64,000 bases of DNA. It comes from a candidate division WOR-3 bacterium (lineage in GTDB: Bacteria; Hydrothermota; Tepidihabitantia; Tepidihabitantales; Tepidihabitantaceae). The notes under the pieces were generated by a model. That model searched no databases and was not told where the DNA came from. It worked only from the letters and a program-made list of their open reading frames with translations. Position numbers and translations under genes: made by a program. Positions 1 through 64,000 of this stretch are shown piece by piece (position 1 is the stretch's first letter; every line of letters begins with the position of its first letter). The DNA is taken from the NCBI GenBank assembly GCA_024653355.1, contig JANLFQ010000001.1:1088829-1152828 (forward strand), given 5' to 3'.

Positions 1-2
1 TT

Positions 3-620
3 TATCCACCGGTTGGTAACGGCGTCTGGTACTTTTACGACGCCGATAACCACCGCTTTATTGTCGAATGGGATTCGGTACACTATTTCCCTGGCTCCGG
101 TGCCCCTTATGAACGATTCCAGCTCGTCCTCTACGACCCAACGACCCCGACTCCGACCGGCGACAATCTAATTGTCGTCCAGTACCTCACCGCCAACCAG
201 TACACTTCAAGCACCGTTGGTATCCAGGACCCGAGCCAGACCATCGCTATCCAGTGCCTGTTTGACAACAACTATCATCGAGGCAGCGCCCCAATCGCTC
301 CGGGCCGGGCAATCAAATACACCACTGCGGCCCCAAGCGCAATCGCTGAAGAACCCAAAACCCATCCCGCTCAACTGGCACTCATCTGTTATCCCAACCC
401 CAGCCGCGGAACGGTCCGATTCTTCTCAAACCTTGGCACCGATGTGCCTGTCAACATCTACGACCGCACCGGCCGGTTGGTGCGCACCCTTTCAGACCGT
501 GAAAACTGGATTTGGGACGGCAAAGACGCACGGGGCAAACCCGTACCACCCGGTGTTTACTTCTCCCGCCTGAACTCACCGGAAATTCAGGCTGAAACAA
601 AGTTCGTTATCGCCCGCTAA
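3..620 (+). CDS. C-terminal part of a secreted protein with a Por/FlgD-type sorting domain (5' end outside window)
   Basis: The frame is open from the window edge to the TAA at 618-620, giving 205 residues without an N-terminus. Residues 1-125 look like a beta-sandwich segment of the kind seen in large secreted proteins of FCB-type bacteria. Residues 129-205 begin with YPNPSRG and end with the pattern NIYDRTGRLVRTL, WDGKDARGKPVPPGVY and FVIAR, typical of FlgD-like or type IX-type C-terminal sorting/anchoring domains. Such domains direct secretion or surface attachment. The catalytic or binding part lies upstream of the window, so the specific function is unknown. Two further proteins in the window, at 35461 and 36943, end in similar domains. 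Confidence 0.8.
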   Translation, partial: YPPVGNGVWYFYDADNHRFIVEWDSVHYFPGSGAPYERFQLVLYDPTTPTPTGDNLIVVQYLTANQYTSSTVGIQDPSQTIAIQCLFDNNYHRGSAPIAPGRAIKYTTAAPSAIAEEPKTHPAQLALICYPNPSRGTVRFFSNLGTDVPVNIYDRTGRLVRTLSDRENWIWDGKDARGKPVPPGVYFSRLNSPEIQAETKFVIAR

Positions 621-635
621 AGGTTACAAAAAGTT

Positions 636-672
636 GCGGGGCGGTCATTGGTTCCGCCCCGCCTTTTCTTTT
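636..672. terminator. Rho-independent terminator between convergent genes
   Basis: A perfect 9-bp stem (636-644 with 654-662, GC-only) and a 9-base loop is followed on the plus strand by a T-rich run. It sits 16 bases after the stop of the secreted protein. It also overlaps the last codons and stop of queH on the other strand, so it may end both transcripts. Confidence 0.8.
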
Positions 673-1202
673 ATAGAAAATTCGCAGCCGCAGTAGACCT
701 GCCGATAAAGCCCTAACTCGCGCGAAATCTCAACACTGTGTTTAAATCCATCCCGTTTTTTCCAGTCCTCTTCAATGAACTCAATCCCCGCCATCGCGGC
801 AACCTCTCTGCCAATTTGGTTTATCACATCTGCGCGCTTATTTGGTCCTATTGTCAGCGTCGAGGCAATTGCGCCGCAACCGATTTCCCGTGCCCGTTTT
901 CCGCACTCCTCCAGTCGCAATCGGAAACAGACCTCGCACCGCTTTCCACCTTCCGGCTCATTCTCCAACCCCTTTACCGCTTCCCGAAACCGCCCGTGTT
1001 CATACGGGCCATACTCAATCGGAATGTGCCATAAGAAACTCAATCGCCGCACCGCATCTTGACGCCGTCGGAACTCCTCTTCCGGGAAGATGTTCGGGTT
1101 GTAGAAAAAACCGGTCACCTCGTAAATCGGTTGCAGCCGACGCACCACCGCGCTCGCACAGGGTGCGCAGCAGATATGAAGCAGGAGGCGGCTGGTGCTC
1201 AA
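645..1202 (-). CDS. queH: Epoxyqueuosine reductase QueH (DUF208)
   Basis: QueH reduces epoxyqueuosine to queuosine in tRNA, the last step of queuosine synthesis, and is a non-homologous replacement of QueG. The 185-residue product shows the family signature LLHICCAPC (Cys11, Cys12, Cys15), a second pair RCEVCF (Cys89, Cys92) and a C-terminal CGC (171-173), cysteines expected for iron-sulfur and metal ligation. The start is TTG at 1202, directly before the conserved N-terminus. No ATG fits. The gene is last in the pilB-pilC-unknown-unknown-queH series and begins one base after the upstream stop. A queuosine-precursor transporter at 21820 fits the same pathway. Confidence 0.88.
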   Translation of the reverse strand: MSTSRLLLHICCAPCASAVVRRLQPIYEVTGFFYNPNIFPEEEFRRRQDAVRRLSFLWHIPIEYGPYEHGRFREAVKGLENEPEGGKRCEVCFRLRLEECGKRAREIGCGAIASTLTIGPNKRADVINQIGREVAAMAGIEFIEEDWKKRDGFKHSVEISRELGLYRQVYCGCEFSIKEKAGRNQ

Positions 1203-1203
1203 A

Positions 1204-2340
1204 TCAAACCGGCGGTCGGGTCTGAGAAACTTCTTTTAACGCCTTTAACTCATTGACCAACTGGGTTGCCTCAAATGGGTTGCGCGCCCACAAGAGCAGC
1301 GCCCCTTTGTGCTCCCGCTTCTCATCTCGGGGCAACAACCTTAAAAAGTCTTCAACCTCCTGCTGTTTCATCCTCAGAAAACCGGCAAGATGCTCCCGAC
1401 CCGTGCGGACAACGACAACCACCTCGTCCTCACGGGGAAAGGGCCAGCGGGTTGGGTCAACTGCTACCACTATGGTGCCTTCTGCCTCGGGCCGTTGCGC
1501 TGCCCGGGGTGAGAAAAATTCAAATCCGCGGCGAATCAAGCCCAAATCCTCAATGTAAACCAGCCGCTCCAGTATCGCCTGCTGTTTCGGTGTTGTGCCC
1601 GCGGTCGGAAACGGTTCGTATGTTTTGGGTGGTCCTGCCGCCGTTTTGCCGAAACTGGTAACGGTTGGGGTGTACTCTAAAAATGGCGACATTGGCTGTT
1701 CAACCGCCACCTTTTTCTCTTCCCGCTTCGGTGCTTCGCCCACCACCCGCGGCACAACAATCTCTATCCCGTTGTCACCAAACCGCTCATAGGTCAAAAC
1801 CCGGACATTGATGTTCATCCCCTTGAGGTAAACAATCATATCTTCTACCGCCTTGGTCACCTCATCAACGACCACGACAACCGGGAACTTACCCTCATCA
1901 AGACTCTTTGCCACCGCCTCTTGAAACTTCTTTTCCTCCCACCCTGATTTGACCCGACTGCGAATTTTCTCGCTCAGCGTTTTACCGGACGGGTCGCCAA
2001 ACATCGCCGCCAATTGAGCAAACGGCTGGTGCCACAACCGCCCGCTTGCCGCCAAAAGGTCGCCGACCATCAAACTTATTCCTGTTTCCTCTTTCTGGTC
2101 CGGACAACCAACTAACATCACTTTGCCCGCCTCGTCCACCGCCACCAGTACCCGATTCGATGCCGCGCCCGGTACCAGCGTAACCGCCCGGGGCAAAGGA
2201 GCGTCGGCAAACGCCATCCCAAGAAACTCCGGAGCCTGATTGATGAGTTCCATGCGGTCTACCACACCGGGCACCGGCTTCGTGGGAAACTCCAGCCAAT
2301 CTGGTGTCTCCTTATTTGCTCTGATAATACAGGGCTGCAT
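1204..2340 (-). CDS. Unknown protein, GCPD-signature paralog 1
   Basis: This 378-residue protein is not recognised. Its first 200 residues match the next gene upstream (2343-3263) in order: VAVDE-G-V-LVGCPD, a LLAAS-RLW helix, an EGKFPV beta strand and a YLKGMN helix. The succession of acidic strand, helix and strand resembles nuclease-fold domains that lack an obvious catalytic set, but that is inference only. Residues about 270-378 form a second domain not shared with the paralog. It has no signal peptide or membrane segment, so it is probably cytoplasmic. Its place behind pilB and pilC suggests a role linked to type IV pilus or secretion function, without proof. Confidence 0.7.
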   Translation of the reverse strand: MQPCIIRANKETPDWLEFPTKPVPGVVDRMELINQAPEFLGMAFADAPLPRAVTLVPGAASNRVLVAVDEAGKVMLVGCPDQKEETGISLMVGDLLAASGRLWHQPFAQLAAMFGDPSGKTLSEKIRSRVKSGWEEKKFQEAVAKSLDEGKFPVVVVVDEVTKAVEDMIVYLKGMNINVRVLTYERFGDNGIEIVVPRVVGEAPKREEKKVAVEQPMSPFLEYTPTVTSFGKTAAGPPKTYEPFPTAGTTPKQQAILERLVYIEDLGLIRRGFEFFSPRAAQRPEAEGTIVVAVDPTRWPFPREDEVVVVVRTGREHLAGFLRMKQQEVEDFLRLLPRDEKREHKGALLLWARNPFEATQLVNELKALKEVSQTRPPV

Positions 2341-2342
2341 CT

Positions 2343-3263
2343 TTACCCTTCCTTGGGTTTGGGCGGTGGTCTTTTACCAGCCATCACCCCGGGTTTGGTT
2401 CCGGGTCCGGGTGGCTTGGCAACATTTTTCGCCGGCTCGGTCGGTAGCGCACCTGCCGGTATCGAGCGTGTTGGTTCCTCTTCCCTTTTTTCTTCTTCCT
2501 CTTCCTCAACAACCGGCGGCAACTCTGCCTCAACCGGTCGTGGAACAACCGGCGGCTCTTGTCGGGGCGGAGTTGAAGGCAGGGCAAAAGTTGCGGGCGT
2601 TGATAAAACACCAAGCGCGGTTCGGGATGGGCTGACCGGCTCAACCACGAGTATGCCACCTCGAACCCAGATTGAATAACTGACCACCGCAACCACGAGA
2701 TTCATTCCTTTTAGATAGTCCAGGACCTGGCGTACCTCGCCGGTTGGATGAGCGGTAACAATCAAAATCGGAAACCGCCCCTTTTCGAGGTTCGCAGCAA
2801 CGGTTGGCTCAAACTGGTCAAAATCCCAGTCCGCACGGCTCCGCAAAAGCATCAACTCCTCTAAAGAAGCACCCTCAACCTCGGCAAAAATCTGGGAGAA
2901 CTGCTCATAACTCATCCGCCACAGTCGGGTGCTTGCCGCGAGCACATCGGCAACAACCGTTTGATAGGCATTGGGACCGGACTCATCCGGACACCCAACA
3001 AGAAAAACGCCCCCCATCTCATCGACCGCGACCAGAATCGGAGAACTAACACCAAAACTTTTCGAAACCGGTGCTGCAACCCGAAACGGTGCTGCTGACC
3101 GCTCTGCGAAGTTCAAAAATTCCGGCTTGCGCCGGATTAGCTCGGCAACTTCGACAATTTTTATGTCAGCCGAATCGGGTGCATCCTGGGCAAAAGGAAA
3201 AACCTGCCAGCCTGGTTCCGCGGCTCGTGCCCGGATAAAAACCCGTGTTCCTCTTGGTGTCAT
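2343..3263 (-). CDS. Unknown protein, GCPD-signature paralog 2 with disordered tail
   Basis: The 306-residue product is a tandem paralog of the 1204-2340 gene. It shares VAVDEMG-V-LVGCPDE, VLAASTRLW, LEKGRFPILIV and the YLKGMN block. The C-terminal 80 residues are Pro/Glu/Lys-rich (a run of EEEE-type residues, then PPGPGTKPG and KRPPPKPKEG), probably disordered and able to bind partners. It has an ATG start and begins 43 bases after pilC. The paralog starts only two bases after its stop. No function can be assigned; both may act in the pilus or secretion machine encoded upstream. Confidence 0.7.
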   Translation of the reverse strand: MTPRGTRVFIRARAAEPGWQVFPFAQDAPDSADIKIVEVAELIRRKPEFLNFAERSAAPFRVAAPVSKSFGVSSPILVAVDEMGGVFLVGCPDESGPNAYQTVVADVLAASTRLWRMSYEQFSQIFAEVEGASLEELMLLRSRADWDFDQFEPTVAANLEKGRFPILIVTAHPTGEVRQVLDYLKGMNLVVAVVSYSIWVRGGILVVEPVSPSRTALGVLSTPATFALPSTPPRQEPPVVPRPVEAELPPVVEEEEEEKREEEPTRSIPAGALPTEPAKNVAKPPGPGTKPGVMAGKRPPPKPKEG

Positions 3264-3306
3264 CTCTGCGCCCTGGGTCTTGCGGTGAAAATCTTACTAT
3301 TAAACC

Positions 3307-4548
3307 TCAGTGCACTCCGTAGCCGCCGCCCGAACCGAAACTGGTGAGAATCGACATATAGGGCATAATAATGGCGACAATCAGGAACACCGCGGCAACG
3401 CCCATAAACAGAATCATTATCGGTTCAATCATTCCGGTAAGGTTCTTTACCGCATATTCAACTTCGCTGTCGTAGTAGTCGGAAACCTGTTTTAACATAT
3501 CGTCCAGCGCTCCCGACTCCTCACCGGTTGCCACCATCTGCACCACCATCGGCGGAAATACACCCAGTTCGCGCATCGGCGTTGCCAGGCCTCGGCCCCG
3601 GCGCACACTCTCCGCCAGTTTATCAATCGCCTGTGACAGATAAACATTGCCCACGGTCTTCGAAACTAAGTTCAAACTGCGCAAAATCGGTAAACCGGTT
3701 CGGTCCAGGGTCTCAAACATCCGGGCAAATCGGGAAAGAGCCATCTTGTAGATAATGGGTCCGAATATCGGCAGCCGCAACTTAAATCGGTCAAACCACA
3801 TCCGCCCCACACTTGTTCGGATGAACATATAGAACAACACCACCGCCGCGGCAATAATTAGAACCAGCAGGTACCAGTACTTGCCCATGAAATTGGTCAC
3901 GATGAGTAGAATCTGCGTTGGCAACGGCATCTTACCACCTACGGTGGCAATTAACGACACGAACTTGGGCAACACGAATGTTGCCAGTACCGCCACCGCG
4001 ATGACAAAGGTAACCATCAGGATAATCGGATAGCGCATCGCACTGCCGACATCGGACTTCAGTTTCCGCTCGTGGTCTAAAAGCATCACCAACCGGTCAA
4101 GGATGTCATCAAGAACACCACCGGTTTCACCCGCCCAGATGGAGTTGACATAAAGTTCGTTGAAAATTCGGGGGTGCTTTGCCATCGCCACCGACAGCGC
4201 CGCGCCACCCATCAAATCCTTGCGGATGGCGTCCAGCGCCTTGGCGAGCGGTTTCGACTTCGTCTGTGCCTGGAGCGCGCCGATTGCGGTCAGCATCGGC
4301 AGACCGGCACGGTGCAGCGTAACAAACTGCCGGGTAAAGTTAATCAAATCGGCTGGCTTTACCCGTTCAAAGAACCGACTCAAATCAAACGACGGGCCCG
4401 CCGCCGCCGCCTTTTCCTCCCGAATTGTAATTGGGACATAACCGAAACTGTCAAGTTTTTCGGTTACGCTCGCCACATCCGTGCCCTCAATTGTCCCGGA
4501 AATTATCTTTCCTTCTTTATCACGGACTTTATAACGAAACAGCGGCAT
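3307..4548 (-). CDS. pilC: Type IV pilus / type II secretion inner-membrane platform protein PilC (GspF)
   Basis: PilC is the inner-membrane platform that couples the cytoplasmic ATPase to pilin assembly. The 413-residue length is normal for GspF/PilC. It begins with the conserved MPLFRYKVRDKEGKIISG segment and has two T2SSF repeats: residues about 70-190, with AGLPMLTAIGAL, and about 275-395, with TGLPILRSLNLV. Membrane segments lie near 170-195, 222-245 and 378-402. The ATG is preceded by GGAGG. It follows pilB by 18 bases. No pilin, pilM-Q or pilT gene lies in the window, so the rest of the machine is elsewhere. Confidence 0.93.
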   Translation of the reverse strand: MPLFRYKVRDKEGKIISGTIEGTDVASVTEKLDSFGYVPITIREEKAAAAGPSFDLSRFFERVKPADLINFTRQFVTLHRAGLPMLTAIGALQAQTKSKPLAKALDAIRKDLMGGAALSVAMAKHPRIFNELYVNSIWAGETGGVLDDILDRLVMLLDHERKLKSDVGSAMRYPIILMVTFVIAVAVLATFVLPKFVSLIATVGGKMPLPTQILLIVTNFMGKYWYLLVLIIAAAVVLFYMFIRTSVGRMWFDRFKLRLPIFGPIIYKMALSRFARMFETLDRTGLPILRSLNLVSKTVGNVYLSQAIDKLAESVRRGRGLATPMRELGVFPPMVVQMVATGEESGALDDMLKQVSDYYDSEVEYAVKNLTGMIEPIMILFMGVAAVFLIVAIIMPYMSILTSFGSGGGYGVH

Positions 4549-4566
4549 TGCTCCTCCCTTTCTAAA

Positions 4567-6150
4567 TTACTCGACCTTTTCCGCCTCGTCCATCACTTCT
4601 TCAATCGTCGTCACGCCATTGAGGACCTTACGCATTCCGTCCTCCCACAATGTCTTCATTCCGTACTCCCGGGCTAAAGCCCGAATTGCCGAAGTTGGCG
4701 GCCGGGTCACGACCAGTTCCCGAATTCGGTCGTTCAACTTCATAACCTCAAATATTCCCATCCGGCCCCGGTACCCGGTGTTCCGACAGTGCTCACACCC
4801 CTTACCTTTGTAAAACTTTGTTCCCGGCGGTAGGTCAAACTCCTCCAGCATCTTTGCCGGTGGGTCATAGGGAACTTTACATTTCGGACAAATCCGGCGC
4901 ACCAATCGCTGGGCAACAACACCTTCAAGACCGGAGGCAACCAGAAATGGCTCAATCCCCATATCAATCAATCGGGTCACAGTGCCCGGTGCGTCGTTGG
5001 TGTGAATCGTTGAGAAAACCAGCTGACCGGTAAGAGCGGCACGAATCGCCACCCCGGCGGTTTCGGCGTCACGAATTTCACCAATCATAATCACATCCGG
5101 GTCCTGACGCAGAATGTGCCGCAATCCAACCAGATAGGTATAGCCGGCGCGCTCATTCACCTGCGATTGGCAGATGTCGTCAATATCGTACTCCACCGGG
5201 TCCTCAATCGTAATGATATTTTTATCACTGGAACGAATCTCATTTAAAATCGCATACAGCGTCGTGGACTTACCCGAACCGGTCGGACCGGTGATGAGAA
5301 TAACGCCGTGCGGTTTGGCAATCATCTCCCGCAATGTCTCATAAGACTCCTCAACCAGACCCAGTTCGTCCAGCGACAGCAGGCGCATCCGGTCGAGGAT
5401 ACGCATCACCACCTTTTCGCCGTAAGTCGTCGGGAATGTGGAAACACGGAAGTCAATCTCCCGGCCATCAACGATTGCGCCGTAGCGCCCGTCCTGCGGC
5501 ACCCGCTTTTCGGCGATGTTCATTTTTGACATAATCTTGATACGGGAAACGACCGCCAGCTGCAGCGCCTTTTTCGGCGAGACAATGGGATGGAGAATAC
5601 CGTCAATGCGGAACCGGACCCGCAACCCTTCCCGGGTCGGTTCGATATGGATGTCACTTGCCCGTTCGCGCACCGCCCGAATAATCATCTGGTTCACCCA
5701 TCGTACCACCGGTGCTTCGGAAGCCATCTCCTCCAGTTTGCGCGGTTCCAGCCCCTGCTCGGCAACCGCCGCGCTTTCCTCCTCGGGCAGGTCATCAAGG
5801 CTGGTGACCTCGGGCTCATCCGGGATGTCCGCGGGTTCGGGCGCGGCGTAGTACTGATTCAGCGCCTGGTAAAGGTCAATCTCCCGGCAAACCATCGGTT
5901 CAACCTCCATCCCGGTTGTCCGCCTTACCTCATCAATGGTAAAAATGTCGCCCGGGTCAACCATTGCGACCGCCAGGGTGTTGCCGGAACGGAAAAGGGG
6001 TATTAACTTATTCTTACGCAAAAACTCTTCGGGGAAGAGTTGCAATACCTCAGAATCAAGTTTAAAAGTTGTCAAGTCAATAAACGGAACCCCGTAACGC
6101 TGTTCCAGTACAGAACCACTTTCTTCAACCGGCGTCTGCTCGTCTGCCAT
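4567..6150 (-). CDS. pilB: Type IV pilus assembly ATPase PilB (GspE)
   Basis: PilB is the hexameric ATPase that powers pilus extension at the inner membrane. Residues 15-100 form the N-terminal MshEN/T2SSE-N domain. The catalytic domain shows Walker A GPTGSGKS (288-295), an Asp box TIEDPVEY (314-321), Walker B DVIMIGEIRD (352-361) and a His box STIHTNDA (380-387). A tetracysteine zinc motif is present (Cys421, Cys424, Cys452, Cys455), which points to PilB/GspE rather than PilT. The ATG has a GGAGGC ribosome site. It is the first gene of a five-gene minus-strand operon with a near-consensus promoter at 6214-6243. Confidence 0.95.
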   Translation of the reverse strand: MADEQTPVEESGSVLEQRYGVPFIDLTTFKLDSEVLQLFPEEFLRKNKLIPLFRSGNTLAVAMVDPGDIFTIDEVRRTTGMEVEPMVCREIDLYQALNQYYAAPEPADIPDEPEVTSLDDLPEEESAAVAEQGLEPRKLEEMASEAPVVRWVNQMIIRAVRERASDIHIEPTREGLRVRFRIDGILHPIVSPKKALQLAVVSRIKIMSKMNIAEKRVPQDGRYGAIVDGREIDFRVSTFPTTYGEKVVMRILDRMRLLSLDELGLVEESYETLREMIAKPHGVILITGPTGSGKSTTLYAILNEIRSSDKNIITIEDPVEYDIDDICQSQVNERAGYTYLVGLRHILRQDPDVIMIGEIRDAETAGVAIRAALTGQLVFSTIHTNDAPGTVTRLIDMGIEPFLVASGLEGVVAQRLVRRICPKCKVPYDPPAKMLEEFDLPPGTKFYKGKGCEHCRNTGYRGRMGIFEVMKLNDRIRELVVTRPPTSAIRALAREYGMKTLWEDGMRKVLNGVTTIEEVMDEAEKVE

Positions 6151-6178
6151 CTTACGCCTCCTTTAACGGGCAACTGCC

Positions 6179-6250
6179 CGATTAGTTGTCTTAATAAATC
6201 TCATTAGTGAAATATTATACACCAAAATTTCACCCCTTGTCAACTAATCG
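6179..6250. promoter_or_regulatory. Paired inverted 10-bp sites flanking the pilB promoter
   Basis: CGATTAGTTG (6179-6188) and its exact reverse complement CAACTAATCG (6241-6250) bracket the promoter. The upstream arm overlaps the -35 box and the downstream arm lies in the leader. Centres are 62 bp apart, about six helical turns. This could be a repressor pair that loops the DNA, or a long hairpin; neither is proven. Confidence 0.5.
6214..6243 (-). promoter_or_regulatory. Strong sigma-70-type promoter of the pilB operon
   Basis: On the minus strand TTGACA (6243-6238) and TATAAT (6219-6214) are both perfect and 18 bp apart. The expected start is near 6207, giving a leader of about 57 bases before the pilB ATG. 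Confidence 0.8.
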
Positions 6251-6319
6251 GTGTAACTTGTGAATCATCAATAAAATGCCTTAGGCTGATGCCAGTCGTA
6301 CTAAAAACTTTTTACACTA

Positions 6320-6516
6320 TTTTATTAATACGAAAAATGGGCAAAAAGTGACAAAATTCCATCCCCTCCGTTGTCCGGGAGCAGTTCCCAGGATAGCCTC
6401 CAGCGCGCCCTTGCTCATCACCCCTTTTCCCCTCCCTTTAAACAACTTGAACACCATTCTAAAACCCATCTTATTTACTATCTTATTGGCACTCCGTACA
6501 TTTATGCCCGATTGCA
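6320..6516 (+). repeat. Intergenic repeat, copy A
   Basis: This stretch lies in the 585-bp gap between pilB and purD (6151-6735), in which no convincing gene is seen. It matches 48607-48803 over the same total length. A 70-bp block (from 6329) aligns without gaps at roughly three quarters identity by eye, including GTGACAAAA, TGTCCGGG, GCAGTTC and GGATAGCC. A second block near 6479-6516 shares TATCTTATTG and TTATGCCCGAT. The minus-strand reading of both copies gives a similar peptide (TAPGQ, then W-FVTF), but with different starts and surroundings. Confidence 0.65.
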
Positions 6517-6689
6517 TATCTGAAACCCTATCCTGCAAGATAAAGTCCTTAACCTCCTGCCCTCTCTTTGATACCGTTTTCGATTCTGTCTTCAGATGTG
6601 CTCCCCAAGTTACCTTCAGGTCAGCAGTCCAAAGCCCGCCTTGAACCCAGTCCCAACGGCTTACGGTGGAAGAATCTGATATGGCACAT

Positions 6690-6717
6690 TTGACAATTAG
6701 CCAATTGCTGGTAGATT
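6690..6717 (+). promoter_or_regulatory. Probable purD promoter
   Basis: TTGACA (6690-6695) and TAGATT (6712-6717) are 16 bp apart. The purD ATG follows 18 bases later, with a weak AAGGA ribosome site. Confidence 0.5.
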
Positions 6718-6735
6718 GAAGGATAATATAAAAAT

Positions 6736-8022
6736 ATGAGAGTTTTAGTAATCGGCAGCGGTGGTCGCGAGCATGCCCTTGTCTGGGCATTTTCCCGGTC
6801 GGGCCATAATGTTTACTGCGCACCGGGTAACGCTGGAATTTCCCGGTTGGCAGAGTGCGCTGATATTGACCCGTTAAACATCAACAGCCTTGCGCAATTT
6901 GCCCGCAAGCAGAAAATCGACCTCACCGTGGTTGGACCCGAAGCGCCGCTTGTTGCCGGGCTTGCCGACGAGTTTGAGAAAAAGGGGTTGAAGGTGTTTG
7001 GACCAAATAAGACCGCTGCCCAACTGGAAGGCGACAAGGCGTTCACCAAAAATCTCCTTGCTAAATACAACATCCCCACCGCCCGGTTTGCGGTGTTTGA
7101 AGACTATAACCAGGCGGCGAAGTTTATATCGAGCCAGCGGTTCCCGATTGTTGTAAAAGCCACCGGTCTGGCAGCGGGCAAAGGTGTTGTTGTTGCCAAT
7201 TCGGTTGAACAGGCACTGACCACACTTAACAGTTTTATGAAGGAGGGCAAACTGGGTGAAGCGGGCAAACAGGTGGTGATTGAGGAGTTTCTTGAAGGTG
7301 AAGAGGCGTCAATCATCGCCCTGTGCGATGGCGCCCACCTCCACTTTTTCGTGCCTTCTCAGGACCACAAACGGCTCCTGGATGGCGATGCCGGACCGAA
7401 CACCGGCGGTATGGGTGCCTATGCACCGGTGCCCGTGGTAACGAGAGAAATCTTCAATAGAGTGGTAAATGAAATCTTCAACCCCCTGCTGCTGGCTCTT
7501 AAAAAGGAGGGGATTGATTACCGGGGTGCAATCTATGCCGGACTGATGCTCACTCCTGAGGGACCAAAGGTTCTGGAGTTCAACTGTCGGTTTGGCGACC
7601 CCGAAACCCAGGTTATTGTTCCCCTTTTCGAAGGCGACCTTGCCGAACTGTGCCTTGAATGTGCACTCGGCAACTTAAAAGAGCAGGCATCTCCTGAATG
7701 GGGCAAACGCTGGGCACTGTGTGTTGTTGCCGCATCCCAGGGGTACCCGGGCAACTACGAAAAGGGCTTGCCCATCTCCGGCAAACTGGAAGAGGGCGAA
7801 CAGACAATCGTTTTCCATGCCGGGACAAAAATGGTGGACGACCGGATTGTCACCAATGGTGGAAGAGTACTGGCTGTTACCGGGTTGGGCTCGACTTTGT
7901 CTGAAGCCCGGGACCGGGCATATTACGGACTCGGACTTATCCACTTTTCCGGCATGCATTACCGCCGGGACATCGGTGAAAAGGGGCTGAGACACCTCGC
8001 CCGCACGGTTATCAGCCCCTGA
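6736..8022 (+). CDS. purD: Phosphoribosylamine--glycine ligase PurD (GARS)
   Basis: PurD joins glycine to phosphoribosylamine with ATP, the second step of purine synthesis. The 428-residue protein has the normal length and fold order. It starts MRVLVIGSGGREHAL (N-terminal domain) and continues with VVGPEAPLVAGLAD and the ATP-grasp core with KATGLAAGKGVVVA (near 140-155). The signatures DHKRLLDGDAGPNTGGMGA and EFNCRFGDPETQ follow, the latter carrying metal-binding acids. No other pur genes are next to it. The next gene starts 6 bases after its stop, so the two are probably co-transcribed. Confidence 0.96.
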   Translation: MRVLVIGSGGREHALVWAFSRSGHNVYCAPGNAGISRLAECADIDPLNINSLAQFARKQKIDLTVVGPEAPLVAGLADEFEKKGLKVFGPNKTAAQLEGDKAFTKNLLAKYNIPTARFAVFEDYNQAAKFISSQRFPIVVKATGLAAGKGVVVANSVEQALTTLNSFMKEGKLGEAGKQVVIEEFLEGEEASIIALCDGAHLHFFVPSQDHKRLLDGDAGPNTGGMGAYAPVPVVTREIFNRVVNEIFNPLLLALKKEGIDYRGAIYAGLMLTPEGPKVLEFNCRFGDPETQVIVPLFEGDLAELCLECALGNLKEQASPEWGKRWALCVVAASQGYPGNYEKGLPISGKLEEGEQTIVFHAGTKMVDDRIVTNGGRVLAVTGLGSTLSEARDRAYYGLGLIHFSGMHYRRDIGEKGLRHLARTVISP

Positions 8023-8028
8023 ACTGCT

Positions 8029-9003
8029 ATGGGTAAGGAAAAGGACATCGCCCGGGCTCTTAAACAGGGCGGAGTTATCGCCCCGCTGTTCGGCACAACC
8101 TGCCTGTTGAGCACAGATAAAGAGAAGATTGTCCAACTTTTGGGCACCGCCTATCAACTCGTTCACCCGGAAAAATTACCCCCCGGTGAGTTGAAACACC
8201 CCGAACTTTTAAACCTGCCGTTAGTAATGATTACCGAAACACAACAACCGGGCTGGGCCGTTGCACCGTCAGGGTTATTAGCGGCGGCAGTTGCCTCAAT
8301 TGCGCAGCCGGTCTGGTTCGGCATCCCAGACCAAGCAGAAGATATTGAAGAGACCGTTGAGATTGCTGGTAACTGGATAAAAATGCAACTTGACAATGAT
8401 ATGCCCGCCGATATTGGACCCACCGTCCTTGACCTGTCCGATTTACCCCCGGTTGTTCTGCGTAAAGGCACACCGGGCATACTTAAACTGGAGCAGATTC
8501 TCGGGACAAAAATTCATCTCGGTCCGAAAGTGATACTTTCCGTCCTTGTGGTCTGCACCGGCAACTCCTGCCGCAGCCCGCTTGCCGCGGCGATTCTCTC
8601 TCAGATTTGCACCGAACTGCCGGTCGTGGTCAGTTCCGCAGGAATTGCGGCACCGGTTGGTAATCCGGCAACCCAGTTCGCAATCGCCGTGGGTAAAGAG
8701 ATGGGTGTTGACCTCACGAGCCATCGGGCACGGCAACTGGACCAAAAGATGGTTGAAACCGCAGACCTGATTCTCGTAATGGAACAGGGTCAGCGTCGGT
8801 TCATTCTTGAACAGGTGCCTGGGGCGGCAGAGAAAGTCCGGCTTTTGGGCGGCTATCCGGAAAAAGAAGAGGAGATTCCAGACCCAATCGGACGCTCGAT
8901 AGAGTTTTATCGCCAAATCGCACTGCTCCTTAAATCGGGTGCACTCCGGGTTGCCGCAGACATCAAAAGTAGATTAAAACCAAAACATCGCCTTGAAAAT
9001 TAA
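8029..9003 (+). CDS. Fusion of a degenerate TsaC/Sua5-like domain with a low-molecular-weight protein-tyrosine phosphatase
   Basis: Residues 1-165 resemble the YrdC/Sua5 fold: an ALKQGGVIAPL start and the late block GPTVLDLSDLPPVVLRKGTPG. They lack the usual K-x-R substrate motif near residues 45-55, so threonylcarbamoyl-AMP synthesis is doubtful. Residues 171-320 are a complete LMW-PTP/ArsC-type domain with CTGNSCRS (Cys176 and Arg182 of the C-x5-R loop) and the general-acid motif DP (Asp285-Pro286). Separate sua5 and LMW-PTP genes are neighbours in Bacillus (ywlC, ywlE), which makes a fusion plausible. The ATG at 8029 is close behind purD. The likely activity is protein phosphatase, probably phosphotyrosine or phosphoarginine. 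Confidence 0.8.
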   Translation: MGKEKDIARALKQGGVIAPLFGTTCLLSTDKEKIVQLLGTAYQLVHPEKLPPGELKHPELLNLPLVMITETQQPGWAVAPSGLLAAAVASIAQPVWFGIPDQAEDIEETVEIAGNWIKMQLDNDMPADIGPTVLDLSDLPPVVLRKGTPGILKLEQILGTKIHLGPKVILSVLVVCTGNSCRSPLAAAILSQICTELPVVVSSAGIAAPVGNPATQFAIAVGKEMGVDLTSHRARQLDQKMVETADLILVMEQGQRRFILEQVPGAAEKVRLLGGYPEKEEEIPDPIGRSIEFYRQIALLLKSGALRVAADIKSRLKPKHRLEN

Positions 9004-9025
9004 ACAAAGATAAAAAGGAGTGTTT

Positions 9026-10177
9026 ATGGAGTATTTTTTAACCGATAGTCAAAAAGAAATCCGGGACCTTGCCCGGCGTTTTGCTCAGGAGAAAATCAAG
9101 CCGGTACGAGCGGAACTGGACCGCACCGGTGAATTCCCCTTTGCCCTGATGAAAGAGATGGCAGAACTGGGGCTGATGGGTGTTTACATTCCAGAAGAGT
9201 ACGGTGGTTTTGGCGGCGGCATAATGGAGATGTGTCTTGTTGTTGAAGAACTCTCCCGGATTGACGGTGCTGTTGCCCTCTGTTACGCCGCCTGTGGCCT
9301 TGGTACCTTCCCCATCCTCCTTGCCGGCACCGAAGAGCAGAAAAAGAAGTACCTACCCCGACTCGCCGCGGGCGAACTCGCGGCATTTGCGATTACCGAA
9401 GCCCAAGCCGGTTCTGACGCCAGCAATGTAAAAACCCGGGCACGCCGCGAAGGCGACCACTATGTGCTCAACGGCACCAAGCAGTTCATCACCAATGGCA
9501 GTGTTGCCAAGATTTATACGGTTATTGCTTCTACCGATCCGGCACGCGGGGCACGCGGGTTGTCCGCCTTCATCGTTGAAGATGGCACACCGGGCTTCAC
9601 CTACGGCAAGATTGAAGACAAGATGGGCATCCGCTGCTCAAAAACCGCGGAACTCGTTTTCCAGGACTGCCGGGTGCCCGCAGAAAATCTCATCGGTGGC
9701 CGCGAAGGTATGGGTTTTGTCCATACGATGCGCACCTTTGACCGTACCCGGCCTGGAGTTGGTGCTCAGGCACTGGGAATTGCCCAGGGTGCCCTTGACG
9801 AAGCCCTGGAGTACGCCAAAACCCGCATTCAATTTGACCAGCCTATCGCCAGTTTCCAGGCGGTGCAACTGATGCTCGCCGATATGGCGATTCAGATTGA
9901 AGCCTCGCGCGCTCTGGTTTACGAAGCGGCGCGCGCCGCCGATGCCGGAGTCAAAAACATCGCCGGCATCGCGGCAATGGCAAAGGTGATGGCGTCCGAC
10001 ACCGCAATGCGCGTCACCACCGATGCGGTGCAACTTCTGGGCGGCTACGGCTATATGAAAGACTATCCGGTAGAGAAGATGATGCGCGACGCCAAAATCA
10101 CCCAGATTTACGAAGGGACAAACCAGATTCAACGCCTGGTCATCGCCTCGGAGTTGATCAAAGGAACCCTCTGGTGA
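9026..10177 (+). CDS. Acyl-CoA dehydrogenase
   Basis: This is an FAD enzyme that oxidises acyl-CoA to enoyl-CoA and passes electrons to electron-transfer flavoprotein. The 383 residues contain the N-terminal helical domain (LTDSQKEIRDLARRFAQ), FAITEAQAGSDAS (FAD/substrate loop) and the C-terminal helical domain. The catalytic Glu is in QIYEGTNQIQRLVI. I place the start at ATG 9026, five bases after AAAGGAG; a GTG at 9020 lies inside that site. The stop overlaps the lpd GTG start by four bases, so the pair is coupled. Chain-length preference cannot be read from the sequence; short-chain (butyryl/isovaleryl-type) is likely. Confidence 0.92.
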   Translation: MEYFLTDSQKEIRDLARRFAQEKIKPVRAELDRTGEFPFALMKEMAELGLMGVYIPEEYGGFGGGIMEMCLVVEELSRIDGAVALCYAACGLGTFPILLAGTEEQKKKYLPRLAAGELAAFAITEAQAGSDASNVKTRARREGDHYVLNGTKQFITNGSVAKIYTVIASTDPARGARGLSAFIVEDGTPGFTYGKIEDKMGIRCSKTAELVFQDCRVPAENLIGGREGMGFVHTMRTFDRTRPGVGAQALGIAQGALDEALEYAKTRIQFDQPIASFQAVQLMLADMAIQIEASRALVYEAARAADAGVKNIAGIAAMAKVMASDTAMRVTTDAVQLLGGYGYMKDYPVEKMMRDAKITQIYEGTNQIQRLVIASELIKGTLW

Positions 10178-11586
10178 AAGGTATGGAAAGCAAATTTGAT
10201 GCGGTACTGATCGGTGCCGGTCCTGCCGGTTATGTTGGGGCAATCCGTCTTGCCCAACTGGGCAAAAGGGTTGCCGTGGTGGAAGAAGCCCGAGTCGGCG
10301 GGGTCTGTTTAAATCGCGGCTGCATTCCGGTAAAATCACTGCTCCATGCCGCGGCTGTGGTGCGCAATGCCCAGGAAGCCCGGACAATGGGTATCACATT
10401 TCAGACACCCGAACTGGACCCGGTAAGCCTTAACTCCTGGAAGGCACGCATCATCGACCGCTTGGCACGGGGTATTGAGTTCCTGTTCAAAGCCAATGGT
10501 GTCGAACTGTTCCGGGGTAAAGCCCGACTCGTTGCACCGGACCGGGTTGTTGTCCAGGGAAACGAAAACGAAACTGAACTTTCTGCCCCCCATATCATCG
10601 TCGCCACCGGCTCGGAGCCAGCGGTTTTACCCGGGCTGGAACCGGACCACAAAAAGGTCATCGACTCCAACAGCGCCCTGAACTTAGTCCAGTTGCCCGA
10701 AAGCATCGTCATCGTCGGCGCGGGCGCAATTGGACTGGAGTTCGCAACCATCTTCCGGCGTCTTGGTGCTAAAGTGACCGTGCTTGAACTGTGCGACTCA
10801 ATTTTGCCCGGGATTGACCGCGACCTTACCACCCTGCTCCAGCGCCAGATGGAACGGGAAGGAGTCCAGTTTCACACCGGGGTCAAAGGCTTATTTTGCC
10901 CTCCGCCAGCGGAAACCGCCCGGGTTTGCGCCCAGGAACCACAACCCCTTGAATGGCAGGCGGACACGGTACTAATCGCGGTGGGCAGAACCGCCCGCAC
11001 TGCGGGACTGGGAATTGAAAATCTGGGGATAAAGGTCGACCGCCGCGGCTTTATTGTGACCGACCAGAAATACGAGACAAACATCAAGGGCGTTTACGCA
11101 ATCGGTGATGTCCGGGGCGGGCATCTTCTTGCCCATAAGGCGATGTACGAAGGTTTCAACCTTGCCGAGGCGCTTGCTTTAAATAAGAAACCGGTTCTCG
11201 GAGAAAAGAAGCCCATCCCCGCAGTTGTTTACACCGACCCAGAAATTGCCACCGTCGGCTTGACCGAAACAATTGCCAACGAACAGGGTTTAAAGGTTAA
11301 AATCGCCCGGGTACCGGTGAACGCCATTGGCAGGTCTTTGACATTAAACCGCGCCGAAGGTGTTTGCAAACTCGTGATGGACGAAAAAACCGGTAAAATC
11401 GTTGGTGGTGGCGTTGTTGCACCCGGCGCTGATGTCCTCATCGCCGAAATCACCATTGCGGTCGAACTGGGTTTGACCGCGGAACAGTTAGGTAAACCGG
11501 TTCATCCCCATCCGACGATGAGCGAACTGGTGTTTGAAACCGCCCACGCCCTGCTCGGCAGTGCCATTCACATCGTGAACCGCTAA
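10174..11586 (+). CDS. lpdA: Dihydrolipoyl dehydrogenase (E3)
   Basis: E3 reoxidises protein-bound dihydrolipoamide with NAD+ in 2-oxoacid dehydrogenase or glycine-cleavage complexes. The 470-residue protein has the FAD motif GAGPAGYVGA (14-23), redox disulfide CLNRGC (Cys45, Cys50) and NAD motif GAGAIGLEFA. It also has the AIGDVRGGHLLAHKAM block and the C-terminal active-site HPHPTMSE. The GTG at 10174 overlaps the acyl-CoA dehydrogenase stop (GTGA), with AAAGGA upstream. An in-frame ATG at 10183 is an alternative. Next to lipB, it suggests lipoate-dependent metabolism, although no E1, E2 or gcv gene is in the window. Confidence 0.95.
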   Translation: MKGMESKFDAVLIGAGPAGYVGAIRLAQLGKRVAVVEEARVGGVCLNRGCIPVKSLLHAAAVVRNAQEARTMGITFQTPELDPVSLNSWKARIIDRLARGIEFLFKANGVELFRGKARLVAPDRVVVQGNENETELSAPHIIVATGSEPAVLPGLEPDHKKVIDSNSALNLVQLPESIVIVGAGAIGLEFATIFRRLGAKVTVLELCDSILPGIDRDLTTLLQRQMEREGVQFHTGVKGLFCPPPAETARVCAQEPQPLEWQADTVLIAVGRTARTAGLGIENLGIKVDRRGFIVTDQKYETNIKGVYAIGDVRGGHLLAHKAMYEGFNLAEALALNKKPVLGEKKPIPAVVYTDPEIATVGLTETIANEQGLKVKIARVPVNAIGRSLTLNRAEGVCKLVMDEKTGKIVGGGVVAPGADVLIAEITIAVELGLTAEQLGKPVHPHPTMSELVFETAHALLGSAIHIVNR

Positions 11587-11595
11587 ACATCCAGG

Positions 11596-12315
11596 ATGCG
11601 TCCGGCAATTTTGCTGCAACTTGGCTCGGTTGACTATCTGACCGCGCTCGAACTCCAGCACGAACTGCACCGGCTCCGGCACAACGGGACGATTGAAGAT
11701 ATCCTGCTACTCCTCGAACACCCGCCCGTCATCACCATTGGCCGCCGGGCAAACAGAAAAAACCTTCTCGTCCCAGAAGAAGAACTTGCTCGCCGGGGCA
11801 TAAAAGTCTATCAGATTGAGCGGGGTGGAGACATCACCTATCACGGTCCCGGACAACTTATCGGCTACACCATCTTTCATTTAGGCGCCGGGCTCCTCGG
11901 AGTGCGCCGTTTTGTCGAAGGGGTGGAACAGGCATTGATATTTGCCCTGAAACAACTCGGTGTTGACGCCGGTGTAAAACCAAAACAGATTGGCGTCTGG
12001 GTCCAGGACAAAAAAATCGCCTCCCTGGGCATCGCGGTAAAAGACCACATCACCCTGCACGGCTTTGCCCTCAATGTCCAGGGCGACCTCGCCAACTTTC
12101 AACTCATCAACCCCTGCGGTTTAAACCCTTCGGTAATGACCACGATTGAACGCGCCGGCGGTCAGACCGCAATGCCTCTGGTTCGCAAGGCGGTCATCGC
12201 CGGATTCGAACAGGTTTTCGGGATTAAATTTCAGAAAAATTTGCCCCGCAGCTTGACCTCGCTGACAAAACGACTCAGCGTTTTCTGCATCTCCTCGGCA
12301 TCAGACCGGGAATAA
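11596..12315 (+). CDS. lipB: Lipoyl(octanoyl) transferase LipB
   Basis: LipB moves octanoyl groups from acyl carrier protein to lipoyl domains. The 239-residue product shows the signature RGGDITYHGPGQLIGY. The catalytic Lys lies in DKKIASLGIAV, and the catalytic Cys in INPCGLNPSVMT. The ATG lies 10 bases after the lpd stop with AGGA close by. Its last 85 bases overlap, in opposite direction, the 3' end of the radical-SAM gene at 12231-12938. The C-terminal 28 residues are thus outside the family core. It forms a lipoate-related group with lpd. Confidence 0.93.
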   Translation: MRPAILLQLGSVDYLTALELQHELHRLRHNGTIEDILLLLEHPPVITIGRRANRKNLLVPEEELARRGIKVYQIERGGDITYHGPGQLIGYTIFHLGAGLLGVRRFVEGVEQALIFALKQLGVDAGVKPKQIGVWVQDKKIASLGIAVKDHITLHGFALNVQGDLANFQLINPCGLNPSVMTTIERAGGQTAMPLVRKAVIAGFEQVFGIKFQKNLPRSLTSLTKRLSVFCISSASDRE

Positions 12316-12938
12316 GGTACCTTTTCCCGATAACTTTTCAACCGGGCGTTCTCCGGGACAAACTGCTGCAAAATCACCCGTTTTGCCCCTTTCAAAATGG
12401 TACCAATAGCCTCCATATCACCCTTCTCCACCAGACCGGGCACCAGTGTAATCCGGAACTCAGCCTCCTTGTCCCATTGCAGCAGTAACTTAACAGAACG
12501 GCGCAACGGTGCCAGATTCGGCAAATCCCGACCGCAGGCGATTGAATAACGCTCGTTAAATGGTGCCTTGACATCCATCGCCACAAAGTCAACCAGTTGC
12601 AACGCCATTGCCCTTTTCAGGGCATAGGGAAACGAGCCATTGGTATCCAGTTTCACTTTCAACCCCAGCCGCTTGATATCCGCGCACAACTCAAATATCT
12701 CCGGATGCATCAACGGTTCACCACCGGTTACGACAACACCATCGAGCCAGCCCAGTTTCCGCTCTAGTTCCGGTTTAAGTTCCTCCCAGGTAATCTCGGG
12801 CAACGCCGGGTCGTCGTTGGCGATTGAACTGTTATGGCAGAAAGGACAGACAAAATTACACCCGCCAATGAAAATCACCGAACTGATTTTGCCATCCCAG
12901 TCAATCAGTGATGTCGGGACAAAACCGAGGATGCGCAT
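12231..12938 (-). CDS. Radical-SAM anaerobic ribonucleotide-reductase activating protein (NrdG2-like)
   Basis: The 235-residue radical-SAM protein carries CNFVCPFC (Cys27, Cys31, Cys34), which binds the 4Fe-4S cluster and S-adenosylmethionine. It also has VVTGGEPLMHPEI and the AMDVKAPFNERY strand. This is the pattern of the anaerobic NTP-reductase activase family (TIGR02495), which installs a glycyl radical on NrdD. It suggests anaerobic life, although nrdD itself is not in the window, so another glycyl-radical partner is possible. The ATG lies six bases after a TATTAT -10 box and has no Shine-Dalgarno. The 3' end overlaps lipB by 85 bases. Confidence 0.88.
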   Translation of the reverse strand: MRILGFVPTSLIDWDGKISSVIFIGGCNFVCPFCHNSSIANDDPALPEITWEELKPELERKLGWLDGVVVTGGEPLMHPEIFELCADIKRLGLKVKLDTNGSFPYALKRAMALQLVDFVAMDVKAPFNERYSIACGRDLPNLAPLRRSVKLLLQWDKEAEFRITLVPGLVEKGDMEAIGTILKGAKRVILQQFVPENARLKSYREKVPYSRSDAEEMQKTLSRFVSEVKLRGKFF

Positions 12939-12944
12939 CCCCGA

Positions 12945-12972
12945 ATAATAAACCGTGCGCCCCTTGAGTCAA
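12945..12972 (-). promoter_or_regulatory. Promoter giving a probably leaderless mRNA for the radical-SAM gene
   Basis: On the minus strand TTGACT (12972-12967) and TATTAT (12950-12945) are 16 bp apart. The ATG is only six bases beyond the -10 box, so transcription should start at or next to the start codon. Confidence 0.65.
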
Positions 12973-13023
12973 GCAAAGAATTAAAAAAGAATTAGAATCC
13001 GGGCACGGTGCAGAGTGCCCGCT

Positions 13024-13944
13024 CTATCCGTGCAGGTTTAAATACTCGTGCGCCATCATCGCGGCCAGCGCGCCATCACCAACCGCGGTCGCAATCTGGC
13101 GCAGCGACTTACGCCGCACATCGCCAGCGGCAAAAACACCGGGCAGAGAGGTCTGCAGATTCTCATCGGTGATGATAAACCCGGCTTCGTCCAGGTTGAG
13201 CATACCCTGACACCAACCGGTGTTGGGCACCAGCCCGACATAGATAAACAGTGCGGCGACCGGCAGGGTCGTCAGCGCCCCGGTTTTCAAATCTTTTATC
13301 GTCAGACCCTCCAGCCGGTTGGTGCCGTTGAAACCTGTTATCACGCGGGAAAGCAACAGTTCTATCTTCGGGTTCTGCCGGGTGCGCTCCTGACAGACCT
13401 TTGCCGCCCGGAACTCATCCCGGCGGTGAATAAGATACACCCGGGAGCAGAACCGGGTTAGATAGTTCGCCTCAGCCAGCGCCGAATCACCGCCCCCAAC
13501 AACCGCCACCGCCTGGTCGCGAAACAAAGGACCGTCACATATCGCACAGTACGATATCCCCCTGCCAACAAACCGCTCCTCACCCTCAACACCCAGTTGC
13601 CTTGGCTTGGTGCCGGTGCAGATAATCACCGCACCGGGATTAAAATTACCCAGCGATGTTTTCACCTCCAGACCCTGAGCGCTGCGGTCAATTCCCGTAA
13701 CCTCCCCGGTCTCAAACTGGCACCCGAACCGGCGTGCCTGCGCCTCCATCCGCGCCACCAGTTCCACCGCATCAATCGGCTCAGCAAAACCCGGATAGTT
13801 TTCCACAATCGCCGTCTTTGCCACCTGACCGCCAATCAGTTCGCTCTCAATCACCAACGCCTTGCGCCCGGCGCGACTGGCGTAAATCCCCGCGGTCATA
13901 CCCGCAGGTCCGGCACCAACAATCAGTACTTCAGGTTCAGCCAT
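13024..13944 (-). CDS. trxB: Thioredoxin-disulfide reductase
   Basis: TrxB passes electrons from NADPH through FAD to thioredoxin. The 306-residue protein has the FAD motif GAGPAGMTAGIYASRAG, the redox pair CAIC (Cys133, Cys136) followed by DGP, and the pyridine-nucleotide motif GGGDSALAEANYL. It ends with the FAD-binding GVFAAGDVR and QIATAVGDGALAA blocks. The start overlaps the argF stop by eight bases, and it is the last gene of the hslU-argF-trxB group. Ferredoxin-dependent variants of the family cannot be excluded by eye. Confidence 0.95.
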   Translation of the reverse strand: MAEPEVLIVGAGPAGMTAGIYASRAGRKALVIESELIGGQVAKTAIVENYPGFAEPIDAVELVARMEAQARRFGCQFETGEVTGIDRSAQGLEVKTSLGNFNPGAVIICTGTKPRQLGVEGEERFVGRGISYCAICDGPLFRDQAVAVVGGGDSALAEANYLTRFCSRVYLIHRRDEFRAAKVCQERTRQNPKIELLLSRVITGFNGTNRLEGLTIKDLKTGALTTLPVAALFIYVGLVPNTGWCQGMLNLDEAGFIITDENLQTSLPGVFAAGDVRRKSLRQIATAVGDGALAAMMAHEYLNLHG

Positions 13945-14863
13945 CTTTCAACAAACGGGCAAGAAGCGCGCGCTGAATGTGCAACCGATTCTCTGCCTGG
14001 TCATAAACAATCGCCTGGGGACCATCAAGCACATCGTCGGTAATCTCTTCGCCCCGATGTGCCGGCAGACAGTGCAAAACTTTGGTCGTTGGTTTTGCCC
14101 GTGCCAGCAGCGCCCGGTTCACCTGAAACGGCTGGAATATCTGGCGCCGTTGCGCCGCCTCATCCTCCTGGCCCATTGAAGCCCATACATCGGTGTAGAT
14201 AAAATCGGCATTCGCCACCGCCTCACACGGGTCATAAGTGAATTTCAACATTGCCCCGCTCTTTGCCGCAAATTCGCGGCTCTGGGCGGTGATTTCGGCG
14301 TTGGGCTCAAACCCTCGGGGTGTTGCCACATTCAGATTAAACCCAACAATCCCGGCGGCAAGAAGCAAAGAGTGACACACATTGTTGCCATCACCGGTCC
14401 AGGCGATGGTTACCCCATCAAGCCGGCCATAATGCTGGCGAATCGTCAAAAGGTCGGCAAGAATCTGGCAGGGGTGTTCAAGGTCCGAAAGGGCGTTGAT
14501 AACCGGAATAGTTGCCGCCTGTGCCAGCCCGGTTACCTTTTCATGCTCAAAAACCCGGGCGATAATCACATCCACCCAGCGCGACAGATTCCGGGCAACA
14601 TCGGGCACACTTTCCCTGGTTCCGAGTCCGATATCGGTCGGACTCAAGTAGGTACTGGTTGCGCCCAGTTGATGCAGCGCGCGCTCAAATGTCACCCGGG
14701 TGCGCAGACTGGGCTTCTCAAAAATCAAAACCCCCATCTTGCCCCGGGCGTTAGATAGCACCTTTTCCTTTTTAACCGCAGCCTTGAGTTGTTCCGCTTC
14801 GTCCAGAAGCGTCACAATCTCTTCCTTTGTTAAATCGGCAATTGATGTTAAGTCCTTCTTCAT
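13937..14863 (-). CDS. argF: Ornithine carbamoyltransferase
   Basis: The enzyme makes citrulline from ornithine and carbamoyl phosphate in arginine synthesis. The 308-residue protein shows the carbamoyl-phosphate loop as SLRTR (52-56, a known variant of STRTR), HPCQILADLLT and GDGNNVCHS. DVWASMGQE (the SMG ornithine loop) and HCLPAHRG complete the active site. These separate it from aspartate transcarbamylase. The ATG starts two bases after the hslU stop, so the genes are co-transcribed. No other arginine gene is nearby. Confidence 0.95.
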   Translation of the reverse strand: MKKDLTSIADLTKEEIVTLLDEAEQLKAAVKKEKVLSNARGKMGVLIFEKPSLRTRVTFERALHQLGATSTYLSPTDIGLGTRESVPDVARNLSRWVDVIIARVFEHEKVTGLAQAATIPVINALSDLEHPCQILADLLTIRQHYGRLDGVTIAWTGDGNNVCHSLLLAAGIVGFNLNVATPRGFEPNAEITAQSREFAAKSGAMLKFTYDPCEAVANADFIYTDVWASMGQEDEAAQRRQIFQPFQVNRALLARAKPTTKVLHCLPAHRGEEITDDVLDGPQAIVYDQAENRLHIQRALLARLLKDG

Positions 14864-14865
14864 AA

Positions 14866-16230
14866 TTATAAAATATAGCGACTTAAATCCTTGCTGGCAA
14901 CTATGTCTTTGAGCCGCCGGTGCACATAGCCGGCATCAATCCGCACCACCTTTGTCTTCGGGTTGGGCAAATCAAACAGGATGTCCTCAAGCAGCGTGGT
15001 CATCACCGTATGCAGGCGCCGGGCACCGATGTTCTCGGTCTCGCTGTTCACCTGAAACGCAATCTCGGCAACCGCATCAATTGCCGTTTTGGTAAATGTC
15101 AACTCCACCCCCTCAGCGGCAAGCAGGGCGGTGTACTGCTTGATGAGCGCATTCTCGGGCTCAATTAGAATCCGCTTAAAGTCGCTTGCCGTCAAAGGCT
15201 GCAACTCCACCCGAATCGGAAACCGCCCCTGCAACTCCGGTATCATATCAGACGGCTTGACCTTGTGAAATGCGCCCGCGGCAATAAACAGAATATGGTC
15301 GGTCCGCACCATCCCGTACTTGGTCAAAACCGTTGACCCTTCAACCACCGGCAACAGGTCGCGCTGCACCCCTTCCCGTGACACATCCGGTCCAGAACTG
15401 GCGGGCGTCGTGCTCACCACCTTGTCAATCTCATCGATAAACACAATCCCGCTCTCTTCCACCCGGCGTTTTGCCTCAGCAACCACCTCGTCCATATCAA
15501 TCAACTTCTGTGCCTCCTCCTGAACAAGCACCCGTTTCGCCTCGGCAACGGTCAGTTTGCGCCGCTTTGTCTGCTTGGGCAGGGTTGGACCCAGAATGTC
15601 CTGCAACTGAATCAAAATCTCCTCGCCACCCAGCGGTGCGAGCGCGTCGGCAAAAGGAAAGGTGGTCGTGGTTGACTTCACCTCCACCATTTGGCTATCC
15701 AGTTCCCCGGCACGCAACTTTGCCCTTAACCGCTCCCGGGCGCCTGATGCTCGCCCCTCATCATCGGGCAACAGCAACTTCAGCAACTTCTCCTCGGCAA
15801 GCGCCTCAGCCCGACTCTGCACCTCGCGGGTTTTCTCTGCCCGCACCATATTGACGCCAATCTCCATCAAATCCCGAATCATTGAATCAACATCCCGCCC
15901 CACATAGCCGACCTCGGTAAACTTTGACGCCTCAACCTTGACAAAAGGTGCCTGAGCGAGCCGGGCAAGACGCCGGGCAATCTCGGTCTTACCGACTCCG
16001 GTTGGTCCAATGAGAATGATGTTGTTGGGCAGAATCTCCTCCCGCAGCCGCTCCGGCACCTGTTGTCGGCGCCAGCGGTTGCGCAGCGCAATCGCCACCG
16101 CCCGCTTTGCCTTATGCTGACCAACGATAAACCGGTCAAGTTCGGCAACAATCTCTTTCGGGGTCAGCGTGCGCTCCGGCGCTACCGGCACCAGTTCTGA
16201 AGAAAACCGGTCAGATGGAGTAACATTCAT
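14866..16230 (-). CDS. hslU: ATP-dependent protease ATPase subunit HslU
   Basis: HslU (ClpY) is the AAA+ unfoldase that feeds proteins into the HslV peptidase. The product has GPTGVGKTE (Walker A, about 75-83) and an I-domain near 110-240. It also has [10 protein letters not shown] (Walker B), GRFPIRVEL and [10 protein letters not shown] (sensor 2), and ends RYIL, as HslU usually does for docking to HslV. I choose the ATG at 16230 (454 residues) because an upstream TTG at 16242 lies inside the -10 box. hslV, normally just upstream, is absent here; an AT-rich orphan gene occupies that place. Confidence 0.94.
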
Positions 16231-16241
16231 CGGGATAAACA

Positions 16242-16269
16242 ATTATAGAAGGGATTGGAGACAAGTCAA
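16242..16269 (-). promoter_or_regulatory. Promoter of hslU-argF-trxB, nearly leaderless
   Basis: On the minus strand TTGACT (16269-16264) and TATAAT (16247-16242) are 16 bp apart. The hslU ATG is 11 bases past the -10 box, leaving a leader of only about five bases and no room for a ribosome site. Confidence 0.7.
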
Positions 16270-16342
16270 TGCCAATTGACAGACAACTGCGACAATGGAA
16301 ATTTGTCAGTGCCCTTTGCTTCGGATTTTAGGGGTAAAAGGT

Positions 16343-17566
16343 TTAGTCCGTAAAATCTCTTCGTATATATTTTTCTCTTTTCATTTTGGGACGAATATCT
16401 GCGTAATCATCTTTATCCATGTAGTAAATGACCAATTCTTTAATCTTGAGATTTTCCCCTTTTGTATGTTTATCCATGTTTAATAAAGGTTCATTATCAC
16501 CGCTTCCAAAAGGTGTTGTTGCAATTTTTGTGACCCCTTTATCCACTGCTAACCGGTTAAGCCATAATATACGCTTAGCCACCGTGCCTTTTAACAATTT
16601 CTTTTCGTGAATGATGGTCACTTTCTTACTTTTCAATTTTTCTGTATCTTCATGCGAGAGCGACAACGAGGTAACGAATAAACTATTTTCTTCTATGGAG
16701 TCCAGGCATGCTAAAATGTTGTAATTTATCAATGAAAGCTTGTAACTATCGGTTTCAAAGATATATCTTTCTTCGGTCTTCTTATTGAATTCGAATACCT
16801 TGACTTTAGCATAATTATAGCCGTTTGGCCACAATTCCTTTTCTATTATTCTATCTATGGTGCTGAAATATCTATTGCCAGTCCACCTATGTTCAGTAAG
16901 CCAATAGCGGGGTTTTATGTTGCCGAACAAGATGGTTTGGAAAAAATTACTATCCTCATCATTGCTGCATTCCCAATTGCCTCCTTTACCACATCCGTCA
17001 CAAACAGTGCAAAGATATTTCAATTTAAGCTCAAATGGATTTATAATTTCATTGTAACAGGAGGTATTTGTAAAAAACATAAAGATTATTATGAATTCAT
17101 ATTTACTTTGTACGGCTTTGATAATAAACCCTTGAGGAAAACTATCAATGTTATATTTCGTATACTCCTTTCGGACCCGTGCCTGCTCACAGCACTGGCT
17201 TTGTCTTATTATCGCAAATTCTTCTTCTGAAAAGATATTTATTGGGAAAATCTTCTCAATAAAAATGTCACCCCCTGCATACCTGTCATGCTCCTCTCCA
17301 TGATAAATTAAAGAATACAACCGTTGGTTGCGCGATTTTTGTTTGCTGTAAACCTCGTAGATTTTGCGTGCAATATTCTGAGAGTAGTCCGAATACAGAA
17401 ACACATTGACATCCCTAAAAAGATAAAATGGATGCGGGTCAGTACCTGATGAAACGTACCAAAATAATCCGCTACGATATTTATCCAGAATTTCTTTTTT
17501 CAGCGTTTCCAGCTCAGCCTTTTCAGTATCGTTATATGCATAAATTTTCTTAATAAAAGCTTCCAT
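16343..17566 (-). CDS. Orphan protein with a Cys-rich segment, AT-rich island
   Basis: The 407-residue product is not recognised. It is rich in Lys, Ile, Tyr and Phe and clearly more AT-rich than its neighbours. The mid-part (about 180-205) has CTVCDGCGKGGNWEC, which could bind zinc. The C-terminal 130 residues alternate helix and strand and end with a basic tail. No signal peptide or clear membrane segment is present. The ATG has a good GGGAGG site, unlike the leaderless starts of the flanking core genes. It stands where hslV would be expected and is probably acquired. The function is unknown. Confidence 0.6.
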   Translation of the reverse strand: MEAFIKKIYAYNDTEKAELETLKKEILDKYRSGLFWYVSSGTDPHPFYLFRDVNVFLYSDYSQNIARKIYEVYSKQKSRNQRLYSLIYHGEEHDRYAGGDIFIEKIFPINIFSEEEFAIIRQSQCCEQARVRKEYTKYNIDSFPQGFIIKAVQSKYEFIIIFMFFTNTSCYNEIINPFELKLKYLCTVCDGCGKGGNWECSNDEDSNFFQTILFGNIKPRYWLTEHRWTGNRYFSTIDRIIEKELWPNGYNYAKVKVFEFNKKTEERYIFETDSYKLSLINYNILACLDSIEENSLFVTSLSLSHEDTEKLKSKKVTIIHEKKLLKGTVAKRILWLNRLAVDKGVTKIATTPFGSGDNEPLLNMDKHTKGENLKIKELVIYYMDKDDYADIRPKMKREKYIRRDFTD

Positions 17567-17998
17567 TTACAACCTCCCTTTTCCGCTTAAGCAGGCTTTG
17601 TTCTTTTTTGAAACTCCAACTTTATTGCTCCTCATCGCCAAATATAATTAGAGACAAAACTTAATCCTTGTCAAGCCAAAAGCGATGCGTGTAAATGTTC
17701 CTTACGGTTCACGGATAGCGCCCAAGCCCAAAAACCTCCCTCGCACCCTTTAAAATCAGGAAAAGGTTTCAGCCAAACCTGCTACAACAAAAATTATTTA
17801 TGCGGGGTTAGGCGAAGTTGCCCTGAAATTAGTAACATCCTTTTAATTCAACCTTGAGCGATTAGTCTGTCAAACGTTCTGAGCGTATCAGAAGTCCAGC
17901 CGTTAGGCTGGATTTAGGAGCAGTGCCGAAGGCAAAAAAATAATGCTGTATTAGCCGATTGTTTTGCTTGGCAAATTTTACTTGCATGTCTTAATGCA
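17567..17998. other. 432-bp gap with attC-like motifs and a hairpin
   Basis: No gene is visible here. The gap contains the element at 17798-17823, which closely matches part of the site at 19288-19375. The wider attC-like stretch 17846-17956 is described separately. A perfect 7-bp inverted repeat with a GTTA loop (17895-17912) could be a terminator or part of a recombination site. Confidence 0.5.
17846..17956 (-). repeat. Degenerate attC-like site
   Basis: Read on the minus strand it begins GGCTAAT, continues with GCATTA and TTTTGCCTTCGGCA, and ends with GTTGAAT, which fits the GTTRRRY core. The TGCC-GAA-GGCA mini-hairpin with flanking A/T run is shared with the site at 19288-19375. The first core differs from RYYYAAC. 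It lies just after the 3' end of the 17999-19240 gene, where a cassette attC would be expected. By core motifs alone this could be chance. Confidence 0.35.
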
Positions 17999-19240
17999 TC
18001 AATCGATTCTTGCCAAAACCGTGCATCTACATCCAATATGTAATGGAACTTTTGGGCGCTGTTTTTTAGGATATTTTCCCGATGCTGCACGTTTACAATA
18101 TGGACAAGTTGCATCATCACCCGCCGGCAATATTTCCCAACCCTTAATGAAAGTAGAATCAACATCATCTTGATGCATATCCCGACTGGAATATGCTCCC
18201 ATTACATAAGTGTGAGTAATAAGGGTTGCGATTTCATTAGTATATCGCCATGCGCTCGAAATTCTGTTTAAATCAATATTAGAAAACTCATCAGGCAAAG
18301 GTTTTAACTGGAAAAGTTCACGAAAGGCAATTACTTTACCGATTCTTTCTCTTATATCTGGCAAATTCATCAAAAACTCAATAGCCTTAGCTTTGCGACT
18401 GAAAGGCTTTTGTTTCAAATCAGCTACTAACTCATTCATGTCTTTCAACTTTAGAGTTTCCAAAATGGCAGGCAAAGAAATATCTGCACCTCTTCTCGCC
18501 AAACCTAATTCGACTAATTTCTCAAATCCACTACGATCAAAATGATCGGCTGGGATAACAAAGACTCTGTCCAGATTGTTGGCGTAACGAAGGTAAAGTA
18601 AAAGATTTTCATAGCCAAATTGGTCGATCACAGCATCGTCAATAGTAACATCAGCTGGCTCGCACTCAAACAGAGTTTCTAAATCACAATACGGTCTTAT
18701 ATCAAGCGATTCAATAGCCTGCTTTCGAAATCCCGCGAGTAAATCTTCTTTATCTCTATCTGATGCTAATGCCCATTCTGTTGAAGATTTTTTGAGTTCT
18801 TCTATTTTGGTGAAATATAGTGGTTTAAATTTTTTGATATAGTCTTCAATTTCCTTACAGCGAAGATTGAAACGAGCAATAATAGATATAATAGTTCGAG
18901 CATGAGCATAACTTCCAAGAGAATATCCTGCATCAAGGAGTGCTTTAAGTTCAGAAGCAATCGTCTGGTTAGCTCCATAAATTGTTAGGGGGAACGTGCT
19001 TTTAGGATTTAACACCCACCCTCCATCTTGTGTAGGAGTGATGTCGCCAGTATCGGGGTTCTCAAAACTAGTGGATGGTCTAGTATGGATAGAAGCCGTA
19101 ATTTGGGGCTTGGATGCTTGGGGTTTCAAGTCTATAGTCTTTTGTGTTGAGTATTTTTTATATTTCTCATGTTTCTTATGTTTCTTATACACCCAAATAA
19201 TGACTAACCCCATAATGATCAAAATTATTAATGTTCCCAT
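17999..19240 (-). CDS. Membrane-anchored orphan with C-terminal CxxC...HxxCRC domain
   Basis: The 413-residue protein starts with a membrane helix (about residues 2-18, MGTLIILIIMGLVIIWVY) followed by a Lys-rich stretch, so the rest probably lies in the cytoplasm. A helical middle region (95-350) is unrecognised. The last 40 residues read CPYC, then a short basic loop, then HIGCRC. This is the knuckle found at the end of phage Mu-F/SPP1 gp7-type head-morphogenesis proteins and related toxin domains (CPxC ... HPxCRC). Its ribosome site is GAGGTGA. It sits in the AT-rich island between attC-like sites. The role is unknown; a phage-derived or toxin origin is possible. Confidence 0.6.
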   Translation of the reverse strand: MGTLIILIIMGLVIIWVYKKHKKHEKYKKYSTQKTIDLKPQASKPQITASIHTRPSTSFENPDTGDITPTQDGGWVLNPKSTFPLTIYGANQTIASELKALLDAGYSLGSYAHARTIISIIARFNLRCKEIEDYIKKFKPLYFTKIEELKKSSTEWALASDRDKEDLLAGFRKQAIESLDIRPYCDLETLFECEPADVTIDDAVIDQFGYENLLLYLRYANNLDRVFVIPADHFDRSGFEKLVELGLARRGADISLPAILETLKLKDMNELVADLKQKPFSRKAKAIEFLMNLPDIRERIGKVIAFRELFQLKPLPDEFSNIDLNRISSAWRYTNEIATLITHTYVMGAYSSRDMHQDDVDSTFIKGWEILPAGDDATCPYCKRAASGKYPKKQRPKVPLHIGCRCTVLARID

Positions 19241-19287
19241 AAAATCACCTCGATTTATTTGTCCTCAAAACTACCAAACAAAATGTC

Positions 19288-19375
19288 GCCTAACATTTCA
19301 AACATAAGATAAGTTTTTGCAAAGTTAAAATTCGGGCGGAATGCCGAAGGCAAAACCTTTTATGCGGTGTTAAAT
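19288..19375 (-). repeat. attC-like recombination site candidate (88 bp)
   Basis: On the minus strand it opens with ATTTAAC (fits RYYYAAC) and closes with GTTAGGC (fits GTTRRRY). CATAAA follows the first core and its counterpart CTTATG precedes the second, as expected for L boxes. A TGCC-GAA-GGCA hairpin lies inside. The length is within the usual 57-141 bp of integron attC sites. It lies between the stop of the 19393 gene and the start of the 17999-19240 gene. The spacers of the two halves differ in length, and no integrase gene is in view. Confidence 0.45.
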
Positions 19376-19392
19376 GAAGTTGCCAACACATC

Positions 19393-19923
19393 TTAAAACT
19401 CGCAATTATATTTTCCCAGAAAATACCTAAATGATTTATTTTTCTGCCTCGCTATTTCTGTAGAGTAACAGTTTAGAATTTCTATCATGAAATCTATTCT
19501 GGAAGCAAACCTCTTAGGAATCAAATCGTTAAATTGCTCCTTGGTAATACCATCTGTATTATTGAAAACAGGAATCTTAAATTGTTTAGAGCGAGCACTA
19601 TCTAGCCCAGCGATGTACCAGCTTTCTATTTCCTTGATCACAACTATTATCTTGTCTGTATTAATGTTCTGAAACTTATTTCGTATTTTTTTCTTCTTGC
19701 CAGTGACGCATAGTGCGCTATTAATGTCTACTACATAAATATAATCAGCACCCATTTCTTTGATACTTTTAAGGAGCTTATTAATTTTCGCATTTTGTAC
19801 TTGTGCATATTTCCGTATTAACACCCGCTCGTATTTTTCTTCAAGTTTGGGTTTTATGATGTTTTGAAAAAACCGTTCATCGTCATCGCCTTCAACAAGA
19901 AGAAACAATATTCTATTCTTCAC
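19393..19923 (-). CDS. TOPRIM/DUF4276-like protein, partner of the AAA ATPase
   Basis: The 176-residue product begins with a hydrophobic strand and EGDDDERFF (Glu11, Asp13-15), then DYIYVVDIN (Asp66, Asn68) and IKEIESWYIAGLD. This order of E, D-x-N/D and ESW resembles TOPRIM-fold proteins of the DUF4276/DUF4435 type that pair with OLD-like or AAA_15/21 ATPases. In known systems the TOPRIM partner is a nuclease that acts after phage sensing. Its ATG overlaps the end of the ATPase gene by four bases, so the two are translationally coupled. The family call is by motif only. Confidence 0.6.
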   Translation of the reverse strand: MKNRILFLLVEGDDDERFFQNIIKPKLEEKYERVLIRKYAQVQNAKINKLLKSIKEMGADYIYVVDINSALCVTGKKKKIRNKFQNINTDKIIVVIKEIESWYIAGLDSARSKQFKIPVFNNTDGITKEQFNDLIPKRFASRIDFMIEILNCYSTEIARQKNKSFRYFLGKYNCEF

Positions 19924-21182
19924 GCTTTTAAATCCAACAAGTTGTGTATGTAAAGGTCTTCGATTCCTAACTCATTTTTGAGAAATGTTTTCACGGTTTC
20001 TTTTTCATGCGGCTTGGAGATAATAGAAAAACCTTCATTATCTCGCGAGATGAGCAAAATATTTTCTAAACCTGCGTGTTTTACTATCTCATGATTGTGT
20101 GTGGTAACAATAATCTGCTTTTTCTGTGATGCATCTTTCATCATGTCTACTACTTTAGAAATAAGGTAGGGGTGTATGTTCCTTTCAGGTTCTTCGATTA
20201 CAGTTAACCATTTTTGTGTAAAATATAATGCTATAATTAAAGCAGTTATATTTATTGTCCCATCAGAAATCAAAGATGCTGGTAGATACTGTTTCTTAGC
20301 GTATATTTCTCGTAATTTAAATAGTAATGACTTATCTGCAAACTTTTCTACATCTAATTCATCTACAAAAGGCAAAAGATCTTTCACTAGATTGAAGAGT
20401 TTTCTCTTTTTTTCCTTGTCTTCTATGATATTTTTGAGAACGATGGCTAGATTGTTTCCATCCTCCTCTATTTCAGCCCTTCCAGTTATAGGGATAGCCT
20501 TTTTAGGAAGTTTAGGGTCAAAATCGTATATTGAAATTTCACCGAAAATAGGTGGCATCACAAAGGATGGAAGTCTCTCGATAAGAAGGGTTCTGGGTCC
20601 CAGTTTCGCCTCTTTCAAAAATGATAAAAAAATGTAATGTTCCTTTAATGGACCCACCTCGGGAGGAAATCCTAAAAAATCGACGCTGATTTTCTCTTTA
20701 TCGTTAGAAAAGACAATTTCTCCATTCCCTGATAGTGCTCCCCCTTCGCTCTCTCTCCCCCGACGCCCTAATTTAAAAAACTCAACTTTCTGGGTTAATT
20801 TGTCCTCTACAATTTCAAATCCCGGACCTCTTCTTTTAAACTTTATGATAAACCTATAAATCGTTTCGTAGGTAACCATTCCTATCAATTCTTTTTCTTT
20901 CCCCCTCACCGGAGGTGTATTATATCTTTGGTCTGAAACAACTTCTACCAAAAGGTTTTGAGATGAACCAATATTTAGATTCCTGAGATATTCAATGCCC
21001 CCCTGCATAGATATTGCATTATCAAGGTGATAATTTGTTATATCCCTAAGAAATTTAAGGATCTGTACGAAATTTGACTTCCCGGAAGCATTGGTACCAA
21101 TTAATACATTAAACTTACCAAGTTCGATTTCTAGATCCTTGAAGCTTTTAAAGTTTGATATTTTGACTTTCTTTATGGCCAT
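19920..21182 (-). CDS. AAA ATPase of the OLD/AAA_21 type
   Basis: The 420-residue ABC-type ATPase starts with MAIKKVKISNFKSFKDLEIE and Walker A GTNASGKSN (29-37). Near its end come LISDGTI (signature-like), LTVIEEPERNIHPYL (Walker B) and IIVTTHNHEIVKHA (H loop). These mark the RecF/OLD-like family AAA_15/AAA_21, common in antiphage systems such as PARIS (AriA), Gabija and OLD. The gene has a strong AGGAGGGGG ribosome site and is AT-rich. Together with the TOPRIM-like partner downstream it forms a two-gene unit, probably for defence. Confidence 0.8.
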   Translation of the reverse strand: MAIKKVKISNFKSFKDLEIELGKFNVLIGTNASGKSNFVQILKFLRDITNYHLDNAISMQGGIEYLRNLNIGSSQNLLVEVVSDQRYNTPPVRGKEKELIGMVTYETIYRFIIKFKRRGPGFEIVEDKLTQKVEFFKLGRRGRESEGGALSGNGEIVFSNDKEKISVDFLGFPPEVGPLKEHYIFLSFLKEAKLGPRTLLIERLPSFVMPPIFGEISIYDFDPKLPKKAIPITGRAEIEEDGNNLAIVLKNIIEDKEKKRKLFNLVKDLLPFVDELDVEKFADKSLLFKLREIYAKKQYLPASLISDGTINITALIIALYFTQKWLTVIEEPERNIHPYLISKVVDMMKDASQKKQIIVTTHNHEIVKHAGLENILLISRDNEGFSIISKPHEKETVKTFLKNELGIEDLYIHNLLDLKA

Positions 21183-21456
21183 GCTCCCCCTCCTTTATGT
21201 ACTATTATTCATTTCATTTATATCTTTACTGGCAATGTTCCCTAACTTGTTCATATCAGAACCAAGGGCGGATATTTTACCTTTACCTGAACCTCCTAAC
21301 CTCACTAATAATATCATTTCTTACCCTATTTTTTATGGGCCGTAATCTTCTTTAACATTTCACCGAGAGAATTCATCATATTTGTCCTGCAATTAAAAGT
21401 AATATATTCTCAATTTAATGTCAAGCCGGAAATTTGGGTGCGCGATGGTAAATATT

Positions 21457-21726
21457 TCATCCAGTGATATCTGATTTTGGGGAATCTTTATCATTGGCAG
21501 AATTTTTTCTCATTACATCCTCAATCGCATATAAAACCACTTCTTCCCAGCATTCCAGCCCGAATTGTATTCTTTTTTGAACATCTTTAATTTCAGTCTC
21601 ATCTAAATATCTGCCAAATCGCTTTTTCGCTAAGTGTTGCACCTCGCACAATTTTATTGCGAATATATCCTCATAGGCTTCGCTTTGCCTTACCTTTTTC
21701 ACAATATCATTATATGGAAGTCCCAT
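21457..21726 (-). CDS. Small orphan protein
   Basis: The 89-residue product is charged and mainly helical, with no membrane segment. No family is recognised. Its codon use is AT-rich like the other island genes, and it marks the right edge of the island, since core-like composition returns by about 21730. It could be a small regulator or a remnant of an acquired element. Confidence 0.4.
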   Translation of the reverse strand: MGLPYNDIVKKVRQSEAYEDIFAIKLCEVQHLAKKRFGRYLDETEIKDVQKRIQFGLECWEEVVLYAIEDVMRKNSANDKDSPKSDITG

Positions 21727-21785
21727 AGCCTATCAAGGTTTTGAACAGGGCGGTGTCTTGGTTGGTTCTAACTTACCGGCCGGAG

Positions 21786-21813
21786 TTGACATTTGCAAGC
21801 AAGTGTCTAAATT
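21786..21813 (+). promoter_or_regulatory. Promoter of the queuosine-precursor transporter, leaderless
   Basis: TTGACA (21786-21791) and TAAATT (21808-21813) are 16 bp apart, and the ATG follows after six bases. The same spacing is seen before aspS. No preQ1 riboswitch fold is visible, and the short distance leaves no room for one. Confidence 0.65.
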
Positions 21814-21819
21814 GTCCGG

Positions 21820-22464
21820 ATGAACGAGACCGAGGCAAGGCAGGTCAGTTCCCGTCTGATTTCTGATGTGGCGCTGGTTACGGCGGCGTATATCGCTGCC
21901 CAGATTCTTTCGGACATCGCCAGCCTGCGCATCGTGTTTCTTTTCGGCTTCAGCATTGACGCCGGCACTTTGATTTACCCGTTCACCTTCACCATCCGCG
22001 ACCTGGTGCACAAGACCGCCGGCATCCGCACCGCGCGCCGCGTTGTTGTTGCCGCCGGTGTCATCAACCTGTTTATGGCGTTTCTTTTCTGGCTGGTGGC
22101 AAAACTGCCGCCGGACAAAACGGTCGGTCCGCAACTGGAGTTTGGCATCGTTCTTTCGCCGGTCTGGCGCATCGTCATCGCCTCAATCATCGCCGAGGTG
22201 GCATCAGAACTGGTTGATGGCGAAATCTATCAGTTATGGGTGAATAAGGTCGGGTACCGGCGTCAGTGGTTACGGGTTCTTGTCTCCAACTCGGTAAGCG
22301 TGCCCTTGGATTCGGCACTGTTCTGCTCGCTTGCCTTCATCGGCCGGATGCCGTTGTTTGTCGTGATTAGCATCTTCTGGGCAAATGTCATTCTCAAGGG
22401 CATCTGTACCCTGATCTCTTTGCCCACAATTTATCTCGTTCGGGAACGCCATTCCCAGACCTGA
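21820..22464 (+). CDS. Queuosine-precursor transporter (YhhQ/QPTR family)
   Basis: The 214-residue integral membrane protein has six predicted helices. It carries the family blocks IDAGTLIYPFTFTIRDLVHK, GIRTARRVVVAAG and SELVDGEIYQ. Members import preQ1 or preQ0 for queuosine synthesis. With queH at 645 it indicates that the organism salvages or makes queuosine. The ATG at 21820 is six bases past a -10 box and has no Shine-Dalgarno. The gene resumes core GC composition right after the AT-rich island. Confidence 0.88.
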   Translation: MNETEARQVSSRLISDVALVTAAYIAAQILSDIASLRIVFLFGFSIDAGTLIYPFTFTIRDLVHKTAGIRTARRVVVAAGVINLFMAFLFWLVAKLPPDKTVGPQLEFGIVLSPVWRIVIASIIAEVASELVDGEIYQLWVNKVGYRRQWLRVLVSNSVSVPLDSALFCSLAFIGRMPLFVVISIFWANVILKGICTLISLPTIYLVRERHSQT

Positions 22465-22480
22465 ACCCTGCGGCGTCTTG

Positions 22481-22508
22481 TTGACATTCTAAATCTGTTC
22501 AATAAATT
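22481..22508 (+). promoter_or_regulatory. Promoter of aspS, leaderless
   Basis: TTGACA (22481-22486) and TAAATT (22503-22508) are 16 bp apart. The aspS ATG is six bases later, identical in layout to the promoter at 21786-21813. Confidence 0.6.
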
Positions 22509-22514
22509 GATTCT

Positions 22515-23819
22515 ATGGAACGAACCCTCACCAAGGAACTTCCCCACCGGATTGGCGCGCGTGTCCGGCTGCTGGGCTGGGTACACCAAATCCGTCAGGT
22601 GGGCAAAATCTCCTTCGTTGTCCTGCGCGACCGGACCGGCATCGCTCAGGTGATAACCACCGACCCGGCAAAGTTTCACCTTGACGATGTCAAACGGGAG
22701 TCAATCGTGGAAATCATCGGCACGGTCAAACCGGAACCGCAAGCCCGGCAGGGATGCGAACTGGAACTGGAAGAACTGAAAGTGTTGATTGAACCGGTTG
22801 CCCCCCTGCCCTTTGAGGTCAACCGCTCAAAGAAGAAGTTAAACCTCAAACTGGATATGATTTTAGACCACCGCGCCTTTGCCCTGCGCAACCCGGAGTT
22901 TGGTGCCGTGTTCAAGGTCCAGGCAGAAATCGTCCGTTCCTTTGCCGAATTCCTCCGGCAGGAAGGTTTCCTTGAAGTCCACACCTCAAAGATTGTCGCC
23001 GCCGGCACCGAAGGTGGCACCGCCCTGTTTCCGATTCAATACTTTGAGCAGAAGGCATATCTTGCCCAGAGCCCACAGTTCTACAAACAGATGCTGGTTG
23101 GTGCCGGCTATGAGCGGGTGTTTGAAGTCGGCTTTGTCTATCGGGCTGAAGACCACGCCACATCCCGGCACATCAACGAATACCTTTCCCTTGACATCGA
23201 GATGGGCTTTATCAACTCCTACCGCGATGTCACCCAGCTGGAAAACCGGTTCCTCAAGCAACTGGTGGCGAATCTGGCAAAAAACTGTGCCGAAGAAATT
23301 CAACTGCTTGATGCCCACCTGCCCGAAGTGGGCGAAATTCCGGAAATCCACTTCCGGGATGCGCTTCAAGTTTTAAGCAAAGACTATGGCCGCGACACCA
23401 CCGGCATGCTTGACCTGGACCCGGAAGGAGAACGGCAACTGTGCGACTACGCCCAGAAGACCTACAACTCCGAATTCCTCTTTGTCACCCACTACCCGCG
23501 CAAGACCCGGCCCTTTTACACGATGTGGGACCCTGATGACCCGGAGTACACCTTTGGCTTTGACCTGCTCTTCCGTGGACTGGAGGTCACAACCGGCAGC
23601 CAGCGTATCCACGACTACCACCAGTTAGTAGAAAACATCCGCCATTTCGGCTTGAACCCGGAAAACTTCTCCTTCTACCTTGAGATATTCCAGTATGCGG
23701 TGCCGCCCCATGGTGGCTTGGCGATTGGTGCCGAACGGTTGACCCAGCAGTTTCTGGGATTGAGCAACATCCGGGAAGCCAGTTTCTTTCCCCGTGACCG
23801 TTACCGCTTAACACCATAA
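22515..23819 (+). CDS. aspS: Aspartyl-tRNA synthetase, archaeal/non-discriminating type
   Basis: The enzyme charges tRNA-Asp. At 434 residues it lacks the GAD insertion of the usual 590-residue bacterial AspRS. Residues 18-100 form the OB-fold anticodon domain (RVRLLGWVHQIRQVGKISFVVLRD). The class II core has RAEDHATSRH (motif 2 region), IEMGF and the motif 3 end GAERLTQQFLGLSNIREASF plus FPRDRYRLTP, as in archaeal AspRS. Such enzymes often also charge tRNA-Asn, which a GatCAB amidotransferase then corrects; gatCAB is not in the window. Horizontal origin from archaea is inferred. Confidence 0.9.
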   Translation: MERTLTKELPHRIGARVRLLGWVHQIRQVGKISFVVLRDRTGIAQVITTDPAKFHLDDVKRESIVEIIGTVKPEPQARQGCELELEELKVLIEPVAPLPFEVNRSKKKLNLKLDMILDHRAFALRNPEFGAVFKVQAEIVRSFAEFLRQEGFLEVHTSKIVAAGTEGGTALFPIQYFEQKAYLAQSPQFYKQMLVGAGYERVFEVGFVYRAEDHATSRHINEYLSLDIEMGFINSYRDVTQLENRFLKQLVANLAKNCAEEIQLLDAHLPEVGEIPEIHFRDALQVLSKDYGRDTTGMLDLDPEGERQLCDYAQKTYNSEFLFVTHYPRKTRPFYTMWDPDDPEYTFGFDLLFRGLEVTTGSQRIHDYHQLVENIRHFGLNPENFSFYLEIFQYAVPPHGGLAIGAERLTQQFLGLSNIREASFFPRDRYRLTP

Positions 23820-23832
23820 GACCGACCCCGAT

Positions 23833-23857
23833 ACCATCACCCTAACGGTGCTATGGT
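23833..23857 (+). terminator. Possible hairpin terminator after aspS
   Basis: ACCATCACC pairs with GGTG and ATGGT, leaving a two-base bulge and a five-base loop. A run of five T follows after some 10 bases. The rest of 23820-24022 shows nothing recognisable. Confidence 0.35.
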
Positions 23858-24022
23858 CAACCCGACACTTTTTACCGCTAATTTCCTAACTCTTTACCAG
23901 TAAAAAAGTTAGCCGGGGTAAATAAGATTGGGGCGTTAAGATTTTAACATTTCGGGGTCTAAAATTATGGTGCAAGCGGTCTATCTATCTAAAAATCAAG
24001 GTAAAATCAGGCCGTCCTGCAC

Positions 24023-25921
<1,899 letters not shown>

Positions 25922-25947
25922 TTATCCTAACAAATATATTGCGAAAA

Positions 25948-26271
25948 TCAAGCGGTGTCCGTGTGCCGCTTGAGAAAAAATCTGATGTCGGTTAACCGTC
26001 GCGAACCGATATGCGAGCAAATTTTTTCCAGCAACTGGTCTTTAAGAAAGGTCAACTGGGTCATCCACGCCGGTGAATCAACCGCCACTAAAATGGTCTG
26101 ACCCTCAACGCCAATCGCCACCGTATGACGGGCAATCGACTCACCCACCAGCAACTTCCAGTCGCTAACCGCCCGATAAACCACGACCTTATCCTCCATC
26201 CCCAACCGGCGTAAAACCCGGGGTAAGGTTTCGTTGACCGTTTGAAACCGGCGCTGCTTCTTACGGCGCAT
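25948..26271 (-). CDS. DUF721/DciA-like protein
   Basis: The 107-residue protein starts basic (MRRKKQRRFQTVNETLPRVL) and has the DUF721 core: WKLLVGESIARHTV, a GQTILVAVDSPAWMTQL strand and a LLEKICSHIGSRRLTDIRF end. DUF721 includes DciA, which loads the replicative helicase DnaB in bacteria without DnaC. It stands directly before gyrB, in keeping with a replication role. The ATG is five bases past a -10 box and has no ribosome site. Confidence 0.85.
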   Translation of the reverse strand: MRRKKQRRFQTVNETLPRVLRRLGMEDKVVVYRAVSDWKLLVGESIARHTVAIGVEGQTILVAVDSPAWMTQLTFLKDQLLEKICSHIGSRRLTDIRFFLKRHTDTA

Positions 26272-26276
26272 AACTA

Positions 26277-26305
26277 CATATACCCGATGAACCCGCTCTG
26301 GTCAA
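26277..26305 (-). promoter_or_regulatory. Promoter of the DUF721-gyrB pair, leaderless
   Basis: On the minus strand TTGACC (26305-26300) and TATATG (26282-26277) are 17 bp apart. The ATG follows after five bases. Confidence 0.55.
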
Positions 26306-26383
26306 GAACACCTTAAACCGTTAACCGATGTCAGGATGCTCACCCTTCTTCACCCGAACAATATCCGGGCATAATGCCTTTTA

Positions 26384-27403
26384 ATGTTAAGGCAGTCCAA
26401 GGATATGTTACCTTTCGTTGCGGAAATAATGTCCGGGCCGGTTGCCAAGTGCCCTTCTGGACTTCAACCCTACCGCTTGTTAAACTGTAATGTGCTCACA
26501 CGCCGCTCAACCGACACAACCAAATTGGCGCTCAAACCAGAACTGGTTGCCAAACTTAAAGGCATTGACTTGAAGGCGCGGCTGGTCGTTGAAGGGTTTC
26601 TCGCCGGCCTGCACCGCTCGCCTTACAAGGGGTTCTCGGTCGAGTTTACCGAGCACCGACCCTATATGCCGGGCGATGAACTGAAACGCATCGACTGGCG
26701 CGTCTATGGCCGAACCGACCGCTTCTTTATCCGCGAGTTTGAAGAGGAAACCAACCTCCGCGCCTACATCCTCCTTGACGCCTCGGGCTCAATGCACTAC
26801 CCGGCAGATGGCATTACCAAACTGGACTACAGCCGCTGGCTCAGTGCCAGCCTTGCCTATCTGCTCACCCGCCAGAAGGACTCGGTCGGCTTAATCGTCT
26901 TCACCGACCGCATCAACACCTACATCCCGCCCCGTGCCTCGGGCGCTCACCTCCGCATCATCTTCCGGGAACTGGAAAACACAAAACCGGGGGGCGACAC
27001 CAACCTCGCCTACACCCTGCACCAGCTTGCCGAGCGCCTTAAACGGCGTGGCCTGGTCATCATCATCTCCGACCTCTGGGACGACCAAACCCAGGTGCTC
27101 TCGGGTTTGCGCCACTTCCGGGCACGCAAACACGAACTGCTCCTGTTCCACATCTTCCACCCCGATGAAGCAAATTTGAACTTTCCTGCCCCGCTCCTCC
27201 TGCGCGACCTGGAAACCGGTGTTGAATTGACCGTTGACCCGCGCCTCATCAAAACGCGCTATCAAGAGGGCTTCCACCAGCGCAGTGCCGACTTCAAAAA
27301 GGGTTGTAGCGAAGCCCGCATTGACTATCAACCGTTATCGCTCGCTACGCCATTTGACCAGGCGCTCCTCAAATACCTTGAGCGCCGAAGTCGTCTGTCC
27401 TGA
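26384..27403 (+). CDS. DUF58 domain protein
   Basis: DUF58 proteins have a vWA-like fold and are found in operons with MoxR ATPases and Bat proteins, possibly in metal-dependent assembly or stress roles. The core begins with LKPELVAKLKGIDLKARLVVEG and contains SPYKGFSVEFTEHRPYMPGD, RIDWRVYGRTDRFFIREF and a MIDAS-like DASGSMHY. The first 36 residues look atypical. A GTG at 26492 would give the usual N-terminus, so the true start may be there; the ATG at 26384 follows a weak promoter-like pair. The stop is followed at once by the BatA-type gene. No moxR gene is in the window. Confidence 0.85.
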   Translation: MLRQSKDMLPFVAEIMSGPVAKCPSGLQPYRLLNCNVLTRRSTDTTKLALKPELVAKLKGIDLKARLVVEGFLAGLHRSPYKGFSVEFTEHRPYMPGDELKRIDWRVYGRTDRFFIREFEEETNLRAYILLDASGSMHYPADGITKLDYSRWLSASLAYLLTRQKDSVGLIVFTDRINTYIPPRASGAHLRIIFRELENTKPGGDTNLAYTLHQLAERLKRRGLVIIISDLWDDQTQVLSGLRHFRARKHELLLFHIFHPDEANLNFPAPLLLRDLETGVELTVDPRLIKTRYQEGFHQRSADFKKGCSEARIDYQPLSLATPFDQALLKYLERRSRLS

Positions 27404-29281
27404 ATGCGGTTCCTTGCGCCAGGATTTTTGCTTCTTTTGCCCCTTGCCTTCCTGCCGGTCATCATCCATCTCTTGAGCCGGTTCCGGCTGCGCCGGCTTC
27501 CATTTCCCTCTTTACTCCTTCTCCAGACCGTGCGCCGCGAACGTTTCTCCTGGCTGCGCCTGCGCGAAATCGTTTTGCTCATCCTCCGTACCCTCGCCCT
27601 GCTCTTTTTGCTCTTTGCCCTGAGCCGCCCCTACCTGCCCCGCCTTTTACCGGGTTTGAAAACCGAAGACCTCCTTGTCATCCTTGACGACTCTTACAGT
27701 ATGGGTTATGGCAGCCGCTGGACTCACGCCCGCCTTGCCGCCCAGCGCTTCATCAGCGCTGCCGCCCGACCCCGGCTCATCCTTGCCAGCCAGCCCGATA
27801 CAATTTTCACCGGCAAAAAATTGCTCGGTAATCTTCTCGACACCCTGCAGCCGACGAACACTGTTCCAACTCTGACCCCGGCACTCAACCGGGCGTTTGC
27901 CGAAAGCCGTACCGGCACCCCACCGCTTGTCCTTATCACCGACCTTCAGCGTGTTGCTTTGCCCGAAACGGGTTTGGGCAAGCCGCCCGCACCGCTGCAC
28001 ATCGTTAATCTCGGTCGTAGCGAATTCGTCAACGCCGGTATTCAGCGCCTCTATCTTGACAACAAATCTATCCGGGCGCAAATCACCAACTACAGCACCC
28101 GCCCCATCACGCGCACTGTTCGCCTCCAGCGCAACAACACTGTTGAAGAGCAGACGGTTAACATCGCGCCTCGCACCACCACTACCGTTTCTTTTACCAC
28201 CCCGCATACTGATTTGGGACTGGACACCGGCTGCGTTATCATCACCGCCGACTCTTTGCCCCTTGACGACACCCGCTACTTTGCCTTCGCCGTCCCGACC
28301 CGGGTGCCGGTCCTCGTCGTCCGCACCGCCGCGGCACTGGACCGCTACCTCAACCTTGTCCTTGCCGCCGACCGCACCGGGCAATTTTTACCCACCATTG
28401 TGGACCGTGCCGAACTGCGCCGCCTTGACCTGCGCCGCTACCCGCTCCTTATCATCACCGATGCTGCGGCGCTGCAATCCGGGGACTGGGACCGCATTGA
28501 ATTTTACCTCGGCGCCGGCGGTGCGGCGCTCATCATCGCGGGCACGCCGCTTCCCGACCCTTCCGGACTCAACCGCCTCTTAAAATCCCAGGGCTTCAAC
28601 CGGCCCACCGGTTTCCTCACCGTTGCCCGAATCGACACCACCCATCCCATCCTCAACATCTTCCAGCCCCGGGACTTCTCATCAGCCCGCTTCTTTTCCG
28701 TCAATCGCCTCACCGGCGGCAGAAACCTGATGCAACTTTCCAGCGGTGACCCGCTCATCATCGAACTCCCGGAGAAGAGACTGATTGTCTGGACCTTTGT
28801 CCCGGCACCATCGGCAACCGATTTCGTGTTCAAGGCACCCTTTGCCCCGCTTTTCATCCGCACCCTGAACTACCTTACCACCTCCACCTTACGCACCGAA
28901 TACACTATCGGCGACACCATCATCCTGCCGGTAAAGAGCACCGCACCCGTAACACTGTCAACTCCGGAAGGAGTTGTATCCCTTTCGCCCCAGCCCGGAC
29001 AATTACGTCCCCGCGTTGTTTTCACCGCGCCCCGCACCCCGGGGATTTACCGTGTTGACAGCGTTGCCGTCGCCGTCAACCCTGATGCCCGCGAAGGCGA
29101 CCTGACTCCGCTCCCTGACAACCTCCTGCCCCGCATTGGTATTACAGTACAAACTCAGGCGCTGCCCGCTGCTGACCTGACCGCGCCGCTCTTACTCCTC
29201 GCACTGCTGGCGTTTGTATTTGAAATGGTTATCCTGGTCTTCGAACTTTTCTTTCAGAAAAGAAGTCCGGTGCGCAAATAG
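27404..29281 (+). CDS. BatA-type membrane protein with vWA domain
   Basis: The 625-residue protein opens with the double-membrane-helix BatA N-terminus: FLAPGFLLLLPLAFLPVIIH, then the basic FRLRRLPFPSLLLLQTVRRER loop and a second helix near 50-75. A vWA-like domain follows, with DDSYSMGYG as a MIDAS motif. Repeated beta-sandwich segments come next, then a glutamine-amidotransferase-like region (LIITDAAALQSGDWDRI). A last membrane helix near 590-617 closes the protein. It is thus a periplasmic or cell-envelope protein. The ATG directly abuts the DUF58 stop. Its last 28 bases overlap a convergent small gene. Confidence 0.85.
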   Translation: MRFLAPGFLLLLPLAFLPVIIHLLSRFRLRRLPFPSLLLLQTVRRERFSWLRLREIVLLILRTLALLFLLFALSRPYLPRLLPGLKTEDLLVILDDSYSMGYGSRWTHARLAAQRFISAAARPRLILASQPDTIFTGKKLLGNLLDTLQPTNTVPTLTPALNRAFAESRTGTPPLVLITDLQRVALPETGLGKPPAPLHIVNLGRSEFVNAGIQRLYLDNKSIRAQITNYSTRPITRTVRLQRNNTVEEQTVNIAPRTTTTVSFTTPHTDLGLDTGCVIITADSLPLDDTRYFAFAVPTRVPVLVVRTAAALDRYLNLVLAADRTGQFLPTIVDRAELRRLDLRRYPLLIITDAAALQSGDWDRIEFYLGAGGAALIIAGTPLPDPSGLNRLLKSQGFNRPTGFLTVARIDTTHPILNIFQPRDFSSARFFSVNRLTGGRNLMQLSSGDPLIIELPEKRLIVWTFVPAPSATDFVFKAPFAPLFIRTLNYLTTSTLRTEYTIGDTIILPVKSTAPVTLSTPEGVVSLSPQPGQLRPRVVFTAPRTPGIYRVDSVAVAVNPDAREGDLTPLPDNLLPRIGITVQTQALPAADLTAPLLLLALLAFVFEMVILVFELFFQKRSPVRK

Positions 29282-29625
29282 TCGGCATAGCGCCGGAAAA
29301 TCGACTCGTCCTCCAGAATCGCAATCCGGGATATCACCACCATGCCACCTTCCGCATTGACCTTTAAGCCAAAAGCCTGATGGCCCGGTTCGCGCACCAC
29401 ATAGCCCAGTTCGTAAACCTCTTCCGCCTTCTGATAGCCCCGACCGGTAACCTGTTCCATAAACCAGGCAAGATTGTCCGCCACCGCGCCCAATGCCGGT
29501 AAAGGGGCAAAAGGGTTCAAAAGCGGAATCAAAATGACCTCGCCACCTTTGGCGCGCTCATCAACCACCTGGGTCCGGTCAATCTCAACAAACGGCCTCA
29601 ACTCCTCCGGAGACCTCAACTCCAT
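29254..29625 (-). CDS. Small conserved-looking protein of unknown function
   Basis: The 123-residue product is not recognised. It has strands VILIPLLNPFAPLP and GMVVISRIAILED and no membrane segment or signal peptide. A GGAGG site precedes the ATG, and the start is three bases after the stop of the M20 gene. It is therefore the last gene of that operon. The 3' end overlaps the BatA-type gene by 28 bases, tail to tail. Confidence 0.6.
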   Translation of the reverse strand: MELRSPEELRPFVEIDRTQVVDERAKGGEVILIPLLNPFAPLPALGAVADNLAWFMEQVTGRGYQKAEEVYELGYVVREPGHQAFGLKVNAEGGMVVISRIAILEDESIFRRYADYLRTGLLF

Positions 29626-29628
29626 CGC

Positions 29629-30870
29629 CTAAACCTCCACGCCATAAAGATACGCATAAACCTTGGCATTGCCCACCATATTGGCAATAATACAGTACTC
29701 ATTCGGTTTATGTGCCTGACCGGCATTTTTCCCCCACACCACCGCCGGTATCCCGCACCGCCGGAAAAATGCCGCTACAGTACCGCCACCAATCCCTTTG
29801 ACAAACGGCTCAACCCGATACACCGTCCTTACCGCCTGCGCGAGAAGTTGAACGACCGGTGCATCCGCCGGTGTCGGCGGTGCTGCGGGCGCTGCCTGCT
29901 CAATATCAACCTTGATTTTTACCCCAAACTCCTGCTCAACCGCTGCCACCACCTCGCGCACCACATTCAGCACTTCATCCAGTTGATAAACGGGCAGTAT
30001 TCGGCAGTCAAAGTAGAAAACATCCTCGCCCGGAATCGTATTGACATTGGGAACATTCGCCTCCTTTTTTGTCGGTTCCATCGTGGAATAGGGCGGCGAA
30101 AACAGCTCATCCCGGGCATTGAACCGTTCGTGCAGGAGCCGGTCCAGTTTGATTAGCAGATGGGCACCAGCCCGGTGCGCATTGTTGCCGTGATGGGGTG
30201 TTGAACCGTGCGCCTGGTGCCCGAACGTTGTAAATTTCATCCAGAGGATTGACTTCTCGGCAATCTCCAGCAGCGTACCTTCCTCGTTGCCGGCATCGGG
30301 TACAACAACCAGGTCCTCGCTACTGCACAACCGGTGCTCCCTCAACAGCGGCTCAACTCCGAAAAGGGAACCGGTCTCCTCATCCGCCACCAACATCAAA
30401 CCCACCGGCAAGCGCGGCTTCAGCCCGAGGTCGATAAGCGCCTTCAGGGCAAAAATACTCGCCACCATCTCCTGCTGATTATCCTCGACACCCCGGCCAT
30501 AGATTTTGCCGTTTTCCACCCGGGCACAAAACGGGTCCGAATCCCACAACTCTCTTGGTCCTGCCGGCACAACATCAAGATGGGTCATCACCCAGATTTT
30601 AGGCCCTTTCAATTCCCCGGGCTTCTGGACAACAAGACTGGGACGATAACCGCAAACCGCGAGCGAATCGGGAACACGAAACTCCTCAACTTCAAGCCCC
30701 CAGCTCGCCAGTACCCCTTTCAGATAATCAACCCTTGCCTTCTCTCCTTCGCCGCCCGATTTCGGGCTGATTGCCGGTAGCGCCACGAGCCGCCGCTGCA
30801 TCTCCACCATCTCCGGCTCCAGCGCTTCAATCCGCTGCACGATTTTATCAAAAGTTTCTTTGTCCCACAT
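29629..30870 (-). CDS. M20 family metallopeptidase/deacylase
   Basis: This is a zinc-dependent M20 enzyme (ArgE/DapE/CPG2-like). It has THLDVVP (His and Asp ligands near 85-90), GRGVEDNQQEM (Asp ligand), VADEETGS (catalytic Glu) and VVPDAGNEEGT. The dimerisation lid contains FGHQAHGSTPHHGNNAH, and a late GIGGGTVAAFFR strand closes the catalytic domain. I place the start at ATG 30870 (413 residues, MWDKETFDKIV). The longer frame would overlap the kinase gene and adds a non-family N-terminus. The substrate is uncertain: a dipeptidase or N-acyl-amino-acid deacylase are both possible. It is co-transcribed with the signalling genes upstream. Confidence 0.85.
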   Translation of the reverse strand: MWDKETFDKIVQRIEALEPEMVEMQRRLVALPAISPKSGGEGEKARVDYLKGVLASWGLEVEEFRVPDSLAVCGYRPSLVVQKPGELKGPKIWVMTHLDVVPAGPRELWDSDPFCARVENGKIYGRGVEDNQQEMVASIFALKALIDLGLKPRLPVGLMLVADEETGSLFGVEPLLREHRLCSSEDLVVVPDAGNEEGTLLEIAEKSILWMKFTTFGHQAHGSTPHHGNNAHRAGAHLLIKLDRLLHERFNARDELFSPPYSTMEPTKKEANVPNVNTIPGEDVFYFDCRILPVYQLDEVLNVVREVVAAVEQEFGVKIKVDIEQAAPAAPPTPADAPVVQLLAQAVRTVYRVEPFVKGIGGGTVAAFFRRCGIPAVVWGKNAGQAHKPNEYCIIANMVGNAKVYAYLYGVEV

Positions 30871-30916
30871 TTCTTTATCATATCCAGTTTGCGGACTCTG
30901 GTCAACACCGGTTTTA

Positions 30917-32038
30917 TTAAACAACCGGCAGCCAGAAAAAGAATGTTGAACCTTTACCAGGCTCTGACTCGGCGCCAATTACGCCTTTATGCGCCTCGAT
31001 TATCTGCCGGCAAATCGCCAGTCCCAGACCGGTGGAACGCTCTCCCGCCGTGCTCCGGACACTGGTTTTCTGAAACGGCTTAAACAGCCTGCCCATCTCC
31101 TCTCTTGGAATACCCTGCCCCTGGTCCTGCACCGCAACCTTCCAACCCCCGTTCTCCTTTTTAACCGTCACCCGCACCTTTGTACCCGGTGCCGAAAACT
31201 TAAACGCATTACTCAACAAATTGTTCAGTACCTGGGTAATCCGTGCCGGGTCCGCATTCACCCGGGCACCATTACCTTCAACCACCAGTTCCAGTTCAAT
31301 CCCCTTCTGTGCACCTAACAGCCGATTCTCCTCCGCATTCCTTGCCACCAATTCTGTCAACACGACCGGCTCCAGATTCAACTCAATCTGCCCCGCCTCA
31401 ATCCGGGTAAAGTCCAGCAGGTCGTTGATTAAATTTACCATAAATTCGGCATTCACCTTAATCCGCTCGATAAACTCCCGCTTCTTCGCCTCAGGTAGGA
31501 CTTTAGCCGTTTCCTCTAAGAGAAAGCCGGCACAGGTGATTATCACCGTCAATGGGTTACGGAGGTCGTGCGCTGCCATTCCGAGAAATTGATTCTTCAA
31601 CTCGCTCAACTTTGCCAGTTGGGCATTTTTCTCCGCCAGTTCCAGCTCCTGTCGTTTCCGCTCCCGTGCATAACGTAAACTCCGCACCAGTCCCCGACTG
31701 TCAATATGCCCTTTTACCAGATAGTCCTGTGCCCCGATTTTTGCTGCCGCCACCGCCATCTCTTCATCATCAAGCCCGGTCATAATCACAATCGGCACTT
31801 GCGGCGCTGCAGTGTTGACCCGCGCCACCGTCTCCAGTCCTTGGCTGTCTGGCAGCGAAAGGTCAAGTAACACCACATCAAAACGGTCCTCAACCAACCT
31901 TTTTGTCGCCTCATCACACCGTACCAGATGGGTGATTTCAAAACGACCGCCGTCGGCATCAGCAATCGTCTCCTGGAGCAACCGGGCATCACCCGGATTG
32001 TCTTCAACCAGAAGGATTCGCAACCTCTCTTCCACCAT
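30917..32038 (-). CDS. Hybrid REC-histidine kinase
   Basis: The 373-residue soluble protein has an N-terminal receiver domain ([16 protein letters not shown], phosphoacceptor Asp in VVLLDLSLPDSQG, residues 1-125). A short coiled coil (about 130-150) leads to HisKA with FLGMAAHDLRNPLTVIIT and the phospho-His. HATPase_c follows, with NLLSNAFKFSAPG, DQGQGIPREEMG and GLGLAICRQII. With the receiver at the front it can take a phosphate from another kinase and adjust its own output. It lies 11 bases after the CheY-like gene, forming a three-protein relay with the CHASE4 kinase. Confidence 0.92.
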   Translation of the reverse strand: MVEERLRILLVEDNPGDARLLQETIADADGGRFEITHLVRCDEATKRLVEDRFDVVLLDLSLPDSQGLETVARVNTAAPQVPIVIMTGLDDEEMAVAAAKIGAQDYLVKGHIDSRGLVRSLRYARERKRQELELAEKNAQLAKLSELKNQFLGMAAHDLRNPLTVIITCAGFLLEETAKVLPEAKKREFIERIKVNAEFMVNLINDLLDFTRIEAGQIELNLEPVVLTELVARNAEENRLLGAQKGIELELVVEGNGARVNADPARITQVLNNLLSNAFKFSAPGTKVRVTVKKENGGWKVAVQDQGQGIPREEMGRLFKPFQKTSVRSTAGERSTGLGLAICRQIIEAHKGVIGAESEPGKGSTFFFWLPVV

Positions 32039-32049
32039 CTTATTAAACC

Positions 32050-32493
32050 TTACTCGGGCAACTTGACCACCGTCAACCAGAACTCTTGAATCGACTGTAT
32101 CACCCGGATAAACTGCTCAAAATCAACCGGCTTTGTCACATAGCAGTTGGCATGCAGGTCATAACTCTTCAGGATATCCTCATCTGCCTTGGAAGTAGTG
32201 AGAATCACCACCGGAATCCGGCGTAAACCGGGGTCCGCCTTAATCTCGGCAAGAACCTCCTGGCCGTTCTTCTTCGGCAGATTTAAATCCAGCAGAATGA
32301 TGTCCGGTCGTGGTGCATCGCTGTAGCCGTCGCGCCGATAAAGGAACTTCAACGCCTCTTCGCCATCACTTACCACATGAAGATTGTTGCGCACCTTTGC
32401 CTCGCGCAACGCCTCCTGGGTCAAACGCACATCACCCGGATTGTCCTCAACCAAGAGGATTTCAACCGGTGTGCCATTTTCCCCTTTTGTCAT
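32050..32493 (-). CDS. Single-domain response regulator (Rcp1/CheY-like)
   Basis: The 147-residue protein is a receiver domain only: [18 protein letters not shown], phosphoacceptor Asp in [14 protein letters not shown], Thr in [13 protein letters not shown] and Lys in [12 protein letters not shown]. The insert before the Asp ([15 protein letters not shown]) is typical of Rcp1-type regulators that pair with phytochrome-like kinases. It has no output domain, so it acts through protein contact or as a relay. Its ATG overlaps the stop of the CHASE4 kinase by four bases. Confidence 0.93.
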
Positions 32494-34613
32494 TCTCCCT
32501 CCTTTTCTTTGGGCACATTGCCCTGTGCCCCAACGCTCGTCTCCGACTTATTTTCCTCTATCTCTGCCGGTGGCAGGGTGAAGAAAAAGGTTGTCCCCTT
32601 GCCCACTTCAGACTCAAACCAAATCTTGCCACCGTGCCGTTCCACAATCTTCTTGCAAACCGCTAAACCAATTCCGGTTCCCGGATACTCCTCCCGGGTA
32701 TGCAACCGCAGAAAAATCTCAAAAACCTTTTCCGAAAACTTCGGGTCAATCCCGATGCCGTTGTCCTTGACCGCAAATCGCCACATCCCATCAACCCGTT
32801 CTGCCCGAACTTCAACCCGTGGTTTCTCGCGCGTGAACTTTAATGCGTTTCCAATCAGATTCTGAAACAACTGCTCCAGTTGCCGTTCATCGGCAAGCAC
32901 TACCGGTAACGGCTGACACTCAATTTCGGCATTCTTTTCCTCAATTGCGACTTTAAGGTTGGTCAGCGCCCGCTTTAAAACCTCATTGCTATCGGTGGGC
33001 ACCGGCTCTTTTCCTCTCGTTCCCACCCGGGAGTAGGTCAGCAGGTCGTTAATCAACCGCTGCATCCTCGTCACGCCGTCAACCGCAAAGTTGATAAACT
33101 CATCCGCATCGCTGTCAAGTTTCCCTTTATACCGCCGGGCTAAAAGCCCGACATAACTACCCACCATCCGCAACGGCTCCTGCAAATCGTGCGACGCCAC
33201 ATAGGCAAACCGTTCCAGCTCCTGATTTGAGCGGCGCAACTCCTCTGCCTTCTCCTGCAACTCCCGCTCCGCCTTCTTTTTCTCGGTGATGTCCTCGCCC
33301 GAACTTAAAGTCCCGACAATTTTACCCGCTTCGTCCTTGATCACTACATTGTGCCAGTGGATTAAACGCTCTGTTCCGTCCCGGGTTAGAACCGGATTCT
33401 CATACTCGGCAAGGGGTTCAACCTCACCAGCCATCAACCGTTTAAAAACCGCCCGGGGTTTGTCCCGTGCCGTTGCGGGCAAAAAGTTTTCAAACCACTC
33501 TTTTCCTAAAACCTCTTCCTCTTGATAACCCAGAACCTGGCGACCTTTACGATTAATCAATGTAACCTTACCTTCCCGGTCCATGGCAACAATTATCACC
33601 CCGGCAACATCAAGATACATCTGTGTCCGCTCCTTTTCGCGACGCAACTCTGTCTCCTGAACAAAATAGCGGGTGAGCATCCGGCTCAGTTCACCAAACT
33701 CAGAGCGGCTTTTATTAAGTTGTGCCAACCCGCTGCTGTCCTTACTATTCAAGGCATACGTTATATATTTAAGCGGTCTTGTAACCCAGAACACCAGACC
33801 GAGTCCGACCGTCAAAAAAGTTGCCAGCGCCACTATAATTAACCACCCCAACTGCTGCATCGCACCCCGATGAAACTGGTTAATAACTCCACAAATGGAT
33901 CTCAATTTAAGTTCGGCAACCGGTTTGTTATCAACGCCTTTGAGGGGATAGCGAATCACAATCAATCCCCGGGCTTGGTTTGTGCCCTCACCATCGCCCC
34001 CAGGAGGAACGAGCTGCGCCGTGCCATTAACCATTTGTGCCATACCATTGACATAACTTTCATTCCATAATCGGACAGCAAATAAGACCCCCTGGGGTTC
34101 AGTTTTATGCTCCGGGTCGTCACTCGGATGCACCGTTGCGCCCCGCACCTCAACTAATCCTAAAGGCGTCTTTGCCCAGAAATGGCAAAACCGCTGTGAA
34201 TCAGCCAGCATCTCTTGCGCCTTATCCGCAGGACAAAACCCGGCTAAACTGTCTTTACCTTCAGCCAGCGCCCTGTAAACCAGTTCCCCTTTTCGGTTGT
34301 AAACCCAGGCACCATCCACCTGGTAAGTGCCTAACGCTTCAGAGATATTCTCATCAAAAAACTTCCTATTGTTATTCCGTATTGCGCTCACCATCTCATC
34401 CCAGTAGGTATAGTCGTAGGCAAAATTTTCCAGCGAAGCGCCTTTCAACTCCAAGAGACGCTGGAATATCCCTGTCAGTGCATGCTCCTGGGTGTAAAAA
34501 ATCTGACTCGTACGTTCTTTCTCTTTGTGGTAGAAAAAAAACAACCCTGTACCAATAAGTAGTGCAATCCCGAGAAGAAGAGTAAAAAACCTTATTGGTG
34601 TGCGCGAAAACAT
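32490..34613 (-). CDS. Membrane sensor kinase, CHASE4-PAS-HisKA-HATPase
   Basis: The 707-residue kinase has a membrane helix at 8-27. An extracytoplasmic CHASE4 domain follows (about 45-255; [16 protein letters not shown] and [14 protein letters not shown]), then a second helix near 262-285 and a linker. The PAS domain (about 345-455; [19 protein letters not shown]) and a coiled coil lead to HisKA with [15 protein letters not shown]. HATPase_c has [24 protein letters not shown] and [17 protein letters not shown]4 senses unknown small molecules. Its ATG shares an A with the TAA of the outer-membrane protein gene (TAATG), so translation is coupled. Confidence 0.92.
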
Positions 34614-35344
34614 TATAACCCCCTTGTGATGGTCAATCCCCCCACAGCTTCAATTAACCTCTCACCCCCGTCGTTGCGCAGGGTTTTGTCGGGGACAACG
34701 CTCAACGCAATAAACGGTTTGACATCAACCAGCCCTTTCAATGCGTAATTCAATCCCGCCCCAGACTCTATAACATTCAACGCCCAGCGTGCTACCCCAT
34801 AATTAATCTCGTTGAACTTCGTTGACCCCCAGCCACAGGCAAGCCACATTTCCGGTGCCAACCCATAGCCAACTTCGCGAGAAAAAACGGCACCGATTGT
34901 CCCGAAATAACCACCCGCTGACGGAAAAACCACTGAGGTGTGTTCGCTGGACAACTCTAATTCGCCAACTTCATAACCAAAATTGACTCCCAGTGCCAGT
35001 TCCGGCTCGGTCCAATCATCGGGATAAAAACATCCGGTGGCTGACGGCTCAACCTTAACCCCCAATAAATCCAGTTGATAACCAAGGTTAAGGTCAAGTT
35101 CTTTCAAACCCCAGCCATCTACCTTGTTACCCAGAGTGATGTTCGCCCAGGGAGAAATTGTCCAGCCGGCAAATGACAACCAGACCGTTGGTTGCGCCAC
35201 CGGACCCCGACTCAATCTTAACCCGCGCCACACATAGCGGGTTTGTCCGGTGAGCTCAACCCCAACTTCAATGGGCAGACCAGAAATAACTAAAAAAGGA
35301 AATAAGATAAGAAAAACTGAAAACCGCTCCCTGAACTTTCCCAT
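34613..35344 (-). CDS. Predicted outer-membrane beta-barrel protein
   Basis: The 243-residue product starts with a signal peptide (MGKFRERFSVFLILFPFLVISG). Alternating hydrophobic and aromatic strands follow, such as TRYVWRGLRLS, TVWLSFAGWTISPWANITLG and YGLAPEMWLACGWGS. The YVWRG-S motif resembles the TIGR02001 (TorF/gcw-type) barrel family. I prefer the ATG at 35344, six bases after GGGAGGG, over an ATG nine codons upstream. It heads an operon with three signalling proteins and is coupled to the sensor kinase, so it may bring in or sense the signal. Confidence 0.7.
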   Translation of the reverse strand: MGKFRERFSVFLILFPFLVISGLPIEVGVELTGQTRYVWRGLRLSRGPVAQPTVWLSFAGWTISPWANITLGNKVDGWGLKELDLNLGYQLDLLGVKVEPSATGCFYPDDWTEPELALGVNFGYEVGELELSSEHTSVVFPSAGGYFGTIGAVFSREVGYGLAPEMWLACGWGSTKFNEINYGVARWALNVIESGAGLNYALKGLVDVKPFIALSVVPDKTLRNDGGERLIEAVGGLTITRGL

Positions 35345-35362
35345 AATCCCTCCCTTTTTAAA

Positions 35363-35391
35363 ATTATACACAACAAAACCTCTCCTGGCAA
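35363..35391 (-). promoter_or_regulatory. Promoter of the barrel-kinase operon
   Basis: On the minus strand TTGCCA (35391-35386) and a perfect TATAAT (35368-35363) are 17 bp apart. A leader of about a dozen bases includes AAAGGGAGGG before the ATG at 35344. Confidence 0.65.
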
Positions 35392-35415
35392 GATTGCCCC
35401 AACCGTCAGGCTGTG

Positions 35416-35443
35416 TTGACTCCGATAACTCCTAACTTATAAT
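35416..35443 (+). promoter_or_regulatory. Promoter of the BNR-protein pair
   Basis: TTGACT (35416-35421) and a perfect TATAAT (35438-35443) are 16 bp apart. AGGAGGT (35449-35455) precedes the ATG at 35461. It diverges from the promoter at 35363-35391. Confidence 0.7.
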
Positions 35444-35460
35444 CAATCAGGAGGTCAGAA

Positions 35461-36942
35461 ATGAAACCCCTGTTCTCTTTTTCCTGGATGATTGTCTTCA
35501 TATTGCTCGGCACCGGTGGAGCAACAACTAAAATTGACACCATCGGCACCACCGGTGTTGACGCCCAGAACTACGGACCAATCTGGCAACGTATCGTTTA
35601 CTTGCCTGGCACCGGTATCTACACCGCCTGGGTCAAGACCGGGATGTTTGCCAGTTTCTACAGTTTCACCACCCACACCTGGTCCGGTGAAGTTGAGGTG
35701 TTTGGCTCCCAGCGAAACGCCAGCGGTAGCCTTGATGTTCCAAAAGACCCAACCTCTCCTTACTATCGCAGCACTTTTATATCCAGTTTTATCAACCGTA
35801 ACCCGCGCTGGCCCATCCTCGCAGTGGAGAGTATCCCGGGCACCAACAACTTTGTGATGCGGCCACCCGACTCCAGCCTGATGGGCTGCTCCCGTGCGCC
35901 CATCGCCTTTACCGCCAACAACTGGCTTCACCTCCTCTGCGTTGACTCTGCTACTCAGGACACGCTACTCTACTCCCGCTCTACCGATTACGGTGTTCAT
36001 TGGTCTTCGCCCGTGTCAATCTGTGAGGGTATCATCCCGGCGAATCCAACTTACAACATCACCGCATCAGAAAACTCTTTGCGCATCGCCGCAATCTGGA
36101 CCAATGAAGATTCAGAAGCACTGTGGCTCAACATCTCCGAAGACGGCGGTACCACCTGGACCGGTGTTCGGGACATCTTTCCCCCGCCGACAACAATCTC
36201 TAACCCTAAACCGGGCAAGTTCGGTGCCTACGGTCTGTTTGACTCCGCAGACCGGCTTAACATCGTCACTCAGGTGTGGAACGGCACCAATCAAAACCCG
36301 GCAGAAATCTGGCACTGGCAGGAGAACAGAAATCCTCAATGGACCCTAATTTATCGTTTTGCCCCTTCATCAGTTCTTGCGCCCCCTGAACCTGGCGAAC
36401 CATTTGTGGTTAGACCGAGTATCGGTTTTAGAGAGAGCGACGCATCACTCTTTGCCCTCTGGCTCAATTACGACTCCTTAAACTACGAACCCCAGACCCA
36501 GCTCGCACGCGCCGACCTTTTCATCGCCCAATCCCGGAACAACGGCATAAACTGGAGCCGTCCCTACCGTTTGACCGGACCGGACGCATACTCCCGGCTT
36601 TCACCCTGTCTTGCTCCAGAAGTTGGCGAATCTCTCTACATTATCACCATCTTTGACCAGATTGCTGGTGTCTATGAGCAAGGACACGGGCCCCAGACAA
36701 CCAACCCGGTATGTGTATTACGCGTCCCGGTATCGGACCTGCCCGGCATTGAAGAAAAACTGCCCGGCAGGCTGAACCATTATTTTCACACCACCATCTG
36801 TCCAGTTTCTCAACTCCACATCTTACCCGATGTAAAACTCTACTCCCCGCTTGGTAGACCAATAGAAACACCAACTCGAAGCGGTGTTTACTTCCTGCGT
36901 CAGGATAACCAAACTCTCCGTAAGGTACTGCTCGTTCCTTAA
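35461..36942 (+). CDS. Secreted BNR/Asp-box repeat protein with sorting domain (1)
   Basis: The 493-residue product has a signal peptide (about 1-21). Several Asp-box (BNR) repeats of a sialidase-type beta-propeller follow: STDYGVHWSS, SEDGGTTWTG and SRNNGINWSRP. It ends with a short FlgD/Por-type tail (KLYSPLGRP, SGVYFLRQD, RKVLLVP). The propeller may bind or cleave glycans, but no catalytic Arg triad of a sialidase can be assigned by eye. It has its own promoter and an AGGAGG site. The next gene is a paralog that starts directly at its stop. Confidence 0.75.
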   Translation: MKPLFSFSWMIVFILLGTGGATTKIDTIGTTGVDAQNYGPIWQRIVYLPGTGIYTAWVKTGMFASFYSFTTHTWSGEVEVFGSQRNASGSLDVPKDPTSPYYRSTFISSFINRNPRWPILAVESIPGTNNFVMRPPDSSLMGCSRAPIAFTANNWLHLLCVDSATQDTLLYSRSTDYGVHWSSPVSICEGIIPANPTYNITASENSLRIAAIWTNEDSEALWLNISEDGGTTWTGVRDIFPPPTTISNPKPGKFGAYGLFDSADRLNIVTQVWNGTNQNPAEIWHWQENRNPQWTLIYRFAPSSVLAPPEPGEPFVVRPSIGFRESDASLFALWLNYDSLNYEPQTQLARADLFIAQSRNNGINWSRPYRLTGPDAYSRLSPCLAPEVGESLYIITIFDQIAGVYEQGHGPQTTNPVCVLRVPVSDLPGIEEKLPGRLNHYFHTTICPVSQLHILPDVKLYSPLGRPIETPTRSGVYFLRQDNQTLRKVLLVP

Positions 36943-38352
36943 ATGATTTTATTCCTCTTCCTGCTACCTACCCAGATTTTAATTGATACCATAGGCTGGA
37001 CCGACCGCGACCGGCAATTTCTCTTCCCGGCGACACGCTACTTGATTTACGACTCCATTTACGGCGTATCCGCCGTGTACAAATCGGGCTACGGTGAAAT
37101 TCGCTACAACTTTCGCCCCAAAGGCGGCAACTGGCTCTTTCCCTCTGGTGTTTTGGTCAATCAATATCAGCGCAACCTCGGCTGCCTTGAATACAACATC
37201 CGTAACGGCAGAACTTTCATTTCCACCGACTACCTTGACCACGGGACACGAACCATCACCAACTTCATCGACTCGGCGCCCGGTGCTGGCAGATTTCAGG
37301 AAACTTTTATCGCCATCAGCGCCCAGTTTCCTCTAATCGCCGCCGGCCGCTATGGCTACCCGAAATTCGCCGCAATAAGAAACGACACCTTGTACTATCT
37401 CAGCGCCTGGTCCAGTTATCGCCTTGGTCATATTGGTCCTTTTCCTCGGCACAACATCATTGCTTCCAAAAAATCGTCCCGCCTTGGGTTCGTCTGGGCT
37501 GATGAGCAGGGCAACCTGAACCTCAGAGAAACGCCCGATGGCGGTGGTACCTGGTATCCCCGACGCCTCATTACCGATAGTGTCCCATCAATCTGCAACC
37601 GGTCGCTGTTTGGCGCCCAGGCAACCTACGACTCAATACAGATCCACATCGTCGCCGACCTCTACGACGGTAACAACCGGGGCAGGGTTCAACTCTGGCA
37701 CTACTGTGCTTCAGACACACCTTCCTGGCGTTTCATCCACGCCTTCTCATTTCCCGACACCACAAAACTTGGACGCTACACCGCTGCCCTGTGCCGACCC
37801 AGTATCGGCATTGACCGCCGCCCTCATAACTCCGACCTTAATCAACTGTATGTCGTCTGGGAACAGTTTGACCCGACGAACATCGACCCGCGAACCGGAA
37901 TCGCCCGCGCCGACATCTGGGTTTCCCATTCACCCGACAATGGAAAAACCTGGACAGAGCCCATCCGTCTCACATCCCCGGACTCCACATCAAAACGTTT
38001 CCCCTTCCTTGCCGAGACCGTTGACGACACCCTGCACATCATCTACTTTGCCGACAAGATAGCCGGCTGCTGGGAACTTGATGAAGGTCAACAGACCTTA
38101 AACCCGGTTTTATACCTTAGGGTACCAACCCGCATTTTCACCGAACTAAATGTCGCCTACTCACCATTCCAGCCCACTCCTCTCAACCCGCTACCCACAA
38201 TTACCGCTACTCCATCATCAACCAACCTTATAATCTACGACCCGCTTGGCAGAAAAGTGCAATCAAACAAAATCAACCGCCTGCCCGCCGGCATCTACTT
38301 CGTCGGTTCCAAAACCACCGCACCGATACAAAAACTGCTCAAAGTTCGCTAA
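36943..38352 (+). CDS. Secreted BNR/Asp-box repeat protein with sorting domain (2)
   Basis: The 469-residue paralog of the preceding gene has a short hydrophobic N-terminus (MILFLFLLPTQILI). Its Asp boxes are TPDGGGTWYP and SPDNGKTWTEP. An ARADIWVSHS strand matches ARADLFIAQS of the neighbour. The C-terminus (LIIYDPLGRKV, LPAGIYFVGS, QKLLKVR) is of the same sorting type. The ATG follows the TAA of the first gene with no gap. The two are a tandem duplication that has diverged and are presumably exported together. The substrate is unknown. Confidence 0.75.
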   Translation: MILFLFLLPTQILIDTIGWTDRDRQFLFPATRYLIYDSIYGVSAVYKSGYGEIRYNFRPKGGNWLFPSGVLVNQYQRNLGCLEYNIRNGRTFISTDYLDHGTRTITNFIDSAPGAGRFQETFIAISAQFPLIAAGRYGYPKFAAIRNDTLYYLSAWSSYRLGHIGPFPRHNIIASKKSSRLGFVWADEQGNLNLRETPDGGGTWYPRRLITDSVPSICNRSLFGAQATYDSIQIHIVADLYDGNNRGRVQLWHYCASDTPSWRFIHAFSFPDTTKLGRYTAALCRPSIGIDRRPHNSDLNQLYVVWEQFDPTNIDPRTGIARADIWVSHSPDNGKTWTEPIRLTSPDSTSKRFPFLAETVDDTLHIIYFADKIAGCWELDEGQQTLNPVLYLRVPTRIFTELNVAYSPFQPTPLNPLPTITATPSSTNLIIYDPLGRKVQSNKINRLPAGIYFVGSKTTAPIQKLLKVR

Positions 38353-38388
38353 CCAGTTTACGGCGTCTTGTTTCCCCGGGCTTATTTC

Positions 38389-38417
38389 TTGACACTTCTG
38401 GTGATTGTCATTATCCT
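38389..38417 (+). promoter_or_regulatory. Probable rpmB promoter
   Basis: TTGACA (38389-38394) and TATCCT (38412-38417) are 17 bp apart. A strong AGGAGG (38432-38437) follows before the TTG start. Confidence 0.5.
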
Positions 38418-38441
38418 TTGTAAAAGTTAATAGGAGGACAC

Positions 38442-38630
38442 TTGGCAAAGCATTGTGAAATATGTGGAAAAGTTGCAATTGTTGGCTCAAACATCAGCCA
38501 CGCCCATAATGTAACCAAAAGACGCTGGGAGCCGAATCTCCAGCGGGTTCGCATCAAGGAAGGTACCGCTACGCGCCGCATCTGGGTCTGCACCCGTTGC
38601 TTGCGCTCCGGCAAGGTGCAAAAGGCTTGA
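38442..38630 (+). CDS. rpmB: 50S ribosomal protein L28
   Basis: The 62-residue protein shows the L28 pattern: AKHCEICGKVAIVGSNISHA, then RRWEPNLQRVR and the C-terminal WVCTRCLRSGKV. The two CxxC pairs indicate the zinc-binding form. The start is TTG at 38442, five bases after AGGAGG, and yields the expected MAK start. It stands alone, between the BNR proteins and the sugar genes. Confidence 0.95.
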   Translation: MAKHCEICGKVAIVGSNISHAHNVTKRRWEPNLQRVRIKEGTATRRIWVCTRCLRSGKVQKA

Positions 38631-38748
38631 TGCCATTAAACAAATTCGCGGACATAGCGTTCCAATTCACCGATTCCGTCTGGATACAAATATGTTGTTA
38701 ACGGCTCTCGGTTCGGCATACGATTTGCTTTCCCTGAAAGGAGGGTAA

Positions 38749-39702
38749 TTGAACTGTTTAATTACTGGTATTACCGGCTTTGCCGGCAGCCATCTGGCTG
38801 AATATCTTTTAAGTTTAGGCAACTGCGAGGTCCACGGCACCATCCGCTGGCGCTCACGTACCGAAAACATCGACCATTTAAAAGGGAAAATCCATCTCCA
38901 CGACTGCGACCTGCGGGACTCCGGTTCGGTTTACCGTTTAATCGCCGATTTAAAACCCGACCGCATCTACCACCTTGCCGCCCAGAGTTATGTCCCGATG
39001 TCCTGGACCGCACCTCAGGAGACATTCGTCACCAATGTCATTGGCCAGTTGAACATCTTCGAAGCGGTCCGTGCCACCGGTTGCTCTTGCCGGATTCAGA
39101 TTGCCGGTTCGAGCGAGGAGTACGGGCTGGTTATGCCCGATGAAACCCCCATCAAGGAGACCAACCCACTGCGGCCACTTTCGCCCTACGCGGTTAGTAA
39201 GGTGGCGCAGGACTTAATGGGCTACCAGTACCATCAGAGCTACAAAATGCACATCATCCGTACCCGGGGCTTCAATCACACCGGACCAAGACGCGGAATG
39301 GTATTTGTTACCTCCAACTTTGCCCGACAAATCGCCGAAATTGAAAAGGGCAAAAGAGAACCGGTCCTCTATGTTGGCAACCTCGAAGCGGTTCGGGACT
39401 TCACCGATGTCCGCGATACGGTCCGCGCCTACTATTTAATTCTCGAAAAAGGGGTGCCGGGTGAGGTTTACAATGTTGCCACTGGTAAAGGCTACAAAAT
39501 CCGCCAGGTTCTTGAAATCCTGCAAGGTCTTTCCACCGCTAAGTTTCAGATTAAACAGGACCCAAAGCGGCTCCGTCCCAGCGATGTAGAACTTCTAATC
39601 GGCGACCCGACAAAGTTAAAATCGGCGACCGGCTGGGAACCGCAGTACTCGTTTGAACAAACCTTAAAAGACCTGCTCGACTACTGGCGGGAGCGGGTGT
39701 GA
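38749..39702 (+). CDS. GDP-mannose 4,6-dehydratase-like SDR
   Basis: The enzyme belongs to the extended short-chain dehydrogenases. It has the NAD(P) motif GITGFAGSHLAEYL near the N-terminus, IYHLAAQSYVPMSW, the catalytic region SSEEYG and the YAVSKVAQD Tyr-Lys pair. RGFNHTGPRR is the sugar-nucleotide loop typical of GDP-mannose 4,6-dehydratase. The start is TTG (38749) with GAAAGGAGGG upstream. The stop overlaps the next start (GTGA). It probably makes GDP-4-keto-6-deoxymannose from GDP-mannose for surface polysaccharide. Confidence 0.85.
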   Translation: MNCLITGITGFAGSHLAEYLLSLGNCEVHGTIRWRSRTENIDHLKGKIHLHDCDLRDSGSVYRLIADLKPDRIYHLAAQSYVPMSWTAPQETFVTNVIGQLNIFEAVRATGCSCRIQIAGSSEEYGLVMPDETPIKETNPLRPLSPYAVSKVAQDLMGYQYHQSYKMHIIRTRGFNHTGPRRGMVFVTSNFARQIAEIEKGKREPVLYVGNLEAVRDFTDVRDTVRAYYLILEKGVPGEVYNVATGKGYKIRQVLEILQGLSTAKFQIKQDPKRLRPSDVELLIGDPTKLKSATGWEPQYSFEQTLKDLLDYWRERV

Positions 39703-40619
39703 GGGTTTTTGTCACCGGCATTGAAGGGTTTGTCGGCGGCCATCTTGCCCGTCATCTTAAAGAGCGCGGTGACGAAGTTTACGGCATACATTACGCACCC
39801 CCGGGTGAAGAACTACCCGCAAACCTCTTTCCCTGTGACATCAACGACTTCAACACCTTAAAAAAAGCGCTGGAGGAAAGCCGACCCGACTGGATTATTC
39901 ATCTCGCCGGCATCTCCTCGGTTGCGGAAGCAGAAAAAAACCCCATTCCTACCTATGAGGTGAACACCATCGGCACATTAAAACTGCTCATCGCCGTGCA
40001 CCAGCTGATGCTCCCCTGCCGAATTCTCCTAATATCCTCGGCTGATGTTTATGGCCGGGGCGACAGGCCCCATTCCGAAACCGACCCGGTCCAACCACTT
40101 ACCGCCTATGCCCGAAGCAAATATCTTGCCGAAGAAATCGCCCGCCTTTACTATCAAACCTGGGATATGGATATCGTAATCTTGCGCTCGTTCAGCCACA
40201 CCGGACCGGGCCAGGCTGAACGGTTTATCTTTGCCAAGGTCGCAAGCCACATCGCTAAGGTCGAACAGGGCAAAGCCAGCCCGATTCTCGAAATGGGCGA
40301 CCTCGAAGTTCGGCGCGACTACACCGATGTCCGGGACATCGTCCGTGCCTACATTTGTGCGCTGGAAAACTGTCCTGCCGGTGAAACCTACAATGTAACC
40401 TCAGGCAGACCGGTTCGGCTCCGCGACGGTGTAGAAATCCTCCTGGGTCTTGCCCGCCAGAAGATAGAAATCCGACAGGGTGTTAGCGAGAAAAGACCTT
40501 ACGACATTCCGTTCCTTTCCGGCAATCCCGAAAAGTTCCATCGGGCAACCGGATGGACCCCACAAATTCCCTTTGAAAAAACCTTGTCCGACCTGCTCGA
40601 ATACTACCGGAACCGTTGA
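39699..40619 (+). CDS. GDP-6-deoxy-lyxo-hexulose reductase-like SDR (Rmd type)
   Basis: The 306-residue SDR is a homolog of the gene before it: GIEGFVGGHLARHL, WIIHLAGISSV, SSADVYG, YARSKYLAE (Tyr-Lys) and RSFSHTGPGQ. The pair matches the Gmd-Rmd order that yields GDP-D-rhamnose. A GDP-fucose or epimerase role is an alternative. The start is GTG, overlapping the preceding stop by four bases. The next gene overlaps in the same manner, so the three are tightly coupled. Confidence 0.8.
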   Translation: MRVFVTGIEGFVGGHLARHLKERGDEVYGIHYAPPGEELPANLFPCDINDFNTLKKALEESRPDWIIHLAGISSVAEAEKNPIPTYEVNTIGTLKLLIAVHQLMLPCRILLISSADVYGRGDRPHSETDPVQPLTAYARSKYLAEEIARLYYQTWDMDIVILRSFSHTGPGQAERFIFAKVASHIAKVEQGKASPILEMGDLEVRRDYTDVRDIVRAYICALENCPAGETYNVTSGRPVRLRDGVEILLGLARQKIEIRQGVSEKRPYDIPFLSGNPEKFHRATGWTPQIPFEKTLSDLLEYYRNR

Positions 40620-41500
40620 AACTCTCGGTCATTATCGTCACCTACAACAGTGAGCAGGACATAACTTCCTGTCTTGACGCCATTTCCGCATCCCAGCCTG
40701 ACGCCGAAATCCTCGTAATCGACAACGCCTCTCAGGACCGGACTCGAGAAATTTTGCAATCCTATCCCGGCATCAAAACCTTGTTCAACCCCCAAAACCT
40801 TGGCTATGCCCGAGCCAACAACCAAGGCATCTCTATTGCCCAGGGTGATTACATTCTGCTTCTCAACCCGGATACCCGGGTCGAACCCGCAGCGCTTCCC
40901 CTCCTTATTGAACACCTTGACCGCAACCCGGACTACGCCGCAGTCGCCCCCCGACTTTTAAATCCTGATGGCTCCCAGCAACTGTCAATCCGCTCCTTCC
41001 CCACATTCTCCTCTGTGCTTATTGAAATGACCGGAATTCCGCGCTTGTTTCCCAGCTGCCCGCGCCTTAACACCTGGCGTCTGCGCCACTTTGACTACGA
41101 AAAACCCGGACCGGTAGCGCAACCAATGGCATCTTGCCTCTTAATCCGGCGCTCGGTTCTTGTTGAACTGGGCGGGTTCGACGAAAACTTCCCCATCTAC
41201 TACAATGATGTTGACCTCCTGTACCGGATGGCACGCAGAGGTTACCAGACCTACTACCTGCCAGCCGCGCGTGTTTACCACAGAATTGGTGGTAGCACCA
41301 ACGCAATCAAACCAAAAATGATTTACGAAAACCACCGGTCCCTTTTTAACTTCCTAAGAAAACACACACCGAAAACCCGTTTCTTCTTTCAGGCGATAAT
41401 CCTTTTGCCGCTCCTTGAGATTTCGGCTCTGCTCCGCGTCCTCTACTGGCGCCTGTCCGGACGCGCTGCTATGCGTCCATCCAATAACCGCCCGAAATAA
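40616..41500 (+). CDS. Family 2 glycosyltransferase (rhamnosyltransferase-like)
   Basis: The 294-residue GT-A protein begins with LSVIIVTYNSEQDI, has IDNASQDRTRE, the metal-binding region LLLNPDTRVEP and DENFPIYYNDVDLLYRMARRG, as in WbbL-like rhamnosyltransferases. A hydrophobic segment near 258-280 may bind the membrane. The TTG start overlaps the stop of the reductase gene (TTGA). With the two sugar genes it suggests transfer of GDP-D-rhamnose to a lipid-linked glycan. Its 3' end overlaps the opposing glycosyltransferase gene by 58 bases. Confidence 0.88.
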   Translation: MKLSVIIVTYNSEQDITSCLDAISASQPDAEILVIDNASQDRTREILQSYPGIKTLFNPQNLGYARANNQGISIAQGDYILLLNPDTRVEPAALPLLIEHLDRNPDYAAVAPRLLNPDGSQQLSIRSFPTFSSVLIEMTGIPRLFPSCPRLNTWRLRHFDYEKPGPVAQPMASCLLIRRSVLVELGGFDENFPIYYNDVDLLYRMARRGYQTYYLPAARVYHRIGGSTNAIKPKMIYENHRSLFNFLRKHTPKTRFFFQAIILLPLLEISALLRVLYWRLSGRAAMRPSNNRPK

Positions 41501-42702
41501 TCCGCCAGCCTTTTTGCCTGAAACCGCCGGTTGTAACGGTCAACTTCTCCTTGTAAGGGCACATCGCCAAGAGCCCTTACAACCGGCGTACCAACCCCCT
41601 TTTCCCGGATTTCCTTCAAAACGGCAACGAAACCCTGCCGGTCCTGACAGATAAACCCCTGCCCTGCCTCTCTAACAATCTGCGCCGGCTCCGAATCTTC
41701 ATCCGCCCAGACAACAATCGGCTTGCCACTGCCCAGATACTCGTAAAGTTTCAATCCGACCGGTTGACCCGGCTTGCCGAGATACAAAAGCACCTGCGCC
41801 CCTTTCATCAGGCTCATAGTCCGTTGATGGGAAACAACCCCAAAAAAACGCACCTGAGGATTGGTTCTGAACCGACGCCCGATTTCTTCGGAAACGCCAC
41901 CCGCAATGTACAGTCGGGCATCAGGTATCTCAACTAAAGCCTGAACAACGTCGCTCAAAACCTTTTCCTGGTGCCACAGATTACCCGCATACAGAATACT
42001 GAAACCTTCAAGTTGTTCGGGCTCAACATTAAATTCTTCCGGGTCAAACCCATTTTCGAGCACCTCCACCATTTCCCCAACCAGACGTGCAGTCCCTTGA
42101 TTTACAGCAAGAACCAGTTTTGCCTGTTGTAATATCCGCTCCCTTAACCTCAAAAGCCTTTTCTTTTGCCCTAAGGGTGGCTCTTCAAACCCTCCGGGCC
42201 ACGGGTCACGGAAGTCGGCAACAAAAGGCAGCCCGCTCAACCGGGATAGTTTCTCCCCGACCATCAGTGCGGTCCAGGGTGGCGCCGATGCGAAAATCAC
42301 TTGGGGGTTAAATCGGGCGATAACCTTCTTACCCGTTCTTACTGCAAACGGCAACCACCCGACCTTGCTATCCGGGAAGAAAAACCGCCGGAAAAAGGCA
42401 GGGGCACCTTCAATTGTGCCCTTCAAGGTTTGTCCGGTTTCCCCTGAACCACCTTTTATCTGCCTAACGCCAAGAACCCTTAACAACCGATTCGGGTCCA
42501 AACTTTCGGTACGAAATACCTTAGCCCTCCTTAAATCGGCAACAAGTTCCGGGTCATAGGCGTAGTAGGCAACATCCTTTACCGTTAAAAGCAGCACCTC
42601 CCAGCCAAATTCGGGCAAAAACTTGGCAAGTTTGGTGACCCGCATCACACCGGAAAGCCCGAGCGGCGGGGTGTAGTAGGCGATAAAAAGTACCCTATTC
42701 AT
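41443..42702 (-). CDS. Family 4-type glycosyltransferase
   Basis: The 419-residue GT-B protein starts MNRVLFIAYYTPPLGLSGV. It has GLPFVADFRDPWPGG in the N-terminal domain and, in the C-terminal domain, FSILYAGNLWHQEK, VRFFGVVSHQRTMSLM and LKLYEYLGSGKPIVV (donor binding). The acceptor and donor are unknown. Its ATG overlaps the helicase stop by four bases, so it is read with the ATPase-helicase operon even though its role fits the sugar cluster. The 3' end overlaps the opposing GT2 gene. Confidence 0.88.
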   Translation of the reverse strand: MNRVLFIAYYTPPLGLSGVMRVTKLAKFLPEFGWEVLLLTVKDVAYYAYDPELVADLRRAKVFRTESLDPNRLLRVLGVRQIKGGSGETGQTLKGTIEGAPAFFRRFFFPDSKVGWLPFAVRTGKKVIARFNPQVIFASAPPWTALMVGEKLSRLSGLPFVADFRDPWPGGFEEPPLGQKKRLLRLRERILQQAKLVLAVNQGTARLVGEMVEVLENGFDPEEFNVEPEQLEGFSILYAGNLWHQEKVLSDVVQALVEIPDARLYIAGGVSEEIGRRFRTNPQVRFFGVVSHQRTMSLMKGAQVLLYLGKPGQPVGLKLYEYLGSGKPIVVWADEDSEPAQIVREAGQGFICQDRQGFVAVLKEIREKGVGTPVVRALGDVPLQGEVDRYNRRFQAKRLADYFGRLLDGRIAARPDRRQ

Positions 42703-44759
42703 CCCTTACGCTCTTCTGCGCTTCTATTGCCTTCTCCGGGCATATGTTCGGTGATTTGCGCCTTGACGACCGCCGGCTCCATCCGCACCAGCTGGACTGA
42801 ATCGAGAAACTCATAAAGCCCATCGATATCAAGGGTCAAAAGATGGTCCTCGATTTGTAAATCGACGGGTAAGTTCCGGAAAAAAGCGCCGGAGCCAAGA
42901 CTATCTTCAAACTCAAGAAGATGGTCTCGCACCACCCGTTTGAGCGCCTCCCGTCCTGGTAATGGAAATCGTCCCTCCGGCAAACGTGCGGCGGGCAGCA
43001 TCATAACCTTACCAGCCATATCCACCGCCGCTACCCCTTCCGCCTGTAAAGCGAGGGCTAAAATTCCACCATAAACCGCGCCGAGAAGATGCACCAGATA
43101 CGCTTGACCACCTTCAAAAAAATAGGGAAATTCACCCGATTTCAACCCCGGGAAAATTCTCGACTTCAACACTTCTGCCATCCGGTAAAAGTAACCTCCG
43201 GTTCCGGTCCCTTCAAAAACTTTGGTACTGGAAGAAACCGCCCCAAGCGGCTGGACAAGGAGTTTTTTATCCTTCTCCTTTCGCTCCACAATCTCCCACG
43301 ACCTGCCTCCGAGAACGAAGCGCTCAAACACAAAGAATACCGAACCAACCTCCTGACCACTGGTAACATCAATCACCTGATACTGCCCAAAACTTTTCTC
43401 CTGAATATTGGAGTGAATTTTCCCGGTCTCAACCCGGTGTTCAAGTGCCGAAGTAAGAAAATAAACTCCACCCCTTCTTTCCTGCAACATCCCCTCCTGC
43501 AACAGATGGGAAAAAACCTTTTCCACCACCGGGCTGTTTCCAAACAGCGGCTGAAAAATCCGCCGCACCGACTCTAATGTTGTTCCGATGCGGCGGCGCT
43601 GAAAACAGTAGGAGATAATCTGCTGGGGCAGAACTGAAAGGCAGGGGGTATACCTTTTGTCAAAAAGTTTTCCTTCGCGGGCGCAGTCGATAAAGGTCTC
43701 AAACAAAAGCCTCTCCCAGGGGTCAAGGTAAACCCCAATCATATACAGCCCATTTCCCCGGCGACGATTTCCCCGCCCGATACGCTGCAGCAGTGAAGAA
43801 ACATTAAACGGCGGCCGAAACAGCACAACCGCATCGACATCGCCGATATCTATCCCAAGCTCAAGAGTGGAAGTACAGCAGAGAATTCCGCTCCTTTCCC
43901 TTGTCATCCTTGCCTCAACCTCTTCCCGAACCTGACGGGTCAAACTCGCATGGTGTACCCACACCCGACCGGAAAAAGGCGGCAGGTCAAAAAGTTTCAC
44001 CCCGCTTTCCGCCAGCGACCGGGCGTTGAAGAACACCAGCGCTTTATCACAACCCTGTTCTGTCAAACGCTGCACAACCCGTGCCGGCCAGTCCTTGCTT
44101 CCGGGCAACAGTTCGGCGTTTATCTCCCGCCGTTTTGCCACCTGTACCACGCCGGCACCAGGAAAGTACCGCTCACCAATCAACACATCATCAACCGTCG
44201 CCGAGAGCGCATACCCATTAAAATTGGCATTAATTAGCCGCAAACGTTCGAGGAGCACCCTTAACTGGTCACCACGTGGCGTGTTGTCAAGAAGATGTAT
44301 CTCATCCAGAATTACCGCACCCAGCGTTTTGAAAATCCGGGGATGACGGCACAAAAGCGAGTCCAAAGACTCCGGGGTAGTTATAAGGATAAAAGGCAAT
44401 TTGCGTTCATCAATCTGCGGGTGGTCTCCGGTCTTGCGCTCCAGTTTGAGCCCCAGGTACTCAATCGGTTCCAAAAGCCGGCGATACAGGTCGTTAACCA
44501 GCGCCCGGGTGGGCGAAACATACAGAACAGAAAACCCTTTTTTCCCCATTCCCAATAGACGCTCAACCACCGGCGCCACGACCGCTTCAGTTTTACCCGA
44601 TGCCGCGGGCGAAATCACCACCAGATTCTCACCCTTGAGAATTCGGGGAATCGTCTCCATCTGAACTTCGGTCAACATTCCGAACCGGGCAAAAAACGCT
44701 GAATAGGTTCGGGGTAGTTGCGCCTTTACCGCCCGTTGCTCCTTAATCTCGTTCCACAT
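42699..44759 (-). CDS. DEAD/DEAH-box helicase, Lhr/BrxHI-like
   Basis: The 686-residue SF2 helicase has Walker A SPAASGKT (50-57), the Ia block VSPTRALVNDL, TTPESLD, DEIH (152-155), the SAT motif and HHASLTRQVREEVE. It also has STLELGIDIGDVD and motif VI QRIGRGNRRR, as in Lhr-type helicases. A C-terminal extension of about 250 residues is unassigned. Lhr-type BrxHI helicases follow brxD genes in type 2 BREX loci; here a BrxD-like ATPase ends 15 bases upstream. This context favours genome defence or DNA processing, but no BREX methylase or PglZ is in the window. Confidence 0.85.
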   Translation of the reverse strand: MWNEIKEQRAVKAQLPRTYSAFFARFGMLTEVQMETIPRILKGENLVVISPAASGKTEAVVAPVVERLLGMGKKGFSVLYVSPTRALVNDLYRRLLEPIEYLGLKLERKTGDHPQIDERKLPFILITTPESLDSLLCRHPRIFKTLGAVILDEIHLLDNTPRGDQLRVLLERLRLINANFNGYALSATVDDVLIGERYFPGAGVVQVAKRREINAELLPGSKDWPARVVQRLTEQGCDKALVFFNARSLAESGVKLFDLPPFSGRVWVHHASLTRQVREEVEARMTRERSGILCCTSTLELGIDIGDVDAVVLFRPPFNVSSLLQRIGRGNRRRGNGLYMIGVYLDPWERLLFETFIDCAREGKLFDKRYTPCLSVLPQQIISYCFQRRRIGTTLESVRRIFQPLFGNSPVVEKVFSHLLQEGMLQERRGGVYFLTSALEHRVETGKIHSNIQEKSFGQYQVIDVTSGQEVGSVFFVFERFVLGGRSWEIVERKEKDKKLLVQPLGAVSSSTKVFEGTGTGGYFYRMAEVLKSRIFPGLKSGEFPYFFEGGQAYLVHLLGAVYGGILALALQAEGVAAVDMAGKVMMLPAARLPEGRFPLPGREALKRVVRDHLLEFEDSLGSGAFFRNLPVDLQIEDHLLTLDIDGLYEFLDSVQLVRMEPAVVKAQITEHMPGEGNRSAEERKG

Positions 44760-44774
44760 CCGCTATTTTAATTA

Positions 44775-46139
44775 TCAGCGGTTAGCGACCAGTTGGGGCA
44801 AAACACCCTGTTGCTGAAGCCGGGCGATATCCAGTGCCTCAACACAGAACTTGATAAAAGCCCGGACCCCGTTGCTGCTCTGCCGGGCAGCACGGGACAG
44901 AAGATGTTTCTGCTCTTCAATTGGCAACTTGAACCCCGGGTAGGCGCGTTCGTAAATCCGTACCATCGTGGCAAACGCATCAGCGAGCGCCTGGTCTTCA
45001 AGCGGCGTTAGGGCAATCCGATGTCGCACCGCATTGGTAAGCCGGATATAACCGTACTCGCCCGGGGTTGGCGTCGTGGCAAAAATAATTAACAGTGCCG
45101 GGTCCCGATAAATGTAGGGCACAGGCCGAACCTGATTGTGAATCAACCGTTCGTTTACCACCTTTAACTCCGGGTCGTTCTGGGCACAGCGCACCAGCCC
45201 ATCCATAAAGTTAACGCTCTTGGTCAGATAGACAACATCCCACAGCCGGGTTACGGTCTCTGCCTCGTCAATCAACAAAACCAGCCCCTTCAGCCCTAAC
45301 TCCCGGGCAATACAGGAAATCCCGGTAATGATGTGACAGTAAAAGTCAGCCGCTGTAGAAAAATCGTAAAGTGCCGGAATCCCCTGCGCGCCTCGTACCC
45401 GAGAAGCGGTCGGCATCTCCACCGCATACTCCTTGGTACTTTCGCCTTCAATCCACTGCCAGAAAACTTCACTCTCCGGTGAACCAGCATCCAGGCGGCG
45501 CAATTTGTTAAGCACCGGACCAAAGAAAATGTGGTCGTGAAAATTCAACTGTGTGGCTGCCCGCAACAAATCCCGATACCCCTGCTCCATTCCATCCTTG
45601 ATGTAACGGAAGTTGCGCACCAGTTCCCGGTAAACCCGCTTGGGCCGATGGGGTGAAACCTCTACCGGATCAAACTGGATAAGACTCGCCGCCATCCCTT
45701 CCTGCAGCGCCCGATGTAAACAGTACTCCAGAAGATGGGTCTTGCCCGAACCGTATTCCCCCTCTAACATATAAACATCACTCCGATTACGGGCAAGGTT
45801 GCGCAGTGCATCTTCCACCACCTTGACCTCTTGTTCCCGGCCAAAGGTAAAATGCTCCACATCCTGATGCGGCACAATGCCCAGCCGGAACGCCTCAATC
45901 ATTCGACAGGCACTAACCCGGTCAATCGCCGCAACACTGGCGGTTGCCGATTCCAGCAAATCGCCGTCAAATTCAAAAAGAAACCGCACCCGGTTGCGCG
46001 GCAACCACAACCGTAAACCGGTCTGAAACCGCACCAGCAACTCACTGCCCTGCCAGCGGCTGTCAACAATCTCGCCTTCGCCGAAAACCGGATGCGATAC
46101 CAGTTTAGAACTCTTCACGCTCAACTTTCTCCTGCTCAC
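44775..46139 (-). CDS. BrxD-like ATPase (DUF2791) with N-terminal Tudor/SH3-like domain
   Basis: The 454-residue P-loop protein belongs by motif order to DUF2791/BrxD. It has FGREQEVKVVEDAL, Walker A GEYGSGKTH (127-135), a long helical insert, LVLLIDEAET (Walker B, 286-295) and LIIFATTPTPGEYG (sensor 1). Residues 15-50 form an extra small domain (HPVFGEGEIVD and LLVRFQTGLRLWLPR) resembling the SH3/Tudor-like HPxFGxG modules of UvrD-type proteins. It starts 35 bases inside the upstream ATPase gene. The two ATPases may form a mixed ring. Confidence 0.82.
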   Translation of the reverse strand: MSRRKLSVKSSKLVSHPVFGEGEIVDSRWQGSELLVRFQTGLRLWLPRNRVRFLFEFDGDLLESATASVAAIDRVSACRMIEAFRLGIVPHQDVEHFTFGREQEVKVVEDALRNLARNRSDVYMLEGEYGSGKTHLLEYCLHRALQEGMAASLIQFDPVEVSPHRPKRVYRELVRNFRYIKDGMEQGYRDLLRAATQLNFHDHIFFGPVLNKLRRLDAGSPESEVFWQWIEGESTKEYAVEMPTASRVRGAQGIPALYDFSTAADFYCHIITGISCIARELGLKGLVLLIDEAETVTRLWDVVYLTKSVNFMDGLVRCAQNDPELKVVNERLIHNQVRPVPYIYRDPALLIIFATTPTPGEYGYIRLTNAVRHRIALTPLEDQALADAFATMVRIYERAYPGFKLPIEEQKHLLSRAARQSSNGVRAFIKFCVEALDIARLQQQGVLPQLVANR

Positions 46140-47370
46140 TCCTATCCAGCCGCTGGGTTGTTACCCGTAAAAGTTTCTCCGCATCCCGCTCGGTCAACAC
46201 CATTCCCGGATTGGCACGCGCCTGGTGCAAAAACTCGACTGCCGCCACGACAAACAACCGCCGGTAACTGACATCCAGCACAAACCCCTTGACCGCGGTC
46301 TCGGCAAGAAGTTTCAAACTCCGTTCCACCCCATTGATTTTGGTGCCGTAAGCGGTCTCAAAAAGGTCAACGAGCCGCTTACCCAGTTCCTCAAGAAACG
46401 GCACCGGCTCAATGCCCAACTCCTCCAGATTAATCCGCACTCCAACCGGATTTGCCTCAGAAAACCCGCTGCGCAACCGCTGCTTCAGCGCCTCGTAAAC
46501 CGGTCCCGAACCCTCGAGCAGCAAATTCTCATCCGGTACCGCATAGAAAAACATCGCGCCCGGCAAACGTGAGTTGCCACATTCATCAACCAACTGCCGC
46601 AAGTTGTCCAGTGCCCGGCGTCTATCCCTTGACGAAGAAATCGATACCCCCCGCTCCGCCTCATCAAACAGCAAAACCACTCCCCGAAACCCAATCGTAT
46701 GCACCCACTGAATCAACGACCGCAGCATCCGGAATGCCGTCGACTTGTCAATCCGCTCGGAAATCTTAAACCGTGCCCGCGCCTCCCGGGAAATCTCCTC
46801 ACCTTTGAGCCACTGCACCGCCTCAGTAAAACCATCAATGTCTTCGGCAAGCAGGGCGCTAAACGCCCCCTTTACCGCGTTAAAAAAACTCGTTGAGTCC
46901 GGTACCGGCAACTGTAAAAGATAATCCTGCAACCGCTCCGGGTTGTCCTCCTTACTCCGCCAGTTCGCCGCCCACTGCCGAATCACCGCATCAATCCCCT
47001 TGTCGGTTAGCGTTGCCAGCCGGCTTGTATCCTGGGGTGCGGTCAGATTAAGCGCCACCATCTTATAAACCAGTTCCAGTTTATCAAACGGGCACTCGGT
47101 CGGCGACAGACTCACATACGCAACACAGTAATTGTGCTTAAACGCCCGGTTACGCACCGCGTAGAGAAAATGTGTCTTGCCCCCGCCGTAATTCCCGGTC
47201 ACCAGCTTAAAACTGGACAGATTGTACTTCAGGATACCGTTAAGATACTCATCCTCAACCACCTGCAACAGCCGGTCCAGTCCGACCGTAAACGCCTCAA
47301 TCCCGAACTCCGGCGGAGTACCGGTTGAACCCAGTTTGTTGATTATTGCCCTTGCCAGTTCTCTATCCAT
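46105..47370 (-). CDS. BrxD-like ATPase (DUF2791), shorter paralog
   Basis: The 421-residue protein has Walker A GNYGGGKTH (59-67), the post-Walker strand VAYVSLSP, Walker B VVLLFDEAE (231-239) and sensor region LPGAMFFYAVPDENL. It also has a C-terminal helical part with SYRRLFVVAAVEFLHQ. It matches the DUF2791 plan of the next gene but lacks the N-terminal Tudor-like domain. It starts 23 bases after the stop of the 282-residue gene. DUF2791 proteins occur in BREX (BrxD) and in other helicase-linked defence or stress cassettes. Confidence 0.82.
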   Translation of the reverse strand: MDRELARAIINKLGSTGTPPEFGIEAFTVGLDRLLQVVEDEYLNGILKYNLSSFKLVTGNYGGGKTHFLYAVRNRAFKHNYCVAYVSLSPTECPFDKLELVYKMVALNLTAPQDTSRLATLTDKGIDAVIRQWAANWRSKEDNPERLQDYLLQLPVPDSTSFFNAVKGAFSALLAEDIDGFTEAVQWLKGEEISREARARFKISERIDKSTAFRMLRSLIQWVHTIGFRGVVLLFDEAERGVSISSSRDRRRALDNLRQLVDECGNSRLPGAMFFYAVPDENLLLEGSGPVYEALKQRLRSGFSEANPVGVRINLEELGIEPVPFLEELGKRLVDLFETAYGTKINGVERSLKLLAETAVKGFVLDVSYRRLFVVAAVEFLHQARANPGMVLTERDAEKLLRVTTQRLDRSEQEKVEREEF

Positions 47371-47393
47371 TTGACAACTCCTCAGTCTAAATA

Positions 47394-48242
47394 CTATCCG
47401 TTGACAAAAGAAATATACGAATAGTAGGTGCCTTCGCCCTCCTCGTTATCCGGCACCCAGAGCGACTTTGCCTTCTCACCGGTGGCATCAAAATTTGCCA
47501 CCGACAACCGTAACCCCTTACCGCCCACCGTTCGAACACCCGACCGCTTTAAAATGTACAGGTCATAACTGAAGCGGATGCGCGGGTACTCAACAAATCG
47601 CTCCCGCACCGGATTCACCCTGAACCCCTCCGACTGCATCAAAAACACCATCTCACTCAGCAAATCAACTAAAAAAACCCGCTCCCCCTCAACGATATTC
47701 CGGGCGAGACAAATCCGGCGGTAAGCGGTAAAAAGCCGCTCAACAAACTCTGCCGGATCCTTAATCGCCCGCTTCTTCAAACTCTCATCATAACTCCGCA
47801 GTATCTTCGCCAGAGCCAGCGGCTCCAGTTTCACCCCGCTTTTCAACCGCTCAATCTCCGGGCCCCAGAAAACGGTGGCTCTGCCTGTGGCGAAATCAAC
47901 CCGCACCGAAAACAACCCGCACCGCAAAAAAGGCAACTGTCCCTTAACGGTCAAACCGCTGCCTTCCAGACCGGCAAGCAACTGCCTGCCAAACTCAAAC
48001 TTAAACTCTTCCTTTGCCGCCTCAATCTGCCTCTTCTCCTCATCGAGCCACTGTCGAACCTTATCCCTTACCTCACCCGGAGCAAAACCTTCAATAGCCT
48101 TCTCAACCTCAACCACCATCCGTTCTCTTTCATACGCATTACGAATCGGCTCACTCACCAGTCGGCTATAACCGGCAAGCAGTTTTGCTACCTTCTGGGA
48201 CCGCAAAGCGGTATCCTTCAAAACGCCAATTAGCCCTTCCAT
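47394..48242 (-). CDS. Unknown first protein of the ATPase-helicase operon
   Basis: The 282-residue product is not recognised. Residues 1-85 are helical and charged, likely a coiled coil (RNAYERERMVVEVEKAIEG to EEKRQIEAAKEEF). The rest mixes strands and helices (GQLPFLRCGLFSVRVDFATG, RIRFSYDLYILKRSG) and ends with YYSYISFVNG. There is no signal peptide or membrane segment. As the first gene in a tight operon it may be the specificity or effector part. No TerB-like motif was found. The ATG lies eight bases past a -10 box and has no Shine-Dalgarno. Confidence 0.65.
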   Translation of the reverse strand: MEGLIGVLKDTALRSQKVAKLLAGYSRLVSEPIRNAYERERMVVEVEKAIEGFAPGEVRDKVRQWLDEEKRQIEAAKEEFKFEFGRQLLAGLEGSGLTVKGQLPFLRCGLFSVRVDFATGRATVFWGPEIERLKSGVKLEPLALAKILRSYDESLKKRAIKDPAEFVERLFTAYRRICLARNIVEGERVFLVDLLSEMVFLMQSEGFRVNPVRERFVEYPRIRFSYDLYILKRSGVRTVGGKGLRLSVANFDATGEKAKSLWVPDNEEGEGTYYSYISFVNG

Positions 48243-48250
48243 AATTTATC

Positions 48251-48279
48251 AGTATATTATCCCGCCCTTTTAATGTCAA
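48251..48279 (-). promoter_or_regulatory. Promoter of the ATPase-helicase operon, leaderless
   Basis: On the minus strand TTGACA (48279-48274) and TATACT (48256-48251) are 17 bp apart. The first ATG is eight bases further, so the mRNA should begin within two bases of the start codon. Confidence 0.7.
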
Positions 48280-48606
48280 CAACCCAGTATCGGCACTGTA
48301 AATCACGGGAAAAATTTCCATTCCAACTGTAAAAAGCATTACACCATTACTGCCATCGGATTTTAAAGAGTATATTTATGTTTTGTGCTTATCCGAAGAA
48401 ACGCTAAAAGCAGTCGTCACCTTCAGCAGGGCATTCTCTGCTTCTGCGCTGTCTGCCTTCCGGGCTTCTGCTCCTATCTCCCTTTAACGATTAACTTGTC
48501 GGTTCGGTTGCCCGTTCGCACTGCCTGTCAATGCTTATTTGCCCATCCTGAGAATCCATATCGAAACTTTGGCAGTCAAAGGCAGATGTAACACACACCC
48601 TCCATT

Positions 48607-48803
48607 ATATTTATATACGAAAAATCAGGTAAAAGTGACAAAAAACCACCTACCCGGCTGTCCGGGTGCAGTTCTGGGGATAGCCCCTGACTCACCCTTT
48701 CGGAACCATAGCACGATGGCGTAGAAGCCTGATAGCCCAGAAGCCGGAACCGTATCCTTCGGTTCTATCTTATTGATAATCAACAGTGTTATGCCCGATA
48801 AGC
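48607..48803 (+). repeat. Intergenic repeat, copy B
   Basis: This is the second copy of the repeat at 6320-6516, in the same orientation and with the same overall length. The conserved blocks are at 48616-48685 and 48766-48803. The middle part is more diverged. It lies upstream of two tRNA-Ser genes. Confidence 0.65.
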
Positions 48804-49232
48804 CACAACCCGCCACTCACTGCTGAATAAACCCTGTAATACCCTACCCGATTTTTGCTACCCTTTACCTGCATCTCCCCATTTCTGCCTCTGGGGCGCT
48901 TTTCTAACCTGCGGTTATGAGTAAGGCAGGAAGAATTTCCAATCTGCCCTATCCTGTTTTACCCCGATTCTACCCTATCAGCCGATATCGCCCTGATGTG
49001 CTGGTAAATATATCCGGAGAATATACAAGAAATTAACTGATGGAAGGGAATTTTTCCGGTTTAATCCAGAACACGCCACTCACAAAATATACAGTTTTCT
49101 AACCACCATTTATAAACAAAGCAACTTGTATTCAGGGAGACTGTATAAGACATTATTTATTTGCCTTTTGTTCCATACCCCAGTATCCTATCCTTGGCAG
49201 AACACCGTTATAAAGTTATCGGACGCTTGGTA

Positions 49233-49278
49233 TTGACAGGTTGTTTATCATTGACTTTTATTAAATCTCATTTAGAGT
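49233..49278 (+). promoter_or_regulatory. Promoter region of the tRNA-Ser genes
   Basis: A perfect TTGACA (49233-49238) lies 17 bp before TTTTAT. A second pair, TTGACT (49251-49256) and TAGAGT (49273-49278), has a 16-bp spacer. Either or both may drive the tRNA at 49328. Confidence 0.4.
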
Positions 49279-49327
49279 AATAAGAAGCGGTCAGGCGTTT
49301 TTTTCGGGCTGCTGAAGCACTACACCA

Positions 49328-49414
49328 GGAGGGCTAGCCTAACTGGTAAGGCAGCAGACTTGAAATCTGCCGACCCTTCAACGGGTCTTGCGGGTTCGAA
49401 TCCTGCGCCCTCCG
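49328..49414 (+). tRNA. tRNA-Ser (anticodon TGA)
   Basis: The acceptor arms GGAGGGC and GCCCTCC pair perfectly. The anticodon arm GCAGA-CTTGAAA-TCTGC shows TGA. There is a long variable arm typical of serine tRNA and a GGTTCGAAT T loop. No CCA is encoded. Confidence 0.96.
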
Positions 49415-49514
49415 TAGTAAGGATAGAGCAGGAGAGCAGTAGCCGGATAGCGCAGAATAGCAAAACTATCGCTTGGCTCTTGTGCTACTGTGCTGCTAAC
49501 TTCTGCTAAAATCT

Positions 49515-49603
49515 GGAGAGGTGGCCGAGCGGCTGAAGGCAACCGCTTGCTAAGCGGTTATACGGCTAACCCCGTATCAAGGGTTCGAATCCCTTCCTCT
49601 CCG
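49515..49603 (+). tRNA. tRNA-Ser (anticodon GCT)
   Basis: The acceptor arms GGAGAGG and CCTCTCC pair perfectly. The anticodon arm ACCGC-TTGCTAA-GCGGT shows GCT. The variable arm is long and the T loop is GGTTCGAAT. No CCA is encoded. It lies 100 bases after the first tRNA-Ser, so the two are likely co-transcribed. Confidence 0.96.
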
Positions 49604-49690
49604 TTAACAACGCTACCTCTTGCCCGCTTGTGCAAAAAATCGGATGGGCAGGGGAAAAATGGTTTGACGGTAACTCAATAACATTAAACT

Positions 49691-51268
49691 ATGAATAACG
49701 AGCCTGTGCGCGTCCGCATTGCCCCTTCACCAACCGGTGCGATGCACCTCGGTCTTGCCCGCACCGCGCTTTACAACTACCTTTTTGCCCGCCAGCATAA
49801 GGGTGTATTTATCCTTCGGATTGACGACACCGACCAGGTGCGTAATCAGGCGGAGATGCTTGAACCCATCCTCAACGGCTTGCGCTGGCTCGGACTGGAT
49901 TGGGATGAAGGTCCGGAAAAGGGCGGACCTTACGAACCTTACTACCAATCGCAACGCACTGCGGTCTATCAGGCGGCGGTGGCGAAACTGATTGCGGTCG
50001 GCGCCGCCTATCTTGACTACGCCACACCGGAAGAAATCGCCGCCGAAAGGGAACAGGCGCGCCAGCGCGGGGAAACCTTCCGTTACAGCCGACGCTGGAT
50101 GGCAGAAACACCGCAGCAGCGGGCGCAGTTTGAAGCCCAGGGTCGCAAGCCGGTTGTCCGGTTGAAGATGCCCCAAACCGGCACAATGGTGATTGATGAC
50201 CTGATTCGCGGTCGGGTTGAGTTTGACCTTGCTCTGGAACAGGACCACATTGTCCAGCGCCAGGACGGCACATTTCTCTATCATCTCACCAGCGCGGTTG
50301 ACGACGGTGAGATGAAAATCAGCCATATCATCCGGGCAGAAGAACACCTGTCCAACACCCCGCGTCAGGTTTTTATCCTTCAGGCGCTCGGTTATCCGCT
50401 GCCCCGCTTTGCCCATCTGCCGTTCGTTGCCGAACCGGGCAGTAAGAACAAGTTGAGCAAGCGCCGGCTCAAAGAGTACCTGAAGCGTGCCGAGTTTAAG
50501 GAGTTGATGACCAAAGGTGAAGCGATTGCCCGGCGCCTGAACCTGACCACCAACCCTGACCTGTTCAATCCGGTGGTGGTTGACTTCTACCAGAAGATTG
50601 GCTTTCTGCCCGAGGCGCTCCTTAACTACCTCGCCCTGTTAGGCTGGGCACTGGACGACCACACCGAGTATTTCACAAAAGATGACCTCATCCGCTCGTT
50701 TTCCCTTGAAAAGGTAAACCGGGCGCCGGCAAGTTTTGACCCCCAGAAACTTCTCGCATTTCAGGTCCATTATATGATGCAACTGCCCGTGGCAAAAAGG
50801 GTGGAACTCGTTTTACCCTATCTGATAAAAGCCGGACTGGTAAAAACACCGGTTGCGTCCGAAATTCAGGAAATGGTCGCCGCAATTGTCCTGGCTGCTG
50901 GTGACCGCATCAAGGTCGCAGGCGACATCCTTGAATATGAATATTTCTTTGTGCCTGATGAGCAACTAATCCTTGATCCCAAGGCGTTGGCGCGCTGGGT
51001 GGCACCCGAAGGGCAAAGGAGTTTGCTTGCCGAGTTTGAAGCCGCTTTGACCGATGACCTCAACTTCACCAAACCGGTGATTGAATCGCTCGTTGCCCAG
51101 CTTGCCGCTGCCACCAACACCAAACCGATGGCGGTGAGTCAGGCGCTAAGGGTTGCCTTGACCGGAAAGGATTACGGGTTTGCGATTGCCGACTGTGCAG
51201 TGATTCTCGGTAAAAAGCGGGTGCGCAACCGCATCCGGCAGGCGTTGAATGCGGTGCAAAAAGTTTAA
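49691..51268 (+). CDS. gltX: Glutamyl-tRNA synthetase
   Basis: The class I enzyme charges tRNA-Glu. The 525-residue protein has RIAPSPTGAMHLGLARTAL (HIGH-type site, 18-21), the FILRIDDTDQVRN block and IIRAEEHLSNTPRQ. The KMSKS-type loop is KLSKR, near residue 258. The C-terminal helical anticodon domain is present. It is somewhat longer than the common 470-490 residues. It is followed after 15 bases by glnS, so both glutamate-family synthetases are made together. Confidence 0.96.
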   Translation: MNNEPVRVRIAPSPTGAMHLGLARTALYNYLFARQHKGVFILRIDDTDQVRNQAEMLEPILNGLRWLGLDWDEGPEKGGPYEPYYQSQRTAVYQAAVAKLIAVGAAYLDYATPEEIAAEREQARQRGETFRYSRRWMAETPQQRAQFEAQGRKPVVRLKMPQTGTMVIDDLIRGRVEFDLALEQDHIVQRQDGTFLYHLTSAVDDGEMKISHIIRAEEHLSNTPRQVFILQALGYPLPRFAHLPFVAEPGSKNKLSKRRLKEYLKRAEFKELMTKGEAIARRLNLTTNPDLFNPVVVDFYQKIGFLPEALLNYLALLGWALDDHTEYFTKDDLIRSFSLEKVNRAPASFDPQKLLAFQVHYMMQLPVAKRVELVLPYLIKAGLVKTPVASEIQEMVAAIVLAAGDRIKVAGDILEYEYFFVPDEQLILDPKALARWVAPEGQRSLLAEFEAALTDDLNFTKPVIESLVAQLAAATNTKPMAVSQALRVALTGKDYGFAIADCAVILGKKRVRNRIRQALNAVQKV

Positions 51269-51283
51269 CTTTCAGGAGTTGTT

Positions 51284-53005
51284 ATGACAGAAAAAGCCCC
51301 TGTTGAACCGGAAAAATCCGGACCGGACTTTATCCGGCGCATCATCAACGAAGACTTAAAGAGTGGCAGGTTTTCGCCGCCGGTGGTCACGCGCTTTCCA
51401 CCTGAACCCAACGGCTATCTCCACATTGGCCATGCCAAATCTATCTGCTTAAACTTCGGCATCGCCCGCGAGTACGGCGGCAGGTGCCATCTGCGGTTTG
51501 ACGACACCAACCCGGAAAAAGAAGAAGAAGAGTTTGTCCGCTCCATCATTGAGGATGTCCGCTGGCTCGGGTTTGACTGGGGTGAGCATCTGTACTACGC
51601 CTCCGACTACTTTGAGCAGTTGTACCAATGGGCGGTTGAGTTAATCAAAAAGGGCAAGGCGTATGTCTGCGACCTTTCGCCCGAACAGGTCCGCGAATAC
51701 CGGGGGACTTTAACCGAACCGGGCAAGGAGAGCCCGTATCGCAACCGTTCAGTTGAAGAAAACCTTGACCTGTTTGAGCGGATGCGCCGCGGCGAGTTCC
51801 CGGACGGCTCGAAAACCCTGCGAGCAAAGATTGATATGGCTTCGCCCAACCTCAATTTGCGCGACCCGGTGATGTACCGGATTATGAAGGTACCGCACCA
51901 TCGCACCGGTGACAAATGGTGCATCTATCCAACTTATGACTGGGCACATGGCCAGTCCGACTCCATTGAAGGAATCACCCACTCCATCTGCACCCTTGAG
52001 TTTGAAGACCACCGACCGCTCTACGACTGGTTTCTTGACCAGTTGGGCGTGCATCATCCCCGTCAGGTTGAATTTGCCCGGCTCAACCTCACCTACACGG
52101 TGATGAGCAAACGCCGGCTGTTAGAACTGGTGGAAAAGGGTTATGTGTCGGGCTGGGACGACCCGCGCCTTCCGACCATCGCCGGTTTGCGGCGTCGGGG
52201 CTACACCCCGGAGTCAATTCGCAACTTCTGCGACCGGGTTGGGGTAGGCAAAGCGGACACCGTCGTTGCGATTGAACTGCTTGAAGACTGCATCCGCGAA
52301 GATTTAAACAAACGTGCCCCGCGCGTGATGGCGGTCCTGAAACCGCTCAAGGTCGTGATTGAAAACTATCCCGAAGGCAAAGTTGAAGAAGTCGAAGCGC
52401 TCAACAACCCTGAAGACCCTGCCGCCGGCACCAGACTCGTGCCCTTTTCCCGGGAAATCTACATTGAGCAGGAAGACTTCCGGGAAGAACCGCCCCCCAA
52501 ATACTTCCGACTTGCCCCGGGGCGGGAAGTTCGGCTCCGCTACGCCTACATCATCAAATGTGTTGGTGTGGTCAAGGATGCCGCAGGTCGGGTTCAGGAG
52601 TTACGCTGTGTCTATGACCCGGCAACCCGTAGCGGTGGTGAAAGCCGCAAGGTCAAGGCAACCCTGCACTGGGTCTCAGCCGCTCATGCCCTGAACGCCG
52701 AGGTCCGGCTCTATGACCGGCTCTTCTTAAAACCGGACCCGGACGATGTGCCCGAAGGTCAGGACTGGAAGACAAACCTCAACCCCGATTCGCTCGTCGT
52801 CCTTAACAACTGCAAGGTTGAACCGTCCCTGAAAAAAGTCCAGCCCGGTGACCGGTTCCAGTTTGAGCGATTGGGCTACTTCTGTGCCGACCTTAAAGAT
52901 TGCAAGCCGGAACATCTGGTGTTCAACCGCACCGTTACCCTGCGGGACACCTGGGCAAAAATCGAACAGAAACTGAAACAAACCCAACCAGGAGAAAAGA
53001 AATGA
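51284..53005 (+). CDS. glnS: Glutaminyl-tRNA synthetase
   Basis: The 573-residue class I enzyme charges tRNA-Gln directly. It shows [17 protein letters not shown] (HIGH at 47-50), [15 protein letters not shown], the [17 protein letters not shown] block and VMSKR as KMSKS. The C-terminal beta-barrel anticodon domain is complete. Direct charging means GatCAB is not needed for Gln-tRNA. The ribosome site is AGGAG. The stop overlaps the next ATG (ATGA). Confidence 0.96.
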
Positions 53006-53613
53006 ACCTGTTTGAACGAATTACTCAAGGCAAAACAGTCAAACTCATCGCCGGACTGAAAATAGACGCCCGGCGCGCCAACGACGGTAAATGGCAATTC
53101 GCCGTTGATTTTCCCGTAAAAGCCCCGAAAAAAGATAATGTCCGTTTAGCCCTGCACTACCTTAGCCACATCCTTGCCCGTTTTCCCAAACAGGAGTCCC
53201 ACGGCTACGAAATGGCAACCACACTACGGGCGATGCTCACTTTGATTGTCAACGAAGGTGTCTGGCCCGGTTCGGACCTGATTCGCTATGCCGATGTCCA
53301 GGACAAAGTTACTCTACTTGATACCGAAAAAATCGCCGACGGCGACACGGTCTATGCGGCGCTGATTGTCCCGCCCGGTTCAAACGAACCCGACCTCGTG
53401 TTTGAGGAGCCCATCAAACTCGCGGACGAAGGCTTGGTACTCTCGGTCGTTGCGGTACTGCAGGCACTATTAAAAATCCTTGACCCCGACACTATCGACA
53501 ACCTGGACCACGCCCTGCGCTACTTCAACTCCTACCTTGATGAAGGAGCAAGTTGCGCTGACCCGGCAACCGCCTGCAACCTTGCCAACCGAGCGCTCAA
53601 AGCCAGCAGCTGA
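53002..53613 (+). CDS. Unknown protein coupled to glnS
   Basis: The 203-residue product is not recognised. The start is ATG 53002, after AGGAGAAAAG, and it overlaps the glnS stop by four bases. A longer frame from 52900 would run inside glnS and is rejected. The N-terminal half has strands ([31 protein letters not shown]), the C-terminal half is helical. There is no signal peptide or membrane segment. Coupling to glnS may be positional only. Confidence 0.65.
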
Positions 53614-53623
53614 ATTCGCTTTA

Positions 53624-56600
53624 TCACCCGCGGCGTTTACGGCGTTCGGAGCGGGTTTCAAATATCGTATAAAGAACCGGGATGAACACCAGCGGCAAAA
53701 AGGTGGAAACAATCATTCCCCCAAGAATCGCCCTGCCGAGCGGTGACCACAACTCCGAACCCTCGCCAATCTGAAACGCCAGGGGTAGCATTCCGAAAAT
53801 CGTCGTCAAAGATGTCATCAGAATCGGCCGGAGTCGAATCCGTCCCGCCTCCTTCACCGCATCGATCAAACCCATCCCGCGCTCCCGGCGCAGCCGGTTT
53901 GTATAGTCAATGTACACAATCCCGTTGTTCACCACCACACCCACCAGAATCAGAAGCCCCAAAAGCGAAATCACCGAAAGGGTCGTCCGGGTCAAAAATA
54001 AAATCCAGAGCACACCGATAAGGCCAAAGGGCATCGTGAACATAATGATGAACGGGTCGCGCAGCGACTCAAACTGGGACGCCATCACGACAAACACCAG
54101 AAACAGCGCAATCACGAGCACCAGGGCGAAGTCCCGGAAGGTTTTGGTCATCTCCTCGTAAGAGCCGGAAAGTTTCATTGTGAAACCGGCCGGCACCGGA
54201 ATGTCCTTGACCGCCCGGGCGATTTTCTGCGCCGCCTGACCCGCTGAGATGCCGACATTCCGGGCGGTAATCTTAACAATCCGCTCGTTGTTTTTCCGCT
54301 CAATCTCCAGCGGACCGCTGCTCGTGCGCACGGTGACCAGATTACCCAGCGGCACCGGTCCGTTTGGAGCGGGCACGACCGCGCCCATAATTTCTAAGAG
54401 TTCGTCGCGCTGCTCTTCGGGCAGGCGAATCAAAATGTCGTACTCCTTACCGCCCAATCGGTAAACGGTTGGCGCATTGCCCTCAATCTCGGTGCGCAGC
54501 GCGGCACCAATCTGATAAGGCGTCAAGCCGTAAAGCGCCGCCTTCTGCCGGTCAACTACCAGTTGCAGTTCCGGCTTGCCCGGCTGGCGGCTCGACTTGA
54601 TGTCCACCAGTCCGGGTATCGTCTCAATTGCGGCGATAACCTTACGGGTCAGACTGTCCGCAGTTGCAAGGTCATAGCCGATTATGTCAAGTTCCACCCC
54701 GGCAGTTGCGCCTGCCATACTTGCGTAACTGAACTCCTGGACATAAACCTTCAATCCAGGAATTGTTGCGGCAAACCGCCGGACATCCTGGTCAATCTCT
54801 TCAACCGAATGCTTGCGCACCCGCCTGGGCTTCAAAATGATGTTCAAAAGCCCGGAGTGGCTGCCCGAACTACCGCCCATAATCGCCGCAAACCCGGTGC
54901 CGCTGCCCAATTGCACCGCCACACCCTCAATGTCCGTCTGCCACCGCTCAAGAACATAATCTTCCAGTTTTCGCACCGCACTATCGGTAGCCGCCAGGCT
55001 GGTGCCAACCGGCATCTCCACCTGTAAGCGGTGAAACTGGCTCTCCTGAGTCGGAAAAAACTCGGTCCCAATAAACCGCACCAGCCCCAGGCTGATAAAC
55101 AGAATCACCACCGCACCAAAAACCACCAGCCGTTTGTGGCTCAATGCCCAGCCAATCAATCGCGCATAGCCCTCTTCAATCCGCTGATAAAACCGCTCGC
55201 TCCATTTGCGGATACCGCTAACCGCTGGTCTCGGGTCGGGCAGATACCGGCTCGTTAAGGTTGGAATCAAAGTCAGGGCAATAACGAGCGAAGCGACAAG
55301 CGCACCCACAACCGCCCAGACCAGTTGGGGAAACATCACCTGAAGAAAACCCCGGACCAGAAGCAAGGGCAAAAACACCACAATCGTTGTCAGGGTTGAA
55401 GCGGTAATCGCCATCGCCACCTCATCGGCACCGACACTTGCCGCACTAAACCGCTCGGCACCGCGCTCCCGATGCCGGAAAATCGCCTCAAAAACCACAA
55501 TGCCATTGTCCACCACCATCCCGACCGCAATCGCCAGCCCCGCCATTGACAGGATATTCACCGAATAACCCAAAAGGAACATAAAGAACAGGGCAAAGAA
55601 AACCGAAAGCGGAATCGCAAAGGCAACAAACAGCGTTGCCCGAAACCGGCGCAGAAACAAAAACAGCACAAACACCGCCAGGATACCGCCAAGCAGGATG
55701 TTGTAAACCACATTGGAAATTGAGCGGGTAATCTCCTTGGACGAGTCAAAGATAACCTGGTATTCAACCCCAGCAGGCAAAAAACCGCTCAACCGTTTCA
55801 GTTCGGTCTGCGCTGCCCGGGCAACCTGCACCGGATTGGCATCAGGCCGACGCTGCACAACCACAAAAATCGCTTGACCCTGATTGTAGCGGGTGACGGT
55901 CAGCACCTCTTCCGGTCCCCAGGAAACATCGGCGATGTCCTTCAAGAGAATCGGACTCTGACCCTTCATCCCGACCACGGTGTTGCGCACCTCGTCTAAG
56001 TCGGTATATTCCCCCAACAAACGGATTAGAAACTCCTTATCCTGGCTTTTCACCCGTCCCACCGGATAGTTGATGTTCTGCGCCTGCAGGGTCAAATTGA
56101 GCGCATCAATCGTGATGCCGGCTGCAAGCAGTTTCTCCTCTTTTACCCTGACCTGCAACTGGCGCTTGGTACCGCCTGCCACCATCGCCGTTGCCACACC
56201 CGGCACCCTCTGCAATCCATCAGCCAAATCGTCTGCCGCATCCCGCAATAGCAACGGGTCAACATTGCCGTAAAGGGTAATCTGTAAAACCGGCATCATC
56301 GACGCATCCAGTTTGAAGACCGCGGGTCGGGAAGCGGCATCGGGCAACATCGCCACCGCCATATCGAGCCGGTCGCGCACATCCGCCGCCGCCGCATCAA
56401 GATTTGTCCCCCAGGCAAACTGCAACTGCACAATTGAGATGTTCTCCAGCGACCGCGATGAAATCTCCTTCAGATTGGAGATTGTGCCCACCCGCTGCTC
56501 AATCACCTTGGTAACCTCGGCTTCAACCTCCTGGGGTCCGGCACCAGGATAGGATGTCACCACAATCATCATCGGCAGCGTTACCGGTGGCAGGATGTCA

Positions 56601-56701
56601 ACCGGCATCCGGGAAACGCCCACCACACCGAACAGCACCAGCACCAGAGAAACGAGGATTGTGGTCACGGGCCGCTTGATTGATGTATCGGTCAGCCTCA
56701 T
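53624..56701 (-). CDS. RND efflux permease (HAE1/AcrB family)
   Basis: The 1025-residue inner-membrane pump starts MRLTDTSIKRPVTTILVSLV, with the first helix near 12-30. It shows two large periplasmic loops and the helix-4 motif VGMVVDNGIVVFEAI, whose Asp takes part in proton relay. FLLGYSVNILSMAGLAIA and, in the second half, LLGLLILVGVVVNNGIVYIDYTNRLR follow. These fit HAE1 multidrug pumps. Its ATG overlaps the adaptor gene by four bases, so it is the last gene of the tetR-tolC-adaptor-RND operon. The substrates are unknown. Confidence 0.95.
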   Translation of the reverse strand: MRLTDTSIKRPVTTILVSLVLVLFGVVGVSRMPVDILPPVTLPMMIVVTSYPGAGPQEVEAEVTKVIEQRVGTISNLKEISSRSLENISIVQLQFAWGTNLDAAAADVRDRLDMAVAMLPDAASRPAVFKLDASMMPVLQITLYGNVDPLLLRDAADDLADGLQRVPGVATAMVAGGTKRQLQVRVKEEKLLAAGITIDALNLTLQAQNINYPVGRVKSQDKEFLIRLLGEYTDLDEVRNTVVGMKGQSPILLKDIADVSWGPEEVLTVTRYNQGQAIFVVVQRRPDANPVQVARAAQTELKRLSGFLPAGVEYQVIFDSSKEITRSISNVVYNILLGGILAVFVLFLFLRRFRATLFVAFAIPLSVFFALFFMFLLGYSVNILSMAGLAIAVGMVVDNGIVVFEAIFRHRERGAERFSAASVGADEVAMAITASTLTTIVVFLPLLLVRGFLQVMFPQLVWAVVGALVASLVIALTLIPTLTSRYLPDPRPAVSGIRKWSERFYQRIEEGYARLIGWALSHKRLVVFGAVVILFISLGLVRFIGTEFFPTQESQFHRLQVEMPVGTSLAATDSAVRKLEDYVLERWQTDIEGVAVQLGSGTGFAAIMGGSSGSHSGLLNIILKPRRVRKHSVEEIDQDVRRFAATIPGLKVYVQEFSYASMAGATAGVELDIIGYDLATADSLTRKVIAAIETIPGLVDIKSSRQPGKPELQLVVDRQKAALYGLTPYQIGAALRTEIEGNAPTVYRLGGKEYDILIRLPEEQRDELLEIMGAVVPAPNGPVPLGNLVTVRTSSGPLEIERKNNERIVKITARNVGISAGQAAQKIARAVKDIPVPAGFTMKLSGSYEEMTKTFRDFALVLVIALFLVFVVMASQFESLRDPFIIMFTMPFGLIGVLWILFLTRTTLSVISLLGLLILVGVVVNNGIVYIDYTNRLRRERGMGLIDAVKEAGRIRLRPILMTSLTTIFGMLPLAFQIGEGSELWSPLGRAILGGMIVSTFLPLVFIPVLYTIFETRSERRKRRG

Positions 56702-57657
56702 CTTCCACCTGCCTCCACCGGATTCACCTTCTGCCCTTCTTTGACCCCTTCCTTACCGGTTGTTGCCACCTGCTCGCCGGGCTCCAGTCCTTCAACTACC
56801 TCAACCCAGTCGTCACCCTGCAATCCAAACCGCACCGGCTTCAAATAAGCCACCCCGTCTTTTACCACAAACACCCGCTCCTCACCGGTGGCAAACAGCG
56901 CCGTGCGCGGTATCATCACCACATCCTTTTTCTCCTCAACCACGAGCCGCGCCATTCCTGCCATCCCAGGAACCAAACGACGCCCGTAATTGGGAATGGT
57001 GATTTCCACCGTTGCCGAACGGGACAGCGGGTCAAGCATCGGTGTCACCCTGGTGACGACACCGCTAAATGCACTCTCGCCTGCTGCGGACAAAGAGACC
57101 TGTGCCTTGAGCCCGGGTTTAACAAAAGGTAAATCCGCCTCACTCACCATCGCCTTCATCTTTATCCGGTCGGAAAACCGTGCCACCGCCGCAAAAGGCA
57201 TCGTCGGCGCCACGGTCTGACCAACCTCAACATAAACCTTACCAACCACACCGGCAATCGGCGCCCGCACCGGTCCGGGCTTGTAGTCCATTCCCGGGAT
57301 ATCGTTAACCACATAACCAATCGGTTCATCCTGCCCAACAAACGAACCCTCGGGCTTGGTGATTTCAGTCACCCTGCCGGTGATTTTGGAATAGACCAGA
57401 ACCTGCTCCTCACCCTGCAATACCCCGAGGATTTGAATTGAGCGGCGCACCGTGCCCTTCGTCACCGTTGAGACCGCGACCGCAGGTACCATCGCCTCCT
57501 TTTCCTTTTTACCGGAACGGGCTGGGCACCCGATACCGGCTACAATTATCAGCAGCATCGTAGCCGACACCACACGACTCAACACCCAGTGAAAAGTCGG
57601 GGCAAAATTGCCAGTGGTTGCTTTTCCCTTCTGTGCCTGGTAAAAAATGTTTTTCAT
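56698..57657 (-). CDS. RND periplasmic adaptor lipoprotein
   Basis: The 319-residue membrane-fusion protein links the pump to TolC. It has a long N-region, then a membrane helix and lipobox VAGIGC near residue 44. The lipoyl-like hairpin has GVLQGEEQVLVYSKITGRV and VRAPIAGVVGKVYVEVGQ; the beta-barrel has LVPGMAGMARLVVEE. The alpha-hairpin between the lipoyl halves is very short, as in compact adaptors. AAGGAGGAG precedes the ATG. It is the middle gene of the efflux operon. Confidence 0.92.
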   Translation of the reverse strand: MKNIFYQAQKGKATTGNFAPTFHWVLSRVVSATMLLIIVAGIGCPARSGKKEKEAMVPAVAVSTVTKGTVRRSIQILGVLQGEEQVLVYSKITGRVTEITKPEGSFVGQDEPIGYVVNDIPGMDYKPGPVRAPIAGVVGKVYVEVGQTVAPTMPFAAVARFSDRIKMKAMVSEADLPFVKPGLKAQVSLSAAGESAFSGVVTRVTPMLDPLSRSATVEITIPNYGRRLVPGMAGMARLVVEEKKDVVMIPRTALFATGEERVFVVKDGVAYLKPVRFGLQGDDWVEVVEGLEPGEQVATTGKEGVKEGQKVNPVEAGGR

Positions 57658-57670
57658 ATTCTACTCCTCC

Positions 57671-59065
57671 TTAAAATTCACCAACTGCCCGCAGAAACCG
57701 TGCCCGGGCAATTTGATAATTGGCAAGGGCGTTGAGATAGGCGACCCGACTCTGGGTCAACTGCAACTGGATGTCTAAAAACTCCAGATTGGAAAGCAAC
57801 CCATTCTCGTACCGCTCCTCGGCGAGCCGGTACGCCTCCTCTGCCACCTTCACATTCTCTCTTTGATAAACGATGTTGTTCTGCTCCTGAACTAAACTGG
57901 CGAGTGCTGCCTGGACATCAAGGTCAATCGCACTCTCCACCATCTTCCAAGACAGAAACGCCTGCCGGTATTTCGACTGCGCCTGTTTCAGTTTGTGGTA
58001 GTTACTCAGGCCGGTAAAAACGGGCATCGACAAACCGAGCGTTGCGTTCCAGTCTTTACCCCACTCATCTCGGAAACCAACCGGCTTCTTGTAGTCAAAG
58101 TTTGTTGCGGCAAACAGCGTGGGCAGGTTTGCGGTTCGGGCGATGCGCACCGACCGGTCCGCAATCTCCACCAGACGACGCAACTGCACCAGTTCGGGCC
58201 GATTTTCCTTTGCCCTTCGCAACGCCCCAACTGTGTCAATGCCGGTCGTCTCCGGTTCCAGTTCGCTGCGGGGCAAAATCACCGTCCCGGGTTTTAGTCC
58301 GAGCAGATTAGCCAGCGCTGCCCGGGCAAGTTCTGCCCCATTTTTAACCTGCGCCACCTGGTTCGCCATATTGGTCAAACTGACCTGCGCCCGCATCACA
58401 TCCAGCCGGCTCGCCAGCCCGTTGTCGTAAAGTTTTTCCACCTGTTCAACATGGCGCCGCAACTGCTCGTAAGACTCGTTCAGCAGTTCAACGCTCTTTC
58501 CGGCAAGGAGCGCCTGATAAAAAGCCTGCATTGCAGAAAATTTGGTCTCCTGTCGTGCCTGGTCACGCGCCGCCTTCTGCGCCTCAAGCGTTAAGCCGGC
58601 AATCCGATAGGCGTTGAGCAGTTTTCCCCAGGTGAAGAGCGTCTGCTGCACCGTGCCCCGCAACAAATAGTTGTTCTGCGAACCCAGCGCCATCCGGACC
58701 GTATCAACACCAACCGGCAGCGGCACCGAATCGGTAAACCCGATGATTTGACCGCTCATCGGGTCGTAAACCCGCAGCGGCAACATTTTGTAAACCGGTG
58801 CCACCATCTCAAACTCGTTCACCGCACCGAGCCGGGTGTAACTGCCCGAAATTGAAACCTGGGGCAGAAAACTACCAAACGCTGCACCCTTACCCGCTGC
58901 CGCCTCCAGCACCTTTTCCTCGTTCTGCTTCAACTGATAGTTGTTCTTCAATGCCAGTTCCACCGCCTGCTCCACCGTAAGCACCAGCGTGTCGGCGCGG
59001 GCAACCGGCACCGTCAGAACAAAAAACAGAATTACAATTAAAATCCATCGTTCATTTTTTTTCAT
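57671..59065 (-). CDS. TolC-family outer-membrane efflux protein
   Basis: The 464-residue protein has a signal peptide (cut near VARA, residue 24). TolC repeats follow: VEQAVELALKNNYQLKQNEEK at the start and VAEEAYRLAEERYENGLLSN with LEFLDIQLQLTQSRV in the second half. It forms the outer-membrane exit channel. The ATG overlaps the TetR gene's end by four bases. An AGGAGAAG site precedes it. Confidence 0.94.
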   Translation of the reverse strand: MKKNERWILIVILFFVLTVPVARADTLVLTVEQAVELALKNNYQLKQNEEKVLEAAAGKGAAFGSFLPQVSISGSYTRLGAVNEFEMVAPVYKMLPLRVYDPMSGQIIGFTDSVPLPVGVDTVRMALGSQNNYLLRGTVQQTLFTWGKLLNAYRIAGLTLEAQKAARDQARQETKFSAMQAFYQALLAGKSVELLNESYEQLRRHVEQVEKLYDNGLASRLDVMRAQVSLTNMANQVAQVKNGAELARAALANLLGLKPGTVILPRSELEPETTGIDTVGALRRAKENRPELVQLRRLVEIADRSVRIARTANLPTLFAATNFDYKKPVGFRDEWGKDWNATLGLSMPVFTGLSNYHKLKQAQSKYRQAFLSWKMVESAIDLDVQAALASLVQEQNNIVYQRENVKVAEEAYRLAEERYENGLLSNLEFLDIQLQLTQSRVAYLNALANYQIARARFLRAVGEF

Positions 59066-59652
59066 ACTCTTCTCCTTATCCCGTTAAAGAAAATGTCCAG
59101 CGCCTTCACCGGCGCCACCCTGACCTTCAAACGGTGGGTGCTAACGAGCAGTGCGGCGCGAAAGGCGTTCAAAAAAGAAAGCGCTGCCAGCCGCGGCTCA
59201 ACGGGCCGAAACTCACCCTGCCGCACTCCCGCCCTAACCAGCCGGGCGATATCGTCCACCAGACCTTTAATCTCCGGCATCACCTGCTCGTGAAACCGCC
59301 GGCTAATCTCGCACCGCTCCTCCCGCAGTTCCGGAAACACCAGGTCAATAGCCGCCGGTCGGTTCATCAAACTTTCAATCCAGCGCTCAAACACCCGGTG
59401 CAACTTCCGGCTCGGCGTCCGTTCCTCACCCGCCACCTCGGCAACAATCGCGCGCGCCTGCCCGATAAGCCATTTTACAATCCCGACATACAGATCAGGC
59501 TTGTCTTTGAAATAAAGGTAGACCGTGCCCTTGGCAACGCCCGCTTTGCGGGCAACATCGTCCATCTTCGTCTCGTAGTAGCCCTGGGCGCAGACGACAT
59601 CAAACGCCGCCTGCAGTATCGTTTCCCGTCGCACCTTTGATTTCCGTTTCAT
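59062..59652 (-). CDS. TetR-family regulator of the efflux operon
   Basis: The 196-residue protein has an N-terminal HTH (RRETILQAAFDVVCAQGYYE, KMDDVARKAGVAKGTVYLYF). The ligand-binding domain is all-helical, with ALSFLNAFRAALLVS near its end. It is the first gene of its own operon, with a 14-bp palindrome over the predicted transcription start. It therefore probably represses itself and tolC-adaptor-RND until a substrate binds. The ATG is at 59652. Confidence 0.93.
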   Translation of the reverse strand: MKRKSKVRRETILQAAFDVVCAQGYYETKMDDVARKAGVAKGTVYLYFKDKPDLYVGIVKWLIGQARAIVAEVAGEERTPSRKLHRVFERWIESLMNRPAAIDLVFPELREERCEISRRFHEQVMPEIKGLVDDIARLVRAGVRQGEFRPVEPRLAALSFLNAFRAALLVSTHRLKVRVAPVKALDIFFNGIRRRV

Positions 59653-59660
59653 AATTCAAA

Positions 59661-59674
59661 ACTGACCGGTCAGT
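59661..59674. promoter_or_regulatory. TetR-type operator palindrome
   Basis: ACTGACCGGTCAGT is a perfect 14-bp palindrome. It lies directly after the -10 box of the tetR promoter and covers the likely transcription start near 59669, as for self-repression by TetR proteins. Confidence 0.75.
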
Positions 59675-59675
59675 C

Positions 59676-59704
59676 ATTATACACCCTGCGGCACTCCGGG
59701 TCAA
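59676..59704 (-). promoter_or_regulatory. Promoter of the tetR-efflux operon
   Basis: On the minus strand TTGACC (59704-59699) and a perfect TATAAT (59681-59676) are 17 bp apart, directly next to the palindrome. Confidence 0.75.
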
Positions 59705-59715
59705 GAAAAATTTAC

Positions 59716-59743
59716 TTGCCCGCCGTTTATTATTTGCTATTAT
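59716..59743 (+). promoter_or_regulatory. Probable tldD promoter
   Basis: TTGCCC (59716-59721) and TATTAT (59738-59743) are 16 bp apart. GAGAGGAG lies before the ATG at 59786. It diverges from the tetR promoter. Confidence 0.5.
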
Positions 59744-59785
59744 TACCCCCGAAGCGAGTCAGGCTAAAAAAGAGAGGAGTAAACT

Positions 59786-61267
59786 ATGACAGTTTCCGGT
59801 TCGCTAACCGCAATTATAAAAGAGCAACTCCAGCGGGCACTTGACGCCGGCTGCTCCTTTGCCGACGCCCGCTATTACGAAGAAGACTCCACCCAGAGTT
59901 TAATCCTTTACGATGGCAACCTGGAAGGTAACTACCGCCGCTTTGAGCGCGGCATCGGGGTCCGGGTGTTAAAAAACGGCGCCATCGGATTTGCCGCCAC
60001 CGCCGACCTCGAGCGCATCCCGGACTGCTTTGCCCGTGCCCTTGCTAACGCCGAAGCCGCCGCGGTCCTTTTGGGCTTTCCCAAAGATATGGGCAACGAG
60101 CCACCGGTGCACGGCACCTATAAACCGCCCTTTGAAAAAGACCCGTTCACCGTTCCTTTGCCCGAAATCCTCAATCTGATGAAAACGGTGGACCAGCAGT
60201 TGAACGAAAAACCGGTTGAGCACCGGATGGTGCGCTTTCACTTCCAGAAGCGGCACATCTTCTACTTCAACAGTGAGGGCAGTGAGATTGAACGCTGGGT
60301 GATGAACCCATTCGCCAATATGACGGTGATGGCACGGGACAAAGAGAACCGCACCCAGCGCCGCTCTTACGACCTTGACTCAGACGGCACCGGTCCGCGC
60401 GGCTTTGAATGGGTTGCGAATCCCGCATCGTTTGCCGCCCATGCCGACCGCATCAAGAGCGAGTTGAGCCAGTTACTGTCTGCCGAAACCCTGCCCCCTG
60501 CCCGCCGCGATGTGATTCTCCTTCCCGGACAGGGACACCTCCAGGTCCACGAAACGATTGGCCATCCCCTGGAACTGGACCGCATCCTCGGCTATGAACT
60601 GTCCTTTGCCGGTGGCTCCCATGTAAAACCTCAGGACATCGGCACCCTGCGCTACGGTTCGGAAAAACTGAATGCGGTGGTGATGATTGTGGAAAACTCG
60701 CCCGGCACATTTGGCTATGACGACGAAGGCACGCCCCAGCACCAGTACTACCTGATTAAAAACGGCATTCTGGTCAATGTCCTGTGTTGCCGGCTTGACC
60801 TGGGCGAAGCAAACGCCAAAGCGGGTAAAAAGGTCGTGGAACGGTCGGGCGCTTCAGCCCGGGCAGCGGGCTTCTACAAAACGCCCATTGACCGAATGAC
60901 CAATGTCTGTGTTGAATGGGGTTCGGACGGCACCCTGGAAGACATCGTCCGGGCAACGGAAAACGGCGTCATCCTTGATATGCCCGTATCCTGGTCAATC
61001 GGTTCCAACCGGGAACACTTCCACTTCGGCTGTGAAATCGCCTGGGAGGTCAAGGACGGCAGACGCACCAGGGTCTACAAAAATCCGACCTATCAGGGTC
61101 ACACCCTGGAATTCTACAATTCACTTGATATGGTGGGTGACCGCTCAACCTGGCGTCTGGTCCAGGTACCCAACTGCGGCAAAGGCGAACCCAACCAGAT
61201 TATGGAGGTCGGTCACGGTGTGCCGGTGATGCGCTTCCGCAATGTCCTAACCGGAGAAGGGAGGTAA
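59786..61267 (+). CDS. tldD: TldD-family metalloprotease subunit
   Basis: TldD forms a heterodimeric protease with TldE (PmbA) that degrades unfolded peptides and matures some peptide products. The 493-residue protein has the active-site HETIGHPLELDR (HExxxH metal site), followed by a conserved GYELSFAGGSHV and the late NREHFHFGCEIAWEV block with further metal ligands. The ATG has GAGAGGAG upstream. The tldE gene begins three bases after its stop. It is likely cytoplasmic. Confidence 0.9.
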   Translation: MTVSGSLTAIIKEQLQRALDAGCSFADARYYEEDSTQSLILYDGNLEGNYRRFERGIGVRVLKNGAIGFAATADLERIPDCFARALANAEAAAVLLGFPKDMGNEPPVHGTYKPPFEKDPFTVPLPEILNLMKTVDQQLNEKPVEHRMVRFHFQKRHIFYFNSEGSEIERWVMNPFANMTVMARDKENRTQRRSYDLDSDGTGPRGFEWVANPASFAAHADRIKSELSQLLSAETLPPARRDVILLPGQGHLQVHETIGHPLELDRILGYELSFAGGSHVKPQDIGTLRYGSEKLNAVVMIVENSPGTFGYDDEGTPQHQYYLIKNGILVNVLCCRLDLGEANAKAGKKVVERSGASARAAGFYKTPIDRMTNVCVEWGSDGTLEDIVRATENGVILDMPVSWSIGSNREHFHFGCEIAWEVKDGRRTRVYKNPTYQGHTLEFYNSLDMVGDRSTWRLVQVPNCGKGEPNQIMEVGHGVPVMRFRNVLTGEGR

Positions 61268-61270
61268 AAA

Positions 61271-62650
61271 ATGCTCGAACCAAAACTGCGCGACATTATC
61301 ATTCAGGCACGCAACTATGCCCGCACCCAGGGCATCAACGCCGAATTTTCCTTACATCGGGAAAAATCCAGCCTCATCCGGCTGGGCAATTCGGCAATCG
61401 CACTCTCCACTTCGGAAGAACTCACCCGTCTTGACATATCGGTGCTGCAAGACCGCCGGGTCGGCGCCGTCTCGCTGACCGCCGATATCACCAGTCTTGA
61501 CCAGTTAAAATCCGCGCTCCATCAGGCAGAAGAAAACTGCCGCAACGCTTTGCCCAAAGACTACGACCCCATCTTCGGTGTTGTTGAAGAACCGATTGCC
61601 GACACCACCGGTTATGACCCGGCACTGGAAAACCTCTCACCCCGGGCAAAAGCCGAACTGTGCGCCCAGGTGATTAAAACGGTCAAGCCGCGGGGCAACT
61701 ACGACTTCTCCGGCTCCTGGTCCACCGGTTCCACCGAAATCTACTACACCACCACCGCCAACGACCACGAAGCCTATCGCCGCCTGACCGACGGCAAACT
61801 GGTCCTCGTGCTCAAAGAACAGGTAAAGAAATGGGAACTATCGGTCAACCGCACCCAGAAAAAGGCGCACGAATTTGACGCCGACGGCATCATCCAGGAA
61901 CTGGAAACCCTTTTGCCCATCTACGAACAGAATCCGGCATTTCACCCGGAAATCGGACCCCAGCGCGTCCTTTTCGGCTCCGGCGCCATCGCCGAACTCA
62001 TCGGCTTGTGCCTCTGGGGCGGGTTTATCGGCAGGTTCTACGAAGAAGGCAGAGCCTTCACCTCAAAAAACAAACTTGGTGACAAAATCTTCTCCGAGCA
62101 CATCACAATTGTTGACGACCCGGCAAACCCGCTTGTATTCCAGATGCCCTTTGACTTCATCGGCAAAAAGCGCAACCTGTTCAAACTGGTGGACCGCGGT
62201 GTTTTTGTCGGTATGCCTTACGACTCCCAGACCGCGGCAAAGTACAAAAAACAACCCACAGGACACGACCTTGAGAACTGGGATTTGGTAATGGCGCCCG
62301 GTTCCGGTCCTGCCGACTTAGAACAGGCGCTCCAACTTGCCGGCAACGCGCTTTACATCCCCCATCTCCACTACACCCACCTTCCGGACCCAACCCGCGG
62401 CATCTTCACCGGCTCATCCCGCTTCAACGCCCTTTTGATTAAGGACGGCAAATTTGTTGCGCCCATCTTCTCCTCGCGCATCACCGACGCCATCCCAAAT
62501 CTGTTCAACCAGGTGATTGCGGTCTCATCGCAGGCGGTAGCGGAAAATGTATCCGCAACCTATGAGCGCCGCACCCCTTCTGCCTATGCGGTTCCATCCT
62601 GGCTCCTCTGCGACCGGGTCAACATCTCCGATGTGGCAGACAGTTTCTGA
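61271..62650 (+). CDS. TldE/PmbA-family protein
   Basis: The 459-residue partner of TldD lacks the HExxxH site, as expected for TldE. It has the family's RLGNSAIALSTSEELTRLDI near the N-terminus and GSGAIAELIGLCLWGGFIGR in the core. RGIFTGSSRFNALLIKDGKF comes late. It starts three bases after tldD with GGGAGG before the ATG. Two-gene tldD-tldE units are common in bacteria and archaea. The peptide substrate is unknown. Confidence 0.88.
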   Translation: MLEPKLRDIIIQARNYARTQGINAEFSLHREKSSLIRLGNSAIALSTSEELTRLDISVLQDRRVGAVSLTADITSLDQLKSALHQAEENCRNALPKDYDPIFGVVEEPIADTTGYDPALENLSPRAKAELCAQVIKTVKPRGNYDFSGSWSTGSTEIYYTTTANDHEAYRRLTDGKLVLVLKEQVKKWELSVNRTQKKAHEFDADGIIQELETLLPIYEQNPAFHPEIGPQRVLFGSGAIAELIGLCLWGGFIGRFYEEGRAFTSKNKLGDKIFSEHITIVDDPANPLVFQMPFDFIGKKRNLFKLVDRGVFVGMPYDSQTAAKYKKQPTGHDLENWDLVMAPGSGPADLEQALQLAGNALYIPHLHYTHLPDPTRGIFTGSSRFNALLIKDGKFVAPIFSSRITDAIPNLFNQVIAVSSQAVAENVSATYERRTPSAYAVPSWLLCDRVNISDVADSF

Positions 62651-62658
62651 TGGGCTTC

Positions 62659-62687
62659 TTGACTTTACCCGATTTTGCGGTTATTTT
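62659..62687 (+). promoter_or_regulatory. Probable tRNA-Leu promoter
   Basis: TTGACT (62659-62664) and TATTTT (62682-62687) are 17 bp apart. The tRNA begins 18 bases after the -10 box. Confidence 0.45.
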
Positions 62688-62705
62688 TAACTAAAAATGA
62701 CCGAT

Positions 62706-62787
62706 GCCGAGGTGGCGGAAATGGCAGACGCGCTAGCCTCAGGAGTTAGTGGGGAAACCCATGGGGGTTCAAATCCCCCCCTCGGCA
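62706..62787 (+). tRNA. tRNA-Leu (anticodon CAG)
   Basis: The acceptor arms GCCGAGG and CCTCGGC pair perfectly. The anticodon arm CTAGC-CTCAGGA-GTTAG shows CAG. A short class II variable arm and GGTTCAAAT T loop are present. No CCA is encoded. Confidence 0.95.
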
Positions 62788-63103
62788 TTAAAACCGCTTA
62801 ACAGCGCCTGCGTGCCCGATTGTGCGACCTCAAACCCGAACTCCACCCCTTCAATTAGAGCCCGAAAACGACAACCCTTCACGCCGGAAATTTTCATCCG
62901 CAGGTTAACAAACAGATTGTCAGATAGTTAGCCAGTTTAACCCATTTGCGATAAGTCCGTCCCCACCACCCTTACCGGGATTACCTCCTGCACCCCCTCA
63001 ATTAGCAACCCGCATCCCGCAGCACACCCGAACCGTGCTTTTACATTAACCTGTGCCCCAGTACTCAAACCGCATCTTAACCAGCCCGGAACCTGCCAAC
63101 AAC
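62788..63103. other. 316-bp gap without a gene
   Basis: No gene or clear terminator is seen. Two similar short stretches, each with CACCCC(T/C)TCAATTAG, lie near 62840 and 62990 and could be traces of an old duplication. Confidence 0.4.
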
Positions 63104-64000
63104 CTAATCTTTTAGCGCCTTTGCCATACTCGGAGTAAGTTCTGGCTCAGGAATCGTCCCAATTTCCGGGTTTAATTCAATCTCAAAATCGCCGGTTCTA
63201 AACCGGGTAAGAAATGGAGATAAAAGGATAAGCCAACAAACGAGAAGCGGGATAAGATAAAAAACCCAGTTTATTCCTGCACCCCTTTTACTTAACTCTG
63301 CGGGGGCAAGAAGGTGGACATAAAATGGAAAGGAAACTAACAATAGGATAAATAAAAATAATCCGAATGCGACCACCCTTTTCCACCACATATTTAGTGG
63401 CTTCGGCGCACAAAACCACCAGCGCCACCAGGCAGGACGGCAGTGTAAATCCCAGATGTGCCTGAGTAAATCCTTTGCCTCATCATAATTTTTGTCGTGC
63501 CACAACGCCTGTTCCAGACTTCGCACCGCAGCAATGTGGTTGTTTTGTTGATAGGAAAACACCCCTTTCAGGTAATACGCCATTCTTAAAACTTTTCGCA
63601 CCCGCTCCTTCGTCTTGGGTGCGTCTTTTTTAACCTCCTTCAATATTTTTTCATTTCTATTTATCAGGTCGTCAAGTTCTGATATCAACAAAGTTAACTC
63701 TATGATGTGACCCGGATTGTCCTGCGGTTTTATCTTTATAGGCTCATTAGATTGCGACGCCCTATACACCTTCCAGATTTCATCAAGGGCTTTGCTTCTT
63801 GACCAGAAGTACCGGGCATAAATTGTCCAGAGTCTGGTAATATCGTCTGGTGAAGTTAGTTTTGCCCCTATCTCAAAGTCCGAAAGCGCCTCGCGCAGTT
63901 CGCCTCTTCTTACACGAACAATTCCCCGGTTGTTGTACGCCTCAGCCAGATTCGGGTTTAACTCTATCGCCTTTGTAAAGTCCGCAATCGCACGGTCATA
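63104..64000 (-). CDS. Partial TPR protein with two C-terminal membrane helices (5' end outside window)
   Basis: The frame is open through the window edge, so at least 298 residues are encoded and the N-terminus is missing. The first visible part is a tetratricopeptide repeat (YDRAIADFTKAIELNPNLAEAYNNRG, shown here only in part as AIELNPNLAEAYNNRG). A second repeat-like pair lies around AAVRSLEQALWHDKNYDEA. Two membrane helices (VVAFGLFLFILLLVSFPFYV and WVFYLIPLLVCWLILLSPFL) follow, then a charged tail. A GTG at 63769 is not needed as a start. It is probably an envelope scaffold; the function is unknown. Confidence 0.75.
   Translation of the reverse strand, partial: YDRAIADFTKAIELNPNLAEAYNNRGIVRVRRGELREALSDFEIGAKLTSPDDITRLWTIYARYFWSRSKALDEIWKVYRASQSNEPIKIKPQDNPGHIIELTLLISELDDLINRNEKILKEVKKDAPKTKERVRKVLRMAYYLKGVFSYQQNNHIAAVRSLEQALWHDKNYDEAKDLLRHIWDLHCRPAWWRWWFCAPKPLNMWWKRVVAFGLFLFILLLVSFPFYVHLLAPAELSKRGAGINWVFYLIPLLVCWLILLSPFLTRFRTGDFEIELNPEIGTIPEPELTPSMAKALKD

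Follow-up and report, generated by a model that had tools for sequence, protein, structure and literature searches.

ATPases of the PF10923 (DUF2791) family paired with Lhr-like helicases recur in several anti-phage systems. In type 2 BREX, the PF10923 ATPase BrxD adjoins the Lhr/Ski2-like helicase BrxHI, for which it has been proposed to act as a loader (PMC12839542). Shango, a BREX-independent system with anti-phage activity (PMC10250203), comprises adjacent genes for a TerB protein (SngA), a PF10923 ATPase (SngB), and a DEAD/DEAH helicase (SngC), in this order. Hachiman, in turn, combines a nuclease (HamA) with a helicase (HamB) and has been described as a sensor of DNA integrity (PMC12278908). 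Here, we describe a four-gene cassette from a genome of candidate division WOR-3 (NCBI phylum Caldifarciminota) and compare it with these systems.

Results

The cassette is an operon of four co-directional genes at positions 42699 to 48242, minus strand, of the window, that is, the whole 64,000-nucleotide stretch of DNA analyzed, and all four ORFs proved intact in the ORF check. In the order of transcription, all on the minus strand, they are gene 1 (P0001, 47394-48242; 282 amino acids [aa], a new family), gene 2 (P0002, 46105-47370; 421 aa, a BrxD-like ORC/Cdc6-type AAA+ ATPase of PF10923, here ATPase A), gene 3 (P0003, 44775-46139; 454 aa from a GTG, a second BrxD-like AAA+ ATPase of PF10923, here ATPase B, with an N-terminal Tudor/SH3-like domain), and gene 4 (P0004, 42699-44759; 686 aa, an Lhr/BrxHI-like SF2 helicase with complete core motifs). 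The spacings of +23, -35, and +15 reported for these genes in the initial annotation follow from the ORF coordinates; the -35 overlap of genes 2 and 3 hinges on the first GTG of gene 3, and a start at the second GTG (46118) would shorten it to -14. Since an overlap of -14 is also present in several close relatives, the start at 46118 seems the more likely one.

A sigma-70-type promoter (TTGACA-17-TATACT; 48251-48279, minus strand) lies 8 nucleotides (nt) before the ATG of gene 1 and, as had been proposed, is close to the consensus, which it matches in 11 of 12 positions. In a footprinting comparison with eight relatives, each had a TTGAC...TATA box pair ahead of gene 1, in most of them about 8 to 10 nt from the start codon; the upstream region outside the boxes had diverged among them. 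Based on the short and conserved distance between promoter and ATG, the operon mRNA is predicted to be probably leaderless. In the range L054 to L067, the promoter lay close to the gene 1 ATG in the relatives inspected, and leaderless transcription is perhaps clade-wide. Between the start of the operon and two tRNA-Ser genes (48243-49327 of the window), about 1.1 kb holds no obvious gene and has a lower G+C content (0.47), and at the other end a downstream glycosyltransferase gene, overlooked in the initial annotation, overlaps the gene 4 stop codon by 4 bases.

The genome contains no PF10923 genes other than genes 2 and 3. They scored 165.9 and 92.0 bits, respectively, against the PF10923 model (cut-off, 22.2), so that the HMM search upheld their designation as two DUF2791-type ATPases, and 134.7 and 87.3 bits against the NCBIfam BrxD equivalog (cut-off, 350). 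The Walker A (K65/T66) and Walker B (D236/E237) residues of gene 2 were identified, its catalytic residues are kept in 94/94 aligned sequences, and the Walker A lysine and Walker B DE are kept in every aligned gene 2 and gene 3 sequence with letters at these positions. The Tudor/SH3-like stretch of gene 3 covers residues 16 to 60 (45960-46094, minus strand; HPVFGEGEIVDSRWQGSELLVRFQTGLRLWL), and an N-terminal motif, HPxFGxGxVxxxRxxGxELxVxFxxGLxxW, is common to bacteria and archaea. The matches of this domain to UvrD/PcrA Tudor domains in the PDB (E of 0.07 to 0.47) lie below usual significance, as does a Pfam match (E of 0.012) obtained for 2 of 28 sequences, and matches to other Tudor domains are weak. 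In three loci from Methanosarcina and other Euryarchaeota (L125, L126, and L131), ATPase B carries an N-terminal extension of 400 to 600 residues (open frames of 866 to 1042 aa).

The identification of gene 4 as an Lhr-like SF2 helicase was corroborated by profile matches, with the DEAD and Helicase_C matches exceeding the Pfam cut-offs, and by motifs I, II, III, and VI (AsGKTE, DExH, SAT, and QRiGRgnRR), which are invariant or almost so in the family. Gene 4 shares the SF2 core and an overall relation with the Lhr-core helicases, among which 5v9x is its best solved relative (90.8 bits); unlike these, it measures 686 aa (members of the second main clade have about 530 aa), and its family is almost always accompanied by the ATPase pair. 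Against the ATP-dependent helicase equivalog NF010338, it scored 161 bits (cut-off, 849). Helicases of the Brocadia/ANME/Deltaproteobacteria clade (L121 to L153) have about 530 aa and those of the WOR-3 type clade (L034 to L120) about 670 to 690 aa, a difference that would reflect the gain or loss of a part. With Hachiman, the cassette shares the combination of a helicase with a small partner, but it has two additional ATPases, and the PADLOC HamB model gave a low score on gene 4 (56 bits). Gene 1 had no PADLOC match to HamA, in a search that remote kin could escape.

Lhr/Ski2-like helicases are able to act on RNA-DNA hybrids. This activity, and the occurrence on ATPase B of both bacteria and archaea of a Tudor-like domain reminiscent of that with which PcrA binds RNA polymerase (PMC5397179), would fit a role in RNA metabolism or transcription, in which a Tudor-guided ATPase pair recruits the Ski2/Lhr-type helicase to R-loops or to RNA polymerase, making the cassette an RNA or RNA-DNA remodeler. 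We consider such a role unlikely, as the Tudor match is weak and the domain is missing from ATPase B of the plasmid clade, and the PF10923 relatives are part of DNA-targeting systems. Moreover, Mfd was found in 99/100 relatives, carriers and non-carriers of the module alike; being near universal, it is not replaced by the module, and the idea of a substitute for Mfd-type transcription-coupled repair was rejected.

The gene 1 protein had been described as belonging to no known family, and profile searches of Pfam, PADLOC, and NCBIfam indeed returned no match for it; 25 of its relatives, tested individually, gave no family match beyond chance level, and matches to PDB sequences were discarded as chance matches of coiled coils. 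Its AlphaFold2 model (pLDDT 92.5; 94.5 for the C-terminal part modeled alone) consists of an N-terminal helical bundle (residues 1 to 94), a beta sheet (95 to 138), and a winged-helix-like C-terminal part (161 to 282), helix-rich and with a beta wing. In second-look structure alignments the top ranks were taken by ORC1 winged-helix chains (Z of 6.4 to 6.6; 78 residues at 3.0 Å for Z of 6.4), with FoxA, Cdt1, JetB, and MukEF-type chains at Z below ORC1; all these values are in the range typical of common arrangements, and the winged helix is a lead. Foldseek found nothing at an E of ≤0.001 in the PDB (whole protein and C-terminal part) or in BFVD (C-terminal part). Among 53 diverse members aligned, the invariant residues are P, G, Q, F, T, and G, with no invariant acidic/histidine cluster of a nuclease, and neither the conserved residues nor the confident model contains a catalytic signature. 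The earlier suggestion that gene 1 encodes an effector subunit is therefore not sustained; by appearance, the protein looks like a coiled-coil/winged-helix adaptor.

We then determined the relation of the cassette to BREX and Shango with a maximum likelihood tree of 71 ATPase sequences and a helicase tree built by a quick method with SH-aLRT support only. In the ATPase tree, gene 2 (28 rows; support, 95/88), gene 3 (28 rows; 97/91), and BrxD (97/82) each formed one side of a branch, and SngB fell into its own branch together with two unassigned rows (100/100). Gene 4 likewise formed one side of a branch in the helicase tree (SH-aLRT, 100). The ATPases of the cassette thus lie outside the BrxD and SngB clades, and its helicase lies outside those of BrxHI and SngC. 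To judge from these separate clades, the cassette is a third lineage beside BREX-2 BrxD/BrxHI and Shango, neither a decayed BREX nor a Shango.

The absence of the other BREX genes, first noted for the window, extends to the whole host genome, in which the best PglX match reached 41.5 bits (cut-off, 400), BrxC (a third PF10923 ATPase) was not found, and the search for a BREX PglZ yielded only a distant PF08665 ORF of about 530 aa (C1:365307). Since such ORFs occur in 120/150 relatives and PF08665 also matches PorX-like proteins, the one read having a receiver domain, this match was dropped as an uninformative BREX marker. No nuclease or methylase was detected in the four genes by Pfam, PADLOC, or NCBIfam or in the gene 1 alignment. 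The cassette resembles type 2 BREX in that a PF10923 ATPase adjoins an Lhr/Ski2-like helicase, and the two systems stand side by side on one plasmid; it differs in lacking PglZ, PglX, and BrxC, in BrxD equivalog scores far under the cut-off, and in its separate clades. PADLOC and Pfam label parts of the cassette BrxD/BrxHI-like, which might suggest a degraded BREX locus that has retained brxD and brxHI. Such an origin is extremely improbable: it is refuted by the separate monophyletic clades (two of ATPases and one of helicases), the cassette is intact and under selection across phyla, and gene 1 is, to our knowledge, part of no BREX system.

The initial annotation was thus right in setting the locus apart from BREX, but it overlooked Shango, which, with its TerB protein, single ATPase, and helicase, is a nearer minimal analogue. 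Cassette and Shango are both independent of BREX, and each combines a PF10923 ATPase with a DEAD/DEAH helicase, the two helicases belonging to one wider family. In contrast to Shango, the first gene of the cassette has no TerB domain in the Pfam search (the SngA control matched TerB_N at 225 bits), a pair of ATPases, each with a clade of its own, takes the place of the single one, and the helicase is not of the SngC clade. Among the 150 relatives no TerB_N match was obtained (0/150), yet the control genomes likewise gave none in that search.

Loci were collected as the stretches around gene 1 matches in 150 related genomes and as 80 named loci from an alignment search with gene 2. The complete order 1-2-3-4 on one strand was found in 63 of the 97 distinct loci, and the remaining ones contained ordered subsets or dispersed genes, many of them at contig ends; a rearranged order was not found among the 97. 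The neighborhood survey thereby agrees with the earlier view of a self-contained unit that recurs without pgl genes. The identity matrices of the four proteins are strongly correlated (Mantel r of 0.89 to 0.955; 60 loci), which indicates that the cassette evolves as one unit. Besides WOR-3, the carriers belong to at least a dozen phyla, methanogenic/ANME archaea included: in bacteria, Latescibacterota, Gemmatimonadota, Aminicenantes, Zixiibacteriota, Syntrophaceae, Poribacteria, Clostridia, Brocadia, Tectomicrobia, Caldatribacterium (OP9), Chloroflexi, Nitrospinae, Acidobacteria, KSB1, and Deltaproteobacteria, and in archaea, Methanosarcina, Methanophagales/ANME, and Methanoperedens. A search of the open-access literature found no paper naming the four-gene set. 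The four genes are linked and retained together, their active-site residues are intact, and the BREX and Shango partners are absent; they are one conserved unit, distinct from both systems.

Genes 1, 2, 3, and 4 were present in 58, 58, 62, and 56 of the 150 related genomes, respectively. Genes 1 and 2 occurred together in 56/150; two genomes had gene 1 only and two had gene 2 only, and these single-gene cases were mostly fragments, consistent with contig ends. Nearly all genomes of families f1 to f6 and f9 carry the cassette, and it is absent from the entire families f7, f8, and f10. In genome G021 and family f16, gene 1 stands separately next to housekeeping genes, and the ATPase pair and helicase occupy other sites of these genomes. 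Within family f1, the distances of gene 2 track those of the glutamyl-tRNA synthetase GltX (Mantel r of 0.887; p of 1e-4), and downstream glycan genes are common to many of the loci. On this sequence evidence the WOR-3 cassette is best described as a vertically inherited, clade-wide, syntenic chromosomal module with marker-gene-like evolution and not as a shuffled island.

The separated gene 1 of family f16 (G070:C43, G095:C24, G099:C216, G103:C9, and G115:C41) lies about 7 kb from a PorX-like gene with receiver and PglZ domains, and in G070 a GT2 glycosyltransferase gene lies between the two. One WOR-3 genome (G041:C72:272-4018) has a second, divergent copy of the ATPase pair and helicase; the helicase frame contains a single TGA, and gene 2 is incomplete.

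Deeper in the tree, the cassette has moved, the copy of family f23 grouping with the Brocadia/Clostridia types and that of f27 with Aminicenantes/Zixiibacteriota. A tblastn search of plasmids with gene 2 uncovered two plasmid-borne four-gene sets, one on the 27-kb pDESTI.01 of Desulfomonile tiedjei (NC_018026.1, 10215-15641) and the other on the conjugative plasmid3 of Aulosira laxa (L184; AP018310.1, 15287-24287), in which a PglZ-like gene, brxD, and brxHI are directly followed by the cassette. This plasmid clade is missed by plain tblastn with gene 1 and was reached only via gene 2; by profile, the first genes of the plasmid sets are true relatives of gene 1 (35 to 37 bits, versus ≤5.9 for 2000 shuffles). 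The other annotated plasmid matches that were opened were mostly Shango (TerB protein, ATPase, and helicase) or BREX (pglZ, brxD, and helicase). A Deinococcus psychrotolerans plasmid (L195; NZ_CP034187.1, 38023-45437) has a BrxD-like ATPase and a BrxHI-like helicase after two genes for hypothetical proteins of 851 and 451 aa, neither resembling gene 1, with no annotated pgl genes, and perhaps represents another arrangement. On a Haloarcula sinaiiensis plasmid (L198; 3979-6017), a 293-aa hypothetical protein, in the profile test not a relative of gene 1, is encoded just upstream of a very divergent PF10923 ATPase with no adjoining helicase. Viral contigs and phage records yielded no relatives of gene 2; searches of viral contigs for gene 1 and of phage records for its plasmid counterpart likewise gave none, and a viral or phage origin of the cassette was rejected on these grounds.

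Discussion

The plasmid copies, the patchy distribution outside WOR-3 (in Methanosarcinaceae, the cassette is present in 5/60), and the kinship of its ATPases and helicase with BrxD/BrxHI and SngB/SngC, their nearest relatives, from systems with known anti-phage activity, all favor anti-phage or anti-plasmid defense. The cassette would then be a third system, sister to Shango and to the BrxD-BrxHI pair of BREX-2, that detects DNA which is foreign or damaged in order to destroy or silence it, and that happens to be fixed in WOR-3. The place of the Aulosira set directly behind BREX-2 genes points in the same direction, as do the type I restriction-modification, reverse transcriptase, Cas1, and Drm/Hma-like genes in some flanks. 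The flanks, however, also hold gyrase, topo VI, and RadA, with no family in more than three flanking proteins, so that the tallies for a defense or repair signature are mixed, and a recurrent neighbor outside WOR-3 was not found. Defense is further opposed by the lack of a modification enzyme and of a recognizable effector in the cassette and of any copy in phage records or viral contigs. In WOR-3, vertical, clade-wide retention at a conserved chromosomal place, with genes that are co-retained even when dispersed, disfavors a typical defense island; the plasmid copies and the patchiness elsewhere keep defense in play. We regard it as a serious possibility, somewhat short of probable.

Because of the inheritance pattern in WOR-3, we favor chromosome maintenance as the role of the cassette there. 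The two different PF10923 ATPases would form a hetero-oligomeric, ORC/Cdc6-like clamp, and the gene 1 protein, whose model has a helical bundle and a winged-helix-like end, would be a DNA-binding adaptor that determines the site of clamp closure. Through its Tudor-like domain, ATPase B could anchor the assembly to a partner, for which RNA polymerase is a candidate by analogy with UvrD/PcrA. The Lhr-type helicase would then be loaded or driven by ATP turnover, and it might unwind or strip a stalled fork, an R-loop, or branched or foreign DNA. Also in keeping with this reading are the conserved gene order, the correlated identity matrices, the promoter shared with relatives, the intact Walker and helicase motifs, the lack of a nuclease or methylase, and the loader function proposed for BrxD (PMC12839542). 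The machine would most likely serve chromosome maintenance in WOR-3, and on plasmids and in the patchy archaeal and bacterial lineages the same machine may counter invading DNA. That an ORC/Cdc6-like ATPase pair with an adaptor loads an Lhr-type helicase, for chromosome maintenance in WOR-3, has in our estimation close to an even chance of being correct.

The cassette is probably an undescribed DNA-handling machine and not a remnant of a known defense system. By a tentative extension, to which we give a little less than an even chance, it may be an ancient four-subunit DNA-loading machine common to bacteria and archaea, built on two paralogous ORC/Cdc6-like ATPases and a new adaptor family, and used for core maintenance in one phylum and for defense on plasmids. 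As a minimal version, free of pgl genes and of a nuclease, fixed in one bacterial clade, and carried also by Methanosarcina and by Desulfomonile tiedjei, which is in culture, it offers a clean set for defining the role of the ATPase-helicase core, with gene 1 adding an unnamed family for which a confident model is at hand. The cassette also provides a test of whether defense modules and genome-maintenance machines interconvert.
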